64,000 nt of DNA, taken from NCBI RefSeq assembly GCF_900774055.1, contig NZ_CAAGSW010000004.1, positions 1-64,000 of the forward strand, read 5' to 3'. The number at the start of each line of letters is the position of its first letter. Positions within the stretch are counted from its first letter, which is position 1. Source of the DNA: Methanococcoides sp. AM1. Lineage in GTDB: Archaea; Halobacteriota; Methanosarcinia; Methanosarcinales; Methanosarcinaceae. A program made the position numbers and the translations under genes. This document shows, piece after piece, positions 1 to 64,000 of the stretch. Below the pieces are notes generated by a model. That model saw only the letters and a program-made list of their open reading frames with translations. It searched no databases and was not told the origin of the DNA.

Positions 1-127
1 AATACAAAATTGTGAACTTGGAAAAAAGAGGTCCAGTAGATCATTCAGAAGTTTATTCATTATTAAATCGTTCATCAATTGCTGGAATAACAAATACCAG
101 TACAAAATCCAAATCATGCACAATTGT
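1..127 (+). repeat. Perfect 127-bp direct repeat, copy 1 (copy 2 at 310-436)
   Basis: Bases 1-127 and 310-436 are identical, at an offset of 309 bp (103 codons). The frame is kept and the repeated unit corresponds to one Ig-like domain start. Copy 1 begins at the window edge, so the repeat may extend further left. Perfect identity at synonymous sites means a recent duplication or active gene conversion. Confidence 0.95.
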
Positions 128-3100
128 AGTTTTGGATTCTGAAACTCAAAAACTGGTTGCAAATACAACGAGTGATCTAAATGGTCAATTCATAATTCCC
201 GATCTCCCTAATGGACAATACACTCTAATTGCAGTCAATGAAACTCCAATGGGAACTTCAATAATTCCATATAACAAGGAGCTTAATCTGGAAATTAATA
301 ATTCTGATGAATACAAAATTGTGAACTTGGAAAAAAGAGGTCCAGTAGATCATTCAGAAGTTTATTCATTATTAAATCGTTCATCAATTGCTGGAATAAC
401 AAATACCAGTACAAAATCCAAATCATGCACAATTGTTCTGCTTAAAGAAAAGGGACAAATCTCTCTACCGATTGCTAATTTCTCAATCAATACAACATAC
501 GGTGACTGCCCCTTAGATGTTCAATTCAACGATCTCTCAGAAAACGCAACCTCGTGGTACTGGGATTTCGGTGACAACTTCACTTCTACAGAACAAAATC
601 CTGTACACACATATAACAGTGTTGGATTCTTCAATGTAAAACTTACTGCGACCAACCCTAAAGGAAGTGACATTGAAAGGAAGATCAGCCTGATCACAAG
701 CAATTTGCCAGAGGAAAACAAGACCAAAAACGTCCTTTTCCTTGTTCTTGGCGCTGAAGAGACCTACATGACAAAGCAGGCTGTTAAAGATATGGCCATG
801 GAAGACTATGTCGATGTTTATGGCAGCTATCGTGAAAATAGAGTGGAGATCTTCTACACACCATTTAATGATAGCATCGACATGAGCAAGTATGACGTTG
901 TTTTCATCAGCTGGAAAGGAGGCATGAGTTTCCTGGGTGCAAACCTCAAACCACAGGTTCAGGAAATGATCAGTGAAACAAATCCGGGAACCTTTGTGTA
1001 TGACCACAATTATGACCTTGAAGAGTTCAGCAACATAAATTATGTGAATCATACAGAACATCCATATCTTGAAGATTACTGGATGGAACAGTATGACAAC
1101 AATATCGTTCGCCTGATCACCTACCTTTCAGTGGTTGACCTTTCAGAGCCCTTCACAAATTATACAGGACCTATCAAGATAGAAGAACCATCAATAACCC
1201 CAACCACTGGGATCGTCCACCCGGATGCAGGATACGAAATATTCGAAGACCTGGATTCTTACCTGGAGTGGTACTCTGATGATGACGGAAAACATCATGT
1301 ATACAATCCTGACAACTACACCGTTGGCGTAACGTTCTTTGAAGGCCATGACGGCGACCTGTGTGACGGTGTTACCGAAGCACTTATCGAAGAGCTGGAA
1401 TCAAGAGGCATCAACGTAATACCTGCATTCCGCCCCAGTGTAATTTATGACATGGATGATGCTGAATCGTATTTCAAAGCTGACAATGAATGGAAGGTCA
1501 ATGCATTCATTGATGTGGGAATGGGCGTATCAAGCATGTCCTCTTACGTATGGCAGACTGAAGCTCTTCAGGAGATGGAAGTCCCTGTGATCAATGGTAT
1601 CCAGTATCAGGGTACTATCAAGGAATGGGAAGAATCCGTCAGCGGACAAGATGGAAGATTCCAGTATCAGATTCCTATCATGGAGATTGGTGGTGAGATC
1701 GAATCCATTGTCATAGGAGGAAAAGAATATAATGAGGAAATGGATGCCTGGACCTTCCAACCAATAGATTATCAGATGAAATGGATGGTAGACCGTACGG
1801 TTCGCTGGATGGATCTGCAGCACATTAAAAACGAAGACAAAAGAGTTGCCATAATCTACTATAACCACGGCAAACAGGGTGCTTTAGTAGCTGCAAATCT
1901 TGATGTTGCACCAAGTATACCTAATCTTCTAAGTGCAATGAACGAATCAGGTTACGATCTGGATGGAATGAACCTCAATAGATCTGAATTCCTTGAACTT
2001 GTGCTCCAGCAGGGCAGGAATATCGGAGTTTGGGCTCCTGGTGAACTTGAATACATGGTAGAGAACTATGAAGTGGAACTTCTGCCTGTGGAAACATATC
2101 AGGAATGGTTCGATGAACTTGAACCTGCTGCACGCCAGAGTGTAATTGATACATGGGGCGAAGCTCCGGGTCAGGGAATGGTCTATGAAAATGAATCCGG
2201 CCAGTACTTTGTGTTCCCGAAGATCGAAGTTGGAAATGTGCTCATTGCACCACAACCCCCACGAGGCCTTACAATAAATGATACAATGCTGTATCACGAC
2301 CAATCAGTTCCACCATCACACAACTACATTGCTTTCTACCTGTGGCTGAACAAGGAACAGGCTGAAGGAGGTTTCGATACTGATGCTGTCGTACATTTCG
2401 GAAGACACGGTACACAGGAATGGCTGGACGGTAAAGGAGTTGGGCTCTCTGTCAAAGAATGCTGGCCAGCTCTCCTGATACAGGATATGCCTGTTGTTTA
2501 CCTCTATGATGTCGGAGGTATCGGAGAAGGCATAACCGCAAAGAGAAGAGGTAATGCAGTGATGATAGACCATCTTACTGCACCTATAGTCAATTCAGGA
2601 CTTTACGGAAACTTAACTCAGCTTCATGATGCAATGCATAATTATGAAGAAGGTGAAGGTTCTTCTAAACAGACATATAAAAACTCCATAATTAACTACT
2701 ACGAAGATCTTAATTTTGAGCAGGATCTGGATGTTTCACCCGAAGAACTTTCCGCAATGGATAACGACACATTTGACAATTTCATTCTCTATGGTCCGGT
2801 ACACGACTATCTGCACGAGATATCATCTTCATATATGCCTTATGGTCTTCACATACTTGGCGAAGATATGAGCGATGAAGGTCTCGTTGCAATGGTCAAA
2901 TCAATGCTTGGAAACGACTTCAGGGAACATGTCAATGCAACAGGCCTCTGCGAAGATCCTGATGAATTGAGTCCTGCACACTCTCCAAATGCTCTTGATG
3001 CTTTGCTTGAAGATGTTGTGGTGAATGGAAACAATTCAATGGATGTTGTTATTGATGTTTTCAACATTGACTATTCATCCGGTCAGTATTATTCAAATGT

Positions 3101-5555
3101 AACATCAAATGACTCCGGAGCTTACGACATCAAATTTGTAAAAGATGGTAAATACACAGTCTATGCATTCAAAGAAGTTGCAGATGGATGGTTAACCGGA
3201 AGTGAATACATCACTGCTGAAGGCGGAAAAGCTATACCTGACATCAATATAAACCTTTCAAAGAACGGAACGGGCACTACCAATCAGGAGCTTGAATACG
3301 TACTCGACCTTATGGAAGCAAATCCACAGGTAGAAGTATCTGGTTCTGTTGAAATTTTCGGACGAGCTCAATATTCAGCTATGAGTTCCCTATATGCCAA
3401 AAATACGACTAAACTGCTTCTCCAACAAGATGGAAAAATAATTGACATGCAACAGTCAGATTCAACAGGAAACTACACATTCACAGGAGTTTGTGACGGT
3501 GAATATGACATTACGGCACTGTATTATAGTGAAGGCAGAGATAACTGGTATCTTACAACCGAAAATATTGAAATAAATTCAACTGAATCTTCCAAGGCTA
3601 ACCTTGACCTTGTTATGTATAAGGACAATGATGCGGGAGTTATTGTCAATTCCCTTCTTGGAGAAGTTTCGGGTATCTGCCAGGATCAAACTCAAATTGC
3701 TGAACCAGATTGCACTGTTGTAATAATCAGGCGTCTCACTGATGAACAGCTAACTGTTGTCAACGACCTCTATAGTGCAATAGACTATTCTAATGCATTA
3801 AAAGCATCTACACAAGCCGAACTTGACAGTATGATCAATGCCCTTGACGGAAAGTACATCCCGCCAGCATTGGGTGATGATCCTACAAGAAGCCCTGATG
3901 AAGTACTGCCTACAGGAAAGAACTTCTTCGCATTTAACCCGAACATTGTTCCAACAAAGGAATCCTGGGAAATGGGTAAGGAGCTCGTTGATCAATTCCT
4001 GGAAGAATGGAAGGCAAATCATGATGGAGAGTATCCTGAAAAGGTCGGATTTGTAATGTGGTCTTCCGAATCCATGAGGCATAAGGGTGTCATGGAAGCT
4101 GAAATAATGTACCTGCTGGGTGTGGAACCAGACTATAGCTCATCCGGTAAAGTGGAGGGAGTCAAACTCATTCCAGAAGCGGAACTAGGCAGGCCAAGGA
4201 TCGATGTAGTTGTCACTACGACAGGTGTCTATCGTGACAACTGGAAATGGCAGATCCAGCTTATGGACAGGGCAGTAAGACTTGCAGCAGAAGCAGAAAG
4301 CACCACATATGACAACTACGTAAAGGAGCATTCAGACACTATCTATGATGCTCTTATAGCCACAGGAAGTTACACTTCATCCGATGCCAGAGATCTTTCA
4401 AAATGCAGGATATTTGGTCCGGACGATGGAAGCTGGGGTATCGGTGGCCTGACCAATGCAGTTGATGCAAGTGGTAGTTGGACCGAGGAAGAGAAACTTG
4501 CAAACCTTTACATCAACTCTATGAGTTACGCCTACGGTGACAATATATGGGCTTTCAAGGACACAGAAGTATTCAAGAATGCACTTGCAGATACCGAAGC
4601 TGTGTTGTTCAGCAGAAGCGGCAATTCCGGCCGTGGAAGTAGCAGTGTGATCTTTGACCATACCTATGAGTTCTTCGGAGGTTTCGGAATGGCAGTCAGG
4701 AATGTCTCCGGCGATACTCCGGAAATGTTCATTGTGAACCTGAAGGATCCAAACCAGGCAATGACAGAAACACTTGGTGCTTTCCTTGCAAGGGATCTGC
4801 GTTCTACATACTGGAACCCTACATGGATCGAAGGCATGATGCAACACGGATATGTTGGTGCAAGCGAATTAGATCGGATGCTGGAAGACTTCTGGGGACT
4901 TAACGTAATGCTTCCGGATGAGGTTACCGCCGACATGTGGAACGAAATGTATACCGTCTACATGGAAGACAAATACGGCCTTGGACTTGATGATTGGTTC
5001 GAAGCTGAAAACCCGTGGGCAGAGCAATCAATGCAAGCAAGGATGATCGAGGCCATACGTAAAGGATACTGGGATGCATCTGATGAGGTACTTCAAAGCC
5101 TTGTGAGTGAATATGCAGAATCCATGGTCAGAAATGGTGTTACATGCTGTCATCATACTTGTGGAAATATTATGTTCGATGATTATGTACAGGGTATAAT
5201 GTCTGTACCAGGTGTTGTTTCACAGGAAACCATCGACAAATATAATGAATTGATGCAGGACGCAACACATCGTTATCCTGAAACGAGTTCCCACAAGAGC
5301 AGTTCGAACACACCTTCTGCAAACATAGTCAATAGCACAAGCACAAGCAATGATGCAGCCGGTTATGGAACTGCTACAGAACAGGCATCTGCAGTGGATG
5401 ACAACTATGTGGAAGGATACGAGATGAAAAAGGAATCAAGCTCTGAAGAGAACGCCTCCTCGAGTGGTTTCTCAGGATCTGATGTGATCGCTACTGCAGT
5501 TGTTCTTGTTGCTGTAGGAACTATCATATATGGATTCCGCAGGCAAAGACTCTAA
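1..5555 (+). CDS. Surface-anchored CobN-like chelatase, 5' end outside window
   Basis: The reading frame is open to the left edge, so the true start lies upstream; at least 1850 codons are present. The N-terminal part holds a carboxypeptidase-regulatory-like beta domain (about nt 60-340) whose first third is repeated. A PKD domain follows at nt 465-700 (WYWDFGDN and HTY motifs). The CobN/magnesium-chelatase H-subunit fold starts near nt 727. It shows CobN-family motifs HFGRHGTQEWLDGKG (nt 2395-2440), AKRRGNAVMIDHLTAP and LGRPRIDVVVTTTGVYRDNW. The fold is interrupted at about nt 3020-3640 by two further beta-sandwich domains. The C-terminus has a Ser/Asn-rich linker, one membrane helix (about nt 5480-5540) and a basic end (FRRQRL), so the chelatase domain should sit outside the cell. 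Bacterial CobN inserts cobalt into hydrogenobyrinic diamide in the cytoplasm; an extracellular version may act on scavenged tetrapyrroles, but this is inference. The family call is firm, the reaction unknown. Confidence 0.85.
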   Translation, partial: YKIVNLEKRGPVDHSEVYSLLNRSSIAGITNTSTKSKSCTIVVLDSETQKLVANTTSDLNGQFIIPDLPNGQYTLIAVNETPMGTSIIPYNKELNLEINNSDEYKIVNLEKRGPVDHSEVYSLLNRSSIAGITNTSTKSKSCTIVLLKEKGQISLPIANFSINTTYGDCPLDVQFNDLSENATSWYWDFGDNFTSTEQNPVHTYNSVGFFNVKLTATNPKGSDIERKISLITSNLPEENKTKNVLFLVLGAEETYMTKQAVKDMAMEDYVDVYGSYRENRVEIFYTPFNDSIDMSKYDVVFISWKGGMSFLGANLKPQVQEMISETNPGTFVYDHNYDLEEFSNINYVNHTEHPYLEDYWMEQYDNNIVRLITYLSVVDLSEPFTNYTGPIKIEEPSITPTTGIVHPDAGYEIFEDLDSYLEWYSDDDGKHHVYNPDNYTVGVTFFEGHDGDLCDGVTEALIEELESRGINVIPAFRPSVIYDMDDAESYFKADNEWKVNAFIDVGMGVSSMSSYVWQTEALQEMEVPVINGIQYQGTIKEWEESVSGQDGRFQYQIPIMEIGGEIESIVIGGKEYNEEMDAWTFQPIDYQMKWMVDRTVRWMDLQHIKNEDKRVAIIYYNHGKQGALVAANLDVAPSIPNLLSAMNESGYDLDGMNLNRSEFLELVLQQGRNIGVWAPGELEYMVENYEVELLPVETYQEWFDELEPAARQSVIDTWGEAPGQGMVYENESGQYFVFPKIEVGNVLIAPQPPRGLTINDTMLYHDQSVPPSHNYIAFYLWLNKEQAEGGFDTDAVVHFGRHGTQEWLDGKGVGLSVKECWPALLIQDMPVVYLYDVGGIGEGITAKRRGNAVMIDHLTAPIVNSGLYGNLTQLHDAMHNYEEGEGSSKQTYKNSIINYYEDLNFEQDLDVSPEELSAMDNDTFDNFILYGPVHDYLHEISSSYMPYGLHILGEDMSDEGLVAMVKSMLGNDFREHVNATGLCEDPDELSPAHSPNALDALLEDVVVNGNNSMDVVIDVFNIDYSSGQYYSNVTSNDSGAYDIKFVKDGKYTVYAFKEVADGWLTGSEYITAEGGKAIPDININLSKNGTGTTNQELEYVLDLMEANPQVEVSGSVEIFGRAQYSAMSSLYAKNTTKLLLQQDGKIIDMQQSDSTGNYTFTGVCDGEYDITALYYSEGRDNWYLTTENIEINSTESSKANLDLVMYKDNDAGVIVNSLLGEVSGICQDQTQIAEPDCTVVIIRRLTDEQLTVVNDLYSAIDYSNALKASTQAELDSMINALDGKYIPPALGDDPTRSPDEVLPTGKNFFAFNPNIVPTKESWEMGKELVDQFLEEWKANHDGEYPEKVGFVMWSSESMRHKGVMEAEIMYLLGVEPDYSSSGKVEGVKLIPEAELGRPRIDVVVTTTGVYRDNWKWQIQLMDRAVRLAAEAESTTYDNYVKEHSDTIYDALIATGSYTSSDARDLSKCRIFGPDDGSWGIGGLTNAVDASGSWTEEEKLANLYINSMSYAYGDNIWAFKDTEVFKNALADTEAVLFSRSGNSGRGSSSVIFDHTYEFFGGFGMAVRNVSGDTPEMFIVNLKDPNQAMTETLGAFLARDLRSTYWNPTWIEGMMQHGYVGASELDRMLEDFWGLNVMLPDEVTADMWNEMYTVYMEDKYGLGLDDWFEAENPWAEQSMQARMIEAIRKGYWDASDEVLQSLVSEYAESMVRNGVTCCHHTCGNIMFDDYVQGIMSVPGVVSQETIDKYNELMQDATHRYPETSSHKSSSNTPSANIVNSTSTSNDAAGYGTATEQASAVDDNYVEGYEMKKESSSEENASSSGFSGSDVIATAVVLVAVGTIIYGFRRQRL
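310..436 (+). repeat. Perfect 127-bp direct repeat, copy 2
   Basis: Second copy of bases 1-127. After base 436 the two sequences diverge at once (VLLKEKG against VVLDSET), so copy 2 encodes a truncated Ig-like domain that joins directly to the PKD domain. Confidence 0.95.
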
Positions 5556-5564
5556 AGGATAAGT

Positions 5565-5605
5565 GGCATCCTTAAATGGATGCCTGTTTCTTTTTTATTT
5601 TTTAT
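5565..5605 (+). terminator. Hairpin plus poly-T terminator of the CobN-like gene
   Basis: A perfect 7-bp stem (GGCATCC at 5565-5571, GGATGCC at 5578-5584) with a 6-nt loop is followed by a long T-rich tract (5586-5610). It lies between two convergent genes. Confidence 0.8.
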
Positions 5606-5634
5606 TTTTAATAGCTTAATTATTCATTCATCCA

Positions 5635-6570
5635 TTAAGCAAAGATTATTTCCAACCCATCCTTCAGATATGGATACATCGCATCAGTGTAACCATGTGC
5701 TGTGCCATCAACTGTTCCGAATGACTTTGGTTCTTCTGCTTTTTCGAATGTACTCATAGCTGCATCGTAAGGAATGATCGTGTCGTTGAGCGAGTGTATC
5801 ATCACAAAAGGACGTGGAGATATGCCACCAACATAGTTGTCAGGGTCAATGGATACGTAAAGATCATAAGCTGCCTGATCAATTACCTCTTCCCGGTCGA
5901 GAGAATCAGATCCATATCCGCTTGTACTTATGCCTATAACACCGGAGATGGACTCATCGATTGACGTTGCAATGATAGCAAACCTTCCACCATTGCTAGA
6001 ACCAAGCATTGCTATCTTCGAGTCATCGACCCTCGCCTGATCACGTAGCACATCTGAAGCCATCAGTGCATCATATACCATAAGGAATTCTACAGGTTCA
6101 GCACCGTTCCTGAAGAGCATTATATCATTTTCCACATTCACTGAACCAAGATTTCGCTGGTCTATGACGATTGATGCATAGCCCATATCGGCCAGCAGCA
6201 CAGAAAGGCCATGTTCGTCCTCTTTAGTAACTCCCGCACCAGGTAATATGATAACGCCAGGAACTGTATTGCTATCATTATTGCCTGTTTTGGGAATGGT
6301 CAGAAGGGAATTCACTTCCGTTTCCCTGCTTGTGTAAGAAATGGTCTTTACAACATAACCAGAGTTGGAATTATCAAGATTGATGACGGAATATTCAAGT
6401 TCTTCACGCTCAGGATATGACAACAAGCCATCATCTGTCATTGTCCATTGATCTTCCTGACCACTATAGAAGAGACCATAAAAACCTGCGAGTAGAAGTG
6501 AAACACCGATAAGAAGTACAACGTTGTTGTGACGTTTTAGAAAAGTTTGCTTTGGTTCGATCTTAGCCAT
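5635..6570 (-). CDS. Membrane-anchored alpha/beta hydrolase
   Basis: A 311-residue protein with an N-terminal signal-anchor helix (residues about 15-33), so the hydrolase domain probably faces outside. The alpha/beta-hydrolase triad is visible: nucleophile elbow LGSSNGG (Ser near residue 192), Asp in HSLNDTIIPYD and His in GTAHGYTD. It resembles dienelactone-hydrolase or acylaminoacyl-peptidase type proteins; the substrate cannot be read from sequence. It sits downstream of cdhE in the same orientation, but a terminator separates them, so it is probably a separate unit. Confidence 0.75.
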   Translation of the reverse strand: MAKIEPKQTFLKRHNNVVLLIGVSLLLAGFYGLFYSGQEDQWTMTDDGLLSYPEREELEYSVINLDNSNSGYVVKTISYTSRETEVNSLLTIPKTGNNDSNTVPGVIILPGAGVTKEDEHGLSVLLADMGYASIVIDQRNLGSVNVENDIMLFRNGAEPVEFLMVYDALMASDVLRDQARVDDSKIAMLGSSNGGRFAIIATSIDESISGVIGISTSGYGSDSLDREEVIDQAAYDLYVSIDPDNYVGGISPRPFVMIHSLNDTIIPYDAAMSTFEKAEEPKSFGTVDGTAHGYTDAMYPYLKDGLEIIFA

Positions 6571-6589
6571 AGCTAGATAAATGGTAGTA

Positions 6590-6630
6590 CAATAAAAAAA
6601 AGGTTTTCCGTGCCAGAGCTGACACGGATA
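6590..6630 (-). terminator. Terminator of the cdh operon
   Basis: Downstream of the cdhE stop (minus strand) a short GC-rich hairpin (CCGTG/CACGG, 6608-6627) is followed by a run of T residues on the minus strand (6592-6600 read as A on plus). Confidence 0.65.
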
Positions 6631-6642
6631 GGATAAATAGAT

Positions 6643-8052
6643 TTATTTCTTTGGTGGCCAGTTCTGTTCCATCCAGCCAGGAAGTCTTCCTGAATCTGCC
6701 GGACCGATCATAACAGCGGCACCAGTTTCGTCTTCCACATCACCCTGAAGACGTGCTGCAAGTCCCGGAAGTACAATGACATTGTTATTGAGCTTCTCCT
6801 TCATGTCGAAGCCTGCATCTTCCAGTCCCTTCTTGATCTTTGCAGCTGTGAGCTGACCGCCTGCTACAGCAGCTTCCACACCAATACCATCGGTGTCGAT
6901 AGCTGTAAGGTAGCAGTCAATGCCATTGGATGACAGATCGCTCTCTACAGTGTAGTACGTCAGTGCGAAGTTGGTTGTGACAAGCATAGGTGAATCTGCT
7001 GTTGGTGAACCTACCTCATAGACTGCCGGATCTACTGTGACCGGCTTACGTGGGTCGGTGTAGATGGTGTCACGAATGTGAACTTCTGGAAGCTGTGCGT
7101 ATCCCTCGATACTGTGGAGTATCATGATATCGCCGTACTTGACAGTGAACACTGATGCAACCACGGTTTCCCAGTAGGATGCGCTGACATCGTCATCGTG
7201 TGCCATCCATGCTGTAAGAGGTACTGCCATGATTGGGAATGCAATGTCACGATCACCATTGATGCCTGCCCTTCTGATTTTCAGGAAGTTCTGGAAGGTT
7301 GTTCTCAGTCCCTTGCCTGTTGGGAAGGTTCCCGGATCGAGGACAACATCCTCAATACCATTCTCTGAGAATGTCTTAGCCAGTGATTTGAGCATATCAA
7401 GGTCATTTGGTGCGAACACTGTCACAGGAACATTGTATTCCTGTGCAAGAGCTGCAACATCCTGCCAGTTGTCCTTGTTAGCTGCGTAAAGGAGCGGTCT
7501 TTTCTCTGCTGCCACCTCAAGTCCTGCCTTGAGGACTTCAGGGTTGAATGAACAGAGGACCATTGGGAAGTCAGTGGTTTCCATTACTTTCTTTACTGCT
7601 GCTGCGAACTTTGCAGGATCGTCTGAAATGCTGCGCACTGCGATCATGTCAAGTGTCAGGAAATCTCCTACATAGAATTTCTTGAAGTCCTGGATCTTGT
7701 TGACTCTTTCAACAAGGTCCTTCTCATCCATAGTGTCCCAGACATCGTATGCAAATGCGGTCTTGTTGAAGAATGTAAGTTTATGGCGGTGCAATACATC
7801 ATCGCCACCAATGCTTACTGCCTTTTCACCGACACCGATCACAACTTCCCTGATCTCAGGTGCAAGAAGTGCTTCCAGCTCAGCATACTTCTTCTTGTAC
7901 TTTCCCTCATTTACAAGAGGTGTACAATCAGTAGCTTTCAATGACCTGTCAATAAGGTGGGATGCAAATGCCATACAGGATGTTTCGCCACACTCACCAC
8001 AGTTGGTGCCCGGAAGGAATTTATAAGCTTCAAGAGGGCTGTTAATTTTCAT
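6643..8052 (-). CDS. cdhE: CODH/ACS complex gamma subunit (large corrinoid iron-sulfur protein)
   Basis: 469 residues, full length for the family. The N-terminus has the 4Fe-4S motif NCGECGETSC plus a fourth Cys (residues about 18-43), which delivers low-potential electrons to the corrinoid cobalt. The central part is a TIM-barrel-like domain and the C-terminal part the corrinoid-binding domain. With CdhD it carries the methyl group between tetrahydrosarcinapterin and the A-cluster of CdhC. It is the last gene of the operon, 3 nt after cdhD. Confidence 0.95.
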   Translation of the reverse strand: MKINSPLEAYKFLPGTNCGECGETSCMAFASHLIDRSLKATDCTPLVNEGKYKKKYAELEALLAPEIREVVIGVGEKAVSIGGDDVLHRHKLTFFNKTAFAYDVWDTMDEKDLVERVNKIQDFKKFYVGDFLTLDMIAVRSISDDPAKFAAAVKKVMETTDFPMVLCSFNPEVLKAGLEVAAEKRPLLYAANKDNWQDVAALAQEYNVPVTVFAPNDLDMLKSLAKTFSENGIEDVVLDPGTFPTGKGLRTTFQNFLKIRRAGINGDRDIAFPIMAVPLTAWMAHDDDVSASYWETVVASVFTVKYGDIMILHSIEGYAQLPEVHIRDTIYTDPRKPVTVDPAVYEVGSPTADSPMLVTTNFALTYYTVESDLSSNGIDCYLTAIDTDGIGVEAAVAGGQLTAAKIKKGLEDAGFDMKEKLNNNVIVLPGLAARLQGDVEDETGAAVMIGPADSGRLPGWMEQNWPPKK

Positions 8053-8055
8053 TTT

Positions 8056-9372
8056 TCACACCTCCGCTCCGATCCAGTTGGAAATGTCGATCTCATCTGC
8101 CTCAATGGAACCATAGAGTGTCTGTGTGATCTCCTTGAGTACCTGTACAGATGTTGGATGCATCATCATGAACATATCGTTTCCTGCAAGTGAGAGTGTA
8201 AGACCTGTGACGATCTCCCAGATAGGACCTCTGTACTCACGTGGACCCCAGTCGGAATCCTGGCTGAGTGGAGATTCCTTCATCCATGACTCACGGGCAC
8301 CCCATGCATTGGTAGTACCGGAAGACATTGGGAATGTCAGTTCTTCATCACCCATAAGACCTGCAAGCCTTATACGTTCCATGTTAGTGTAAGCATAGTC
8401 CAGACCGTAACCAAGAGCTGCGGTTGTCGGGTCCATTACGATGCTGTCCCTTGGGACACCACACTGCTTCATGAGCTTCCTGTTGAGTTCCTTCTGTGCG
8501 TTGATCTCAAGCTGTGTCCATGAAAGTACTGCATGGCCGTGGTCTGTTGCAGCCTTTGCAACCCTTTCGTAATCAAGGTTGAGACTTGCAGATGCCAGAA
8601 GTACACGTTCGCCTTCTGCGACCTCAGCTGCCTTTTCGAGAACCTCAGGGTCCTTCTGTGGGTTACCTGAACCACCGATGACAATAGGTACGTCAACTGC
8701 CTGGAGGACATCCTCTACGACCTTTGCTGCTTCCCTTGCAGGTGTATCGTTGATGAGAGGATCTGTTGAGATAAGGTGTATGGTAACCATATCTGCATTG
8801 AAGTCACGTACGACCTTCTTTGCCCATTCCGCAGGATCGTTCATGACATCTTCATAGTTGCCTTTGACAGATTTTGCCATTCCGATAGGCATATCGAAGA
8901 CATCCATTGTAACGTAGTTGCGGTGTGGCATTTCAGCATCGAAGTAATATGGAAGTGCATTCTCGCCACCCAGAGTTACAGTGCTCTTCCTTGAGCCACC
9001 ATCTGCTGATGTGGCACCAAGGGTCACTTCCTGGATAGGAGTTGCCCATTCGCTCATCTTAGAAACATCGAACTTTGCAGGAATGAGATCCTGTATCCTG
9101 GACTGTCCGGCTACAGGTGCCTGTGGAAGTCCGCCCATGGATGCAGCAAAAAGCTGGTCAACAGGGTATCCCAACATCCTTGCGATGTTTGCGACATGTA
9201 ATGAGATCTGTGCTGCTTCATGACCAAGTGCATAGGCCATAGCAGGATTAAGACCTCCGCCTCCACTGATATCAAGCTCGATGTCTCCCTCGATGGTCAC
9301 TCCTTCAAGTGACTCGACATCAAGATCTTTTAGAATATCAGTAAGACCTGATAATTTCATCTTATTTGACAT
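8056..9372 (-). CDS. cdhD: CODH/ACS complex delta subunit (small corrinoid protein)
   Basis: 438 residues with the family N-terminus ([16 protein letters not shown]) and a TIM-barrel region containing [13 protein letters not shown] and [14 protein letters not shown]. It partners CdhE in the corrinoid iron-sulfur methyl-carrier of the acetyl-CoA decarbonylase/synthase. The ATG is preceded by a purine-rich site (GGTGGAATTC). It follows cooC by 40 nt and precedes cdhE by 3 nt, the standard order of aceticlastic methanogen cdh operons. Confidence 0.95.
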
Positions 9373-9412
9373 ATGAATTCCACCATTTGCTTAAATGAAG
9401 TAATGAAAGTTC

Positions 9413-10165
9413 TTATAAACCAAGTTTCTCCGCGATCTTTCCAACCTCTTGTACAGCAACAGACTCGTCAGGAAGATCGAAAAGGGGCAGCCCTTTAAGG
9501 TCTCTTTCTGCGATCATGCTGTCCATCGGAACAGTTCCGATGAGTTCGAGATCAAGATCTGTTGCAGTTTTCTTGATTTCTTCCTTATTGGCATCTGTGA
9601 CCTTGTTCGCAACAACATAGATATTCTTTATGTTGGTCTCAAGCTCCTCGGTAAGTTCCCTGATGCGCTCGGCGGTCCTCAGACCACGTCTTGAGCCATC
9701 GGTAACCACGATGAGATCATCAACATCACGGATGATCTTACGACTGAAATGCTCAAGTCCGGCTTCCGTATCAAGAATAACAACATCATAGTTCTTTACG
9801 ACCTTGTCCATGATACCACGAAGCAGGTTATTGACATAACAATAGCAACCGGAGCCTTCAGGACGACCCATTACGATAAGGTCGTACTTGGGCATCTCCT
9901 CAAGGATCTCATAGATCTTTGATTCGAAGATGGATTCCTTGTTAATGTCAGGAGGGAAGTTGTCCCTTTCATCCTGCATGAACTGCTTCATATCACCGAC
10001 TGTCTTGACAGTCTCGCAACCAAGGGTCTCCGGAAGATTTGTATCCGGGTCAGCGTCGATAGCGAGGACAAGCTTATCAGTTCTTGTAAGATGGCGGATG
10101 AGAAGACTGGTTATTGCAGTCTTCCCTGTTCCACCCTTACCTGTTATTGCAATTACTTTTGTCAC
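9413..10165 (-). CDS. cooC: CO dehydrogenase maturation ATPase CooC-like
   Basis: 250 residues with the MinD/ArsA-type deviant P-loop ITGKGGTGKT at residues 7-16 and a switch region ILDTEAGLEHFSRK. CooC proteins are dimeric ATPases that assist nickel loading of the CODH C-cluster. A CxC pair (GSGCYCYVN) near residue 107 matches the metal-binding Cys pair of the family. It lies between cdhC (12 nt) and cdhD, the position often called cdhX. Confidence 0.9.
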   Translation of the reverse strand: MTKVIAITGKGGTGKTAITSLLIRHLTRTDKLVLAIDADPDTNLPETLGCETVKTVGDMKQFMQDERDNFPPDINKESIFESKIYEILEEMPKYDLIVMGRPEGSGCYCYVNNLLRGIMDKVVKNYDVVILDTEAGLEHFSRKIIRDVDDLIVVTDGSRRGLRTAERIRELTEELETNIKNIYVVANKVTDANKEEIKKTATDLDLELIGTVPMDSMIAERDLKGLPLFDLPDESVAVQEVGKIAEKLGL

Positions 10166-10177
10166 AGAAGGCCTCGT

Positions 10178-11584
10178 TTACTCCTTTTTCTGGATTATCA
10201 CTTTGTCTATGCTGACCTTTGCGTTCTTGAGAATGATCTTAACGCCGCCGGTTCCGGATGAAGGTGGCATCATCATTGGCATACCCTGCATTGGCATTGC
10301 TGCCTGCATCATTGCCGGTGCTGCAAATGTTGCTTCTTCCTCTACCTCTTCTTCTGCTTCAGGTTCTTCCTCTGCTTCCCATCTCTCGACTATTGGATGG
10401 TTCTTGTCAGTAAGGAAGCTCCTAAGTGAATCAAGGTCCGGAGCATCTTCTTCGGTTGCAACCTTATCAGCGATCTCAGAAGGTATGTCAGAAAGCACCC
10501 GGTCTTTCAGGTGTTTTGGCATCCATACGACACGGTCCCATCCGCCATCAGCCTGGATGAACTTTGGTGACCTGAAGTAATTTATCCCGATACCAAGGAA
10601 ACCAGAAACCTGCTTTCCACCACCAGTCTGACCTGCCATTGTAGAGAATGGAAGACCGTTTGGTGCAGTGCCTGCATAATCCCTGTCTACCCAGCCTATA
10701 CCATCGACCTCAGGTATGTAGAAACCTACTACCTCAAAGCAGCCACATGATGTGTGTGGATATTCAAAGAAAGAGTGAAGTTTGATACGATCATATTCAC
10801 CGCTTGAAAGTGATTTTGCGATATCGTTAACACCGGAGAATTCACCGGATTCAGCATCGACAACATCGCCTTTAGGAATAGCGAACTGTGGACCTTCAGG
10901 GTCGACCTTTGCTGCTGCACGACCATCGAACCAGTTGATAGCACCACAAAGAGAGATCCTGTCTGGTGTGATAACACAAACATTGGATGGGGCAAATGAC
11001 TGACAGAGACTGCATCCATAGAATGTGTCTACGTCCTCATCATGCAGGTCACGTGTTCTGTCATCTCTTGACTTGTAGATAGCCTTTACGTTGTCCATCT
11101 CTTTCTCGATCTCTGCAAGATCTGTCACATAGACAGCTTCGACCTTCTCTATGAATGGAAGTTCATTCTTGAAGAGCATCATAACAGCCTGTGCTATTGG
11201 CTCAAATGATGTCAAGCCCTTAGCCACAGCATCCTTGCTTACACGTATCCATACATCATAACGCTGGTTCAAGTGCATTAAACCCTGGATGTAGTTCTGG
11301 AAATCGTGGTTCCTACGTTCGACGATAGACTCAAGGTCTTCTTCCACAAGTTCTCCTGCGATCTTGTAGATCATTGCGAATGGATGTCTTGATCCCTCTT
11401 CCATTTCTGAAAGATCAGGACCGATAAGTGTGAACTTACCATCCTCTACTTCATCCATAGGTGTAGCTCTTACAAGCTCGTAACCTTTTGATTTCGGTCC
11501 TGAGAGTTCGACGTGCATGCCGTCCTTTCTAATTCTTTCCCCTTCGAACATAGGGGATATCTCAAAGGGGAATTCCTCTGCCAT
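10178..11584 (-). CDS. cdhC: CODH/ACS complex beta subunit (acetyl-CoA synthase)
   Basis: 468 residues. A-cluster cysteines are visible: CSLCQSFAPSNVC around residues 188-200 and CGCFE around 278-282. These bind the Ni-Ni-4Fe4S site where CO, the methyl group and CoA are joined or split. The C-terminal 70 residues are an acidic, then Ala/Met/Pro-rich linker (MQAAMPMQGMPMMMPP) before a conserved tail, normal for archaeal CdhC, which lacks the N-terminal domain of bacterial AcsB. A 62-nt gap separates it from cdhB. Confidence 0.95.
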   Translation of the reverse strand: MAEEFPFEISPMFEGERIRKDGMHVELSGPKSKGYELVRATPMDEVEDGKFTLIGPDLSEMEEGSRHPFAMIYKIAGELVEEDLESIVERRNHDFQNYIQGLMHLNQRYDVWIRVSKDAVAKGLTSFEPIAQAVMMLFKNELPFIEKVEAVYVTDLAEIEKEMDNVKAIYKSRDDRTRDLHDEDVDTFYGCSLCQSFAPSNVCVITPDRISLCGAINWFDGRAAAKVDPEGPQFAIPKGDVVDAESGEFSGVNDIAKSLSSGEYDRIKLHSFFEYPHTSCGCFEVVGFYIPEVDGIGWVDRDYAGTAPNGLPFSTMAGQTGGGKQVSGFLGIGINYFRSPKFIQADGGWDRVVWMPKHLKDRVLSDIPSEIADKVATEEDAPDLDSLRSFLTDKNHPIVERWEAEEEPEAEEEVEEEATFAAPAMMQAAMPMQGMPMMMPPSSGTGGVKIILKNAKVSIDKVIIQKKE

Positions 11585-11646
11585 ATTTTGTCCTCCGTAA
11601 TGGTAATCTAATGTTTGTAATCTGATTTATGTGATTTTGTCGGGTA

Positions 11647-12162
11647 TTAGAGATTCTCTATCAATTCGTCCAGTGCTTCAACGTGTATCTCCGGAGTTAT
11701 GTTACCAAAAGACATAGTAGCATTCTGGAGATAATGTCTGTCAATGGAGATGGTCTTGAGCTTAGAGAAGCTCTTCAGACCTGAGTATACCTGATTGATA
11801 TAGTACTTGAAATGTCCCAGTGAAATTATTGTGTCATACTGGCCTTTGCCGTCAAGGCCGGTCCAGTTAGGATCACAAAGATATGTTGCAAGAGCATGGA
11901 CGTTGATGTATTTTGCATCTACACCTGCATCCACAAAACCCTTGATAGAATGGCCGGTAGCAGCTACCGGCATATCAGCTTTCTTTGCGATCTCAATGGC
12001 ACGTTTCAACAACTCTTCGTCTTTAAGGATCTGAGATCCTACAACGAACAGAGGGCGCTTTGCCTTTGATATCAACTTTCCTGCAACATTTGGCTGGACC
12101 GCTTTTGAGGTCTTGCAGCCATATGAGCAGTGCATCTGCGTGTTCTTAATTACGTCGACCAT
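11647..12162 (-). CDS. cdhB: CODH/ACS complex epsilon subunit
   Basis: 171 residues from the chosen ATG at 12162. A longer reading from 12180 is possible, but the site GGAGG in the last codons of cdhA is 6-7 nt from the ATG at 12162, which decides the start. The subunit has a Rossmann-like fold ([14 protein letters not shown]) and forms the alpha2-epsilon2 CO dehydrogenase component with CdhA. The gap to the cdhA stop is only 2 nt, so translation is probably coupled. Confidence 0.93.
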
Positions 12163-12164
12163 GA

Positions 12165-14573
12165 TTAAGCCTCCTTGCAAAGTCTCTTGAGGTTAGTCGG
12201 CTGAGCTGAAACATCGGACTTCATTGCTGGTCCTGAAAGGATCTTCTTCCTCTTCCAGTCGATCTCCCAACCATGTTCTTCTTCCAGTATCTTAAGCAGT
12301 TTTTCACGTTTTGCAAGCGGAAGATCAGTTTCTGTCCTGACAAACTTGTACCAGTCTTCGGGCATGATACCAAGATATTTCTGGCTAAGTTCAATGTAAT
12401 GTGTCAGCTTGATCATCCTACCCATGTTGTTATCACTTGGGCGGATACAGCTCTTTGCAAGCATTGGCATCATTTCCTCAACTGTCTCTGCAGTAGTAAG
12501 CAGATATTCAGGAGCTGCCGGGATCTTCATCTCGCTTCCATTTCTTGCATCGTAGACGCTCCACTTCTCTTCCTCATAAGGCTTTGCAATTAGTGCCCTG
12601 CGGTACTTTGAACCATGAGGACCGAGGATTACCGGGATACCAAGCCTTGAGCAGCCTGTTCCAATGGAAGCTGCCTTCTGGGAGTATGCACCCCATGCAA
12701 CACCAACAGCACCAACACGGTTGAGTGTGTAGTCTGCGATCTCTTCGTAGTTACCTGAGATATTCTTCTGTGCAAAGATAGCTGCGACCTTGATCACTGC
12801 TCCTGTGATATGTGAGTTGGAAACACATGAACCTACGTTCATCAGGCCACCACTCCTAAACCTTGAAGGATATTTTTCATAGAGTGTCTGACCATCTGCG
12901 TCCTTGTACATACCAAGGTCCATTGCAGAACAACCGGAAACAACAACAATATAGTTCCTTCTGAGCATCTCATCTGCAACTGTATAAAGGTCCTTTGTAC
13001 CATCAGGGTAGTTAGAACAACCGACCAGTGCAACAATACCAGGCGTTGTACCAAGAACAAGGTTGACACCTTCTTCCCTGATCTCCGGATCACTGATAGG
13101 TCCTCTGCCGGCACGAACCTTTCCAACTTCCTCACTGATCAAACGCTGTGAGGATTTCTCGATAACGTTAACGATATCGATATCCTTTGGACATGCGTAT
13201 TCACAGCGGCCACATGCGACACACTTGTCATGGATCCACTCGAACTTTGTGAAGTCACCCTCTTTTCCGAGTTTCATTGCTTCGCTTATTGGCAGGTTGT
13301 CAGGACATGCGATCTCACAGGCAAGACAGTGAACACATTTGTCGACCTGATCCTTGAGCTCTTCCTCTGTTGGAAGTGCCTTGATGCCTTTCTGTTCCCT
13401 TATCTCGGACATCATCATAGTAAGCCGAGGTGCAAGCTCTCCGAGCTTCTCATAATCGAATATAAGTGCACCTTTTTCCTTACCGGTAGTAAGGTCTTCA
13501 ATGATGTCTTCAATTTCATCATTTGAACGGTCCTTAAGTCCGTACATTACCTTGTCATTAGTTGTAATAACAGGTATCATAAGCTTACTTGCCTCTTCAA
13601 GGACATCGGCACGGATACACTGTTCATCGACAATGATAACATCAGGAATTCCAGACCTGATCGTCTTAAGCTCTTTTGCAAGAGTACCAACGATCTTTGC
13701 TCGTGGTGGTGTTCTATCACCTGCCTTGTAACGTGTCATATCAAGTGCAGTACAACACAGACCTCCAAGCTCGATCTTATCGTTAAGACCATTGTCTTCC
13801 ATGTAATCAATGATATCAGTGATCGCCGCAACATTGTGTCCGATAACGATCAGTGTAGGCTTTGAAGAATCAAGGCATCCCATCCCGATATCAGCAAGAG
13901 GCGGTTCGTCATCTGCCTTAGGGAAATCAAGACAGGATATCTGTGCGATATCTGAGATCTCCATACCAACATGATCAAGCATACCGCCATGAAGGGCCTT
14001 TGATTCGAAATCAATTGCTGCTCCTTCCTGACCCATGTGAACAGCTGCAAGCAACTGGGTAAGCTGTTCCTCAACATAGCTGAGAACACTATCCAGATCT
14101 CCAAGTGTTTTTGGCTGGACACCTGTGACAAGCTGGACATTTGGAGCAATAATATTAGTAGCACCAACATCAAGAGGGAAATCCTTACCATGCAGGTCGA
14201 TCAGGTGGTGAAGAAGATGTCTTCCGTGCCCTGAGTGTGCTGCTGCTCCTGTAATAACACGAAGCATGAACTCACGTGCATTATGACCCTCAAGATTGAT
14301 ACCACATGCTCCTTCTTTGTTACCGCTAAGATCACATGGTCCAAAAGTACAGTAACAACACTGGTCACACATTGGAGTATAGACCGGATTGTACCTGTCC
14401 AGAATATTGTGATCCCAATCTCTTAGTGATGAGACTCCGGGCTTAACTGTAGGCCCCATCTCAGCATCAATACTTTCAGCTTCCTTTTCAATAGCACCTA
14501 CAATGTTGTTGATGGTGATCTGAACATTTTCAAGGTTGTCGATAGAAAAGCTACCTGTAGTTAGCTCACTCAT
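12165..14573 (-). CDS. cdhA: CODH/ACS complex alpha subunit (Ni-Fe CO dehydrogenase)
   Basis: 802 residues from the ATG at 14573, chosen because a strong GGAGGAGAG site lies just upstream; 11 more in-frame codons exist upstream. It contains the B/D-cluster Cys region ([12 protein letters not shown] near residue 80), two inserted ferredoxin-type clusters specific to archaeal CdhA ([12 protein letters not shown] and [12 protein letters not shown], residues about 405-460) and C-cluster ligands later in the chain ([19 protein letters not shown]). It oxidises CO and reduces CO2 in the cytoplasm. First gene of the operon. Confidence 0.96.
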
Positions 14574-14939
14574 ATGTTTTCTCTCCTCCTGGATTGAACA
14601 TTTCATAGTTAGAGGGGTATATAGATAATTTCCCCGTGGGTGTTACGAATTGTATAAAACGTAATAACTGACGTATAGTCTTTTGAATGTGGATTTAGTA
14701 TGCGCATCTCATATATAAACGCTTTGGCTATTTATCATGATTATACTAGACAATTCTTTTGTGAGTTTACACCGTTACAAACTACAAAAACGATATGTAC
14801 ATCCATTAAATTTTAAAAAATGCACACACATTATCAAATAATAAGGTATGTAGCCGGGTACCTTTAGAAATCATTTTATTTGATAGCAGATATTGACATA
14901 TTAGATCAAGACAATACTAATTATGATCGGGAGGATACT
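14574..14939 (-). promoter_or_regulatory. Divergent intergenic region with candidate cdh promoter
   Basis: This AT-rich region separates cdhA (minus) from the rhomboid gene (plus). The best TATA-like element is at 14711-14719; read on the minus strand it is TTTATATAT. It would give a start near 14690 and an untranslated leader of about 115 nt for the cdh operon. The same bases read ATATATAAA on the plus strand and could also serve the rhomboid gene. No other gene is seen here. Confidence 0.4.
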
Positions 14940-15827
14940 TTGGATAATAAATGCTGGATATGTGGCAAACAGGAACCTATGATGTTTACCTGTCGCCATT
15001 GTGGCAAAACGTTCTGCTCAGACCACAGACTTCCTGAAAGACATGCCTGCGAGGGGCTTGATCGCAGTGCAGGATATTCTTCCGGCACATCAGGAACATC
15101 AGGGGACTATAAAAGAAGCACCACCGGAGGTCAGGCATACGGATCGGAAATTGATGACGCTATAAAGAACATGATGAAGGATGCAGCCAAAAATGCTGCA
15201 AAAGGAGCTGCCACAGGCGCAGTTCACAAAACAAGGTCATCAATATCGACAAGTCCTTCAATGGCAATTATATTTATCTGCATCATTTCATTCTTCCTTC
15301 AACTTATACCAGGCTATACGGAATTGTTCCAGCTTGTCCCGAGCACAATGTTCGCAAGACCATGGACAATGGTCACACATATGTTCCTGCATGGCAGTTT
15401 CGGACATATATTCTTTAATATGCTGGTACTATTCTTCTTTGGAAGAGAACTGGAAAAACGTATAGGAAAAGACATGTTCCTGTATGTGTACTTCATTTCA
15501 GGTGTTGTGGCCGCCCTTGGGTATGCACTTACCACCAGTGTCAGCTACTATCCGATGGTCGGAGCCAGCGGTGCCATCATGGGAGTTTTCGCGACACTTA
15601 CCATATTAGCCCCGGATATGCAGGTATATGTATACTTCATACCTATGAAGATAAAATATGCACTCTTACTCTTTGTACTGCTTGACTTTGCACTAATAGG
15701 AGCTCCTGATATGATCGCCCATACCGCTCATCTTAGTGGTGTCCTGATAGGACTGTACATGGGACTTCGGATCAAAAATACCAGAAAACAACGCAGAAGA
15801 GCAGAGTATGACCCTCGAAGGTGGTGA
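14940..15827 (+). CDS. Rhomboid intramembrane serine protease with AN1-type zinc finger
   Basis: 295 residues from the TTG at 14940, chosen because GGGAGG sits 5 nt upstream; the frame is open further upstream to another TTG at 14880 with no visible ribosome site. An N-terminal AN1-type zinc finger (CWICGKQ, CRHCGKTFCSDHR, HAC) is joined by a Gly/Ser linker to six predicted membrane helices. Rhomboid catalytic signatures are present: GASGAIMG (Ser nucleophile) and AHTAHLSG (His). It should cut transmembrane substrates in the cell membrane; the finger faces the cytoplasm and may recruit substrates. The stop overlaps the next gene. Confidence 0.85.
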   Translation: MDNKCWICGKQEPMMFTCRHCGKTFCSDHRLPERHACEGLDRSAGYSSGTSGTSGDYKRSTTGGQAYGSEIDDAIKNMMKDAAKNAAKGAATGAVHKTRSSISTSPSMAIIFICIISFFLQLIPGYTELFQLVPSTMFARPWTMVTHMFLHGSFGHIFFNMLVLFFFGRELEKRIGKDMFLYVYFISGVVAALGYALTTSVSYYPMVGASGAIMGVFATLTILAPDMQVYVYFIPMKIKYALLLFVLLDFALIGAPDMIAHTAHLSGVLIGLYMGLRIKNTRKQRRRAEYDPRRW

Positions 15828-16243
15828 ATCTGAAAACTGATAGCCGCCACCTTTCAAGATACCGGCCAAGACCTGAAGAAGGGGAAGAGATCCCCATACA
15901 ATTTATTGAAATGGAAGAAAAGATCGCGGGATGGTCGCCTGAGCTTAAAAAAACCATCTACCTTACTGCACCATGCAATTATGATCCTGACAAGCTTAAA
16001 CGTGTGCGTGAGGTCTTTCTTCTTAAAGTATATAATTGGTTTCTTGATGGAATAAGTGTAATAGAACTATCGCACACAGAACGCATCCAGTTCGAAGATG
16101 TGATGAATGATTTTCTGCTCTACGGAGGAGAATTGCGTTATACAAGAAAAAAGCAGGGTAAAAAAGCCATCAACCATTTCAGGCTTGAAGACCGGCCTGT
16201 TGAAGTACGTGCAAAGAGAAGTTTTCTTGGGGAAATGTTGTAA
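15821..16243 (+). CDS. Conserved hypothetical protein coupled to the rhomboid gene
   Basis: 140 residues starting at one of two adjacent GTG codons (15821 or 15824) that overlap the rhomboid stop (GTGGTGA), so it is probably translated by coupling. The protein is soluble, charged and mixed alpha/beta, with no membrane segment or recognisable catalytic motif. Gene order suggests a link to the rhomboid protease. No function can be assigned. Confidence 0.7.
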   Translation: MVNLKTDSRHLSRYRPRPEEGEEIPIQFIEMEEKIAGWSPELKKTIYLTAPCNYDPDKLKRVREVFLLKVYNWFLDGISVIELSHTERIQFEDVMNDFLLYGGELRYTRKKQGKKAINHFRLEDRPVEVRAKRSFLGEML

Positions 16244-16384
16244 ACCTTCATTATAGAGTCGAATAGTATCTTTTAAAGCCTCCATACAGGTTAATAAACA
16301 ATAAGCTTTATCCGTTAAGTTGGCATTAAAGATACATCAAATTTCTATTATTTATTATTCATGATCTCTTAAGAGGTGCTATTT

Positions 16385-16642
16385 ATGGAAAATGATCCAT
16401 TCAAGGAAATTCAGAGACAGATCGAGGGACTTAAGCATCAGCTACAGGAAAAAGATGAAATGATCATGGACCTTGATGGTCAGATCACTGAGTTGACAGC
16501 TTACATTAATACGCTTCATGAAAGGTTTACAGATCTTTCTCTGGAGATGGGGGAACTATTTGCTTCCAATCCTTCCAAAAAGCGTGGGACATACGCAAGG
16601 GACTCAATTGTGTATCACGCGGAATCTGAAGAAACAAAATAA
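16385..16642 (+). CDS. Small coiled-coil protein
   Basis: 85 residues from the ATG at 16385, preceded by GAGGTG at 16373-16378; a GTG inside that site at 16376 is less likely as start. Residues about 5-60 form a heptad-rich coiled coil (QIEGLKHQLQEKDEMIMDL) and the tail is basic. No Cys and no membrane segment. It is probably an oligomerising small protein of unknown role. Confidence 0.65.
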   Translation: MENDPFKEIQRQIEGLKHQLQEKDEMIMDLDGQITELTAYINTLHERFTDLSLEMGELFASNPSKKRGTYARDSIVYHAESEETK

Positions 16643-16724
16643 TACCTTTCAATTCTTTTTTTCAACCAAATACATTTAATTCTACATAGTTAATGCTTTA
16701 AGGCAGCCAGCTTATAGTTCAACT

Positions 16725-18158
16725 ATGAGTTCCATGAAGCTGCCGGATCACAAGACCAAGATAGTATGCACCATCGGACCTGCATCTTCTTCGGAAGAAA
16801 TGCTACGTAAGCTTATACTGAACGGGATGAACGTTGCGAGGATCAACTTTTCCCATGGCGACTTTGAAAGCCATGGAAAGGTCATCCGTACGATCAAAAA
16901 ACTACGTCAGGAGCTGGATGTTGTTGTTTCTATTATGGCCGATCTCCCAGGTCCGAAGATCCGTGTAGGTCAGCTTCAGGATGAGCCCCTAACCCTGCAG
17001 AAAGGGGATAAAGTAAAACTGACCACTGATAAGATAGTAGGTTCAGGCAATCTGATACCTGTTGATTTTGATAAGCTTCCTTACTGTATTGCAAAGACCT
17101 CAAACGTTTATTTAAATGATGGTTTCATCCAGATGAAATGTAGTGGTGTCTGCAACAATGAAGCTGAATGTGAGGTCGTTGTCGGGGGTCTGCTTTCTTC
17201 TCATAAAGGCGTAAACCTGCCCGAAACCGACCTTTTACTTGACCCTGTTACAGAAAGGGACCTTGATATCGTGGATTTTGCATTGGGTGAGGGAGTCAAT
17301 TGTTTTAGCGTATCATTCATTGAGCGGGGTTCAGATATACAGAAGGTAAGGTACCATGCTGAGAAACAGGGTCATTCTGTTTTCCTTGTAGCAAAGATAG
17401 AGAGAAGTCAGACCCTGAAGAACATTGATGGCATACTGGATATGACCGACGGTCTGATGGTTGCACGTGGCGATCTTGGGGTAGAAATACCTATAGAGGA
17501 AGTTCCGATCGTCCAGAAGGAGCTGATCCATAAAGCAAATCTTCGCGGGATCCCGGTGATAACTGCAACTCATATGCTTGAGTCAATGACCGAAAATATC
17601 AGGCCAACACGCGCAGAAGCGACCGATGTGGCAAATGCTATCCTTGACGGAACCGACGCTGTAATGTTATCCGGTGAAACAGCGGTTGGAAAATATCCGG
17701 TAGAGACCGTTAGTACAATGGTCAATATTGCAAAGAAGACCGAAACGTGGCGTACAAGGAAAGGCTTTGGTCTTGACCTTATCAGAAAAGGTATCGATGA
17801 GACCACTATGAACATCAGTGATGTTATTTCACTTCAGGTACATGAAGCGATCAACAGGCTTCCTATAAAGTATGTTGTAATACCCACATATTCCGGTGGC
17901 ACTCCAAGACGCATCTCAAGATTCAAGCCAGATGAATGGATAATTGCAATGAGCCACCTCGACCTGACCTGTGAACAACTAGCCTATTCGTATGGCGTAT
18001 ATCCTATCAAAGTAATGGATGGGTCTGAAGGCCTTGAAGAGAAGATCAACAATACAATGAGATCAAAGGACATAGGAAAATCCGGCGATATGATCGTCCT
18101 GACCCAGGGTCATGAAGGCGGTACGAATCTTCTGAAGATCATCCAACTGACTGAATGA
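16725..18158 (+). CDS. pyk: Pyruvate kinase
   Basis: 477 residues, full length. It shows the N-terminal KIVCTIGPAS and NVARINFSHG motifs, the active-site signature VARGDLGVEIP, and the Mg/K-binding region DGTDAVMLSGETAVGKYP. It converts phosphoenolpyruvate and ADP to pyruvate and ATP. In a methanogen with the glycogen cluster found at 44.6-55 kb this is the lower end of glycogen breakdown. Start at 16725 or the second ATG at 16734. Confidence 0.95.
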   Translation: MSSMKLPDHKTKIVCTIGPASSSEEMLRKLILNGMNVARINFSHGDFESHGKVIRTIKKLRQELDVVVSIMADLPGPKIRVGQLQDEPLTLQKGDKVKLTTDKIVGSGNLIPVDFDKLPYCIAKTSNVYLNDGFIQMKCSGVCNNEAECEVVVGGLLSSHKGVNLPETDLLLDPVTERDLDIVDFALGEGVNCFSVSFIERGSDIQKVRYHAEKQGHSVFLVAKIERSQTLKNIDGILDMTDGLMVARGDLGVEIPIEEVPIVQKELIHKANLRGIPVITATHMLESMTENIRPTRAEATDVANAILDGTDAVMLSGETAVGKYPVETVSTMVNIAKKTETWRTRKGFGLDLIRKGIDETTMNISDVISLQVHEAINRLPIKYVVIPTYSGGTPRRISRFKPDEWIIAMSHLDLTCEQLAYSYGVYPIKVMDGSEGLEEKINNTMRSKDIGKSGDMIVLTQGHEGGTNLLKIIQLTE

Positions 18159-18187
18159 TTGGCTGGACAGCTTACCAACTAACTAGC

Positions 18188-18245
18188 TAACTAACTGAAT
18201 GACTGGATAATCGTAAATTATCCCGTCATTATAAGCCGTTAGTTA
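18188..18245. terminator. Long hairpin between convergent genes
   Basis: A nested hairpin: outer stem TAACTAAC (18188-18195) pairs with GTTAGTTA (18238-18245); inner stem of 14 nt with one mismatch (18198-18211 with 18217-18230) closes a 5-nt loop. It lies in the 94-bp gap between the stops of pyk and the facing iron-sulfur gene, so it may terminate both transcripts. Confidence 0.6.
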
Positions 18246-18252
18246 TTCAAAT

Positions 18253-19338
18253 TTAAAGTATGCTCTGCAAAAGCAGTAGTGAGATGTCCTGCATATCGAT
18301 CTCTACATTTTTTTCATGGCACACATTTTCCAGATGATGGTAACAGAAAGGACAGTAGGACACAGTACCATCAGGTGCATCTTTGAAATGTTCAATGGTA
18401 AGCATTGCAACCTTTGATGAAATTTCCGGGAAATTTGGTTTCACACCGGCAGGACCGCCACAGCAGGCAGTTTTCCTGTCGAACATTTCCCTGACCTCAA
18501 CCCCCATTGAGGAAAGGATCTTCCTGGGGATATCGGACATTTCCATGATAGCACAGGCATCCCTTACAGATACAGTCTTGTTCAGATTCTTTGGAGTAAG
18601 TTTCCCCTCATCAATGAGCTGATCGAAAAGTGAAAGTGAATATATCACTTCAAATTCGGGTTCACGGAAGAGCTTAGGATATTCTTCCTTAAGTACCGTA
18701 TAGCATCCCGGACATGAAGCAATGACCTTTTTTATTCCGAGGGATTCGAGATATTCAACATACTCTTTTGCATATTCCTTAGCTTCTTCAAGATGACCAT
18801 TGTCTATCAGGAAAAGACCACAGCATTTCTCTTCCGGAATTGCTCTTGGTACTATTCCTCCTGCATTGAGTAGCTTAATAGTGGAGCGTGCAATATCCTG
18901 ATGTGCAAATGCTATCCAGCAGCCTGCCATGTAGGCTACATCCGAGCTATCTTCAAGCCCAAGATCATTCGTGGCCCAGGAGTTTCGAACTGAAGCATCT
19001 TTCCTTCCCGGGCTTCCTGACTCGAGAATGTTCCTGCATATCTGTGTGGTTCTGGCAGGTTCCTTTCCCTGTTTTACCAGTAGATCCCTTTCTCTCTGGA
19101 TAATATCGGTGATAGGAATATTCATGGGACAGACATCATCACAGGCACCGCAGCGGGTTGAAAGATAAATATCATTAATTTCTTCCTGATCAAGCTCATC
19201 CCCATCGAGCAGCTTCTGGAGAAGCATTATCTTCGATCTTGGCGTATACTTGTTGTCTGTAACTTTTGAAATATGGCAGACATCATAACACTTTCCACAA
19301 TCGATACAATAATCCACAGCAAGCAGGTCTTCATCCAT
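18253..19338 (-). CDS. HdrD/GlcF-like iron-sulfur protein with two CCG domains
   Basis: 361 residues from the ATG at 19338, which has GGAGCA upstream; an upstream start at 19371 is less likely. Two 4Fe-4S motifs lie at the N-terminus (CIDCGKCYDVC and CGACDDVCP). Two CCG modules follow (CCGLFLIDNG with an upstream GCW, and CCGGPAG with FCYHH), the architecture of HdrD, GlcF and LldE. Such proteins pass electrons to or from thiols/disulfides or 2-hydroxyacids. No flavoprotein or HdrE gene is adjacent, so the partner is unknown. It is divergent from the GntP-like gene, with 59 nt between starts. Confidence 0.8.
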   Translation of the reverse strand: MDEDLLAVDYCIDCGKCYDVCHISKVTDNKYTPRSKIMLLQKLLDGDELDQEEINDIYLSTRCGACDDVCPMNIPITDIIQRERDLLVKQGKEPARTTQICRNILESGSPGRKDASVRNSWATNDLGLEDSSDVAYMAGCWIAFAHQDIARSTIKLLNAGGIVPRAIPEEKCCGLFLIDNGHLEEAKEYAKEYVEYLESLGIKKVIASCPGCYTVLKEEYPKLFREPEFEVIYSLSLFDQLIDEGKLTPKNLNKTVSVRDACAIMEMSDIPRKILSSMGVEVREMFDRKTACCGGPAGVKPNFPEISSKVAMLTIEHFKDAPDGTVSYCPFCYHHLENVCHEKNVEIDMQDISLLLLQSIL

Positions 19339-19397
19339 TTTATTGCTCCTTCGTTCTTCCGATGCCATCATATATCTTCTGATACATCAAGCCTTGT

Positions 19398-20657
19398 ATG
19401 GAATCACTGCTCATCTTTATATTTATTATTATTTTCATCAGCGTCCTCACGATCAGGTTCCATGTCACTCCCTTCCTGACCCTTATAGCAGCTGCATTCA
19501 TATTTGGAATACTCAATGGAATGACCGAATGGCTGGTACAGTATGTAACCGGGGGTGCCGGTCGTATCTTCTCCCTCCTGGGGATCCCCATCTATTGCGG
19601 AGCAGTGATAGCCCAGATCCTGAGACATGGTCATTTCATTGAGAAGATCGTGGACGATGTGAGGCGAACCATCAAAGCTCCTGATATGGCTGCAGGAATT
19701 GTAGGTTACCTTCTTTCCATTCCACTCATGTGCTGTCTTACTGCATATGTGGTGATGCTTCCGCTTATTGAACAGATGGAGAAGGAACATTCATCAAATG
19801 GAAGACTTTTCTACATGGCAGCTTTCGGAAGTGTGCTTTCATTCGTACTCATCTTACCATTGCCTGTTGTTTACAGCATGAGCACAACCTTTGGAGTCCC
19901 GGGATCTGAGAGTTTCGGCATTAATCTCATAACTGTTCCTCTTTCCCTGTTCCTGCTCAGTATCGGTTATGTTGTCTCGAAAAGACTTAGCAAAGGCCAA
20001 CAGCACCCGGTTCCGGAATTAGAAGGACTTGTAGAGCCGGTTATGCTTTCCCTGCCTCGCTGGAAGGTCTGGCTGCCCATAGCACTGCCTGTTGTACTGA
20101 TAACCATCGGTTATCTGTTCTCCCCGCTTTCAGCAATTAGTGATGTGAACATTGCTCTTGTTATCTCCGTGTTCGCTTCACTTCTGCTGGTAAGCGAAGG
20201 GCCTCGCAGGCTCGCACTTGAGAAAGGGACAAAGAATGCAGGTATCATACTCTTCGACCTTTGCGGTGCAGGGGCCCTTGGTTTCGTAATATCCGCAAGC
20301 AGTTTCCCGGATGAGGTATTTGCCCTGATATCAGGTATTCTTCCGGTAGTAGTAATTCCGTTCGTACTTGCAGTCCTTATACAGACGGCTCAGGGTTCCC
20401 GTGTGGTGACAGCAGTCATTACGGCAACCATTCTCGCCGGTACAGACATTGTTGCTTCTATACCAACAATTCCTCTCATACTGATGATCTCAGCTGGCAC
20501 ACTGATCGTTTCATACGTCAGCGATCCTTATTTCTGGCTGATACAGCGCTCCACAGGAGATTCAATACCCACTGTCGTTCGCAGGTTCACGCTTCCTCTT
20601 GCTGGTGCAGGAGTTCTGATCTTCTGCTGTGCCATGGTGTTTTTCATGCTTGGGTAA
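19398..20657 (+). CDS. GntP/ion-transporter-like membrane permease
   Basis: 419 residues with about 11-12 predicted helices from residue 1 on. The segment AQGSRVVTAVITATILAG resembles the GntP/DctM-like ion-transporter signature (QGS followed by an A/T-rich helix), which suggests an organic acid or gluconate-type permease. The substrate is unknown. The divergent iron-sulfur gene may oxidise what it imports, but this is only context. Confidence 0.55.
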   Translation: MESLLIFIFIIIFISVLTIRFHVTPFLTLIAAAFIFGILNGMTEWLVQYVTGGAGRIFSLLGIPIYCGAVIAQILRHGHFIEKIVDDVRRTIKAPDMAAGIVGYLLSIPLMCCLTAYVVMLPLIEQMEKEHSSNGRLFYMAAFGSVLSFVLILPLPVVYSMSTTFGVPGSESFGINLITVPLSLFLLSIGYVVSKRLSKGQQHPVPELEGLVEPVMLSLPRWKVWLPIALPVVLITIGYLFSPLSAISDVNIALVISVFASLLLVSEGPRRLALEKGTKNAGIILFDLCGAGALGFVISASSFPDEVFALISGILPVVVIPFVLAVLIQTAQGSRVVTAVITATILAGTDIVASIPTIPLILMISAGTLIVSYVSDPYFWLIQRSTGDSIPTVVRRFTLPLAGAGVLIFCCAMVFFMLG

Positions 20658-20713
20658 AACTTGTAGGAAAAAGCAGGATAATCCTAAAATCCTATCATGC
20701 CAAACTATAATGT

Positions 20714-21226
20714 ATGCTTTCGGACAGGATAGTAGTTACCAAAGGTGATATTGTAGAACTGAATGTTGATGCAATCATTAATGCTGCCAACAATTCCCTT
20801 TTGGGAGGTGGCGGAGTGGATGGTGCCATACATTCAGCAGCAGGTCCTGAGCTTCTTGAAGAATGCAAAAGACTGAAAGGCTGTCCCACGGGAGAAGCAA
20901 AGATCACCTCCGGTTATGATCTTCCTGCAAAATGGGTAATACATACCGTTGGTCCGATCTGGAGGGGAGGAACTTACGGGGAAGATGAGATGCTGGCTCG
21001 CTGTTATCGTAATAGCCTGAAAGTAGCGGTAAGGAATGGTGTGAGGACGATAGCCTTTCCTTCAATAAGCACAGGTGCATATGGTTTTCCTGTAGAAAGA
21101 GCTTCTAGGATAGCAGTAAATGAGATCGCTGGTTTTCTTGGGAAGAACAGCTCTATAGAGAAAGTTCTGATAATTTGTTTTAATGACAGAGCATTTGATA
21201 GCTATTCACGTGCTCTTGAGGAATAG
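20714..21226 (+). CDS. Macrodomain protein (ADP-ribose hydrolase family)
   Basis: 170 residues covering a whole macrodomain: [36 protein letters not shown] and [16 protein letters not shown]. These are the ADP-ribose-binding loops of the O-acetyl-ADP-ribose/mono-ADP-ribose hydrolase group. It stands alone between convergent or unrelated genes. Confidence 0.9.
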
Positions 21227-21304
21227 ATGGCATAAGGGGATGCGATCTACATTCATCTCTTCATTACAGTCTGTTGTAATAAGGGGCCGATTGATGTGAT
21301 TTAT

Positions 21305-21625
21305 TTAATCCTTATCCCATATTGCCAGAATTCCGCCAACTGTAAGTGAAGCTCCGGGATTGATCCACCATATCCAGAAGAATAGGCCAAATCCTATTAT
21401 GCCGGATACAAGCATCAATTTTCCTCCTTTTTTCATATCAGTTCTAGCAATATTCCCTCCTGCAATTCCTACCAATCCCACTATCAATGAAATCAGCCCA
21501 AAAAATATCATTGCCAGCAAAGAATCAGTCAGTGCGAATATTGTGTCGTAGAATATGACCAATGATGTTATCACTCCTAATGATCCTCCCAAGAAGCCTA
21601 AAGCGGTTTCAACTTTTATGCTCAT
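21305..21625 (-). CDS. DUF4064-type small membrane protein, paralog 1
   Basis: 106 residues with four predicted helices and the DUF4064-like start (VETALGFLGGSLGVI), a Gly-rich helix (LIVGLVGIAGGNIARTDMKKGGKLMLVSG is the shared core) and a short polar tail. Its start overlaps the stop of the next paralog by 4 nt (ATGA), so the row forms one coupled operon. Function unknown. Confidence 0.7.
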   Translation of the reverse strand: MSIKVETALGFLGGSLGVITSLVIFYDTIFALTDSLLAMIFFGLISLIVGLVGIAGGNIARTDMKKGGKLMLVSGIIGFGLFFWIWWINPGASLTVGGILAIWDKD

Positions 21626-21987
21626 GATATTTCCTTCCTGTTATCTTTCATTGCCATGATCCCCCCGGCAGTGAGCAGTATTCCTGGTATGATCCACCAA
21701 AAAGTGAAGAATAAAAAGAATCCGAGTATGCCGGATATCAGCATTAATTTGCCACCTTTTTTCATGTCTGATTTAGCAATAATTCCTCCGGCAATTCCCA
21801 CCAAACCTACTATCAGTGTAACTATTCCAAAAACCACCATAAATCCGAAGTCCTCTGGAGACGCATATGTTATGGAACCTCCGCCTGGCCAGATACCAGC
21901 CAGCACGATATAAAAGATGAAGGCTGACGCAAGGACTCCCAGAGAACCCCCGATAACTCCCAATGCTGTTTCAACTTTTGTGTTCAT
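21622..21987 (-). CDS. DUF4064-type small membrane protein, paralog 2
   Basis: 121 residues from the ATG at 21987, which overlaps the stop of the upstream paralog as ATGA; a longer frame to 22059 runs into that paralog and is unlikely. It shares VETALG, IVGLVGIAGG and SDMKKGGKLMLISG with paralog 1, so it arose by tandem duplication. Four helices. Function unknown. Confidence 0.7.
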   Translation of the reverse strand: MNTKVETALGVIGGSLGVLASAFIFYIVLAGIWPGGGSITYASPEDFGFMVVFGIVTLIVGLVGIAGGIIAKSDMKKGGKLMLISGILGFFLFFTFWWIIPGILLTAGGIMAMKDNRKEIS

Positions 21988-22349
21988 GAAAAATCCCCAC
22001 CGGCATCTTTCATTGCCAGAATCCCACCAGCAGTAAGTAATATTCCCGGTATGATCCACAATGCAAAGAGCAGGAAGAAACCAAATATACCTGATGCCAG
22101 CATTAATTTAGCACCTTTCTTTTTGTCCGTTCTAGCAACAACTGATCCGGCAATTCCTATCATGCCCAATGCCAGTGCTATGAGGCCAATGCCCAGGATT
22201 ATAAAGACTTCCATAGGAGCTGGAGGGTATTCTAAAATTCTACTGCCGAATCCTAAATTGAAAGCTGCAAACAAAAATAAGCATGCTGAAGCGGCAACTC
22301 CAAAAAATCCGCCAACGGTTCCTAATATTGTTGCAGCTTCTTTGCTCAT
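21984..22349 (-). CDS. DUF4064-type small membrane protein, paralog 3
   Basis: 121 residues, the most diverged of the three (AATILGTVGGFFGVAA, ALGMIGIAGSVVARTDKKKG). Overlaps the upstream PLDc_N gene by 4 nt. It carries the same four-helix pattern and PGILLTAGGILAMKD tail as paralog 2. Function unknown. Confidence 0.7.
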   Translation of the reverse strand: MSKEAATILGTVGGFFGVAASACLFLFAAFNLGFGSRILEYPPAPMEVFIILGIGLIALALGMIGIAGSVVARTDKKKGAKLMLASGIFGFFLLFALWIIPGILLTAGGILAMKDAGGDFS

Positions 22350-22636
22350 GATATTTCGCCCCTGTTGTCCTGAATTCTTACCAGATAGTAATACAATATC
22401 GCACCTATGAAATTCAGGAAAATTAAGGCAGCCGACCAGATCAATTTGTCATACTCTCCTTTGCCGGGGAAACTATCTGTCCCTCTTCGCAGACAGTCAG
22501 CCAACATGAAAAACCAGAAAACAAGAGCTATTAGGAATATTCCCCATAGCAGTTGGCCTATGTGATATGCAAAAACAATTATCGCAAAGAATACAATAAG
22601 TCCGGCAACTATCCATTCTGAATCACTTTTACTCAT
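22346..22636 (-). CDS. PLDc_N-type small membrane protein
   Basis: 96 residues from the ATG at 22636 (GGAAGG lies 8 nt upstream; another ATG is at 22642). Two helices, then a CLRRGTDSFPGKGEYDKLIW motif and a third helix ending ILYYYLVRIQDN. This matches the PLDc_N/cardiolipin-synthase N-terminal membrane domain, which often occurs alone. First gene of the four-gene overlapping minus-strand row. A close paralog is fused in frame to another domain at 23337-23753 on the opposite strand. Confidence 0.7.
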   Translation of the reverse strand: MSKSDSEWIVAGLIVFFAIIVFAYHIGQLLWGIFLIALVFWFFMLADCLRRGTDSFPGKGEYDKLIWSAALIFLNFIGAILYYYLVRIQDNRGEIS

Positions 22637-22863
22637 TTGCATTCATTCCCTTCCAATCATTTTCAATTTCATCATTTATTCATTTTAAGCGTCTTAACAC
22701 TATAACTGAAAATTTCATTATAAGAATCTTATGTCCATCCCATCAAATTATTATGTTAAATAGAATTTTTAATTAGTAGAAACATACCAAATTTTTGTAT
22801 AAAAAATAATTAATGACATATTTCTTATTTATTTTTGCTCAATGATAAAATAAATTAACAATG

Positions 22864-22897
22864 TATTTATAGTAAACATACATATGTTGACATATGT
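22864..22897 (+). promoter_or_regulatory. Promoter and palindromic operator of the HTH regulator
   Basis: A TATA-like element (TTTATAGT, about 22865-22872) lies 22-30 nt before the ATG at 22894, so the mRNA may be leaderless. Two copies of the self-complementary octamer ACATATGT (22880-22887 and 22890-22897) flank the expected start site, the second containing the ATG. This is a plausible autoregulatory site. Confidence 0.45.
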
Positions 22898-23340
22898 TCC
22901 TTCCAACAGGAGATAGACAGTTCGAGTTCTGGAAACTGCGAAGAAGTGGGTCCCGCAATATCAATATCGCACACTCATTCAATATCTCCAGGCAGGCAGT
23001 ATCCAGGGCACTTATTGGCATGGACAAACGTGTTGAAAATATATTGCTTGAGATGGCAAGGTCAAACCAGATCCATGTGGAGAGTATGAACGTTGAAAGG
23101 GGCATATTGTTCGGTCAGTCAATTCCTCTGAATGTTAGTGCCTTGATCTTTGTGTCTGAAAAACATGGTGTTCAGGTGTGGTATGAGCACGAAGGAGATT
23201 GCAATGAGTGCAGCAGGTACAAGGAATGCATGGAATTGCTCTGGGATTTTGCAGATGAGATGAAGATAAAGCTCGAACAGACGGACGATCCTACAAAACT
23301 GGCAGAGGAACTATTTGAGAAGTTGAGGGAGTTAGTATGA
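22894..23340 (+). CDS. HTH regulator with C-terminal Cys motif, DUF1673-associated
   Basis: 148 residues. Residues about 5-40 form a helix-turn-helix (GSRNINIAHSFNISRQAVSRAL). The centre has SALIFVSEKHGVQVWYEH and a CNECSRYKEC motif that could bind zinc. The end is helical. Proteins of this form are common in Methanosarcina and lie next to DUF1673 genes, as here: its stop overlaps the next ATG as ATGA. Likely a DNA-binding regulator of the downstream membrane genes; the signal is unknown. Confidence 0.75.
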   Translation: MFLPTGDRQFEFWKLRRSGSRNINIAHSFNISRQAVSRALIGMDKRVENILLEMARSNQIHVESMNVERGILFGQSIPLNVSALIFVSEKHGVQVWYEHEGDCNECSRYKECMELLWDFADEMKIKLEQTDDPTKLAEELFEKLRELV

Positions 23341-23460
23341 CAATAAATGTAGCAGAAACTATACGGAAATTCATGGGATGGTGTCCCAATACAACTATGG
23401 GAAAATCAAAATCATCTCAGCAGATTGATTTTGCAAACACTTCACTGAAACCTTCAGGAA
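23282..23460 (+). repeat. Imperfect 180-bp direct repeat, copy 1 (copy 2 at 24062-24240)
   Basis: Offset 780 bp. Each copy covers the last codons of the HTH gene, the ATGA overlap and the first 40 or so codons of a DUF1673 gene (MTINVAETIRK). Roughly 80-85% of bases match by eye. Confidence 0.85.
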
Positions 23461-23753
23461 TAATGAATAAAAGAAACTCAGAACGGACTATCGTTGGACT
23501 TATACCATTTTTCGCGATACTCGTTTTCACATATCACATCGGGCAACTATTATGGGGAATCATCCTAGTAGCCCTTGTTTTCTGGCTTTTCATGTTAGCC
23601 GACTGTCTGCAAAGAAGCACAGATCGTTTTCCCGGTAAAGGCGAATATGATAAAGTGATCTGGTCGATTGCCTTAATTTTCCTGAATTTCATAGGTGCAG
23701 TGTTGTATTACTGTCTGGTAAGGATTCAGGACAACCGGACCAAGATCTCATGA
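23337..23753 (+). CDS. Chimera: DUF1673 N-terminus fused to PLDc_N membrane protein
   Basis: 138 residues. The first 42 or so match the start of the DUF1673 protein at 24117 (MTINVAETIRK, MGWCPN, PSG). From Met at 23463 on it matches the 96-residue PLDc_N protein of 22346-22636 almost along its whole length (HIGQLLWG, FMLADCLQR, FPGKGEYDK, YYCLVRIQDN). The join is in frame and falls exactly at the start Met of the PLDc_N unit, so it could make a fusion protein or be read from the internal ATG. Confidence 0.75.
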   Translation: MTINVAETIRKFMGWCPNTTMGKSKSSQQIDFANTSLKPSGIMNKRNSERTIVGLIPFFAILVFTYHIGQLLWGIILVALVFWLFMLADCLQRSTDRFPGKGEYDKVIWSIALIFLNFIGAVLYYCLVRIQDNRTKIS

Positions 23754-23786
23754 ACATGAAAATCAAATAAGGGAAGCCTAAGACAA

Positions 23787-24023
23787 ATGAATCAAGAAAA
23801 TGAAATAAAAGCAACTATTGTTTCACTGATTGCAATTTCTTTGTTTATAGTATCCGCTTCAATTTATCTATTAGGTACTGATGTAGACTTACAGAGGACG
23901 ATTCTGATATCTTTAAGCATACTCGCTTTTGGAATAATTGGCATACTCGGTTTATTGAAAATCAGTAAAATTAAACGAGAAAAAGCTGATCGTGAAAGAA
24001 AATTGCCTAATCTGAATACATAA
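23787..24023 (+). CDS. Small two-helix membrane protein
   Basis: 78 residues with two predicted helices (residues about 9-28 and 37-57) and a basic tail (KISKIKREKADRERK). It lies inside the segment bounded by the 180-bp direct repeats, so it probably arrived with the PLDc_N unit. No known family recognised. Confidence 0.5.
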   Translation: MNQENEIKATIVSLIAISLFIVSASIYLLGTDVDLQRTILISLSILAFGIIGILGLLKISKIKREKADRERKLPNLNT

Positions 24024-24061
24024 TGTCCATTGAAAATAAGATTCGATCAAGGTTCAACGAC

Positions 24062-24120
24062 CGGACGATCCTACAAAAATGGCAGAAGAACTGTTTGAGA
24101 AATTGAGGAAATTGGTATGA
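24062..24120 (+). pseudogene. Duplicated 3' end of the HTH regulator gene
   Basis: These bases still encode DDPTKMAEELFEKLRKLV and a stop in the parental frame, matching the C-terminus of the regulator at 22894-23340, but nothing upstream remains. It keeps the ATGA overlap with the next gene, marking where the regulator once abutted this DUF1673 gene. Confidence 0.75.
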
Positions 24121-24240
24121 CAATAAATGTGGCAGAGACTATACGGAAAGTCATGGGTTGGTGTCCGAATAGAACATCAACGAGAATAAAATCACATCAG
24201 AATCTTGATTTTGTAAATAATTCACTCGAACCTTCAGGAA
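24062..24240 (+). repeat. Imperfect 180-bp direct repeat, copy 2
   Basis: Partner of 23282-23460. Together the copies bracket the PLDc_N fusion and the 78-residue membrane gene. Confidence 0.85.
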
Positions 24241-24857
24241 GAACAAACGTTAAACTTGTTCAATCTGGAAATGTCATATTCCCTGCAAATACTTCCCTGT
24301 TTTTCATCATCATTGTATCCGTTTTTAATATGGTCCTGTTTTTTGTAAGGGGCCAGGATTCTACCATCTTTATTCCCACCATTGTTGCAATGTGCCTCTT
24401 ATTTTACTTACTAGTAACAAAAATATTTCATTCAAACGTTTTAATTGATGAGAATGGGATCCATCTACAGTCTTTTGAGATGAAGTCTATTACACTAAAG
24501 TACAGAGAAATAACATCCGTCACATTAAATAAGCGAACTAGATCTACAGTTCTGATAACTCTACTACTCGTAATACCACTAACAGTTATTGTCTCATTAG
24601 CTGCTTATTCAGCAACAATACGCGGAGAGTGGCAAATGATCATATCTATTGTCTCGTTAGTGCCAGTATACCTGCTTGCAAAACATAAACTCGATAGGAA
24701 ATATCATGATATGGCTACACAATTATCCATCCAATATGAAAATAAAAACCGGTATACAAGATGGTATGAATCTATGTCTTATTATTCGATTGTAACTGAT
24801 GAGATGACAGCATCCAGAATTCAAGCTGCGATTGAACATTACAGGGGTGTACAGTAA
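24117..24857 (+). CDS. DUF1673 membrane protein
   Basis: 246 residues. N-terminal cytoplasmic stretch with the family hallmark MGWCPN and LEPSG, then two helix pairs (residues about 58-100 and 140-185) around a beta-rich segment (VLIDENGIHLQSF), and a C-terminal tail ending YSIVTDEMTASRIQAAIEHY. Known only from Methanosarcinales-type genomes; function unknown. Its stop abuts the next paralog. Confidence 0.75.
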   Translation: MTINVAETIRKVMGWCPNRTSTRIKSHQNLDFVNNSLEPSGRTNVKLVQSGNVIFPANTSLFFIIIVSVFNMVLFFVRGQDSTIFIPTIVAMCLLFYLLVTKIFHSNVLIDENGIHLQSFEMKSITLKYREITSVTLNKRTRSTVLITLLLVIPLTVIVSLAAYSATIRGEWQMIISIVSLVPVYLLAKHKLDRKYHDMATQLSIQYENKNRYTRWYESMSYYSIVTDEMTASRIQAAIEHYRGVQ

Positions 24858-25580
24858 ATGGTATCCTTTGAAAGTGTCAAAAGAATGATGGGATGGTGTC
24901 CAAATGCACCTTCAACGAAATTGAGATCACATCCGGCTCTTGATTTTGTGAATAAATCACTCGAACCTTCCGGCAGATCAAATACTAAATCTTTCCGATC
25001 TGCTAACGTAACATTTCCAACCAATAGCAGCTTGTATACTGCTTTCCTAATAATAGGATTTAGTATATTGCTTCATCTTCCTTCACGTCTTGATCTTTTG
25101 AATTATTTAATAATTCTGTCAGTGGCATATATTTTATGCTATTTCATTGTAGCCAGGAGCTTTCAGGCAAGCATTTTGGTCAATGATTCTGGTGTGCATT
25201 TAAGTTCCATCGGGCTGAAAAATATTACATTAAACCACAGTGAGATCGGGACCATCATTTCTAACAAGCTTGCACAGTACTCAAAGAAAACACTCCTGAT
25301 GTTGAAATGCATAGCTTTTGTAATCGTTTTTGCATTAGTTACACATATGGTTATGCTGGGAGAATGGCGAACAATCCTATCAATGGTCCCACTATTGCCA
25401 TTATCCCTGTTTGCATATCAAAAACAGAAAAAAGATTACTACAATTTGGACACACAATTGTACATCGAATACAAAAATAAGAAATGGTATAGATTGAGTC
25501 CTTATTATTCACTTATAACTGATGAGGCGACAGCATCCGAAATACAGGATGCTATTGAGCATTACGGGAAGACGCCGTAA
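24858..25580 (+). CDS. DUF1673 membrane protein, tandem paralog
   Basis: 240 residues, starting directly after the stop of the preceding paralog. It shares MGWCPNAPSTKLRSH, LEPSGRSN, ILVNDSGVHL and YSLITDEATASEIQDAIEHY. Same helix arrangement. Tandem duplication is clear. Function unknown. Confidence 0.75.
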   Translation: MVSFESVKRMMGWCPNAPSTKLRSHPALDFVNKSLEPSGRSNTKSFRSANVTFPTNSSLYTAFLIIGFSILLHLPSRLDLLNYLIILSVAYILCYFIVARSFQASILVNDSGVHLSSIGLKNITLNHSEIGTIISNKLAQYSKKTLLMLKCIAFVIVFALVTHMVMLGEWRTILSMVPLLPLSLFAYQKQKKDYYNLDTQLYIEYKNKKWYRLSPYYSLITDEATASEIQDAIEHYGKTP

Positions 25581-25623
25581 AATGCTGTCTTTTGAAAAGT
25601 CAAAAGAAAGGGGTGATGGCGGA

Positions 25624-26529
25624 TCACTCCACCATTTCCTCGTTCTCTTCTGACCAGACAGGCTGATTTATAGCAAAGAACTCAAGGTCAACATCCCCGG
25701 CATTCTCCGTGTATTGCTTTGAGTTTGCAGGTATGTGAACAAGCTTTCCTTTGCTCAGCTCAAATGGTACATCCTCTATGTAGAGGACCCCTTCGCCTTC
25801 AAGTACATAATATACTTCCGGATTATTCATCATGTGAGGTTCAATGGATTTCCCCGGTTTGATAATAACATGGGCAATACTGTAATTGACTTCCAGTTCT
25901 TTATTAACTGTTGCCGGGTGGAGCAAATTTCCAATAAAAACGTCTCCAAATCGGCTGAAATGTTCCAGATCCTCAACATCATTGGTATAGATATAATCAT
26001 TAACGTAGAATCCGGAATGCACAAGGTATGTCTGATTATCGATCGTAGTTCTCTTGACGAAAGTGGACTTCTTGGAAGGGACAGTCTCACCTGGTTTTGG
26101 CCAGTAATAATTGACCCATCCCTCTCCCTCTTCGCTTAAAGCGGTGTCAATGATAATCATACCCAACGGCTCACCGTTGTAGTCTTCAAGATCTAGCACG
26201 CTCCCACCTTCCCCACTTACCTTAGGAGGGAAAACAACACGTATTCCTTCAGTCTTCCAGACGGTGATGTAGGAATTATTATGGTACCACTGGCTGTCCT
26301 TTTGCCTGAATTCAGGAAATGCAAGCTCTCCTTTTTCACCTATCAGGTCGATAGCGGCATTGACTAGGGCTATTCTTTCCTGTTTCTGGGAATATAGCTC
26401 ACTCTGCTCTTCTACGATAATTAGATCATCCTGTTCACTAATGTCTGTACCTTCTGTTGATCCGACACAACCCATTCCAAGGGTTGATATAAGTAAAATA
26501 ATAATAAAAACGCCTGTTATTTTTTTCAT
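25624..26529 (-). CDS. Cupin-domain lipoprotein
   Basis: 301 residues with a lipoprotein signal: basic start, hydrophobic core and the lipobox LGMGC (Cys near residue 21), so it is exported and lipid-anchored. The last 100 residues are a cupin barrel (PGKSIEPHMMNNPEVYYVLEGEG and HIPANSKQYTENAG). The first cupin motif keeps one His and the Glu; the second lacks the usual His, so metal binding may be weak. The middle region has no clear family. Role unknown. Confidence 0.7.
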   Translation of the reverse strand: MKKITGVFIIILLISTLGMGCVGSTEGTDISEQDDLIIVEEQSELYSQKQERIALVNAAIDLIGEKGELAFPEFRQKDSQWYHNNSYITVWKTEGIRVVFPPKVSGEGGSVLDLEDYNGEPLGMIIIDTALSEEGEGWVNYYWPKPGETVPSKKSTFVKRTTIDNQTYLVHSGFYVNDYIYTNDVEDLEHFSRFGDVFIGNLLHPATVNKELEVNYSIAHVIIKPGKSIEPHMMNNPEVYYVLEGEGVLYIEDVPFELSKGKLVHIPANSKQYTENAGDVDLEFFAINQPVWSEENEEMVE

Positions 26530-26834
26530 CGGGTAATCACAGGTATACCAATCGTGATTTTCTATATTTGTATATTTCTAAAGTTCAAAATAATACATAT
26601 TTTTGGTACGTACCCATTGTCTTTTCTTTTTATGATGTGCTCACAATACAAGCCTGTCTATTCTAAAACATCTCTGTACTTGTAGCTCCATTGATGCGCA
26701 TTTACATTCAATTAATTGTATTATTTTACTCGAATAACTTCGAAACATTAAAGTATGGTTCTTGTTAACAATCACCATTATTCATCTTGCTACGTGTTAG
26801 CAAGCATCAATCAAAATAATGGCAAGTGGTAGTT
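26530..26834 (+). promoter_or_regulatory. Intergenic region with inverted repeat before the symporter
   Basis: 305 bp of AT-rich DNA between the cupin gene and the symporter unit. The only strong structure is a perfect 7-bp inverted repeat with a 5-nt spacer, CTTGCTA/TAGCAAG, at 26786-26804, 30 nt before the start of the small protein. It may be an operator or a leader hairpin. A GGCAAGTGG purine site follows. No other gene is seen. Confidence 0.45.
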
Positions 26835-26954
26835 ATGTTAGGTATCGATGATCCTCAAATATGGTTAGCATATGTCCTGTGTATTGTAAGTGCACTGGGA
26901 TGTATGGTATATGGAATTTTAAAGTGGAACGAAGAAGAGGACGAGGAGTGCTAA
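26835..26954 (+). CDS. Symporter small accessory protein (39 residues)
   Basis: A 39-codon gene: short polar start (MLGIDDPQIW), one membrane helix (about residues 11-28) and an acidic tail (KWNEEEDEEC). Its stop is 1 nt before the symporter ATG. This pattern matches the small accessory proteins found directly upstream of sodium/solute symporters in methanogens and bacteria. The spacing and composition make it a real gene, probably a membrane partner of the symporter. Confidence 0.75.
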   Translation: MLGIDDPQIWLAYVLCIVSALGCMVYGILKWNEEEDEEC

Positions 26955-26955
26955 G

Positions 26956-28548
26956 ATGGCGGTCAGTACTTCAACCCTGGGAATATTTGTCCTGATCTAT
27001 ATGCTCGCCGTGTTCTATTGCGGCTGGCTTGCATACAGGAGAACTAAAGAGGTCGACGACTACATGCTCGCCGGAAGGAACGTCAATCCTTACATTCTCG
27101 CACTTTCCTATGGTGCAGCCTTTATCAGTACAGCTGCGATCATCGGTTTTGGCGGTGTGACAGGAACGCTTGGCCTTGGAACCCTCTGGCTCGTGTTCAT
27201 GAATATCTTTGTGGGTATATTCATTGCATTCGTCGTTTTCGGTGCAAGGACAAGAAGGATCGGTGTGAACCTCAATGCTGTTACATTCCCTGAACTTCTG
27301 GGAAGACGTTTCCAGTCACGTTTCATTCAGGGTTATTCCGGCGCCCTTATCGCTGTGTTCATGCCTCTTTATGCAGGAATTGTCCTCATCGGTGGTGCGA
27401 GATTCATGGAAACCGCACTTTCTGTTGACTATGATATTGCCGTCCTTATCCTGACAGTTATTGTTGCTGCTTATGTTATCACAGGCGGATTGCTTGCGGT
27501 CATGTACACCGATGCACTTCAGGGAACCCTTATGCTCGGTGGTATGGCAGTTCTTCTCGCACTTACCTATGCAAAGCTTGGTGGTATCGTTGAAGCTCAT
27601 CAGGCACTCACGGATCTTGCACCTCTTGTACCTGAATCACTGGCAGCCGGTGGTCATCAGGGCTGGACAGCAATGCCGGTATTTGGTTCACCCATCTGGT
27701 GGACAATGGTGTCAACCATCATCCTTGGTGTTGGTATCGGTGTACTTGCACAGCCACAGCTTGCGGTCAGGTTCATGACCGTTGACAGTAAGAAATCCCT
27801 TAACAGGGCAGTCTTCGCTGGTGGTCCTTTCATCCTCATGATGGCAGGAGTCGCATACATCGTAGGTGGACTTTCCAACGTTTACTTCTTTAATACTACC
27901 GGAATGCTTGCTATTGAAGTTGCAAAAGGAAACATGGACGTTATCATGCCTGAATACATCAACAGTGCAATGCCTGAGATGTTCGTCATCGTCTTCATGA
28001 TAACCTTACTTGCAGCTGCAATGTCAACCCTGAGCTCACAGTTCCACACAATGGGAACAGCTATCGGACACGACTTCTATCGCGAGTTCCTGATGAAGGG
28101 TAATGCAAGAAAGACCGTTGACGTTACAAAGATCGGTATCTCAGTTGCCATCCTGATCAGTGTCATTCTTGCATACATTCTGCCGATCAGCATCATTGCA
28201 AGGGCTACTGCGATATTCTTCGGGCTTTGTGCAGCAGCTTTCCTCCCAACATACATGGGTGCACTCTTCTGGAAGAGAATGACAAAGGAAGGTGCAATTG
28301 CAAGCCTTGTTGTTGGTACTTTTAGCAGCCTTTTCTGGCTCACTTTCGTCCATGCAAAGGAAGCAGCCCCTCTTGGTATCTGCCAGGCTCTCTTTGGCAC
28401 AGAGACATTGCTCACAGGAACATGGACAGTTATCGATCCTATCCTTGTAGCAACCCCACTCGCAATGTTGGTTGCAGTTGGTGTAAGTCTTGTTACGACC
28501 CCACCAGCAGTGGATCACCTTGACAAGTGCTACGGAACTAAAAATTGA
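26956..28548 (+). CDS. Sodium:solute symporter (SSS family)
   Basis: 530 residues with about 13 predicted helices. SSS features are visible: YGAAFISTAAIIGFGG near the start, the VITGGLLAVMYTDALQG stretch, and AAAMSTLSSQFHTMGTA with the conserved Ser/Thr sodium-site region. It imports a small solute (amino acid, betaine, pantothenate or similar) with Na+. The nearest metabolic genes are the convergent hydantoinase and MtmB-like genes, which suggests a methylated nitrogen compound as cargo; this is inference. Confidence 0.88.
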   Translation: MAVSTSTLGIFVLIYMLAVFYCGWLAYRRTKEVDDYMLAGRNVNPYILALSYGAAFISTAAIIGFGGVTGTLGLGTLWLVFMNIFVGIFIAFVVFGARTRRIGVNLNAVTFPELLGRRFQSRFIQGYSGALIAVFMPLYAGIVLIGGARFMETALSVDYDIAVLILTVIVAAYVITGGLLAVMYTDALQGTLMLGGMAVLLALTYAKLGGIVEAHQALTDLAPLVPESLAAGGHQGWTAMPVFGSPIWWTMVSTIILGVGIGVLAQPQLAVRFMTVDSKKSLNRAVFAGGPFILMMAGVAYIVGGLSNVYFFNTTGMLAIEVAKGNMDVIMPEYINSAMPEMFVIVFMITLLAAAMSTLSSQFHTMGTAIGHDFYREFLMKGNARKTVDVTKIGISVAILISVILAYILPISIIARATAIFFGLCAAAFLPTYMGALFWKRMTKEGAIASLVVGTFSSLFWLTFVHAKEAAPLGICQALFGTETLLTGTWTVIDPILVATPLAMLVAVGVSLVTTPPAVDHLDKCYGTKN

Positions 28549-28575
28549 GAATTTATTATTGGGAAATTATGAGTT

Positions 28576-28625
28576 GCAGGCGATGTTAAAGCCTGCATCT
28601 GGCTTTTTTATTTCGTTTTTCTTTT
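28576..28625 (+). terminator. Hairpin and T-tract after the symporter
   Basis: Perfect stem GCAGGC (28576-28581) with GCCTGC (28591-28596), followed by several T runs up to about 28630. Confidence 0.7.
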
Positions 28626-28694
28626 TGTATTGTTGTGTTAAGTTCGGATTTGATCTTCCGCATGATTGTTTTGGGACATAGGTAATTATGAAAA

Positions 28695-28793
28695 ATGCAA
28701 CTTTTCAAAATTAATTTACTGCCCAGTTTTAGTTCACTTCTCGCAATCGGAGTTCTCGGTATGGTTTATAACATATTCAGAAGAAGGATTTAA
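28695..28793 (+). pseudogene. Remnant of a surface-protein C-terminal anchor
   Basis: A 32-codon frame with a Pro-Ser stretch, one membrane helix (SLLAIGVLGMVYNIF) and a basic end (RRRI). This looks like the C-terminal membrane anchor of a methanogen surface protein with the rest missing. A stop lies just upstream in frame. The rest of 28549-28917 holds the terminator and AT-rich DNA. Confidence 0.4.
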
Positions 28794-28917
28794 GTGCGAT
28801 ATTCAAAGATGCAGTTACTTTTATTTTTTTGATTAAAACGACTAAACCCAATAGATTAAAAAAATCAAATAAAAAGAGGATATAAATGCATCTTTCTAGC
28901 ATTCGCTTTCTTAATTC

Positions 28918-30846
28918 TTATTCATCTTCCTCGATGTGTTCGGTAACACCCAGAACAACGATCTTGGTCTCCACCAGTGTATCGGATCCTTCGAGGGTCA
29001 CTTCATCCTTTTTGATGTCAATCTTCACCGAATCCGGGTCAAGACCGATTTCCTTCATATACTCGTAGATGGTGTCCTTGCCAAGCTTAAGTGCATGTTC
29101 CAGCGCATCCTCATAGTCATCGATGATCTCTCTCCCTTTCTCGGAATAGACATAGCACTCCCAGTCCGGTGCGGCCATGGAAACAGGGCGTATCAGTATC
29201 TCAAACCTTCTGATTCCTTTTGCAGCCAATGCTCCTGCAGAATTACCAACACTTGCGAATTCCGGTAGGATGATCTCAGCATCGATAAGCTTCTCTATTT
29301 CTTCGAGATATGCTATCACAGGGCCGCCGATCAGCACCACTGGCACATGCACTTTGAACTGAATCGGTGCTTCTGAATCGAATATATTGCGTATCTCTTC
29401 TCTTGATATATCCTCGAGGAAGAATGACACAAGGTCAGCTGCCATGTTCTTGGCAAACTCCTTCTTGACATATGATGCAAATTCATCTGCATCCATCTTA
29501 TAAAGGGGAGCGAGGTGTTGTGCACCAAGACGTGAAGCTTCATCATTGTATTTCGTATATTCTCCGAGCACATGGAGGGCATCCGTAGGTGTGAAACTGA
29601 TAGGTTGTATCAGCCTTTTCTGCATGAGCGTATCCAGATGTTTTGATGCTGGGTATTTGTTGATACGCGAACGTATCTCCTTAAGAGAAGTCGGTTCGTC
29701 ATGAATGGCATTAAGGATTTCTATTTCTATATCAGTTAGTTCGAGTTGCTCATACTTTGTTCTTATGTAGAATTTGGTAGGCTGGAAGTTCCTCCCCAGT
29801 AATCCTTTGGAAGGAATCGGGTTAGTGGCAAGCTGCCTGAGAAATTTCGGAAACTGTGCTGCTGCTCTGCATAGAGGTATGACTCTTCGTGGACCAAAGT
29901 TGACCTTTCCTGAACTGACCCAGATATCACTATCCCCTCCAAGTGCTGAGGTTTCCATCCTTATGGCTTTGACCCTGGTCTTCCATCCGCCTACAACAGC
30001 ACCGGATTCGCTCATTTCGGGGACACCATTTGTTATAACGGATACGTCAGTACTTGTTCCTCCAACGTCTATAACCGCACAGCTCTCTCTATTTGAGAGG
30101 AAGGAAGCACCAACAAGGCTTCCTGCTGGTCCTGAGAATATGGATTCGATCGGTCTTTCCAGTGCCCTCTTGATACCGACCACAGATCCGTCACATTTGA
30201 GCATGAATATCTTTGATTCCATGCCACGACCTCTTATCTCGGATTCTACACTGGACATGAACCTCTCGGTTATGGGGAGTAATTGTGCATTGAAGAATGC
30301 TGTCACAGCTCTTTCAAATGCTCCCAGGTCCTGTGATAGCTCATGGGCACATACTACAGGCATTCCCGTGATCTTCTTGACGATCTCCTTGACCCTCAAT
30401 TCATGTTCATGATTTCTGATGCTGAAATAGGAAGAAACTGCAAAAGCTGACACATTTTCTTTTGCCCTTTGGGCAAATTCCCTTACTGCATTTTCATCCA
30501 GAGGTTCTGCTTCACCGCCCTTGTGGTCATGGCCTCCCTTTACCTGTATGAAATGTTCTGTGGGCAGGTCAGTGCTGATAACATAATCCCCTACAAGAAT
30601 CAGTCCAACCGGGAATCCCGTACCTTCCAAGATCGTGTTGGTCGAGAGTGTGGTGGATACTGACACAGCATCAACCTGTGAAAGCATCTCTTGGCCAATC
30701 CCGTCAAGTGCTTCCCGGATACCATCAAGGGGATCCGGGTAAGTAGTCAGGGCCTTATAGGATGCAATTATTGAATCATCTGAACTTCTTACAACAACTG
30801 CATCTGTATAGGTACCACCTGCATCAATTCCAAGGTTTAGTTTCAT
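28918..30846 (-). CDS. Hydantoinase/oxoprolinase-family protein
   Basis: 642 residues with a GGAG site before the ATG. The N-terminus LNLGIDAGGTYTDAVVV and the motif CAVIDVGGTSTDVSVITNG are the phosphate-binding loops of the HyuA/oxoprolinase (ASKHA) fold, so ATP use is expected. Residues about 365-450 contain an extra winged-helix-like stretch (ELTDIEIEILNAIHDEP). HyuA enzymes open cyclic amides with ATP; the HyuB partner is absent. It is the last gene of a minus-strand row after the MtmB-like and Orc1-like genes (30-nt gap). It could act on an N-methylated cyclic amide or as an activating ATPase; neither is shown. Confidence 0.8.
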   Translation of the reverse strand: MKLNLGIDAGGTYTDAVVVRSSDDSIIASYKALTTYPDPLDGIREALDGIGQEMLSQVDAVSVSTTLSTNTILEGTGFPVGLILVGDYVISTDLPTEHFIQVKGGHDHKGGEAEPLDENAVREFAQRAKENVSAFAVSSYFSIRNHEHELRVKEIVKKITGMPVVCAHELSQDLGAFERAVTAFFNAQLLPITERFMSSVESEIRGRGMESKIFMLKCDGSVVGIKRALERPIESIFSGPAGSLVGASFLSNRESCAVIDVGGTSTDVSVITNGVPEMSESGAVVGGWKTRVKAIRMETSALGGDSDIWVSSGKVNFGPRRVIPLCRAAAQFPKFLRQLATNPIPSKGLLGRNFQPTKFYIRTKYEQLELTDIEIEILNAIHDEPTSLKEIRSRINKYPASKHLDTLMQKRLIQPISFTPTDALHVLGEYTKYNDEASRLGAQHLAPLYKMDADEFASYVKKEFAKNMAADLVSFFLEDISREEIRNIFDSEAPIQFKVHVPVVLIGGPVIAYLEEIEKLIDAEIILPEFASVGNSAGALAAKGIRRFEILIRPVSMAAPDWECYVYSEKGREIIDDYEDALEHALKLGKDTIYEYMKEIGLDPDSVKIDIKKDEVTLEGSDTLVETKIVVLGVTEHIEEDE

Positions 30847-30876
30847 GTTGATCTCCGTTAGCTAAGTACGTTCATG

Positions 30877-32088
30877 TCACAGTTCCTTAAGCCTGTAGTC
30901 CCTGTAAAGTATGTCTTGCATCTTCTTTGTGTTCTTCCTGAGCGATATGAGACGTGTCTTGCCATATCTTCCCCTGCTCCGCACAGGCGCTGAGATGATC
31001 CCCATCATATCGAACTCTGAGACAATACCTGAGACGCTTGTGCGTCCTAGTGGATTAGTGCCTATACGATCACAGAACTTCCTGTAGAGCATTTCTATCT
31101 GGCCTGTTGTGATCTTATCGTTCAGCTCCCCGTTAAGTCTGATGATGCTGAGCAGGACAAGCTTTGAATTGAGGGGGAGGTTTTCAAGTGAGGTTAACAG
31201 GTCTTTTTCTCCCATCTCTTCATTTGCAAGCAAGACATGTTTTTCAGTTATTTTATCCTCATTCGTGATGTCTGCTATATCTCCTGCTTTTTCCAGCAAA
31301 TTCAGGGCTCTACCACAATCATGCTCCTCTCCGGATAGCTCCGCACATAGTGGTACTACTCCTCCGTCCACAACATCTTCCACAAACGCAATTTTACAGC
31401 GGTCGTTCAGTATCTGCTCAACCTCTTCTTCGCTATATGGTGGAAATACTATGTTCCTGTACTGGAGTGCTGAAACAACAGTTTGCTCGACCTTAGGGTA
31501 AAAGAATATGTCATCACTAATTCCAATAATGCCTATGAATATGTCTTCTTCGATGCTCATATTCTCGCTGGTATAGCTGAGTTCATAAAGTATGTTCTTG
31601 TCTTTCAGAGCCTCGATTTCATCAAAGACCACAATTATTGTGATCCTCTTTTCGTTCAGCGCTTTCCATAATGCTCTGTAATATTTTCCCATTGAGAGTC
31701 CCGTTCTTGGAACTTCTGTTTCGGGTGATACCATGTTCAGCATCTCAAGTATGATCTTGCTGGTCGTGTTGATCTTCCGGCAGTTGATGAAGACCGGAAC
31801 AACGTTAAGGCCTTTCTTCTCAATGTTCACGCTCAGCTGTTTCAGGACAAATCTCACAATAGTTGTCTTACCTGTCCCTTTAATTCCAGATATCAGTACA
31901 TTTGCAGGCTCTCCATGGTGGAGAACAGGTCTTATCAGTGAAGCAAGCTCAGTTATCTGCTTTTCCCTTCCAACAAGCCTGTCCGGAAGATGCCTTGGAG
32001 AAAGCGATGCCCTGTTCCTGAATATATGGATTCCATCTGTTCCGAAAATATCATTCATGTTGATTCCACAGTTATCACTCGATGCCAC
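30877..32088 (-). CDS. Orc1/Cdc6-like AAA+ ATPase
   Basis: 403 residues from a GTG that overlaps the mtmB-like stop by 14 nt; an ATG at 32058 is an alternative start. It has the Orc1/Cdc6 N-terminal pattern (LSPRHLPDRLVGREKQI), Walker A GIKGTGKTT (residues 68-76), Walker B VVFDEIE (154-160) and a C-terminal winged helix ending GRYGKTRLISL. The sensor-2/arginine region, usually DPRVxSSL, reads VEQTVVSAL and is degenerate. Archaeal Orc1/Cdc6 proteins bind origins, but here it sits inside a metabolic operon, so a regulatory role is possible. Confidence 0.85.
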   Translation of the reverse strand: MASSDNCGINMNDIFGTDGIHIFRNRASLSPRHLPDRLVGREKQITELASLIRPVLHHGEPANVLISGIKGTGKTTIVRFVLKQLSVNIEKKGLNVVPVFINCRKINTTSKIILEMLNMVSPETEVPRTGLSMGKYYRALWKALNEKRITIIVVFDEIEALKDKNILYELSYTSENMSIEEDIFIGIIGISDDIFFYPKVEQTVVSALQYRNIVFPPYSEEEVEQILNDRCKIAFVEDVVDGGVVPLCAELSGEEHDCGRALNLLEKAGDIADITNEDKITEKHVLLANEEMGEKDLLTSLENLPLNSKLVLLSIIRLNGELNDKITTGQIEMLYRKFCDRIGTNPLGRTSVSGIVSEFDMMGIISAPVRSRGRYGKTRLISLRKNTKKMQDILYRDYRLKEL

Positions 32089-33445
32089 AGTATTTTCTAA
32101 CTTCTGCGAATACTTCCTTGTAGAGTTTCATGTATTCGTCTGTAGGCTTCATTTCATACTCTGATTTCACTTTATAGCATTCGTTAAAAGGTTTGCCTTC
32201 GGGAGCATGTACCAACAGGTTCTCATATTTCCTATAGATGTTCCGGGCAGCCTCATCTGCTTCCAGAAGTGTCAGGCCGGTTGCCATGTGTGCAACTTCT
32301 CCCATGAACCTGGATTCAAGTCCTGTGGAGTGATCGGTACCTGCTCCGCGGGCACCCACTGGCCCTATCAGTACGTCCCTTCCACAAACAGTATCTCCTA
32401 TAGCTTGTGCAGCGGTCTCATAGAACATCATATCAGTACAGCAGCCTGCAAGATTCCAGTAATATCTTCCTATGTAATGGTGCATGTTACGTGAAATAGC
32501 AAGGGATGATAGGTTAGAACCCCACATGACCTCTTTTGCTGAGGATGAATTTGTATTCACATGGACTGCACCGGAAACGTGTAAACTGGCACCAGTGAGC
32601 AGCTTTGATTGTATGGTCTCTGCAACATCAACGATAGCAAGTCCTTCAGGTGAGCCGATACCTGTTCCTCCAAAAACCGGACACTGGCCGCTCAGGAAAT
32701 GGTTACCGTGCTCAAGGTGGAATATGGATTTATAGAATGTCTCATAGTCAGTCTTAAGCTCATCCAGCTGGTAGGCCTCCTGGACATCTGCACTGGAGTA
32801 CAGTTCATCGGAAGAAACCAGCATATATGCCTGTGAGATGGTCGGTGTTCCGGGTCCCATCAATGTAAGACCTTCACGTCCTGCAAGTTTTGTTGCAAGC
32901 CTTTCCTCTCTGGCTTCCTTCAGCGCGGCAAGCATCTCAAATGGTGTTTTCCCGCGTATTCCTTTACCTCCCATCTTTTCAAGTGCACCTGCATATATAC
33001 CCTGTACAATAGGCTCCATGGCAGAACTTACGTGAACTTCAAGGAAGTTCTCCTCGGAAACAGTACCTCCCATAGGCCCTCCGATTATGACCGGTGGTTC
33101 GGAGTCCATAATGTACCTGAAGGGAACTGTGATCTTTTCATTCTTTCTTCCTATCTCAAGCGTTTCGGAAGTGCTCAGGGACTTTACAATATCCTCTTCT
33201 TCGATCTGTATGGTTTTCTTTGTGTCAATGCAGTAGATGCCCACAGATGTCACTAACTGGACTGCAGCTTCAAATACGGAGTCTGCAAGGCTTGTATCAG
33301 TTGGTACAATACTTTCTCCGTCATATTTGATATCGAATTGTTCTGCCAGTTCCTGTGATTTCATGAATACTTCCATATCATGTTCATTTTCTGATTTTTC
33401 TTCACCTGTAGTGGCAGATCTGAGGTACTTGTATATGTTGTTCAT
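32075..33445 (-). CDS. MtmB-family methyltransferase homolog without pyrrolysine
   Basis: 456 residues; AAAGGAG sits 8 nt before the ATG. It aligns over its whole length with monomethylamine:corrinoid methyltransferase MtmB (about 458 residues): IYCIDTKKTIQ near the start, IIGGPMGG.VSEE, GKTPFEMLAA, QCPVFGGTGIG, EGLAIVDVAE, LAGCCTDM, YETAAQAIGDTVCGR, TGLESRFMGEVAHM and a C-terminal EGKPFNECYKV. In MtmB an amber codon gives pyrrolysine in the strand GVOGPET. Here the matching strand is LTLMGPGT with an ordinary ATG at 32860-32858 (Met196). So it should not use the pyrrolysine chemistry. Substrate and corrinoid partner are unknown. Confidence 0.85.
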   Translation of the reverse strand: MNNIYKYLRSATTGEEKSENEHDMEVFMKSQELAEQFDIKYDGESIVPTDTSLADSVFEAAVQLVTSVGIYCIDTKKTIQIEEEDIVKSLSTSETLEIGRKNEKITVPFRYIMDSEPPVIIGGPMGGTVSEENFLEVHVSSAMEPIVQGIYAGALEKMGGKGIRGKTPFEMLAALKEAREERLATKLAGREGLTLMGPGTPTISQAYMLVSSDELYSSADVQEAYQLDELKTDYETFYKSIFHLEHGNHFLSGQCPVFGGTGIGSPEGLAIVDVAETIQSKLLTGASLHVSGAVHVNTNSSSAKEVMWGSNLSSLAISRNMHHYIGRYYWNLAGCCTDMMFYETAAQAIGDTVCGRDVLIGPVGARGAGTDHSTGLESRFMGEVAHMATGLTLLEADEAARNIYRKYENLLVHAPEGKPFNECYKVKSEYEMKPTDEYMKLYKEVFAEVRKYCGIE

Positions 33446-34068
33446 AATATTGACTCCTTTATTTTCCCGTGTTTGACTTTTTTCATTTCATTTTGTTTTA
33501 CTGTTAATCTTGTGAAAACTCCATGAAATTATTCCCTAAACCTCCATTGACATGGAATCCATATATAGTTTTCCATGCAAATCATACATGAACCTATTCT
33601 GACATGGAAGGAAACTGGATACCCTCTCATTTTCACCTGTGAATAGTATCAGATCTAGTTAGAGAATGCTGCTCCTTCTGAAGGATTAAAATGATCTTCT
33701 TGCATTGAATAAAGATTAAACAAAGTTAGTTGTCAATAAGATAGATCTAATCGAAAAGTTGATTTTTTAAATCAACTTTTGGCATTCTCCACAAGTTGAC
33801 CCCATTGATTTAACCGCTCTTGAATGTGTTTATTCAAAGTAAATGCTATCTAGTCCTTAGTATTCTTCTTCATATAGTGTAAAGAACCCTTGGAAACCCC
33901 TCACTTTCATTGTCTCTTTTTGTCGTTTTAATGTCGCTTTTCACTTGTCGCATTTGTTTCCCGAAATATTCACCTGATTCCCATCAAAAAGCGACAAAAA
34001 CGACTATAATAGACATCCTTATATAGTTCCGACCTGCAACATTATCTACTGTAAAAGAGGAGTAAACT
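33446..34068. promoter_or_regulatory. 623-bp divergent regulatory region, mtmB-like and DUF1638 genes
   Basis: No gene is seen. For the mtmB-like gene (minus) a TATA element (33560-33569) is flanked by the perfect inverted repeat CATGGAA (33551-33557) and TTCCATG (33571-33577); TGACATGGAA recurs at 33548-33557 and 33600-33609, 52 bp apart. For the DUF1638 gene (plus) a TTATATAG box lies at about 34019-34026. Confidence 0.6.
33916..34004 (+). promoter_or_regulatory. GTCG-repeat operator region before the DUF1638 gene
   Basis: Motifs TTTTGTCGTTTT, ATGTCGCTTTT and TTGTCGCATTT (33918-33953) are followed by the reverse-complement pair AAAAAGCGACAAAAACGAC at 33986-34004, which ends 14 nt before the TATA box. 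The left pair and the right pair form an inverted repeat about 50 bp apart, as expected for a dimeric or looping regulator. Confidence 0.5.
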
Positions 34069-34866
34069 ATGCCTGTAATAAGCCTGATAGGATGCAGGAT
34101 GTTCGAAGATGAGATCGTTCATCTTGTTGAACATGATCCTTTGATAGATAATCTGATCGTTGTCGAGAACAAGGACTGTGAAGGTCTGGTAAAGAAGCTT
34201 GATGACATAGGGGTTTCTTACAAACTTATACCTGAAAGCAAACTGGCATCCATGTGCTCAGATCAGTGTACTGAATCCTATTGCTTTATTGTGAATATAC
34301 TTGAATTTGCATTACATGCTATACCCACCAACCTCAAATCCGAGGTATATAAGAAAGTAGAGGGCATGTCATCTTACTCGGAAGGTATACTTTTGTTCTA
34401 TGGACTTTGCGGTAATGTCCTGGGTGATGTTGAAAGCGATCTCGAGGATCTTGAATGCAAGATCTGTATTCTCAAGGAAGAGAACGGCGAGATCATCGAT
34501 GATTGCATCGGGGCAGTGCTTGGAGGCAGAGAGGCATACCTGCATCACCTCAAGAGCTTCAAAGGAATAGGTACTTTTTTCCTGACACCCATGTGGGCTG
34601 CGAACTGGGGAGATATGCTTGTTGCCGGTGGTTTTGGAAAGGACCCAAATGATACTGAAACTTCTAAATTCGTTTTTGATGCAGTCGGCTACAAGAAAGT
34701 AGCAAAATTGGATACCGGACTGCGTTATGAAAAGAAGTTCGATGATATCGTTAAGGAGTTCGCTGAGATATTCGACTTTGATATCCTGAATATCGAGGGA
34801 GAGCTTGGCCTCATTGAAGGCTGCTACAGGAAGTTCCGCAATGAAGTTTTGAAAAGGGAACACTGA
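34069..34866 (+). CDS. DUF1638 protein
   Basis: 265 residues, soluble, with several Cys (GCRMF, CSDQCTESYC, YGLCGNVLG) that could bind metal or cobalamin-related cofactors. GLCGN, GGREAYLHHLKSFKG and MWAANWGDM are family-type stretches. DUF1638 genes often lie by corrinoid methyltransferase genes in methanogens and acetogens; here it is divergent from the mtmB-like gene. Biochemical role unknown. Confidence 0.75.
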   Translation: MPVISLIGCRMFEDEIVHLVEHDPLIDNLIVVENKDCEGLVKKLDDIGVSYKLIPESKLASMCSDQCTESYCFIVNILEFALHAIPTNLKSEVYKKVEGMSSYSEGILLFYGLCGNVLGDVESDLEDLECKICILKEENGEIIDDCIGAVLGGREAYLHHLKSFKGIGTFFLTPMWAANWGDMLVAGGFGKDPNDTETSKFVFDAVGYKKVAKLDTGLRYEKKFDDIVKEFAEIFDFDILNIEGELGLIEGCYRKFRNEVLKREH

Positions 34867-34986
34867 TCAGTCGAATTCCATGTTGCTTGTCCCCTGCATA
34901 ATATTATTAAGGTTGTGTGCATTACCTGAACTGTAAGATCCATCGATCTATAAATCCATTTATCCATATATCTAGGGTGATCTTTC

Positions 34987-35418
34987 GTGAAACGAGTACT
35001 TGCCACAGGAACTTTTGACATTTTACATCCCGGACATGTTTTCTTCTTAAGTAGTGCCCGTGCTCGTGGTGATGAGCTTTATGTTCTGGTTGCAAGGGAT
35101 TCCATGATAAGGCACAAAGCAAAGCCCATTGTTCCTGAAGAACAGAGACTTGATGTGATAAGTGCTTTAAGAGTAGTAGATAAAGCATTACTTGGAAGTG
35201 AAAAGGATATTTTCGAGCCTTTGTACGAGATCGACCCCGACATTATCGTTCTTGGTCACGACCAGACCTTTGATATTGAGGAACTTCAGAAAAGCCTGAC
35301 AGAAAGAGGCTTTAAGGCAAAGGTCACACGCATCGATGAATCACTGAAGTGTCCACTATACAGCAGTGGGAGAATTGTCAATAAAATACTCGAGCGATAC
35401 TGCGAGAGTAGAGACTGA
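34987..35418 (+). CDS. ribL: Archaeal FAD synthase
   Basis: 143 residues of the nucleotidyltransferase fold: ATGTFDILHPGHVFFL carries the HxGH active site, and LGHDQTFD and a C-terminal SSGRIV complete the pocket. Archaeal RibL adenylates FMN to FAD. The lumazine synthase gene nearby supports a flavin role. Start: the ATG-less GTG at 34987 preceded by GGGTGATC. Confidence 0.88.
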   Translation: MKRVLATGTFDILHPGHVFFLSSARARGDELYVLVARDSMIRHKAKPIVPEEQRLDVISALRVVDKALLGSEKDIFEPLYEIDPDIIVLGHDQTFDIEELQKSLTERGFKAKVTRIDESLKCPLYSSGRIVNKILERYCESRD

Positions 35419-35489
35419 TATTAGTATTGATCAAGCGATCGATCCCGGATCGAATGGGGATCTAAAAAATAGATATAAAATAAAAAGAC

Positions 35490-36632
35490 TTAGAGGAGTG
35501 TTTCCTCTATCCTCTGAAGTGCTTCCCTTATCCTTTCCTGTGATGTAGCATAGGAGATCCTTATGAAATCCTTACTGCTTGATCCGAAACCTGATCCCGG
35601 AGTTACTGCTACGTGTGCTTCCTGTAGCAATTTGTCTGCTACTTCATCACCATTGCCGAACTCACTTACATCGGCAAATGCGTAGAAAGCACCGTCGGGT
35701 TTCTTGCACTTTAAGCCGATCCTGTTCAGGCCATCGATAAGGATATCCCGTCTTGCCTTGAATTCCGTGATCATGTTATTGACAGGTTCCTGAGGTCCTT
35801 CCAGTGCTGCTACGCCACCAAACTGTGCGAATGTTGTAGCACTACTTACGGAGTGGGAATGGATCTTCTTGAAACCGCTCATCAGTTCCGGTATAGCTGC
35901 CACGTAACCAAGCCTCCAGCCGGTCATAGCATATGCTTTTGAAAAGCCGTTAACTGTTATGGTACGGTCGTGCATGCCATCCAGTGAGCCCATACTGATG
36001 TGCTTTTTATCATAGATGATCTTCTCGTATATCTCATCGGAGATCACAAGCAGATCGTGGTCGATAGCAAGGTCTGCAACTGTCTTGAGCATCTCTTTAT
36101 CATACACTCCTCCTGTTGGATTGCATGGGGAATTTACGATGATGAGCTTTGTCTTGTCAGTTATGAGTTCCTCAATTCCATAAGGCATGAATCCGTTATC
36201 CGGATCAGTAGGCGCCCATACGGGATTTGCACCTGCAAATTTGATGCAGGGACTGTAGGATACCCAGGAAGGATCAGGAAGGATAGCCTCATCATTATCG
36301 TCGAGGACTGACATGATGATCTCAAAGATCGCCTGCTTTGCACCAGGAGTGACAAGTACATCATTTGGTGTAAGATCAAGCTTGTTCTCATTTACAAGCT
36401 TGTTTGCAATTGCTTCCCTGAGTTCCGGAATACCGTTGGATGGTGCATAATGTGTTTCACCACGGTACATTGCGTCGGCAGCTGCCTTGCAAATATGTTC
36501 AGGAGTGTCAAAATCCGGTTCACCGAGGCTGAAACTGATGATATCGATACCTTCACTTTTCAGCTTGTTGGCAGCGTTTGCGATCTTGATCGTTGCCGAT
36601 TCTTCTACACGCTCAAGTCTTGATGATGGCAT
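35490..36632 (-). CDS. Class I/II pyridoxal-phosphate aminotransferase
   Basis: 380 residues, full length. PLP-binding features: ISDEIYEKIIYD, the lysine motif NGFSKAYAMTGWRLGY and FIRISYATS near the C-terminus. It most resembles archaeal aspartate aminotransferases, with oxaloacetate or 2-oxoglutarate as likely amino acceptors; the exact substrate cannot be fixed by reading. Confidence 0.88.
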   Translation of the reverse strand: MPSSRLERVEESATIKIANAANKLKSEGIDIISFSLGEPDFDTPEHICKAAADAMYRGETHYAPSNGIPELREAIANKLVNENKLDLTPNDVLVTPGAKQAIFEIIMSVLDDNDEAILPDPSWVSYSPCIKFAGANPVWAPTDPDNGFMPYGIEELITDKTKLIIVNSPCNPTGGVYDKEMLKTVADLAIDHDLLVISDEIYEKIIYDKKHISMGSLDGMHDRTITVNGFSKAYAMTGWRLGYVAAIPELMSGFKKIHSHSVSSATTFAQFGGVAALEGPQEPVNNMITEFKARRDILIDGLNRIGLKCKKPDGAFYAFADVSEFGNGDEVADKLLQEAHVAVTPGSGFGSSSKDFIRISYATSQERIREALQRIEETLL

Positions 36633-36685
36633 AGGAATTACCCTTTGTTATATCGTTTTTAAAGTTCGATCTGAAATGGTCCAGG

Positions 36686-37105
36686 TTATTTAAGACGCCT
36701 GACAAGTTTTACAGCAGCTTCAACAGCACGTTTTGCGTAATCCACACGCTGGTGTGCTTCCATGCGTGTCATGCCAGGTCCTGCAATACCAAGTGTCACA
36801 GGTTTGTCAAATTCCAGTGAAAGGTCGGTGATCTTCCTTGCAGCATGCTGTACAACGATCTCGTCGTGCTTTGTAGCACCTTCGATCACAATACCAATTG
36901 TGATAACAGCGTCGATGTCGTCTCGCTTGCAAAGCTTCTTGATAGCAAGAGGCATATCATATACGCCAGGTACCAGAATAGTGTCTATGACCTCAGCGCC
37001 AAGGAACTTTGCATGCTCTGCTCCCAAAAGCTCCATCTGGTATGTCAGGTCCCTGTTAAACTCAGCTACAACAAATCCCAATCTAATAGGTTCATTATCA
37101 CTCAA
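36686..37105 (-). CDS. ribH: 6,7-dimethyl-8-ribityllumazine synthase
   Basis: 139 residues. Family landmarks: [41 protein letters not shown] with the catalytic His, and [11 protein letters not shown]. It joins the ribityl-aminouracil and butanone phosphate to make the riboflavin precursor. Methanogens also need this route for coenzyme F420 and flavins. Separate from the aminotransferase by 53 nt in the same direction. Confidence 0.93.
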
Positions 37106-37274
37106 AGCATTAAACTCCTTTATAATGTATATAATGTCTAAGTTCTCTTATTCATTAAACATCAATCTTGCATATAAATATACGTATAGACTATAATTTC
37201 ATCCAATTTATGATCCCTATTATTCACAATATCATACACAAAAATGAGGACATGATACACAAATATTAATAGAA

Positions 37275-38342
37275 ATGCTTTCAAATAACAAGCTGATGCT
37301 ATCAAATGTCGCTATCCTGCTTATCGGCCTGATACTGTTGGTAAAAGGCTCGGACCTTTTTGTCAGTTCAGCATCTGCTATTGCAAAAAAACTTGGGGTT
37401 TCAGAATTTATTATCGGGCTGACTCTTGTTGCGATTGGAACTTCAATACCTGAACTTGCTTCCTCTATAGCGGCTTCACTTTCAGGATCCAGTGGAATTG
37501 TTGTCGGAAATGTCGTAGGTTCGAATATTGCGAACATAGCCCTTATAGTCGGCTGTGCTGCGATCATTGCTGTAGTGAAGACCGATTCAGATATGCTGAA
37601 AAGAGATGGATACATTATGCTTTTTGCTTCCACGCTTTTCCTGCTTTTTGCATTTGATCTGCAACTATCAAGAGGTGAAGCAGTTATCCTTATCCTTTTT
37701 TACGTAGCTTACGTTTTCTTTTTGTTCGAGGACAAGTCAAAATATGAAGGTAAGTCCTATTTCAAGGAATTTATAAGTTATTTTGTCAAATTCAAATATG
37801 TAGAGTCAATGAACAATCGTATCAGAGAGGGCATCAATGGCTTTAACTCCGATGATAAAAAAGAGACTGAAAGGGATCGCAGTGACATTTCCAAAGATCT
37901 TCTTATTCTCGCTGTTAGCGGAATAGCAGTAATATTTGGTGCCAGATACTTTGTCAACGAAGCGATATTCTTTGCACAACTCTTTCAGGTCCCTGACACC
38001 TTTGTTGGTGTCACACTGGTTGCAGTAGGAACTTCACTTCCTGAACTTATGGTTACAATATCTGCTGCACGTAAAGGTTATGGTAATATTGCGATAGGAA
38101 ATGTTATCGGCTCCAACATCACGAATATCTTCCTGGTACTGGGAATCTCTGCATTTGTATTCCCTCTCGAAATAACAGGACTCAGTATTATGTTCACGAT
38201 CCCGTTCATGATCATGATCAGCGTAGTTTTGTTATGGTTCATTAATACTCACTGGGAGATCAGGAGAATAGAAGGAATAGCACTGATCTTGCTTTATCTG
38301 ATCTTCCTGATATCGTTGTTCAGGTCCGATGTGTTCTTGTGA
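37275..38342 (+). CDS. CaCA-family Ca2+/Na+ antiporter
   Basis: 355 residues with ten or so helices in two inverted halves. Each half has the alpha-repeat signature: LTLVAIGTSIPELASS with GNVVGSNIANI, and VTLVAVGTSLPELMVT with GNVIGSNITNI. The Glu residues are the cation ligands. A charged loop of about 40 residues separates the halves. It probably exports Ca2+ in exchange for Na+ or H+. Confidence 0.92.
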   Translation: MLSNNKLMLSNVAILLIGLILLVKGSDLFVSSASAIAKKLGVSEFIIGLTLVAIGTSIPELASSIAASLSGSSGIVVGNVVGSNIANIALIVGCAAIIAVVKTDSDMLKRDGYIMLFASTLFLLFAFDLQLSRGEAVILILFYVAYVFFLFEDKSKYEGKSYFKEFISYFVKFKYVESMNNRIREGINGFNSDDKKETERDRSDISKDLLILAVSGIAVIFGARYFVNEAIFFAQLFQVPDTFVGVTLVAVGTSLPELMVTISAARKGYGNIAIGNVIGSNITNIFLVLGISAFVFPLEITGLSIMFTIPFMIMISVVLLWFINTHWEIRRIEGIALILLYLIFLISLFRSDVFL

Positions 38343-38408
38343 TCACTGAACCATTATTAAATTTGTAAATGATCTGTGGACACTCCAATCGATATATTTT
38401 GCAACCCC

Positions 38409-38419
38409 AAAATATATAA
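38409..38419 (+). promoter_or_regulatory. TATA box of the betaine ABC operon
   Basis: AAATATATAAC lies about 70-85 nt before the possible ATG starts, with AC-rich and A-rich flanks. It is the only strong TATA element in the gap. Confidence 0.5.
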
Positions 38420-38485
38420 CACATCGTTTCACTGATTAGAGCCAACGAAATTAAGACCTCAATAAGTTTTTATTCAGCATTGAGA

Positions 38486-39706
38486 ATGCATTCAATGTTA
38501 ACTGGAGATTTTAGTATCCAAAAGCCAAAAAAGAAAATTGAAGTACGAAACCTAACTAAGATTTTTGGGAAAAAGCCCAAAAAAGCACTTTCTCTTATTG
38601 AAAAGGGATTCTCAAAGCGTGAAATCTTTGAAAAGACCAGACAAAACGTTGGACTCTACAATATCAATTTCGATATCTACGAAGGCGAGATCTTTGTAAT
38701 TATGGGCCTTTCAGGCTCTGGAAAATCTACTCTTTTGCGATGTATTAACCGCCTGATTAATCCCACTGACGGACATATCCTCCTCGATGGTAACGATGTA
38801 GCCACGGCAAGTTCAGAGGAACTGCGAGAGATGCGTCGGAAAAAGATGGGAATGGTTTTCCAGAATTTTGCACTTATTCCTCACAGAACAGTTCTGGACA
38901 ATGTTGCATACGGTCTCGAGATACAAGGTGTATCAAAGGAAGAGAGGTATGCTAAGGCGAATGAAGCTATCGAAACTGTTGGTCTGAAGGGCTATGGGGA
39001 AAGCAAGACCTCCCAGCTTAGCGGAGGGATGCAGCAAAGGGTCGGACTCGCACGAGCACTCGCAAATGATCCCGATATCCTTCTGATGGATGAGGCTTTC
39101 AGCGCTCTTGACCCCCTTATAAGAAGCGAGATGCAGGATGAATTGCTTGCACTGGAGGATAAGATGCAAAAGACGATCGTTTTTGTATCTCATGACCTTG
39201 ATGAAGCGCTGAAACTGGGTGACCGTATCATGATAATGAATGACGGGAACATCGCCCAGATCGGCACTGCTGAAGAGATCCTTACAGAACCTGCTGATGA
39301 TTATGTTTCAAGGTTCGTGGCAGGTGTTGACCGGACCAAGATATTTACTGCAGAAGCGGTAATGAAACGTGCCGAACCAGTGGTATCAATTAACTCCGGT
39401 CCGAAAGTTGCTTTGCAATTGATGAGAGAACATGGTATATCCTCTATTTTTGTCGTGAACAGGGAAAAGCACGTTGAGGGTATCATGACAGTAGATGATG
39501 CACTAAAAGGTTCAAAAGAAGGAAAGAGCCTTAGGGATATTATGTCCGATGATGTCACGATCATTCATCCGGATACTCCTTTAAATGAACTTATCCCGGT
39601 AATAGAGAACAGTTCTCCCCTTGGAGTTGCAAAAGAAGATGGAAAACTTATTGGAATAATTGTAAGAGGAAGTGTACTCGGTGCACTTGCGATCGAGGAG
39701 GTGTGA
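38486..39706 (+). CDS. proV: Glycine betaine/proline ABC transporter, ATP-binding subunit
   Basis: 406 residues from the ATG at 38486; an in-frame TTG (38480) and ATG (38495) are also possible and no ribosome site decides. Walker A GLSGSGKST, signature LSGGMQQRVGLARAL, Walker B LLMDEAFSALDP. The ProV-type N-terminal extension and a C-terminal CBS pair (from about residue 275), the ionic-strength sensor of this family, are present. It drives osmoprotectant uptake with the next two genes. Confidence 0.93.
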   Translation: MHSMLTGDFSIQKPKKKIEVRNLTKIFGKKPKKALSLIEKGFSKREIFEKTRQNVGLYNINFDIYEGEIFVIMGLSGSGKSTLLRCINRLINPTDGHILLDGNDVATASSEELREMRRKKMGMVFQNFALIPHRTVLDNVAYGLEIQGVSKEERYAKANEAIETVGLKGYGESKTSQLSGGMQQRVGLARALANDPDILLMDEAFSALDPLIRSEMQDELLALEDKMQKTIVFVSHDLDEALKLGDRIMIMNDGNIAQIGTAEEILTEPADDYVSRFVAGVDRTKIFTAEAVMKRAEPVVSINSGPKVALQLMREHGISSIFVVNREKHVEGIMTVDDALKGSKEGKSLRDIMSDDVTIIHPDTPLNELIPVIENSSPLGVAKEDGKLIGIIVRGSVLGALAIEEV

Positions 39707-39709
39707 TCA

Positions 39710-40540
39710 ATGGATATGCCTAAGATCCCGATTGGCGAGGGTGCGGAAACTCTGGTCAACTGGATCGATGATAATTTTGGAATGGCTCTGGACCTGTTCA
39801 GTGATGTGACCGATTACATGATCTCCGGTCTTAATGATATACTGCTTTTGTTCCCTCCTATATTATTCACACTGATCGTTGCAATTGCTGCATATTTCAT
39901 TGGTAAGAAAGATCGAAAACTTGCAATTGGAAGTGCTGTTGGTCTACTCCTGATAGATAATATGGGACTGTGGGAATTGTCTATGGAAACGATTGCACTT
40001 GTACTTGCATCGGCTTTCCTTGCATTACTTGTTGCAATACCATTGGGAATAATCTCAGCAAAGAATGAAGTGGCATTCCATGTGATCAAGCCAATACTTG
40101 ACCTGATGCAGACAATGCCTTCATTTGTGTACCTTATTCCTGCTGTCATATTCTTCGGACTTGGAAATGTCCCCGGACTGGTTGCAACGATCGTTTTCGC
40201 AATGCCTCCGGCCATCAGGCTTACAAACCTGGGCATCAGGCAGGTCCCGAAGGAACTGACAGAGGTCGCCGATGCATTTGGTTCGACCCCATTGCAGAAA
40301 CTGGTCAAGGTGGAACTTCCAACTGCACTGCCAAGTATTATGGCAGGTGTCAACCAGTGTATAATGCTTTCACTTTCAATGGTGGTAATAGCTGCCATGA
40401 TCGGTGCAAGAGGTCTGGGATATCAGGTCCTTATCGGCATACAGAGGGTCGATATCGGTCAGGGATTCGAAGCAGGACTTGGAATTGTGATCATTGCGGT
40501 CATACTTGACAGGTTCACACAGCATCTTACGCCTAAGTAA
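39710..40540 (+). CDS. proW: Glycine betaine ABC transporter, permease subunit
   Basis: 276 residues with six or seven helices and the permease loop EVADAFGSTPLQKLVKVELP (the EAA motif that contacts the ATPase). It starts 3 nt after proV. In this family the permease is fed by the lipoprotein encoded next. Confidence 0.92.
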   Translation: MDMPKIPIGEGAETLVNWIDDNFGMALDLFSDVTDYMISGLNDILLLFPPILFTLIVAIAAYFIGKKDRKLAIGSAVGLLLIDNMGLWELSMETIALVLASAFLALLVAIPLGIISAKNEVAFHVIKPILDLMQTMPSFVYLIPAVIFFGLGNVPGLVATIVFAMPPAIRLTNLGIRQVPKELTEVADAFGSTPLQKLVKVELPTALPSIMAGVNQCIMLSLSMVVIAAMIGARGLGYQVLIGIQRVDIGQGFEAGLGIVIIAVILDRFTQHLTPK

Positions 40541-40634
40541 GATGCATCTATCTTTCATAGCGGCAATGCCGTATGATAACTGTATGAAAAAAATTGGAGA
40601 ATATTTTAAAGTTTGTGATATTTTGAAAAGTAAA

Positions 40635-41498
40635 ATGAAATCATTTATGTTGATCCTAGTATTGATACTAACTCTTGTTGCAGCTGGTTGTGCAGAGCAG
40701 GGAGATGCAAACGAAGATGCAACTGTTTCTGAAAAAGTAAAAGTTGGATACGTTCTCTGGGACGGAGAGATCGCAAGCACCAATGTGATAGAACAGGTGC
40801 TTGAGATGAAGGGTTATGATGTGGAAATCGTAGCAGTTGACGCAGGTGCACTTTACCAGGGTCTTTCACAGGGAGACTTTGATTTTACAACATCCGCATG
40901 GTTACCTGTCACTCAGGAAAACTACTGGAACCAATATGGTGACCAGGTTGTCAACGTCAGACACAATCTTGAAGGATGCCAACTGGGAATTGCAGTTCCT
41001 ACATATGTTGAAGTTGATTCTATCGAAGAGCTCAACGCCAACAAGGATGCATTCGATTCTGAGATAATAGGTATCGATCCTGGTGCAGGGATCATGCAGA
41101 ATACCGAAAATGCAATTGAGGCATACGAACTTGATTACACACTTATCTCAAGCAGTACAGCTGGAATGACTGCCGAGCTTAGCAGGGCCATTGCTGATGA
41201 AGAGCCTATAATTGTTACACTCTGGTCACCACACTGGTCATTTGGCCGCTGGGATCTCAAGTACCTCGATGATCCGGAAGGTGTATTTGGTCAGGCAGAT
41301 AATGTGGACACCCTTGCACGCATGGGTCTTGAAGAGGACATGCCGGAAGTATATGGCGTGCTTACAAGGTTCCACTGGTCACATGAAGATATACAGTCGG
41401 TAATGCTTGACATGGAGAGTGACATGTCTCCAGAGGAAGCAGCGGCAAAATGGATAGAGAACAATCCTGAAAAGGTAAACGAGTGGTTGGGCGAGTGA
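40635..41498 (+). CDS. proX: Glycine betaine-binding lipoprotein
   Basis: 287 residues from the ATG at 40635, which gives a clean lipoprotein signal (LILVLILTLVAAGC); the frame is open further upstream but would add a non-signal extension. The mature part has the OpuAC fold with aromatic residues for a cation cage (VGYVLWDGE, SAWLPVT, WSPHWSFGRWDL). Together with proVW it takes up betaines; these are osmolytes and, in some Methanococcoides/Methanolobus, methanogenic substrates. Confidence 0.92.
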   Translation: MKSFMLILVLILTLVAAGCAEQGDANEDATVSEKVKVGYVLWDGEIASTNVIEQVLEMKGYDVEIVAVDAGALYQGLSQGDFDFTTSAWLPVTQENYWNQYGDQVVNVRHNLEGCQLGIAVPTYVEVDSIEELNANKDAFDSEIIGIDPGAGIMQNTENAIEAYELDYTLISSSTAGMTAELSRAIADEEPIIVTLWSPHWSFGRWDLKYLDDPEGVFGQADNVDTLARMGLEEDMPEVYGVLTRFHWSHEDIQSVMLDMESDMSPEEAAAKWIENNPEKVNEWLGE

Positions 41499-41650
41499 TC
41501 CCCTTCCATTTTTCTTTTTGTTAACTTATTGTTCTGTCCAAGAATATAACTACTTATAAATTACTTTTGATAAGTCCATATTTTATTTATCGTAGTGGAT
41601 TTGAGAGGGGAACTAACCCCATCACTTTCGAGTATCATGGTTCAATGAGA

Positions 41651-44248
41651 TCACCACTTCAGGAAAACTTTTGCAAGCAATGATCCCTTTCTGATGTAAT
41701 ATTTCCTGATCTCATCCTGTACGAATAACAATATTGCAAACGGTACTGCAAGTAGAAGATATTCCACCGAAACAGGTGCTGTTCCAAATATCGTGTTTGC
41801 GAACGGATAGAACATTATCATGGAAAGTATCACTAATTCGCTCACTATCGCCAGCATTATCATTTTATTCGTAAACAGGTTCTTTGAGAATGCTGATTCC
41901 ACCCTTGTGCGGGATACGAGCAGGTTTGCGACCTGGCATATTATGACCGCAGCAAAAAATGCCATTATTGCCTGCCTGTACAGAAGCTCAGTGCTCAGCA
42001 ATGCCTGTCCCCATGTCCATCCGCCGTCCAGAAGTACTGCAAAGTAACAAGTAAAGCCTGCAAGGGCCTCTATGGGTCCTTTCATTCCGTATGATGTCAG
42101 AAGTACCTGGGGCGTCAGGAGTTTTTCATATTTTGAGCGGGGAGGCCGGTTCATTATATCCCCTTCGCCTTTCTCAACAGCCAGGGCAAGTGCCGGGAGT
42201 ATGTCCGTACCAAGGTCGATAGCAAGGATCAATTGCACGTTCATAGGCAGGGGGATCGCAAGCAGGACAAATGCAATGAATGGCAGTATTTCCGGGATGT
42301 TGCTTGTAAGGATGTAGGCAATGAACTTCTTGATGTTATCAAAGACGGTCCTTCCTTCTTCCACTGCATTTACGATGGTGGCAAAGTTATCATCAAGAAG
42401 TATCATATCAGCAGATTCCCTTGCAACATCCGTACCACTTCCCATGGCTACTCCCATGTCTGAATTCTTTATTGCAGGAGCATCATTGACACCATCCCCG
42501 GTCATGGTAACGATCTCTCCCATTGCCTGGAATGCCTGTACTATCTTCAACTTCTGGACCGGGGATGTTCGTGCGAATATAATATCCGGTGCCTTTAATT
42601 TTTCTGAAAGTTCATCGAGTGATAATTCATCCAGCTCAGCACCCGTGATCATCATCGGTTCATGGTTATTGCTACTGAAGCCCACGGTCTTGGCGATAGA
42701 AACGGCAGTTACCGGGTGGTCGCCTGTTATCATTACTACCTTAATTCCAGCCCGATGGCATTTTTGAATAGCATCTTTTACCTCCGGTCTGGGAGGATCG
42801 ACCGCTCCGGCAAAACCGATGAATGTAAAACCTGCATCATATTCAATTTCCCCTTCAGCCCTGCGATATGCAAGAGCAAGCACACGCTCTCCCCTTTCAG
42901 CTATCTTCAAATGCATGTCAAGAAGATCGTTCCTATCCTCTTCGGTAATAGGTACTTCGTCTCCGTTCATCAGGATATGGTCACACATTTTGACAACCAC
43001 TTCGCTTGCTCCTTTAAGGTAGGATTCCTTTTCATCCGAATCGGTCTGGTAAATGACCTGCATCCTTTCTTTCAGGGAATCGAACGAATACTCTTTCAAA
43101 CGAGTATTATTTTTCCGCATCACATCAATGTCCGTGAATTTTGATGCGTACATCAACAAAGCCCCTTCGGTGGGATCTCCCTTGTATCCCACCGGTCCTT
43201 CAGTAAGTCTTGAATTATTGCAAAGTACTGCTACTTTCAGTAAACTGTCTGGCGGAACTTCCTCATTTGCAACATCGATCTGTTCAAAGCCCAAGGTCAT
43301 CGAATGTATCGCCATCCTGTTCTGGGTCAGTGTCCCGGTCTTATCAGTACAGATGACTGTGGTCGATCCAAGTGTTTCCACTGATTCGAGCTGTTTGATT
43401 AGTGCGTTCCTTTTTGCCATTCTTTTTGAGGACAGGCTTAAGGCAAGGGTCACAGTTGGAAGCAGACCTTCGGGGACATTGGCAACGATTATACCTATGG
43501 CAAAAATGAGATTCAAAAGGAACAGGTCATTAATTACAAAGCCGATCGCAAAGAAGGATATGCCCAGAAATATTGCAATTACAGAGATGATCTTAATGAA
43601 AGTGTTAAGCTCTTTGCGAAGAGGGGTTTCAACTGATGTTGTCTGTTTCGTAAGGGTTGCAAGCTTTCCCATCTGCGTGTTCTGGCCAGTCCCATAAACA
43701 ACAGCTTTTCCGTTCCCTATCAATACAAGCGTACCTGAGAATATCATATTCCTGCATTCGAGTACGTCTGGATGGGTACATTCAAGCGAGCGTAACTGTG
43801 GCTCAGCCTCTCCGGTCAGCGACGAATTATCAACCTTTAAGGTATTTTCTTCAATTAGCCTTCCATCAGCGGGGACCTTGTCGCCTTCCTCAATGAATAT
43901 GACATCTCCTACAACCACTTCAGATGCCAGGATCTCCTTAATTTTCCCATCCCTCAAAACCTTAGCAACAGGAGGTATAAGCTGGCGGAAACTCGCCATT
44001 ATCTGTTCGGTCTAGTATTCCTGTATAAAGGTAAAAGTGGCATTAAGAATAACAACTCCAAAAAGTGCGATCGCTATATACAGGTTTCCTTTTCCAGGGT
44101 CCAGCAGTTCTGCTGTATATGAAAGTAAAGCTCCTGTGATAAGCAGGACCGAGAAAAAATTGTGGAATTGTTTCAAGTACTTTTTAAGAGCTGATTCGCT
44201 TCCTATATTTTCAAGAATATTCTTTCCACATAGATCCAGCCTGCCCAA
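41651..44248 (-). pseudogene. P-type cation ATPase frame broken by an in-frame TAG
   Basis: A P2-type ATPase with SLTGEAE, PEGLLPTVTLALSLSSKRMAK, CTDKTGTLTQNRM and MTGDGVNDAPA, close to the Na,K-ATPase-like class. The frame is intact for 782 codons from Met at 43999, but upstream, after FTFIQEY, there is a TAG (44014-44012) where homologs have a sense codon, and the frame continues beyond it with further ATPase N-terminal sequence. Still further up (44249-44383) the frame matches the N-terminal cytoplasmic region (YLEEFLKRFDADAEGL) but has no ATG, GTG or TTG before a TGA at 44386-44384. Either a recent pseudogene, or a pyrrolysine/amber read-through case with an unusual start. Confidence 0.7.
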
Positions 44249-44383
44249 GGCTTCAGCTGATGTTAATCCTTCAGCATCAGCATCGAACCTTTTGAGAAAT
44301 TCTTCAAGATAGATGCTATGCTCATCGCCTTTTGCCCTGCAATCAGGAACGTCATTGTTGAGTATATTTTTACCCCCATACTC

Positions 44384-44578
44384 TCAACATTTAACATATT
44401 TGTACATATAATTGTAATAATAGGATATAGATTTTATTCCATATGATAAAATGGAGGTTGATATAATTCCCGGGTCAATTTTCTTCAGAAATCGATAATA
44501 TAATTGATAACATTACAAAAACTAATATAGTACTCCCACCAATATCTGAAGACAATTAATAAGTTCGGGGGGTACCGG
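44384..44578 (+). promoter_or_regulatory. Upstream region of the glycogen cluster
   Basis: AT-rich gap between the broken ATPase and the synthase. A TATA-like ACTAATATAG lies at about 44520-44529, and a strong GGGGGT site precedes the synthase ATG. No gene seen. Confidence 0.4.
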
Positions 44579-46402
44579 ATGTTCGAACGTAAATGTATTA
44601 TTATTGCTGGTGAAGAAGCTGGTCCAAAGTCCAATAAGATGGGCGGCATATGGAATGTTATTGATGCTGAAGTAAAGAATCTTGCTCAAATGCTTGAAGA
44701 CGGAACCATAGATGAAGAGTCAACTCCAAAGATCTTTGTTGCATGCCCTTATTATGGATATAGTGGCTCGGATTGGAACAAGGGTCTGAACCGTATCACA
44801 GATATGAGTGAGTTCGAAGACTTCGTTCCTGATGAAGGACTTTCAACTATCATCGAAAAGCTCCAGGAAAAAGGTATAGAACTTATTGTTGGAGCCAGAA
44901 AGATAGAAGAGATCGAAATTATCTACCTTATGTTCAGGACCAGTGATTTCTGCAGGACTATAATTGAATATAATGGTAAACATGTCTGTCTGGAAAATAA
45001 GATAAAAACTGAAGCATATGAGCTCACTGGGCTTGATTCCCTGTCATATGAGGGCATGGGTAACAGGATAGAATATACGCATTACCTAAATCTTTCGTAT
45101 GCAATATCCGAATTTGTCCATACACTTGTAGCTCTCAGGGAAGAAAAAGCGAGAACCTATGAGGATGAACTGATCTCTGAATTTGCCAGTTCCCTGATAC
45201 CTTCATGGCATGTTTCATTGCACTGCCACGAGTTCGGTGTCTTTTATACAATTGCTAGGCTCAAGAAAATTGGTGTTCCTATTAATTCAGTTGCAACTTA
45301 TCATGCAACTATCCCAGGCAGAGTTGCAGGACATCTTTCCATCCAGAAAATACGTGATAACGACAGTTCATGGGGCGATGGGGTTCCAAAAAACATGGCA
45401 TCCCTTGAGTCGTTGTCCTCATATGCAGATGTTGTAACTGCTGTGGGAGATTCTACAAAAAAAGAGATCAAATTGTTCTATGATATTGATTCCATTATTG
45501 TGAGAAATGGTATCGATATTGACATAGAGGATATCGATGAACTATGGAATAAAAAGCTAAAGTTCCGAACTCAGATCCAGGAGTTAACTTCCAGTAAACT
45601 TTACAATACCTATAACAGCGTAGAGCTGTCACCGGAAAGGATCATACCGATATTCTCCATATCAAGGATAGAAATTGAAAATAAAGGCTATCCTGACCTG
45701 CTCGATTCACTTCTTCTTCTTGATAGGATGGTAAGAATAGAGGTCGAGGCCGGCAGGCTTAATGAGAACTACAGGGTCGTGTGTTTCATCATAACTGCCC
45801 ATGGTCCAAAAACGAATCTGCCGGAAAATTTCCCGATCATGCTCAATGAAGAGACGCTGATCGGTGAAGAGTTGCGGATCCAAAGGATGATCGAAAAGAG
45901 AGGACTTGAATGTTCCAGACTTCCAAATGGTGACAGGTATGTCTCTGCTATTCTTTATCCTCAATGGTTGTCTAATAATGATGGTGGTTTCAACATGACG
46001 GTCGATGAGTTCATGGCTGGTTGTATTGCCGGCATATTCCCATCCCGCTATGAGCCATTCCTCTTAACCGGCCTTGAGGCAGGAAAGGAAGCAACCCCCA
46101 GTATTGTGAGCAAGGTCTGTGGATTCAGTGATGCACTAAAGACCGTCAAGCGCCTTGTGATGGGGATGGGAGGAGTACTGGTAGTTGACAATATCGATCA
46201 GGCCTATCTTGAAACGATAGCAGATTATGCACTTACCATGGATTACTTTATAGACACTTACACTGACGATAAGACAAAATACAATTTCCTATGCCAGGAA
46301 GCAAATCTCCTTGCCAGGGACATGAACTGGCAGGAGCCTACTAAGCAATATTACGAGATGCTTACAGGTACAAAACCAAAACATGAGCACAAGGACCTGT
46401 AA
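44579..46402 (+). CDS. GT3-like glycogen synthase
   Basis: 607 residues. Start: ATG with GGGGGT 5-6 nt upstream. N-terminal KMGGIWNVIDAE is the donor-site glycine loop; HCHEFGVFYTIARLK and SVATYHATIPGR follow; the C-terminal half has FPSRYEPFLLTGLEAGKEATP, the GT-B retaining E-x7-E motif. Length and motifs resemble eukaryotic-type (GT3) synthases rather than bacterial GlgA. It should elongate alpha-1,4-glucan from UDP- or ADP-glucose. First gene of a seven-gene plus-strand run. Confidence 0.8.
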   Translation: MFERKCIIIAGEEAGPKSNKMGGIWNVIDAEVKNLAQMLEDGTIDEESTPKIFVACPYYGYSGSDWNKGLNRITDMSEFEDFVPDEGLSTIIEKLQEKGIELIVGARKIEEIEIIYLMFRTSDFCRTIIEYNGKHVCLENKIKTEAYELTGLDSLSYEGMGNRIEYTHYLNLSYAISEFVHTLVALREEKARTYEDELISEFASSLIPSWHVSLHCHEFGVFYTIARLKKIGVPINSVATYHATIPGRVAGHLSIQKIRDNDSSWGDGVPKNMASLESLSSYADVVTAVGDSTKKEIKLFYDIDSIIVRNGIDIDIEDIDELWNKKLKFRTQIQELTSSKLYNTYNSVELSPERIIPIFSISRIEIENKGYPDLLDSLLLLDRMVRIEVEAGRLNENYRVVCFIITAHGPKTNLPENFPIMLNEETLIGEELRIQRMIEKRGLECSRLPNGDRYVSAILYPQWLSNNDGGFNMTVDEFMAGCIAGIFPSRYEPFLLTGLEAGKEATPSIVSKVCGFSDALKTVKRLVMGMGGVLVVDNIDQAYLETIADYALTMDYFIDTYTDDKTKYNFLCQEANLLARDMNWQEPTKQYYEMLTGTKPKHEHKDL

Positions 46403-46510
46403 AAGGCGATCAGTGCTCTGATGCAAGGTGACTGAGATATATTACTAAAAAATAACTAGAGTAGCTATAATATAATAACCTGGAATATTATATTGGGGAT
46501 GATGGGGAAA

Positions 46511-47485
46511 ATGTCAGAGATACGTAAACATTATTTTCTGGATGAGTATTGCATAATTGCACCCGGAAGAAGTAAGAGACCTTCGGTTTTCAAAGCAGAA
46601 AAGAAAGAAGGAACAAACAGCAAATGTGTATTTTGTGCCGGTGAAGAAGATAAAACACCGCTTGCAACTGCTGTTTATAAAAATGGTAACATCCTGAAGG
46701 ATTCCGAAGTTTCAAGAATAACAGGATGGGATGTGCGTTGCATACCAAATCTTTACCCTGCACTTGCTCCGGATACCAGTGAAGTCAATTCCGATCCCTA
46801 TGTGATTCCAGGCTATGGTTTTCATGAAGTTATCGTCGAAATGCCTTCACATGAGAAAGTGATACCCGATCTTTCCGACGAAGAAATGGCATTACTTATG
46901 AAGGTATATCAGGATCGTGTAATACACTACGAATCTATGGATAAGATAGAATACGTTTCACTTTTCAAGAACTGGGGAGAAAAGGCAGGTGCATCTCTGG
47001 AACATACACATTCACAGCTGATAGCAATGCCAATCAAACCTCCGGTGTTAATGGAAGAAATGAAAGCCATCGATTCATATTCAGGATGCCCTTATTGTGA
47101 TATTGTAGAGAAAGAAGGGATAAGTGAGAGGGCCATATATCAAAATGAGCATTTTCTGGTTATAGCGCCTTATTGCTCAAAAGTTCCATATGAGATGTGG
47201 GTTCTGCCTAAGGTACATATAAATCACATATCTGGTTTCGACCAGGACCAGTTGAACTCTCTTGGAAAAGCAATTCATTCTGCTTTATCAAGCCTATGGA
47301 ACAACATTGGCGAGATCCCTTATAATTACATGTTCTATCAGTTACGGGATGAAACTGGATATCACTTTAACTTAAAGATTCAGCCGGTCACAACTAAGAC
47401 AGCGGGATTTGAGAAAAATACCGAGGTATTCATCAATACAATGCCGCCTGAAACGGCTGTCAATTATCTTCAGGGCAATTTTTAA
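46511..47485 (+). CDS. GalT-like sugar-1-phosphate nucleotidyltransferase
   Basis: 324 residues from the ATG at 46511 (GATGGGGAAA upstream); an in-frame TTG at 46493 is possible. The HIT-fold nucleotidyl transfer motif reads EHTHSQLIAMP; zinc Cys pairs CVFC and CPYC are present. It is related to galactose-1-phosphate uridylyltransferase and may supply or recycle UDP-sugars, or act as an ADP-glucose phosphorylase-like enzyme, for the glucan cluster. Confidence 0.75.
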   Translation: MSEIRKHYFLDEYCIIAPGRSKRPSVFKAEKKEGTNSKCVFCAGEEDKTPLATAVYKNGNILKDSEVSRITGWDVRCIPNLYPALAPDTSEVNSDPYVIPGYGFHEVIVEMPSHEKVIPDLSDEEMALLMKVYQDRVIHYESMDKIEYVSLFKNWGEKAGASLEHTHSQLIAMPIKPPVLMEEMKAIDSYSGCPYCDIVEKEGISERAIYQNEHFLVIAPYCSKVPYEMWVLPKVHINHISGFDQDQLNSLGKAIHSALSSLWNNIGEIPYNYMFYQLRDETGYHFNLKIQPVTTKTAGFEKNTEVFINTMPPETAVNYLQGNF

Positions 47486-47562
47486 AGCCGCTTTAGATGA
47501 TAATTTTAAATATTTATAGACATATTTACATAAGAATATAAAATAATTAGGGTTGAAAAAAA

Positions 47563-48732
47563 ATGGGGAAAAATTTGAACATCGGGATGTTCTCCTGGGA
47601 GAGTTTACACTCGATAAAAGTAGGCGGTATAGCACCGCATGTTTCCGAACTTGCAGAAGCTCTTGCTGAGAAGGGACATTCAGTGCATATATTTACAAGA
47701 AATCATGAACTTGAACCATATGAGAGAGTCAATGGAGTTCACTACCATCGTGTGAACCATTCTCTTGACGGAGGACTTGTCCAGCAAATGGATAGTATGT
47801 GTGATTCAATGTACTCAAGATTCCTTGATGTTACGGAGGAACATGGCAAGTTCGATATATTGCATGTCCATGACTGGCATCCTTTCAATGTTGTTTCAAG
47901 GATCAAATATGAATTTGGAATTCCTTTCATGACCACATATCACAGTACCGAATGGGGAAGGAACGGTAATGTACATGGGGACTGGTGGGAAGCCAGGGAA
48001 ATATCTCACAGGGAATGGAAAGCCGGTTATGAAGCCACGAGTGTCATATCCACTTCACAACAACTTACAGACGAGGTCAAGTTCCTGTATCAGATCCCTG
48101 ATGAGAAGATCTCTATCATTCCAAATGGTATCTTCCACGGAAAAATGAAAAAGGAAGTTGACGCCGGAGAAGTGAAAAAAAGATTTGGGATCCATCCTCT
48201 TGCACCGGTTGTTCTGTTCATAGGACGTATGAGCTACCAGAAGGGTCCTGATCTGCTTGTTCAAGCAGTTCCTAAAGTGAAAGATCATCGCTGGGATACT
48301 CAGTTTATCTTCATTGGCGAAGGTGAAATGCGCCCTCACTGCGAGTCTCTTGCAAGTTCCGGAGAATGTTCTGATTGTTGTCATTTCCTGGGCTATGCGG
48401 ATGATGAAACTGCCAGGGACTGGATAAATGCCTGTGATATTCTCTGTATCCCAAGCAGGAACGAACCTTTCGGGATAGTTGTTCTTGAAGGATGGGATGC
48501 TGAAAGGACCATCGTTGCAACAGATGCTGTACAAATAATCGATAATTTCGTTGATGGCATCCTTGTTTACAAAAATTCGGAGTCTATTGCATGGGGCTTA
48601 AATTACGTGCTTGATGATCTCTCCAATGGCAGCATGAGACAGGCTGGTAAAGAGCTTATCGACACCAAATACAACTGGCACAAGATCGCAGAACAAACAA
48701 GTGAAGCGTACCTTGATGCTCTCAAAAAATGA
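47563..48732 (+). CDS. GT4 glycosyltransferase
   Basis: 389 residues of GT-B fold. VGGIAPHVSELAEALAEKGH is the N-terminal acceptor loop, LFIGRMSYQKGPDLLVQAV starts the C-terminal domain, and IPSRNEPFGIVVLEGWD is the retaining E-x7-E motif. Probably adds glucose in glucan synthesis; the exact linkage is unknown. Member of the glycogen cluster. Confidence 0.82.
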   Translation: MGKNLNIGMFSWESLHSIKVGGIAPHVSELAEALAEKGHSVHIFTRNHELEPYERVNGVHYHRVNHSLDGGLVQQMDSMCDSMYSRFLDVTEEHGKFDILHVHDWHPFNVVSRIKYEFGIPFMTTYHSTEWGRNGNVHGDWWEAREISHREWKAGYEATSVISTSQQLTDEVKFLYQIPDEKISIIPNGIFHGKMKKEVDAGEVKKRFGIHPLAPVVLFIGRMSYQKGPDLLVQAVPKVKDHRWDTQFIFIGEGEMRPHCESLASSGECSDCCHFLGYADDETARDWINACDILCIPSRNEPFGIVVLEGWDAERTIVATDAVQIIDNFVDGILVYKNSESIAWGLNYVLDDLSNGSMRQAGKELIDTKYNWHKIAEQTSEAYLDALKK

Positions 48733-48790
48733 ATTCCGATAGCATTAATGACTAATGCATTGGAAATATAATAAAATACGAGGCTTGTGA

Positions 48791-49921
48791 ATGCAGTCAG
48801 TTTGCATCTGTTCAGAGGTACATCTACCTTGTGTGCTCAAATGGTATTGGCCATCTGAGGGTTATCGCTCTGCGGAGTTCGAAACATATTTCGACCAACC
48901 CCAGATATTCTCTGGCCTGGAACGAAATGCTCCGCAGATAATTCGTGCGAATGAAGCTTTGCTGGATTCCATTGATAATGGAGCAAAGTATACGTTTGAT
49001 ATATCCGGAATATTTTTAGATCAATGTAAGTGGAATCCTGCTTTAATTGGATCATTTCAGGAGCTTAAGGATAGGGGTGCCGGTTTTTCAGCCTCACCCT
49101 ATTATCATTCAGTGTCATCCCTTTTCCCTGATAATAAAGAATTTAAAGAACAGGTTTCAATGCATCGGAACAAGATCAAAGATATCTTCAACATTAATCC
49201 CCGGACCTTCATAAATTCGGAACTGATACTTACAAAGGAGCTCAGTACGATCCTTAAGGAAATGAAGTTCAAGTGCCTTATTTCAGAAGGTTCGGAGAAT
49301 CTCTTATATGGAAGTGATCCAAAACACGTTTATGGCGATCAAATACCAACATTGTTGCGCCATATATCCCTAAGTGAAGACATAGAATTGCGCTTTTCAG
49401 ACCAGAAATGGATAAGCTATCCTTTGATAGCTGATAAATTTGCTTCATGGATAGCAAATATGGAAGGCGATGTTACGACATTGCATTTCAAATATAGCTC
49501 TATCCTTGCCCATCAGCAGAACAAGAGCGATATACTCCAATTCTTGATAGATCTTCCGGAAAGTTTTGAGAAATATGGGATTTCCATGGTAACACCTGAA
49601 GAAGCTTTGAAGAAATTCAAGACAAAGGAACTACCTTCTATCATGAACAGGTCAACCTCCCGTTATGGTATGCATAATCTTATGGGCAATCATCCCCAGC
49701 ATCTGTACCTGCATGAGCTGATCGAGATAGGAAATATCATGGAATCCATAAAGGACGCTCCGGAATATAATAAATTGAATTGTATCTATCGATACTTTCA
49801 ACAAAGTGAGATATTGCTGGAGATGGGGGATGAAAACAATAATCATGGATATGAAAAGGCTGTCAATATCTTCTCTGCGATCTCGGACTTTAAACGTGCA
49901 ATACTGGAGGTGAAAGTATGA
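48791..49921 (+). CDS. Divergent GH57-like protein, probably non-catalytic
   Basis: 376 residues, a tandem paralog of the next gene and homologous over most of its length (VLKWYWP, CKWNP, YYHSVSSLF, FINSELIL, PLIADKFASW). The nucleophile-position Glu is kept (Glu144), but the acid/base Asp of the active paralog is Lys234 (LHFKYSS instead of FMDYETF) and the N-terminal QLHQPYR has become EVHLPCV. It is probably a pseudoenzyme with a binding or regulatory role. It overlaps the next gene by 4 nt (ATGA), so the two are made together. Confidence 0.7.
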   Translation: MQSVCICSEVHLPCVLKWYWPSEGYRSAEFETYFDQPQIFSGLERNAPQIIRANEALLDSIDNGAKYTFDISGIFLDQCKWNPALIGSFQELKDRGAGFSASPYYHSVSSLFPDNKEFKEQVSMHRNKIKDIFNINPRTFINSELILTKELSTILKEMKFKCLISEGSENLLYGSDPKHVYGDQIPTLLRHISLSEDIELRFSDQKWISYPLIADKFASWIANMEGDVTTLHFKYSSILAHQQNKSDILQFLIDLPESFEKYGISMVTPEEALKKFKTKELPSIMNRSTSRYGMHNLMGNHPQHLYLHELIEIGNIMESIKDAPEYNKLNCIYRYFQQSEILLEMGDENNNHGYEKAVNIFSAISDFKRAILEVKV

Positions 49922-51117
49922 GATCTGTGTGTATGTACTTCCAGCTCCACCAGCCTTATCGTTTAAAGTGGTTCTGGCCGGATGACTCTAAAGGATTTGA
50001 AAGATATTTTGATGTTGCAATAAACAGGAACATCTTTGAAAAGGTTGCCAATAAGTGCTACCTTCCGGCTACAACTCTTCTGGCAGAACTCGTTGACCAG
50101 CATGAAGGCAATTTCAAGTTCAGTGTTTCAATAACCGGAACTCTTCTGAGCCAGTGTGAAAAATGGAATCCTGATGTCCTTGATATTTTCAACCAACTTG
50201 CTGATTCAAAATGTGTGGAATTCCTTGATGAAACAAATTATCATTCTCTTGCAGGTCTTTTTGATAGCAAGGATGAGTTCAGGGAACAAATAAAAACCCA
50301 CCATGATCTCACTTCAGACCTGCTTGGTGTAAAACCACAGGTTTTCAGGAACACAGAACTCCTTTACAATAATAGTGTTGCAGAGACTGTCTCCTCCATG
50401 GGTTACAAAGCCATCCTTACAGAAGGTGTTGACCAGCTGCTGGAATCCCGGTCTCCAAATCATGTCTACAAGGCAAAGGACTGTGACATCGCCGTTCTTA
50501 TGAGGAATTATAAAATGAGTGATGACATAGGTTATCGTTTCTCAGCAAGATGGTGGGAAGAGTATCCATTAACTGCTGACAAGTGGGCATGCTGGGCATC
50601 TAAGGAACAAGGAGATTGCCTGAATATCTTCATGGATTACGAGACCTTTGGTGAACATCAATGGGCTGACTCCGGTATCTTTGATTTCCTCCGGGCTTTA
50701 CCGAATGAGGTTCTTAGCAAGGGTCTTGAGTTCAATACTCCTTCCGAAGTCATTGAGAAATATGAACCGGTAGGAGAGATAGATGTCGGAGACTTTAACA
50801 CAATTTCATGGGCAGATATGGAGAGAGATACAAGTGCATGGCTTGGCAACGATATGCAACGCAGATGCTTCGAAGAGGCAAAGCGGCTTGGCCCTTATGT
50901 AAAAAGAACAAAGGACCCGGAACTCATCAACATCTGGAAGCATCTTCTGACCTCCGACCATTATTACTACATGAGCACAAAATGGATGGGTGATGGGGAT
51001 GTCCATTCTTATTTCAGTATTCATACATCACCATATGATGCAGCAATAAATTTTATTGCAGTATTATTGGATTTCAAATCCTGTGTTTTCAGGAAACTGG
51101 CTGAAATTGATAAGTGA
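49918..51117 (+). CDS. GH57 alpha-amylase-like glycoside hydrolase
   Basis: 399 residues. The GH57 substrate loop QLHQPYRLKWFWP is at the N-terminus; Glu147 in FRNTELLY fits the nucleophile and Asp240 in FMDYETFGEHQ the acid/base. Such enzymes cut alpha-1,4-glucan inside the cell (no signal peptide here). Overlaps its inactive-looking paralog and precedes the GH15 gene. Confidence 0.85.
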   Translation: MRSVCMYFQLHQPYRLKWFWPDDSKGFERYFDVAINRNIFEKVANKCYLPATTLLAELVDQHEGNFKFSVSITGTLLSQCEKWNPDVLDIFNQLADSKCVEFLDETNYHSLAGLFDSKDEFREQIKTHHDLTSDLLGVKPQVFRNTELLYNNSVAETVSSMGYKAILTEGVDQLLESRSPNHVYKAKDCDIAVLMRNYKMSDDIGYRFSARWWEEYPLTADKWACWASKEQGDCLNIFMDYETFGEHQWADSGIFDFLRALPNEVLSKGLEFNTPSEVIEKYEPVGEIDVGDFNTISWADMERDTSAWLGNDMQRRCFEEAKRLGPYVKRTKDPELINIWKHLLTSDHYYYMSTKWMGDGDVHSYFSIHTSPYDAAINFIAVLLDFKSCVFRKLAEIDK

Positions 51118-51182
51118 ATTATCAATAGACGAACGAATAATGAATGAATAAGCTGAAAGGATCCTAAAATGGAGCGATATGT

Positions 51183-53126
51183 TTGATCCGGCATCCAAAT
51201 GCCATACTTGGCAATGATAAACTGCTTATATCAATGGGTCAAAAGGGCGATCTACAGGGATTTTTTTACCCCCGGCGAGATTGGGCTCAACACGTTGGAG
51301 AGTCCAAAGCCTGCATTTACAAAAATGGAAAATTACTATGGCTGGATTCTCCTGAATGGAATGTGAAACAGGAATTTCAGGGTGATACGAACATAGTTAA
51401 GACCCACCTGTCCCATTTTTCCGGTATCGAAGTATCAATTCATGATTTTGTGCATCAGTCCAGTACGATCCTTGTAAGGAAATATGAGATCACCTCAAAA
51501 GAACATTTCACTGGCAAATTTTATTATTATTCTAATTTCCAGGTTGGAGAAACCCATAAAAAGAACTCTGCTTTTTGTGATGTGAACAGCGGTCTTCTTG
51601 TTCAATACATGCACAACTTCTACGTCGGCCTGGCAAGTGCTCCGGGATTTGAAGAATGGCATGTCGGCAAGATACAGGAGAACGGATGGGTTGCAAGTGC
51701 CAGAAATGATATGGAAGATGGCAAGCTCCAGCAAAATATGGAAGATATAGGCGATATGGACAATTCGATAGGCTGGGACCTTAACCTCCGGTCTGGCGAA
51801 ACAGTAACGATCACACTTTTTATCGGCATTGCTTCAGAAAGACAGTTGATATACGACCTGATGGACGATGTTCTGAAACAATCCAATGCTGACATGATGC
51901 ATGGATCTGAAGATAGTTCAGATCAGTGGTTATCAAAGAAGCGACCTCTGGAGTTATCAGCACTTGATGATGATCCACTAATCAAAAAAGAGCTCAATAA
52001 TTTATACTCTCGTTCATTACTCTCCCTTAAACTGCTGACCGATCACGATGAGGGATCATGTATCGCTGCTCCTGAGTTCGATCCTGCTTTTGAGATGTGC
52101 GGAGGATATGGATTTTGCTGGAACAGGGATGCAGTAGAATCTGTTCTTGCCCTGATGAATGCCGGCTATCCTGAATATGCAGAAAAGTTCATTGGATGGT
52201 GCAAAAGGACACAACTTCCTGATGGATCATGGTTCCAGAGATACTGGCTTGATGGAAAGGAAGCACCCTCCTGGGGTAATTTCGACGATACTACACAGAT
52301 AGATGAGACCGGTTCAACGCTTTATGCAGTTGATCGATATTATCGGGAACTGGAAGGAACTAAAAAAGACGAAACTCTGGAAAACATCCGGGAAACTGTC
52401 TGGAAGGGTGCAGAATACCTTATGGGAAGGACCGAGCAGGGCCTTCATGATCCATGCAGATGCCTGTGGGAATCAGAAAAAGGGATATTCAGCTATACAA
52501 ATGCTGCTATCTATGCCGGTCTGAAAGGTGCTGCTCATCTGGCTGAAGAGAATGATGAACACATGCTCGCTAAAAAGTGGTCTGACAGGGCTGACTTGGT
52601 CAGGAAAGAAACCATTGATAAGCTGTGGCTTAAGGAAGGTTATTTTTCCCGGGGTATTATTGACAACAATGTCCACAGAACTATAGATTCGAGCATGATA
52701 GGCACTTTCATTCCTTTTGGTCTTCTGTCACCAACTGATCCTGATGAAAAGGGTATGATACTCTCAATGATAGAGCATATTGAAAAGACTCTCAGGGTTT
52801 CGGTCAATGGCTATTTTGGGATCAAACGTTACGAAAATGATGATTATATCGGCGGTAACCCGTGGGTAGTCACAACACTATGGCTTTCCCGTGCCTTGCT
52901 GACTCTTGCTATATCGCTTAAGAACAGGGATGATGAATATGACCTGCTGGTGAATAAAGCAATTGAATATATAAAATGGACAATGAGGAGTGCAACGAGT
53001 ACCGGTCTCCTATCCGAGCAGGTGGACAGGAATACAGGAAAAGCTGCATGGGCCAGGCCTTTGGGCTGGAGTTGTGCACTATTTATTGAAAATGCACTGC
53101 TTCTGGACCAGTTGAAAGAAGAGTGA
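51183..53126 (+). CDS. GH15 glucoamylase-like glucan 1,4-alpha-glucosidase
   Basis: 647 residues from a TTG at 51183, with TGGAG 8 nt upstream. The N-terminal half is the beta-sandwich of prokaryotic GH15 enzymes (IRHPNAILGNDKLLISMG). The alpha/alpha-barrel has GFCWNRDAVESVLALM, DGSWFQRYWLDGKEAP, GNFDDTTQIDETG (general acid region) and SEQVDRNTGK (general base). No signal peptide, so it releases glucose from glycogen in the cytoplasm. Confidence 0.85.
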   Translation: MIRHPNAILGNDKLLISMGQKGDLQGFFYPRRDWAQHVGESKACIYKNGKLLWLDSPEWNVKQEFQGDTNIVKTHLSHFSGIEVSIHDFVHQSSTILVRKYEITSKEHFTGKFYYYSNFQVGETHKKNSAFCDVNSGLLVQYMHNFYVGLASAPGFEEWHVGKIQENGWVASARNDMEDGKLQQNMEDIGDMDNSIGWDLNLRSGETVTITLFIGIASERQLIYDLMDDVLKQSNADMMHGSEDSSDQWLSKKRPLELSALDDDPLIKKELNNLYSRSLLSLKLLTDHDEGSCIAAPEFDPAFEMCGGYGFCWNRDAVESVLALMNAGYPEYAEKFIGWCKRTQLPDGSWFQRYWLDGKEAPSWGNFDDTTQIDETGSTLYAVDRYYRELEGTKKDETLENIRETVWKGAEYLMGRTEQGLHDPCRCLWESEKGIFSYTNAAIYAGLKGAAHLAEENDEHMLAKKWSDRADLVRKETIDKLWLKEGYFSRGIIDNNVHRTIDSSMIGTFIPFGLLSPTDPDEKGMILSMIEHIEKTLRVSVNGYFGIKRYENDDYIGGNPWVVTTLWLSRALLTLAISLKNRDDEYDLLVNKAIEYIKWTMRSATSTGLLSEQVDRNTGKAAWARPLGWSCALFIENALLLDQLKEE

Positions 53127-53170
53127 CAGATATTAAGTTCGAAGTGAATATATCTTAAGGTGTAATTCAG

Positions 53171-55153
53171 ATGGATCCATTTGCAACATATAATGGTGAA
53201 TTTGACCATACTTCTGCTATTTCCCGGGAATGGCTGATCACGAACGGCATCGGAGGCTATGCATCATCCACTGTCATTGGTGAGAATTCAAGAAAATATC
53301 ATGGACTCCTGATAGCTTCTGCAAACCCTCCGGTTGACCGAAGGGTCCTGCTTTCTTCCCTTGATGAAGAGATCATTGTCGGACATGAGGTCTATCATCT
53401 TGCAACTCATAGTTATCCCGATACAATTTACCCGTCGGGTTTCGAATATCTCGATCGTTTTTCTGCTTCCCCTTTACCCACCTTTGAGTACAGCATCAGA
53501 AACATCAGGCTGATAAAGACCATTTTCATGATCTATGGACAGAACACGACAATTGTAAAATATAAACTGTTCAATCCCGATAATGAGGATATCGTTTTCC
53601 GGATATTACCTCTTGTTACAAACAGGGATTTTCACCATCTTGGGAAAGCAGGTGACATCCGTTTTAGTGAAATACATTATCCTACAGGAGTTCAGCTTGG
53701 AACTGATGATGGTCTTCTCCAGCTACGATCCAACATGCAGTATAGACGGAAACCTTACTGGAACTATAATATCGAGTATGACGTTGAACGTGAACGAGGG
53801 GAAGCTTATCAGGAAGACCTCTATAACCCCGGCTATTTTGAAAAACAAATTCATGAGCCTGCGTGTGAGTTATTCGTTGTGGCCTCGGATAGAATACTGA
53901 AAAAGAAGGATATCAATTCTGAATTTGTTAATTCCGGATATGAAAGGGAACTCCTAAGGCAGAAAGATTTGCAGGATCATTGCAATTTAAAGGGTGACTT
54001 CACACAGAAGCTCGTTAATGCTGCAGATTCTTTCATTGTTAAACGCAGTTCTACCAGCTCAGGATCGATCATTGCAGGCTATCACTGGTTTGCGGATTGG
54101 GGAAGAGATGCGATGATATCACTTCCGGGACTTACTCTTGTAACAGGAAGGTTCAATGATGCAAAAGATATTCTGACAACCTTTTCTGAGAACTGTTCAG
54201 GAGGCCTCATACCAAACCGTTTTTCCGATGATGGAATTTACCCTCCCGATTATAATACGGTTGATGCTTCACTGTGGTTCATCAATTCTCTTGGAAAATA
54301 TTATTCCTATACGAAGGATGCAGGTTTTGTCAGGGAAATGTGGAAAACAGTTGTGTCCATAATTCAGAATTACACTGAGGGAACCTTATACGGAATTCGA
54401 ATGGATGAGGACGGACTCATTGAGCATGATGCTCAGCTTACCTGGATGGACGTGAAGATCGGGGACATGGAGATCACACCAAGGGCAGGAAAAGCCTGTG
54501 AGATAAACGCTTTGTGGTATAATGCGCTATGTACTGCCATCCGGCTGGGAAAAATATTAGGTGAAGACACAGAGAAGTATCAGAAAATTGCTCAACTGGC
54601 AAAGAGCAACTTCACTGAAACTTTCTGGAACCAGAAGGATATGTGCCTTTATGACTGCGTTTCTGTAAATGAGGATATGTCGGTCAGTAAAGATGCAGCT
54701 GTCAGGCCGAACCAGATATTTGCAGTCTCACTTCCCTACACGATGCTTGATCATGAAAAGAAAATGATGATCGTTGAAAAGGTGAAGGAAGATCTATTAA
54801 CTCCTTTTGGACTGAGGTCCTTATCGCCGAAAGACAGCCGCTACAATGGAAGATACCAGGGTAGCATAGATTGCCGGGACCACGCATATCATAACGGGAC
54901 TGTCTGGGCATGGTTACTCGGACCTTTCGTTACTGCATATGCAAAGGTCAATAACAAGTCTCCGTTAAGTCTGGAATATTGCAGGCACTTGTTAGTTCAT
55001 TTTGAAGCTCACCTTGATGAGGCTGGAATAGGAACGATCTCCGAGATATTTGATGGCGATTCGCCACACAGACCCGGTGGATGTATCTCACAGGCATGGA
55101 GTGTTGCCGAAATACTGCGGACCTATGTTGAAGATCTGAATGGTCAAAATTAA
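53171..55153 (+). CDS. Glycogen debranching enzyme (amylo-alpha-1,6-glucosidase)
   Basis: 660 residues. N-terminal GDE domain starts REWLITNGIGGYASSTV; the C-terminal barrel has WFADWGRDAMISLPGL (catalytic Asp) and LTWMDVKIGDMEITPR with PRAGKACEINALWYNAL. It removes alpha-1,6 branches. With the GH57 and GH15 enzymes it completes glycogen breakdown. Last gene of the cluster; no branching enzyme or glycogen phosphorylase is seen in the window. Confidence 0.9.
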   Translation: MDPFATYNGEFDHTSAISREWLITNGIGGYASSTVIGENSRKYHGLLIASANPPVDRRVLLSSLDEEIIVGHEVYHLATHSYPDTIYPSGFEYLDRFSASPLPTFEYSIRNIRLIKTIFMIYGQNTTIVKYKLFNPDNEDIVFRILPLVTNRDFHHLGKAGDIRFSEIHYPTGVQLGTDDGLLQLRSNMQYRRKPYWNYNIEYDVERERGEAYQEDLYNPGYFEKQIHEPACELFVVASDRILKKKDINSEFVNSGYERELLRQKDLQDHCNLKGDFTQKLVNAADSFIVKRSSTSSGSIIAGYHWFADWGRDAMISLPGLTLVTGRFNDAKDILTTFSENCSGGLIPNRFSDDGIYPPDYNTVDASLWFINSLGKYYSYTKDAGFVREMWKTVVSIIQNYTEGTLYGIRMDEDGLIEHDAQLTWMDVKIGDMEITPRAGKACEINALWYNALCTAIRLGKILGEDTEKYQKIAQLAKSNFTETFWNQKDMCLYDCVSVNEDMSVSKDAAVRPNQIFAVSLPYTMLDHEKKMMIVEKVKEDLLTPFGLRSLSPKDSRYNGRYQGSIDCRDHAYHNGTVWAWLLGPFVTAYAKVNNKSPLSLEYCRHLLVHFEAHLDEAGIGTISEIFDGDSPHRPGGCISQAWSVAEILRTYVEDLNGQN

Positions 55154-55192
55154 CACCGTAAATATGGGATCGGGATATAAGGAACTTTGAAC

Positions 55193-55723
55193 TCACTTCC
55201 TTTCATACTCAAAATAACTGCACACATCCCCATCGCACCTTATCACACTCCCCTTTACTTTGCCCTCAGAGATGTCAAGTTGTATAGCGCTGGGTTCAGC
55301 AACTCCAGGTACGATCGCACTTCCAGGAGAAAGCAGAAGCACCTCATAATCCTCGATGATCGGATGGTGGAAATGCCCGAAGATCAGAACATCTACGCCC
55401 ATCTCTTTTGCAAGATAGCGCAGACCGTCCGGGTTGTCAGATGTCAGTTGCCCCTTGTGAATGACACCTACTTTGACACCTTCAACCTCAATGACCTGCC
55501 TTTCAGGCAAAAGTTCCATCAATTCAGGTACATCGGTGTCCCCACGAACTGCAACAAGTTCTCCTAAACCTGCCAGTTCATTGTAACATTCCATTGTCTC
55601 AAAATCCCCTGCATGGATCAGGATATCACTGTTCTTCATAATTGTGACCAGGTCACCCGGCAACAACTCCAGAAGCGACTGCCCGGCTTTAATATGTGTG
55701 TCTGATAAGATAATTAGTTTCAT
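55193..55723 (-). CDS. YfcE/MJ0936-type metallophosphodiesterase
   Basis: 176 residues, full length. Metal-binding motifs in order: LSDTHI, LIHAGDFE, VRGDTDVPE (in place of GNCD), GVIHKGQL and FGHFHHP. The family hydrolyses phosphodiesters with two metal ions. It faces the glycogen cluster in convergent orientation. Confidence 0.88.
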   Translation of the reverse strand: MKLIILSDTHIKAGQSLLELLPGDLVTIMKNSDILIHAGDFETMECYNELAGLGELVAVRGDTDVPELMELLPERQVIEVEGVKVGVIHKGQLTSDNPDGLRYLAKEMGVDVLIFGHFHHPIIEDYEVLLLSPGSAIVPGVAEPSAIQLDISEGKVKGSVIRCDGDVCSYFEYERK

Positions 55724-55798
55724 GTAACCCCCATTAAATAATTAAAATTGTACATTACTGGCATATAATGATTACTCCCCCCATACTTCCTATAGATA

Positions 55799-56221
55799 TC
55801 ATTGTGAAATTTTGTTAGTCGAAATACCGATCATCCTGTTGGCAAGCCAGGGAGAAGTTGCTGTTACGATCAGCACGAGTAACCAGATGCGTCCTTCAAA
55901 GATATTGTAATCATATAGCAGGTGCTGCCAGGAATAACCTATGACAAAATGTCCGAAGAAGAGTTCAAAGGATACTGTCAGGCGCATCCACATCAAACCA
56001 ACATAAATAAACTGTATGGATGTGCCCGAAACACCTGAATATTTCAGGAAAACGTAGGTAACTGCAAATATGAGCATGCAGAAGATCACCGAACTTATCT
56101 GGTGGGTAAGAAGTTCATCTGTATAGGGTGCATAAAGCCCCCCTGACATACAATTCAGTATGGCAGGTATGATGAACAGCACCCAAATACCAAGGGAATA
56201 AAAGTAAAGTTTCGGGATCAC
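55799..56221 (-). CDS. Four-helix membrane protein of unknown function
   Basis: 140 residues, mostly hydrophobic, with four predicted helices (about 7-27, 41-61, 67-85 and 110-128). No catalytic motif or family recognised. It is the last backbone-like gene before the AT-rich accessory island. Confidence 0.6.
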   Translation of the reverse strand: MIPKLYFYSLGIWVLFIIPAILNCMSGGLYAPYTDELLTHQISSVIFCMLIFAVTYVFLKYSGVSGTSIQFIYVGLMWMRLTVSFELFFGHFVIGYSWQHLLYDYNIFEGRIWLLVLIVTATSPWLANRMIGISTNKISQ

Positions 56222-56339
56222 ATTAGTAATTTTGAGCTTTGAAGATAAAAACTTATTTTTTTATTTAAAAATTAATGTTGTAAGTTTATAGATGTAATTC
56301 AGTGTTTTTTATTGTTCTGTTTTATTTGAAGTTGCGTGG

Positions 56340-56612
56340 ATGAGTTTAATGAGTAGGAAAAAGGAAACGTTTGCTCATATCGATGAGCCTGAAATATGTG
56401 ATTCGGTAAACGAAGAAGAGTTTGCCAGGTTAATTCTCCGGGAGCTTGAAGGCTACGTTTACGATGGAATGACTACTAGGGAATTCTGTAAGTTGCTTAA
56501 GAAGAACTTTGGTGTTGCTGCCAAGTATTGCTGTGATTTAATTCAGCGTATGAAGATCGAGCTTGATATGTACTGCCCTGATCGTCAGCATCTGTATTTT
56601 GTTAGAGGTTGA
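56340..56612 (+). CDS. Small all-helical protein, source of downstream repeat scars
   Basis: 90 residues, mostly helical, with charged N-terminal half and a C-terminal LIQRMKIELDMYCPDRQHLYFVRG region that may be a DNA-binding helical domain. Start: ATG at 56340 (a second at 56349). Its last 40-70 bp are found again, degenerate, at 57581-57618 and 59886-59955. Function unknown. Confidence 0.6.
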   Translation: MSLMSRKKETFAHIDEPEICDSVNEEEFARLILRELEGYVYDGMTTREFCKLLKKNFGVAAKYCCDLIQRMKIELDMYCPDRQHLYFVRG

Positions 56613-56685
56613 AGTTGAACAATTTTGTACATATACTTGTGCATAATATTTTTATATATTTAAATATATAAAAATAGTTAGAGCA

Positions 56686-57477
56686 TTAGTAATAATGATC
56701 AACTTTGGACAAAATATAGAATACTTCGATAGCAATTGCAATAGCAGTAAATAAATATGCATCACTACAAAGTTTAAAATTTTTAATTTTGAATTTAAGG
56801 TATACAATTTGAAGCAATAAGCTAGATGATAATAAAAGAGAAATTATTCCAAATCCCACGTAACTAATGCATAACGTTTGGTAACTAGCATCCCATTCAA
56901 CAATTGGAAGTTTTTCATAAGGGATATTCTGAGTGATTAATATTAGAAGTTGAAATAAATATTCTTTTCTTAAAGAAATTAAAAGCAAATATGATCCCGA
57001 AGATAAACCAAAACAAATTCCTAAAAAAGTCCCAACAATTGCCATAATGTTATTTTCAAAATCTTTATTAAAATTATGTTCGATTCTATCTTTTTTAAAA
57101 TAACTGAAAATGGCTATTCCTAAAATTAATATATATCCTAGACTAATTAGAAATAATAATTTGATTGATCGTTTTTTCTGCACTTCAACTATTTCTTCCA
57201 GGTTTTCAATTGCATTGTAATTAACATCACGATCAATTGAATAATTTAAATTTTGATAGTTTACATCATTAGTAAGATGGAGATTACCAACAAATTGGTA
57301 TGAATCGATTCCAATATGTTCGTGTACCCATATGCTACTATAATCAATGGAATACAAAATTGTAAAACCGCCAATAAGAAAAATCGATATAATTATTATT
57401 ATTTTGCTCCAATCCTTTAGTCTCCAATGATCAATATACAAAATGCTTCCTGATACTAAATCATTTAATTTTTTCAA
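56686..57477 (-). CDS. Membrane protein whose N-terminus copies the facing gene
   Basis: 263 residues with five predicted helices (about 25-45, 105-125, 143-163, 169-186 and 210-232, plus a final one) and a very AT-rich sequence. Residues about 6-22 (VSGSILYIDHWRLKD) match in frame the DUF2971 protein on the opposite strand (ESGSILYIDYWRLKE); the DNA shows this as a 52-bp inverted repeat. No known family. Possibly an effector or accessory part of the defence-like island. Confidence 0.6.
   Translation of the reverse strand: MKKLNDLVSGSILYIDHWRLKDWSKIIIIISIFLIGGFTILYSIDYSSIWVHEHIGIDSYQFVGNLHLTNDVNYQNLNYSIDRDVNYNAIENLEEIVEVQKKRSIKLLFLISLGYILILGIAIFSYFKKDRIEHNFNKDFENNIMAIVGTFLGICFGLSSGSYLLLISLRKEYLFQLLILITQNIPYEKLPIVEWDASYQTLCISYVGFGIISLLLSSSLLLQIVYLKFKIKNFKLCSDAYLFTAIAIAIEVFYILSKVDHYY
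57413..57464 (-). repeat. 52-bp inverted repeat, left arm (right arm 57879-57930)
   Basis: The reverse complement of 57413-57464 matches 57879-57930 at 49 of 52 positions. The spacer of 414 bp contains both gene starts and the promoter region. Confidence 0.9.
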
Positions 57478-57580
57478 CTTAAATCCTCATATTTGGTAAT
57501 GAATGTTAAATTTAAATAAAATTATACATACTTAAAATTATCTGATATGTTAAAATAAACCAAAAATACTAATTATTAGA

Positions 57581-57618
57581 CATCACTCCGACAAGCAACA
57601 CTTGTATTTTGTTAGAGG
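57581..57618 (+). repeat. Degenerate copy of the 3' end of the gene at 56340
   Basis: Matches the last bases of that gene, including CTTGTATTTTGTTAGAGG against TCTGTATTTTGTTAGAGG. It lies just before the DUF2971 gene and marks an insertion or duplication boundary. Confidence 0.7.
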
Positions 57619-57706
57619 AAAGGTCAAACACAGTACCATTTCAAAAATCTTAAATTGTATTAGTTTTTTATTGACTGTTTATAAGATTATGAAGCGGAGG
57701 TATAAG

Positions 57707-58816
57707 ATGGTTTCAGTAAATTACTTTGAGATACTAATTGATTTTCTAAAAAATAATATAGACAAAGATTTTGAATCTCCGAGAAGAGTATTTCAACGTA
57801 AAAGAGTTCCAAAAAATTTCAAAATAATAGATCTTAATGAGTCTAAACAAAAAATAAAGCTTCAATTTAGATCTGAAGATGAATTAGAATCAGGAAGCAT
57901 TTTGTATATTGATTATTGGAGACTAAAGGAAGCCATCTCATTCCTTAATGGTTGTGATTTTGTTCCTATTGGATCAAGTATATCGGAAAACTATAATGTG
58001 AATTCACTTGAAGGCAGACTGAAAGAAATAGCAAAAACAAAATATAACAAATCGACTGATACAAAAACAGCACCTCATATTGTGGATTTATTGGCTTTGT
58101 CTGGTAATGCTGAATTGGGTGAAACCATATCTGACAATGGAAGAAAGGTTGATGGTGTTAGATTTAAGCCCCTTAAATTATTAAAGTTCAGATCATTAAC
58201 GAATAAGGAAGAATTCGACCGCGCTAAAGAAATTATTGAAAAAGGCAAATTTTACTGTTCTAAATTATGGGATCATAATGATCCTATGGAAGGAGTATTT
58301 TCAACTTATTGCCAGGAATCAATTGATACTTTATTTTCTGAAAAAAATGCTACTGTGTTTTGTTCATTAAGTCATCGGAATGCTTTAAATAATCCACTGC
58401 TTTGGGGTTATTATGCAAGTGGTTTTAAGGGAGTTGCTATTGAAATTGAAGTTACCAATGAGAATTCTATAGATAATGGCGAAATAAAAAAAATCACGTA
58501 TGATAACGATTCTTCTAGTAACAATAAAACAGTAAAAGAGATTATCACGAGAAAATTCCCAAATTGGGAACATGAAAACGAGTATCGATTTTTAATAAAT
58601 GGGGATAAAGGAGCTTATTTTATTGGCAATATTGTAAGAGTTTATTTTGGTTCTCCTTATGAAAATGTTGTAAATTTTGATGATATAAAGAATAAAGCAA
58701 AGTATCTAAATGAATACAATAAGTTCAGAAAGCAGTTAAAAGATTATATAGAAATAACGAATTCTCCTAACCGGATTAAAATCGATATTAAAGACTTCAT
58801 TCCCAATATTACATGA
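57707..58816 (+). CDS. DUF2971-type protein
   Basis: 369 residues from the ATG at 57707, with GGAGGT 7 nt upstream; the open frame to 57602 runs through the repeat scar and is not likely translated. The C-terminal half is DUF2971-like: LLKFRSLT, KLWDHNDPMEG, TVFCSLSHRN, NPLLWGYYASGFKGVAIEIE. DUF2971 proteins are common in defence islands; activity unknown. The N-terminal third (shared SGSILYIDYWRLK) is of unknown type. Confidence 0.7.
   Translation: MVSVNYFEILIDFLKNNIDKDFESPRRVFQRKRVPKNFKIIDLNESKQKIKLQFRSEDELESGSILYIDYWRLKEAISFLNGCDFVPIGSSISENYNVNSLEGRLKEIAKTKYNKSTDTKTAPHIVDLLALSGNAELGETISDNGRKVDGVRFKPLKLLKFRSLTNKEEFDRAKEIIEKGKFYCSKLWDHNDPMEGVFSTYCQESIDTLFSEKNATVFCSLSHRNALNNPLLWGYYASGFKGVAIEIEVTNENSIDNGEIKKITYDNDSSSNNKTVKEIITRKFPNWEHENEYRFLINGDKGAYFIGNIVRVYFGSPYENVVNFDDIKNKAKYLNEYNKFRKQLKDYIEITNSPNRIKIDIKDFIPNIT
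57879..57930 (+). repeat. 52-bp inverted repeat, right arm
   Basis: Inside the DUF2971 gene; see the left arm at 57413-57464. Frame and residue meaning are kept on both arms. Confidence 0.9.
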
Positions 58817-58915
58817 ACTTTTAAGCACATGCTCAGTCTGCAGCTGCAAAGAACAAGAAATGATGGGGAATTATGCCCTCTTTCTTTGTATGAAATACTA
58901 TATTTTAAAACATTA

Positions 58916-59578
58916 TCAATAATAATGTTCTTTTAAGAACTCATCCAAAACGGGATAATTCATATGAGTTGTTCCAATTTTATTCACAGCTCTTCTATAT
59001 GGGTTAAATGTCTTTCCTTCAAAGTGATCTTCATACTTATATGATCTTATATTATCAACATCAATAATATGACAGAAACTCATCCACTTTTCGTTAGAAT
59101 CGAAGGAATAGCCTGTTTTGACTTTAGCTACACTAAATGAACCATAATCTGGGATCCGTGGAATAAATATTACATCTCCCTTGACCATGTCCTTCATTTG
59201 GTGTAATACTTTGTATCTTCCACATGCACGATTACATTTCACATCTTTATCAAATAATCTGAAGTGAAGTTTTATGAAATTAATTGTCCAATCTTCTTCA
59301 TTTTTTGATAAATCTGTGCTTAGTCCTTCAAATTTCCATCCCCAACCTTGTCTCAATCTTCCTTCATATAATTCTTTTATTAAGATGGAATAATTAATTT
59401 CTTGGTAATCCGACATATCAATTTTTTCAAAAAGGATATCGTTCTCCAATGGGAATACATCTTCTTTGTATTCCTTCACTTCTTTTTTCACTCGGCTTCT
59501 ATCAACGTCTAATGAGCACACGCCTGCCTTTCCACCAGATTCTAGCGTTAATCTGGATAGCCAAATATTATTTGCCAT
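58916..59578 (-). CDS. Hypothetical protein, possibly EVE/PUA-like
   Basis: 220 residues, soluble. RLRQGWGWKFEGLS, GDVIFIPRIPDYGSFSVAKV and a following aromatic stretch resemble PUA/EVE-type domains that sit next to restriction genes and bind modified bases. This is a weak, by-eye similarity. It lies between the DUF2971 gene and the ATPase-nuclease pair. Confidence 0.5.
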   Translation of the reverse strand: MANNIWLSRLTLESGGKAGVCSLDVDRSRVKKEVKEYKEDVFPLENDILFEKIDMSDYQEINYSILIKELYEGRLRQGWGWKFEGLSTDLSKNEEDWTINFIKLHFRLFDKDVKCNRACGRYKVLHQMKDMVKGDVIFIPRIPDYGSFSVAKVKTGYSFDSNEKWMSFCHIIDVDNIRSYKYEDHFEGKTFNPYRRAVNKIGTTHMNYPVLDEFLKEHYY

Positions 59579-59652
59579 ATATTACCACCCTTCAATTTTT
59601 AATTATAAGTGGAAACAGTTGTAACTACATATATATTTTTGGAAATTGTGAT

Positions 59653-59889
59653 ATGGCTCGATTTCAAGATAATGGAGTAACGATGTGGGAAGATACTCAT
59701 CGTTTCTATATTGGACCCGGTGAAACTTACCAATTTGTCTTCCACTATGATGCAAATGAAAACATGGATGTTTTCAGTTATTGTGTGAATCCAGCAACAT
59801 ATATTGAAACAATTCAATCAATTTTAATGGTGCTGGAAAGGTACAATGAGCATCCTTTTTTATTCTTAACATTCCGCTTTTTTACTTAA
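59653..59889 (+). CDS. Small hypothetical protein
   Basis: 78 residues from an ATG at 59653. The open frame extends upstream, but that part is antisense to the 220-residue gene and is not credible. The sequence (MWEDTHRFYIGPGETYQFVFHYDANE) looks like a real beta-rich segment; the end (PFLFLTFRFFT) may be a frame-shifted or truncated tail. Possibly a gene fragment. Confidence 0.35.
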   Translation: MARFQDNGVTMWEDTHRFYIGPGETYQFVFHYDANENMDVFSYCVNPATYIETIQSILMVLERYNEHPFLFLTFRFFT

Positions 59890-59955
59890 TCCAAAAGATG
59901 AATATCGAGCTTGACATTACTGCTCTAATTGGCAGCGCGTGTACTTTTATCATTT
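59886..59955 (+). repeat. Second degenerate copy of the 3' end of the gene at 56340
   Basis: Aligns with 56538-56610 (AGATGAATATCGAGCTTGA against CGTATGAAGATCGAGCTTGA) with several mismatches and no open frame. Together with 57581-57618 it shows repeated insertion around copies of one small gene. Confidence 0.6.
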
Positions 59956-59985
59956 ATTAAAAATTCAACTAACCATTTCGATAAT

Positions 59986-62451
59986 TCACAAGTCTTCGAA
60001 AGAATAAGTAGCTTCATATAGGCTCCTAAGTTCATCGGGTATTTTCCCTATGGTATGATTTATTACAGTTTGAATCTTGCGCGGATGGCCGTTTATACCT
60101 ACTCTTTCTCCTTCGATTTCAACAAACCCGGGAACAAAAACATTGAGGCTTTCTATTATTGATTGCAGTTCTTTCTTTGAAATGTTTCGGCCTGTTAGCT
60201 TATTTACTTCCCTTCGAACAACCCCGATCTCAGGAGGTTCTGTATCAGTAGATTGGATCTCGTAAATTACATCAAGTATTTCTTTTATAGGGCCAGTATT
60301 AACTTTCTTTGATTCAACATTGTTAATCCACTCTGAAACTTCAGCAGGAGTATGGCATGTTTCAAACAAATCACGAAGTTTTGATAAACCAATCTGTTTA
60401 GGCACTGAAAGTAATAATAAATGGCACAAATCAGGAATAGTGATAACAGTTACTTTTTGTAGTTTTGCTTCTTTAGAAACTGCACTATCTGGGTTTTTTG
60501 CACCTGCGTAATTAATCGAAACCACGATAGCAAAATCTGCATTATAACTAGTCTGATGCCTTTTTATTGCAGAAAGTTTCGTCGTACCTGCTTGTATTTT
60601 ATCCTTGCCTGTGCTTTTTGCATCGAAAGTGAGGGAATAGTTTTCATTCTGATCACTACTTGAGAATCCAAGTACTGCATTCGCTATCCCATCTGGCTCA
60701 CCATTACCACCAATCTTTCTTGACTCAAATCCCAATGACAGAAATGCTCTATGTACAGCATCTTCAAGTCCAGTAGAATCTGCCTTCGAATCTTTAAGCA
60801 ATTGGGCAACCGCAGTGACTCCTTCACGATCCGACAATGATAATTTTCGGAGAGTGTTGTCTCTACGCTTCATTATTGCATTTACATTTGATTCATCGAT
60901 ACCAAGTTCATAAAGATGGGCTTCAGTCAAAACTTCAGCTATTACAAGGAACTGGACAGGTAATGTGTCTCGATATGCATCACTATAATTTGCAATATAA
61001 GGATGGAGAAAATTAATCTTGAGTTTTCCGGTGATTAAGTCAAGTTTACCAATTGGATCACTTGAGTCCAGAATCTTCCATTCTATTTCTTTAATAATTG
61101 TTTCGTCACTTGACATTTCCCTTTTAAGGTTTTTTAATAATGCCACTTTTTTGTCTAAAGGTGGTTTTTCTATGAGGAATGGGTTTATAATTTTTCCATC
61201 ATAAAAGTTCTTTGCAAAAGCATAGAGAGGTCTCTTTGAAAGAGTTAATGATGTTTGTGACAAACGATATGAAATGCTTTGTTCTCGATCAATACGGTTT
61301 TGTTCATCAAAATGATATTTTTTAACTTCATTATTGATTTTTTTCTTGAGATACTCTTTTAATTGATTTAATGGCAAAGATTCTTTAATTGATTCGCGAG
61401 TAGAAGTTAAGTTTTCATCTAACTCATCTGCATGTATTTCAATTCTAGATCTATTAAATGGACCATGTGAAAATGCACTCATTCCCAAAAGAGGATCGTC
61501 TAAGTTTACTAAACGATCTCGCACAATCAAAAATATACCATGGCTCCGCCCCAACTCAGAAGCTTTACTGCCATCTACAAGGGAATCTTCATAGAGGTCG
61601 ATTTTACCATAAACTCCTTTTAAATTATCAAAATCAACAAAAAACGCACCATTTTCCTCTCTTGGCGATGCAACATCTAATCCTTCTGCTGCGTGATCAT
61701 CTTTTCCCAAAACCCACGTTTTACGTATTGGTTTATTAATTTTTGATGATTGAACTTTGTTTCCATTATAATGAAGTGAAAATCCTGGGTTAAGAGGCAA
61801 CGCCGTACTTAGAATCCATTTAAGTCTCCCTTCTTTAATTTCTAATGCTTTGGGTTTTAATTCAGTAAGAAGTGAAAAAGTCCACGCCTCTGCAGCATTT
61901 GATCCAAAAAGTTCAAAAGGCATTTTTTGTGAAGCTGAATTGTTAATATATGTATCCAGTACATTTTTAACGTCTTCTTCACTAATTTCTCTTTCATCAA
62001 GTTGTAATTTTTCTTTGTCATCCGTTATTCCTGAATAGTCCATAGTAGTGGCTAAAAATTTGCCATCCTTTTTACAAATATATGACAATTTGCGTGCTAA
62101 AATATAAGTCGCCAATTTTCCTATTCCAAAACGACCAATTTGCAATCGTTTTTTATCTAAATTTGGATTTTCTCTCTTTGCAGATTTCCCAATATTCCAT
62201 AGATCTTTTAGACCCTGCTGATCCATGCTTTCTCCGTTGTCACAAACCCATATGTGAGCACCGTCTACGCTTAAATCGGAAGGAACATGGACTGCAACTT
62301 TATCTGCAAAGGCATCATATGAATTGCACACGAGTTCTTCAAAAGCTTTATTTGGACTTGAATACAATCCACCTGAAAACAATTCGATGATACGATAGTT
62401 TATTTTTACATCTATTGTATCAATGACTTCCCCACATGTTTCGACTGACAT
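59986..62451 (-). CDS. GHKL ATPase fused to a PD-(D/E)XK-like nuclease
   Basis: 821 residues. The N-terminal Hsp90/MutL/MORC-type ATP site is complete: N-box EELVCNSYDA (residues 38-47), G1 VCDNGESMD (69-77) and G2 IGRFGIGK (105-112). The region from about residue 565 reads as an Mrr-like endonuclease core: GFESRKIGGNGEPDGIAN with Glu-Pro-Asp, then SLTFDAKSTGKDK (Asp-x-Lys, near residue 605). A C-terminal winged-helix-like part follows. The ATG overlaps the stop of the methyltransferase (TAATG). MutL/MORC-type ATPases linked to nucleases and methylases are known as restriction-modification-like systems; this protein fits that type. Confidence 0.8.
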   Translation of the reverse strand: MSVETCGEVIDTIDVKINYRIIELFSGGLYSSPNKAFEELVCNSYDAFADKVAVHVPSDLSVDGAHIWVCDNGESMDQQGLKDLWNIGKSAKRENPNLDKKRLQIGRFGIGKLATYILARKLSYICKKDGKFLATTMDYSGITDDKEKLQLDEREISEEDVKNVLDTYINNSASQKMPFELFGSNAAEAWTFSLLTELKPKALEIKEGRLKWILSTALPLNPGFSLHYNGNKVQSSKINKPIRKTWVLGKDDHAAEGLDVASPREENGAFFVDFDNLKGVYGKIDLYEDSLVDGSKASELGRSHGIFLIVRDRLVNLDDPLLGMSAFSHGPFNRSRIEIHADELDENLTSTRESIKESLPLNQLKEYLKKKINNEVKKYHFDEQNRIDREQSISYRLSQTSLTLSKRPLYAFAKNFYDGKIINPFLIEKPPLDKKVALLKNLKREMSSDETIIKEIEWKILDSSDPIGKLDLITGKLKINFLHPYIANYSDAYRDTLPVQFLVIAEVLTEAHLYELGIDESNVNAIMKRRDNTLRKLSLSDREGVTAVAQLLKDSKADSTGLEDAVHRAFLSLGFESRKIGGNGEPDGIANAVLGFSSSDQNENYSLTFDAKSTGKDKIQAGTTKLSAIKRHQTSYNADFAIVVSINYAGAKNPDSAVSKEAKLQKVTVITIPDLCHLLLLSVPKQIGLSKLRDLFETCHTPAEVSEWINNVESKKVNTGPIKEILDVIYEIQSTDTEPPEIGVVRREVNKLTGRNISKKELQSIIESLNVFVPGFVEIEGERVGINGHPRKIQTVINHTIGKIPDELRSLYEATYSFEDL

Positions 62452-63716
62452 TATTTTCTCCCAATTAGAATAAACTCTTCACTGTATATTTTGTGTCCAC
62501 TACCATCATTTGTAAATCTACCCTTGCTATCTCGATAAGGAGTCAATATTTTGTTGCTAATCTTACGCTTAGTAACAATCACTTCACTAAATCCACAATT
62601 TTTAAGTGATTCGGCAAGATGAAGTGCATTATTGATACGAACACCTTTGTACTCAGTGTTGCCGATTACGAAAAGTGCTGCACCACCACTATTAAGCATT
62701 GAATAACATGATGTTGCAACTTGTTGCATATCCAAAAAATACTTTGCTACAGAACGAGCCTTTCCATTATGTTGATCAGCTAATCTAGAAACAATATTAG
62801 TACCAGTATTATTCAATTTTTTTAATTCTCGTTCGAAATTGTAAACATGGTGGCGACTTCCGATTGACCCTTCTCTTAGTTCCCTGAAATCATCTGCAAA
62901 ATCAAGCCACAAACTTGATAGTTGGTGCAAATCGGCATATTCATAAGAAGTTACATAGGGAGGACTTGTGATAATCATATCAACTTTTGGCTTGTTCAAT
63001 GTAGGATCTAACAAGTTTCCAGTTACTACTTCGGCTAATGACTTTCCGATTAAGTCACTTTCTTCATTTGCTTTTGCCATAAAGCGATATTGTTCAATAA
63101 AGACTTGAAGAACATCAACGGGGATTTTATGTGGATCTACTTGTGGTTTTATTGATTTCGTAAGCCACCTGGATGTTGGCTTTAGGATATTTGAAAATGC
63201 ACACAAAAAAAACATACGATATTTACTTTTGTCAGGCGTTGAATCTTTAATTGCTATTTTTAAGCGCAAAAGATCCTCATAACTTTTTTGATCATACCAG
63301 TATTTCAAGCGTCCATTGGCTGACTCATAGCACTTGTTATCAACAGGTATTTTATTATATGCACAAACGATAGCTTCATAATACGTATCCAATCTGCCAA
63401 TCTGATATTTGTGACTTTTTGCTTTGGCTATCATCGTAGCGACTGGGTTCAGGTCACATCCCCAAAAATCAATATTATTTCTCTTTGCTTCGAAAGCAAC
63501 TGTCCCACAGCCACAAAATATGTCAGCAACTTGATTTGTGTTTAGAGAGTTTTCTTTTGCATATTCAAGAGCTTTTGTAGTTATAAAAGCTGGGAACTTT
63601 GCTGGATAAGAATGAATTCTGTGCATTTTTAGTTCTTTTTCATTTCCAGTATTCCAGAAAGGATCAATGGGTATAGATTCAAAATCTATTTCCTGTAAGT
63701 CATTAATTTGAATCAT
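62451..63716 (-). CDS. DNA methyltransferase (SPPY-type)
   Basis: 421 residues. AdoMet motif I VADIFCGCGTVAFEA (about 63-77), acidic partner GCDLNPVA, and catalytic motif IV ITSPPYVTSYEYAD (about 248-261); SPPY suggests N4-cytosine or N6-adenine methylation. The N-terminus HRIHSYPAKFPAFITTKAL is typical of the class. It lies upstream of and overlaps the ATPase-nuclease gene, so methylase is made first. It likely protects self DNA. Confidence 0.88.
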   Translation of the reverse strand: MIQINDLQEIDFESIPIDPFWNTGNEKELKMHRIHSYPAKFPAFITTKALEYAKENSLNTNQVADIFCGCGTVAFEAKRNNIDFWGCDLNPVATMIAKAKSHKYQIGRLDTYYEAIVCAYNKIPVDNKCYESANGRLKYWYDQKSYEDLLRLKIAIKDSTPDKSKYRMFFLCAFSNILKPTSRWLTKSIKPQVDPHKIPVDVLQVFIEQYRFMAKANEESDLIGKSLAEVVTGNLLDPTLNKPKVDMIITSPPYVTSYEYADLHQLSSLWLDFADDFRELREGSIGSRHHVYNFERELKKLNNTGTNIVSRLADQHNGKARSVAKYFLDMQQVATSCYSMLNSGGAALFVIGNTEYKGVRINNALHLAESLKNCGFSEVIVTKRKISNKILTPYRDSKGRFTNDGSGHKIYSEEFILIGRK

Positions 63717-63823
63717 TATGTGTCTTCCTGGCGAACTAATTATGATTATAGTTTAAAATTGCATTGCACAAGTATTTTTTAGTAATACATACTAATTATT
63801 TTTGTACATATACTTTTTGTAAT
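63717..63823. other. Intergenic gap before the integrase fragment
   Basis: 107 bp, strongly AT-rich, holding the promoter side of the methyltransferase gene. TATA-like TTTAAAA and poly-A/T runs are present; no repeat seen. Confidence 0.4.
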
Positions 63824-64000
63824 TTATTGCAGTTTTCCCAATACCCCTCTTCCAAAATCAGACTTAACCAAAGATTCAAGCAGTTGAGGTGTAATCTTCT
63901 CATGAACCTGCACATGCTCAAGAGCTTCATGGTCAAGTACCAGGGAACATTGGCTGCAGAACTTATCGTCCTGACGAAGTACATTGTTACAACATGGACA
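63824..64000 (-). CDS. C-terminal fragment of a probable integrase, cut by window edge
   Basis: The frame is open to the right edge; 58 codons and the stop (63826-63824) are in the window. Residues CPCC...FCSQCSLVL form a zinc ribbon followed by a helical tail (ALEHVQVHEKITPQLLESL). Such zinc-ribbon ends occur on XerC/D-like tyrosine recombinases of Methanosarcinales. The catalytic part is outside, so the call is tentative. Confidence 0.5.
   Translation of the reverse strand, partial: CPCCNNVLRQDDKFCSQCSLVLDHEALEHVQVHEKITPQLLESLVKSDFGRGVLGKLQ

What the first reader, a model, noticed from the sequence alone, without database searches (positions are those of the whole stretch)
32075..33445. 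MtmB homolog with Met in place of pyrrolysine
The gene aligns end to end with monomethylamine methyltransferase MtmB, but the amber/pyrrolysine codon position (strand LTLMGPGT) is an ordinary ATG at 32860-32858. In the related MttB family, loss of pyrrolysine went with a switch to quaternary amines such as glycine betaine. A non-pyrrolysine branch of MtmB would be a parallel case with an unknown methyl donor. To my knowledge no substrate is established for such MtmB proteins.
Basis: partly seen in the sequence, partly recalled or inferred. Interest (0 to 1): 0.88.

Follow-up and report, generated by a model that had tools for sequence, protein, structure and literature searches.

The report
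Pyrrolysine-free MtmB clade, donor unknown
This methane-making marine archaeon carries a conserved relative of the methylamine enzyme MtmB that has an ordinary methionine where MtmB needs the rare amino acid pyrrolysine; a different pyrrolysine-free branch was recently shown to take methyl groups from tetramethylammonium and choline, but what this branch acts on is still unknown.

Summary
Window 32075-33445(-) encodes a 456-aa MtmB homolog (536 bits). Met196, codon ATG at 32858-32860, aligns with Pyl202 of M. barkeri MtmB. In March 2026 a pyrrolysine-free MtmB homolog, MtqB of Methanococcoides methylutens Q3c, was shown to demethylate tetramethylammonium and choline (PMC13044021). The window genome is Methanococcoides sp. 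AM1, a choline user. Its MtqB ortholog is very probably another gene (C4:364674-366059), directly downstream of its corrinoid gene and only 29% identical to the window protein. The window protein belongs to a separate, fully supported clade. That clade is found in 47 of 112 Methanosarcinaceae genomes and was not seen in Methanosarcina. No member contains an in-frame amber codon, and the gene is under strong purifying selection. Acidic E259 is lost and an aromatic set (Y328, Y329, W330) is gained, similar in part to MtqB. Gene neighbours tie the clade to methyl transfer: mtbA and mtmCB, a betaine-type BCCT transporter, an orc1/cdc6-hydantoinase operon, and in one species a corrinoid gene whose ortholog is an orphan gene in AM1. 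Best reading: a corrinoid-dependent demethylase for an unidentified, probably quaternary, N-methyl donor.

The parts
32075..33445 (-). Pyl-free MtmB homolog (456 aa), predicted TIM-barrel corrinoid methyltransferase; the finding itself
   Evidence: PF05369 536 bits; 1l2q alignment; AF2 model TM 0.90 to MtmB; own clade in ML tree
32858..32860 (-). ATG codon for Met196, at the position of Pyl202 of M. barkeri MtmB
30877..32088 (-). Orc1/Cdc6-type AAA+ ATPase with winged helix (403 aa); start overlaps the mtmB-like stop by 14 nt
   Evidence: TIGR02928 339 bits, Cdc6_C/Cdc6_lid; downstream of the gene in all Methanococcoides loci examined, in EBM-47 and in Methanohalophilus G053, and near it in M. 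bombayensis
28918..30846 (-). Hydantoinase/oxoprolinase-A-like ASKHA protein (642 aa), third gene of the operon
   Evidence: PF05378/PF01968; third gene in Methanococcoides and G053 loci; one of 5-9 paralogs in many family genomes
34069..34866 (+). DUF1638 protein, divergent neighbour. Its position here is specific to this genome; a different DUF1638 paralog is the one linked to the candidate corrinoid gene. Membership in the system is weak.
   Evidence: PF07796 148 bits; orthologs lie elsewhere in other Methanococcoides, including G005, which lacks the mtmB-like gene; 44% to the linked paralog

Best explanation
The gene encodes the substrate-specific methyltransferase (an 'MtxB') of a distinct Pyl-free MtmB clade. 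Inferred mechanism: the TIM barrel holds an N-methyl donor that is already activated, most likely a quaternary ammonium compound, in a pocket where Pyl202 is replaced by Met, the acidic E259 is lost, and an aromatic set (Y328/Y329/W330) can hold a cationic N-methyl group by cation-pi contact. With no ammonia leaving group to activate, no pyrrolysine adduct is needed. The methyl group goes to Co(I) of a small corrinoid protein and then through MtbA to coenzyme M. In AM1 the most likely corrinoid partner is the orphan protein at C3:67422-68114. Shown here: homology, fold, residue changes, clade, conservation, neighbours and co-occurrence. Inferred: methyl transfer itself, the class of donor and the partner. 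The exact donor is not identified.
For: MtmB family and fold. Purifying selection, dN/dS 0.03-0.17. Site changes: 202 Met in 41/50; 259 E to G/S/C/D in 50/50; 333 Q to Y in 48/50; 335 Y to W in 46/50. The probable MtqB clade also lacks acid at 259 and has Y at 333 in 6/7 and F at 335 in 3/7, and MtqB acts on tetramethylammonium and choline (PMC13044021). In 18 Methanolobus/Methanomethylovorans-type loci the gene is divergent from a neighbour in the MtbA cluster (two representatives verified as MtbA by NF041608), and where the contig continues it usually lies beside Pyl mtmCB. In 6 loci it is divergent from a BCCT transporter. In M. bombayensis a corrinoid gene sits 42 bp upstream; it groups 100/100 with the AM1 orphan corrinoid. 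That corrinoid, at 58% identity or more, occurs in 10 genomes, all with halophile-type members of the clade (Fisher p about 1e-8). Its DUF1638 neighbour (M. bombayensis and three Methanohalophilus) belongs to a family needed with corrinoid proteins in Phaeobacter (PMC5764234).
Against: No activity data exist for any member. M. mahii carries a member beside a BCCT gene, plus the corrinoid, yet does not grow on choline or betaine (PMC3017947); its pocket is atypical (V202, C259, R335). The partner corrinoid is missing in 12 of 22 genomes with halophile-type copies. The gene usually has no corrinoid gene next to it, unlike characterised MtxB genes. The Fisher test ignores relatedness of the genomes. 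An aromatic set also fits sulfonium or other methyl donors. The roles of E259, Q333 and Y335 in M. barkeri MtmB are recalled from the crystallography, not tested here.
Confidence: 0.55

Rival explanations
1. It is MtqB, the already characterised tetramethylammonium/choline methyltransferase.
For: Both are Pyl-free MtmB homologs of Methanococcoides with aromatic pockets, and AM1 uses choline (PMC6498239).
Against: PMC13044021 gives 78% identity of Q3c MtqB to the AM1 homolog and places MtqB directly downstream of an MtbC-like corrinoid gene. AM1 has exactly such a gene, C4:364674-366059 (corrinoid 5 bp upstream; that corrinoid's best named NCBIfam equivalog is MtbC). It is 77% identical to its G001 ortholog and 29% to the window protein. 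The window gene has no corrinoid neighbour and is 88-96% identical in most Methanococcoides. The paper's MtqB clade includes Methanosarcina and has a fully conserved Met and Cys; the C4:364674 clade includes a g7 genome of 4.0 Mb and has C259/M260 in 7/7, the window clade in 1/50 and 0/50.
Confidence: 0.03
2. It demethylates choline or a choline derivative, as a second choline methyltransferase beside MtqB.
For: M. vulcani SLH33 (G004, contig 158,649 bp as in FOHQ01000007) uses betaine, choline and dimethylethanolamine (title of the species description cited in PMC6498239). It has the window clade gene but no MtqB ortholog.
Against: M. mahii has a member and does not use choline (PMC3017947). 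Pyl-free MttB proteins could serve choline in M. vulcani. M. burtonii uses dimethylethanolamine but not choline or betaine (PMC4239356) and lacks the clade (G005), so the clade is not needed for dimethylethanolamine.
Confidence: 0.2
3. It is a non-growth enzyme that demethylates an osmolyte such as glycine betaine or a related betaine during salt change, or a detoxifying or scavenging demethylase.
For: The clade occurs mainly in marine and salt-loving genera. BCCT (betaine/choline/carnitine) genes are divergent neighbours in 6 loci, best model NF047988 glycine betaine uptake, 604 bits but below its 650-bit cut-off. An Arg/Lys at 327 is conserved in 50/50.
Against: BCCT linkage is confined to one subgroup. 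Methanolobus/Methanomethylovorans copies sit in the energy-yielding methylamine cluster instead. R327 may point out of the barrel. Methanolobus vulcani B1d demethylates betaine with MtgB (PMC6855144).
Confidence: 0.2
4. It is a catalytically dead or regulatory relative (pseudoenzyme or sensor), not a methyltransferase.
For: Pyl is lost, there is usually no adjacent corrinoid gene, and it is linked to an Orc1/Cdc6-type ATPase with a winged helix.
Against: The pocket changes are consistent across 50 members and dN/dS is low. It is adjacent to mtbA and mtmCB, and to a corrinoid gene in M. bombayensis and SMBSF72. MtqB shows that a Pyl-free MtmB can be active.
Confidence: 0.1

Closest known systems
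MtqB, tetramethylammonium/choline:corrinoid methyltransferase of Methanococcoides methylutens Q3c (PMC13044021)
   Same: Pyl-free homolog of MtmB, no acid at 259, aromatic pocket, same genus
   Different: The probable ortholog in AM1 is a different gene at 29% identity and in a different clade; MtqB is encoded beside MtqC, the window gene is not; different residues at 202, 259 and 260
MtmB, monomethylamine methyltransferase with pyrrolysine (M. barkeri, PDB 1l2q/1nth/1tv2)
   Same: Fold (TM 0.90), full-length alignment, E229 kept, 33% identity
   Different: Met in place of Pyl202; E259, Q333 and Y335 replaced; no amber codon; not encoded directly behind mtmC
MtgB and other Pyl-free MttB (COG5598) quaternary amine methyltransferases
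   Same: Loss of Pyl in a methylamine methyltransferase family; donor class proposed here
   Different: Separate family; only a distant fold match (TM about 0.5, 11% identity)

Membership tests
MtmB family (PF05369) | Full-length match to the family model and TIM-barrel fold | tested here: met
   536 bits over 2-448/450; TM 0.90 to 1l2q
Pyl-type monomethylamine methyltransferase MtmB | In-frame amber codon (Pyl) at position 202 | tested here: not met
   ATG at 32858-32860; no TAG in any of 50 clade members
Pyl-type monomethylamine methyltransferase MtmB | E259, Q333, Y335 around Pyl | tested here: not met
   G253, Y328, W330 in the window protein
Pyl-type monomethylamine methyltransferase MtmB | Monomethylamine:MtmC methyl transfer | not testable with these tools
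   Needs an enzyme assay
MtqB (tetramethylammonium/choline) | Gene directly downstream of the MtqC corrinoid gene | tested here: not met
   No corrinoid neighbour in AM1 or other Methanococcoides loci; C4:364674 has this arrangement
MtqB (tetramethylammonium/choline) | About 78% identity between the AM1 homolog and Q3c MtqB | tested here: inconclusive
   The Q3c sequence is not held; the AM1 gene at C4:364674 fits (77% to G001), the window gene does not (88-96% within most of the genus, 81% in two genomes)
MtqB (tetramethylammonium/choline) | Fully conserved active-site Met and Cys reported for the clade | tested here: inconclusive
   C259/M260 in 7/7 of the C4:364674 clade, rare or absent in the window clade; that these are the paper's two residues is inferred, as its figure is not held
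MtqB (tetramethylammonium/choline) | Tetramethylammonium or choline demethylation | not testable with these tools
   Needs an enzyme assay
Corrinoid-dependent MtxB system | Cognate corrinoid protein | tested here: inconclusive
   Adjacent in M. bombayensis and SMBSF72; the M. bombayensis ortholog is an orphan gene in AM1; 10 of 22 halophile-type genomes have it

The most novel reading that the evidence does not exclude
A second, independent Pyl-free MtmB methyltransferase system with a donor other than monomethylamine, tetramethylammonium and choline, with its own corrinoid protein encoded away from it in most genomes, conserved across nearly all salt-loving methylotrophic Methanosarcinaceae and overlooked in methane budgets.
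Probability: 0.4. Interest if true: 0.75.

Novelty: new variant of a known kind. Interest (0 to 1): 0.5.

Why it matters
Pyl-free MttB proteins changed the view of how quaternary amines feed methane production, and MtqB extended this to MtmB in 2026. This clade is more widespread than the probable MtqB clade in the family searched (47 genomes against five at 42-100% identity) and has no assigned donor, so it may hide a further methane source in marine and saline sediment. It also gives a compact test of what replaces pyrrolysine: one pocket with Met, Tyr and Trp, and candidate partners that can be expressed together.

Tried and rejected
Window gene as MtqB: rejected on gene order, identity pattern, tree and active-site residues. 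DUF1638 at 34069 as a conserved partner: rejected, since its orthologs lie elsewhere in other Methanococcoides and another paralog is linked to the corrinoid. Hydantoinase-like gene as a specific clue to donor chemistry (N-methylhydantoin): not pursued, as it is one of 5-9 paralogs in many genomes. Frameshift or read-through of a hidden amber codon: no TAG in the clade. Stop codons flagged in search rows for G058 and G074 copies: not real breaks, the ORFs are intact. Plasmid search for relatives of C4:364674: no match. No RNA family in 33000-35000. First AF2 model was poor at the active site; a mixed alignment improved it. The Q3c genome is not in the collections and supplements were closed, so direct comparison with MtqB was impossible. 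Bacterial and Asgard Pyl-free MtmBs could not be sampled. The number of Pyl losses or gains cannot be read from an unrooted tree.

Full report
Observation. The ORF 32075-33445(-) encodes 456 aa and matches the MtmB family end to end (536 bits). In the alignment to M. barkeri MtmB (PDB 1l2q, E 4e-75) Pyl202 falls on Met196, codon ATG at 32858-32860. The predicted structure (mean pLDDT 80) superposes on MtmB crystal structures with TM 0.90, with residue 196 on a barrel strand; the stretch 198-217 is poorly predicted.

Which genome. The window lies in an assembly of 2,482,578 bp in 46 contigs whose contig C3 is exactly 433,016 bp. PMC6498239 reports Methanococcoides sp. AM1 as 2.48 Mbp, 46 contigs, N50 433,016, and a choline user. 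The genome is therefore taken to be AM1.

What is already published. PMC13044021 (March 2026) shows that a Pyl-free MtmB homolog of Methanococcoides methylutens Q3c, MtqB, demethylates tetramethylammonium and choline (and weakly monomethylamine), is induced on both, and lies directly downstream of an MtbC-like corrinoid gene, MtqC. It is 78% identical to the AM1 homolog. The paper notes several other Pyl-free mtmB genes in Q3c and says the remaining ones are of unknown function.

The window gene is very probably not MtqB. AM1 has four mtmB genes: two with one TAG, the window gene, and C4:364674-366059. The last sits 5 bp behind a corrinoid gene whose best named NCBIfam equivalog is MtbC. It is 77% identical to an ortholog in G001, 54% in G007 and 47% in the g7 genome G113. 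Its clade has C259 and M260 in 7/7. All this fits MtqB as described. The window protein is 29% identical to it, has no corrinoid neighbour, and is 88-96% identical in most Methanococcoides. A maximum-likelihood tree of 83 sequences gives the window clade 100/99 support, apart from the probable MtqB clade, the Pyl clade and a third Pyl-free clade. The Q3c sequence itself was not available.

Distribution. A profile of the clade finds 47 of 112 Methanosarcinaceae genomes above 600 bits, with a clean gap down to 340 bits. Named loci include Methanococcoides, Methanolobus, Methanomethylovorans, Methanosalsum and Methanohalobium, and two MAGs outside the family that branch early, JdFR-19 and B74_G9; M. 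mahii is identified by its exact genome size (2,012,424 bp; PMC3017947). No genome of group g7, taken to be Methanosarcina, has it, nor does G005, taken from its size to be M. burtonii. No member has an in-frame TAG. dN/dS within Methanococcoides is 0.03-0.17.

Pocket. Against the M. barkeri numbering, 50 clade members show 202 Met in 41 (else F, L, V, I); 259 Glu lost in all (G in 43); 333 Gln to Tyr in 48; 335 Tyr to Trp in 46; 229 Glu kept in 47; and an Arg/Lys at 332 in 50. In the window protein these are M196, G253, Y328, W330, E223 and R327. The probable MtqB clade changes the same places (C259, mostly Y333, F335 in three). That two Pyl-free clades both drop the acid and gain aromatic side chains suits a cationic methyl donor; this is inference.

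Neighbourhood. Three arrangements recur. In 18 Methanolobus/Methanomethylovorans-type loci the gene is divergent from mtbA (two checked: NF041608, 646 and 661 bits, above cut-off) and, where the contig continues, usually convergent with Pyl mtmCB. In six loci, three of them Methanohalophilus, it is divergent from a BCCT transporter (BCCT 613 bits; glycine betaine model 604 bits, below its 650 cut-off). In Methanococcoides and one Methanohalophilus (G053) it heads an operon with an Orc1/Cdc6-type ATPase and a hydantoinase-A-like protein; in several strains, including AM1, the first two genes overlap by 14 nt or more.

Corrinoid partner. In M. bombayensis (L068) a corrinoid gene lies about 40 bp upstream of the clade gene. 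In a corrinoid tree it groups 100/100 with an orphan AM1 corrinoid at C3:67422-68114. At 58% identity or more this corrinoid occurs in 10 genomes, all with halophile-type clade genes (Fisher p about 1e-8, which ignores relatedness). In M. bombayensis and three Methanohalophilus it lies near a DUF1638 gene whose AM1 ortholog (80%) is at C3:241579. DUF1638 mutants in Phaeobacter need methionine, and the authors place the protein with corrinoid reactivation (PMC5764234). Twelve genomes with halophile-type copies lack this corrinoid, so another corrinoid protein must serve there.

Physiology. M. vulcani SLH33 (G004) has the clade gene and no MtqB ortholog, yet uses betaine, choline and dimethylethanolamine. 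M. mahii has the gene beside a BCCT gene (very probably Mmah_1398) but does not grow on choline or betaine; its pocket is atypical. M. burtonii and M. methylutens DSM 2657 use dimethylethanolamine but not choline or betaine (PMC4239356). No single known donor fits all.

Conclusion. The sequence feature is real and conserved. It is a distinct Pyl-free MtmB clade, best explained as a corrinoid-dependent demethylase of an unidentified, probably quaternary, methyl donor. The general idea was published in 2026 for a sister clade; the donor of this clade is open and directly testable.

Noticed in passing
L008 (AM1 C4:355000-374900), 9672-11716: Probable mtqCB pair of AM1, beside Pyl-type and Pyl-free mttB, an EamA permease and mtbCB; a MoxR-type ATPase gene and a 1007-aa gene lie just downstream, a pairing repeated in G001 and G011.
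   Followed up: partly
L053, L055, L057, L142-L145: A third Pyl-free MtmB clade with V, T or F at the Pyl position, in several Methanosarcinaceae, often near mttB, mtbB and corrinoid genes; no function known to me.
   Followed up: no
window 28918-30846: Hydantoinase/oxoprolinase-A-like proteins of about 640 aa occur in 5-9 copies in many Methanosarcinaceae genomes, some close to methyltransferase genes; their role there is unexplained.
   Followed up: partly
L041 10260-11452: The Orc1/Cdc6-like gene behind the mtmB-like gene is split into two ORFs in MAG SMBSF09 while both flanking genes stay intact.
   Followed up: no
L086, L089: Early-branching members (56% identity) in MAGs B74_G9 (Guaymas) and JdFR-19, outside Methanosarcinaceae.
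   Followed up: no
window 6643-14606: Apparent CODH/acetyl-CoA synthase operon, read from the translations only.
   Followed up: no
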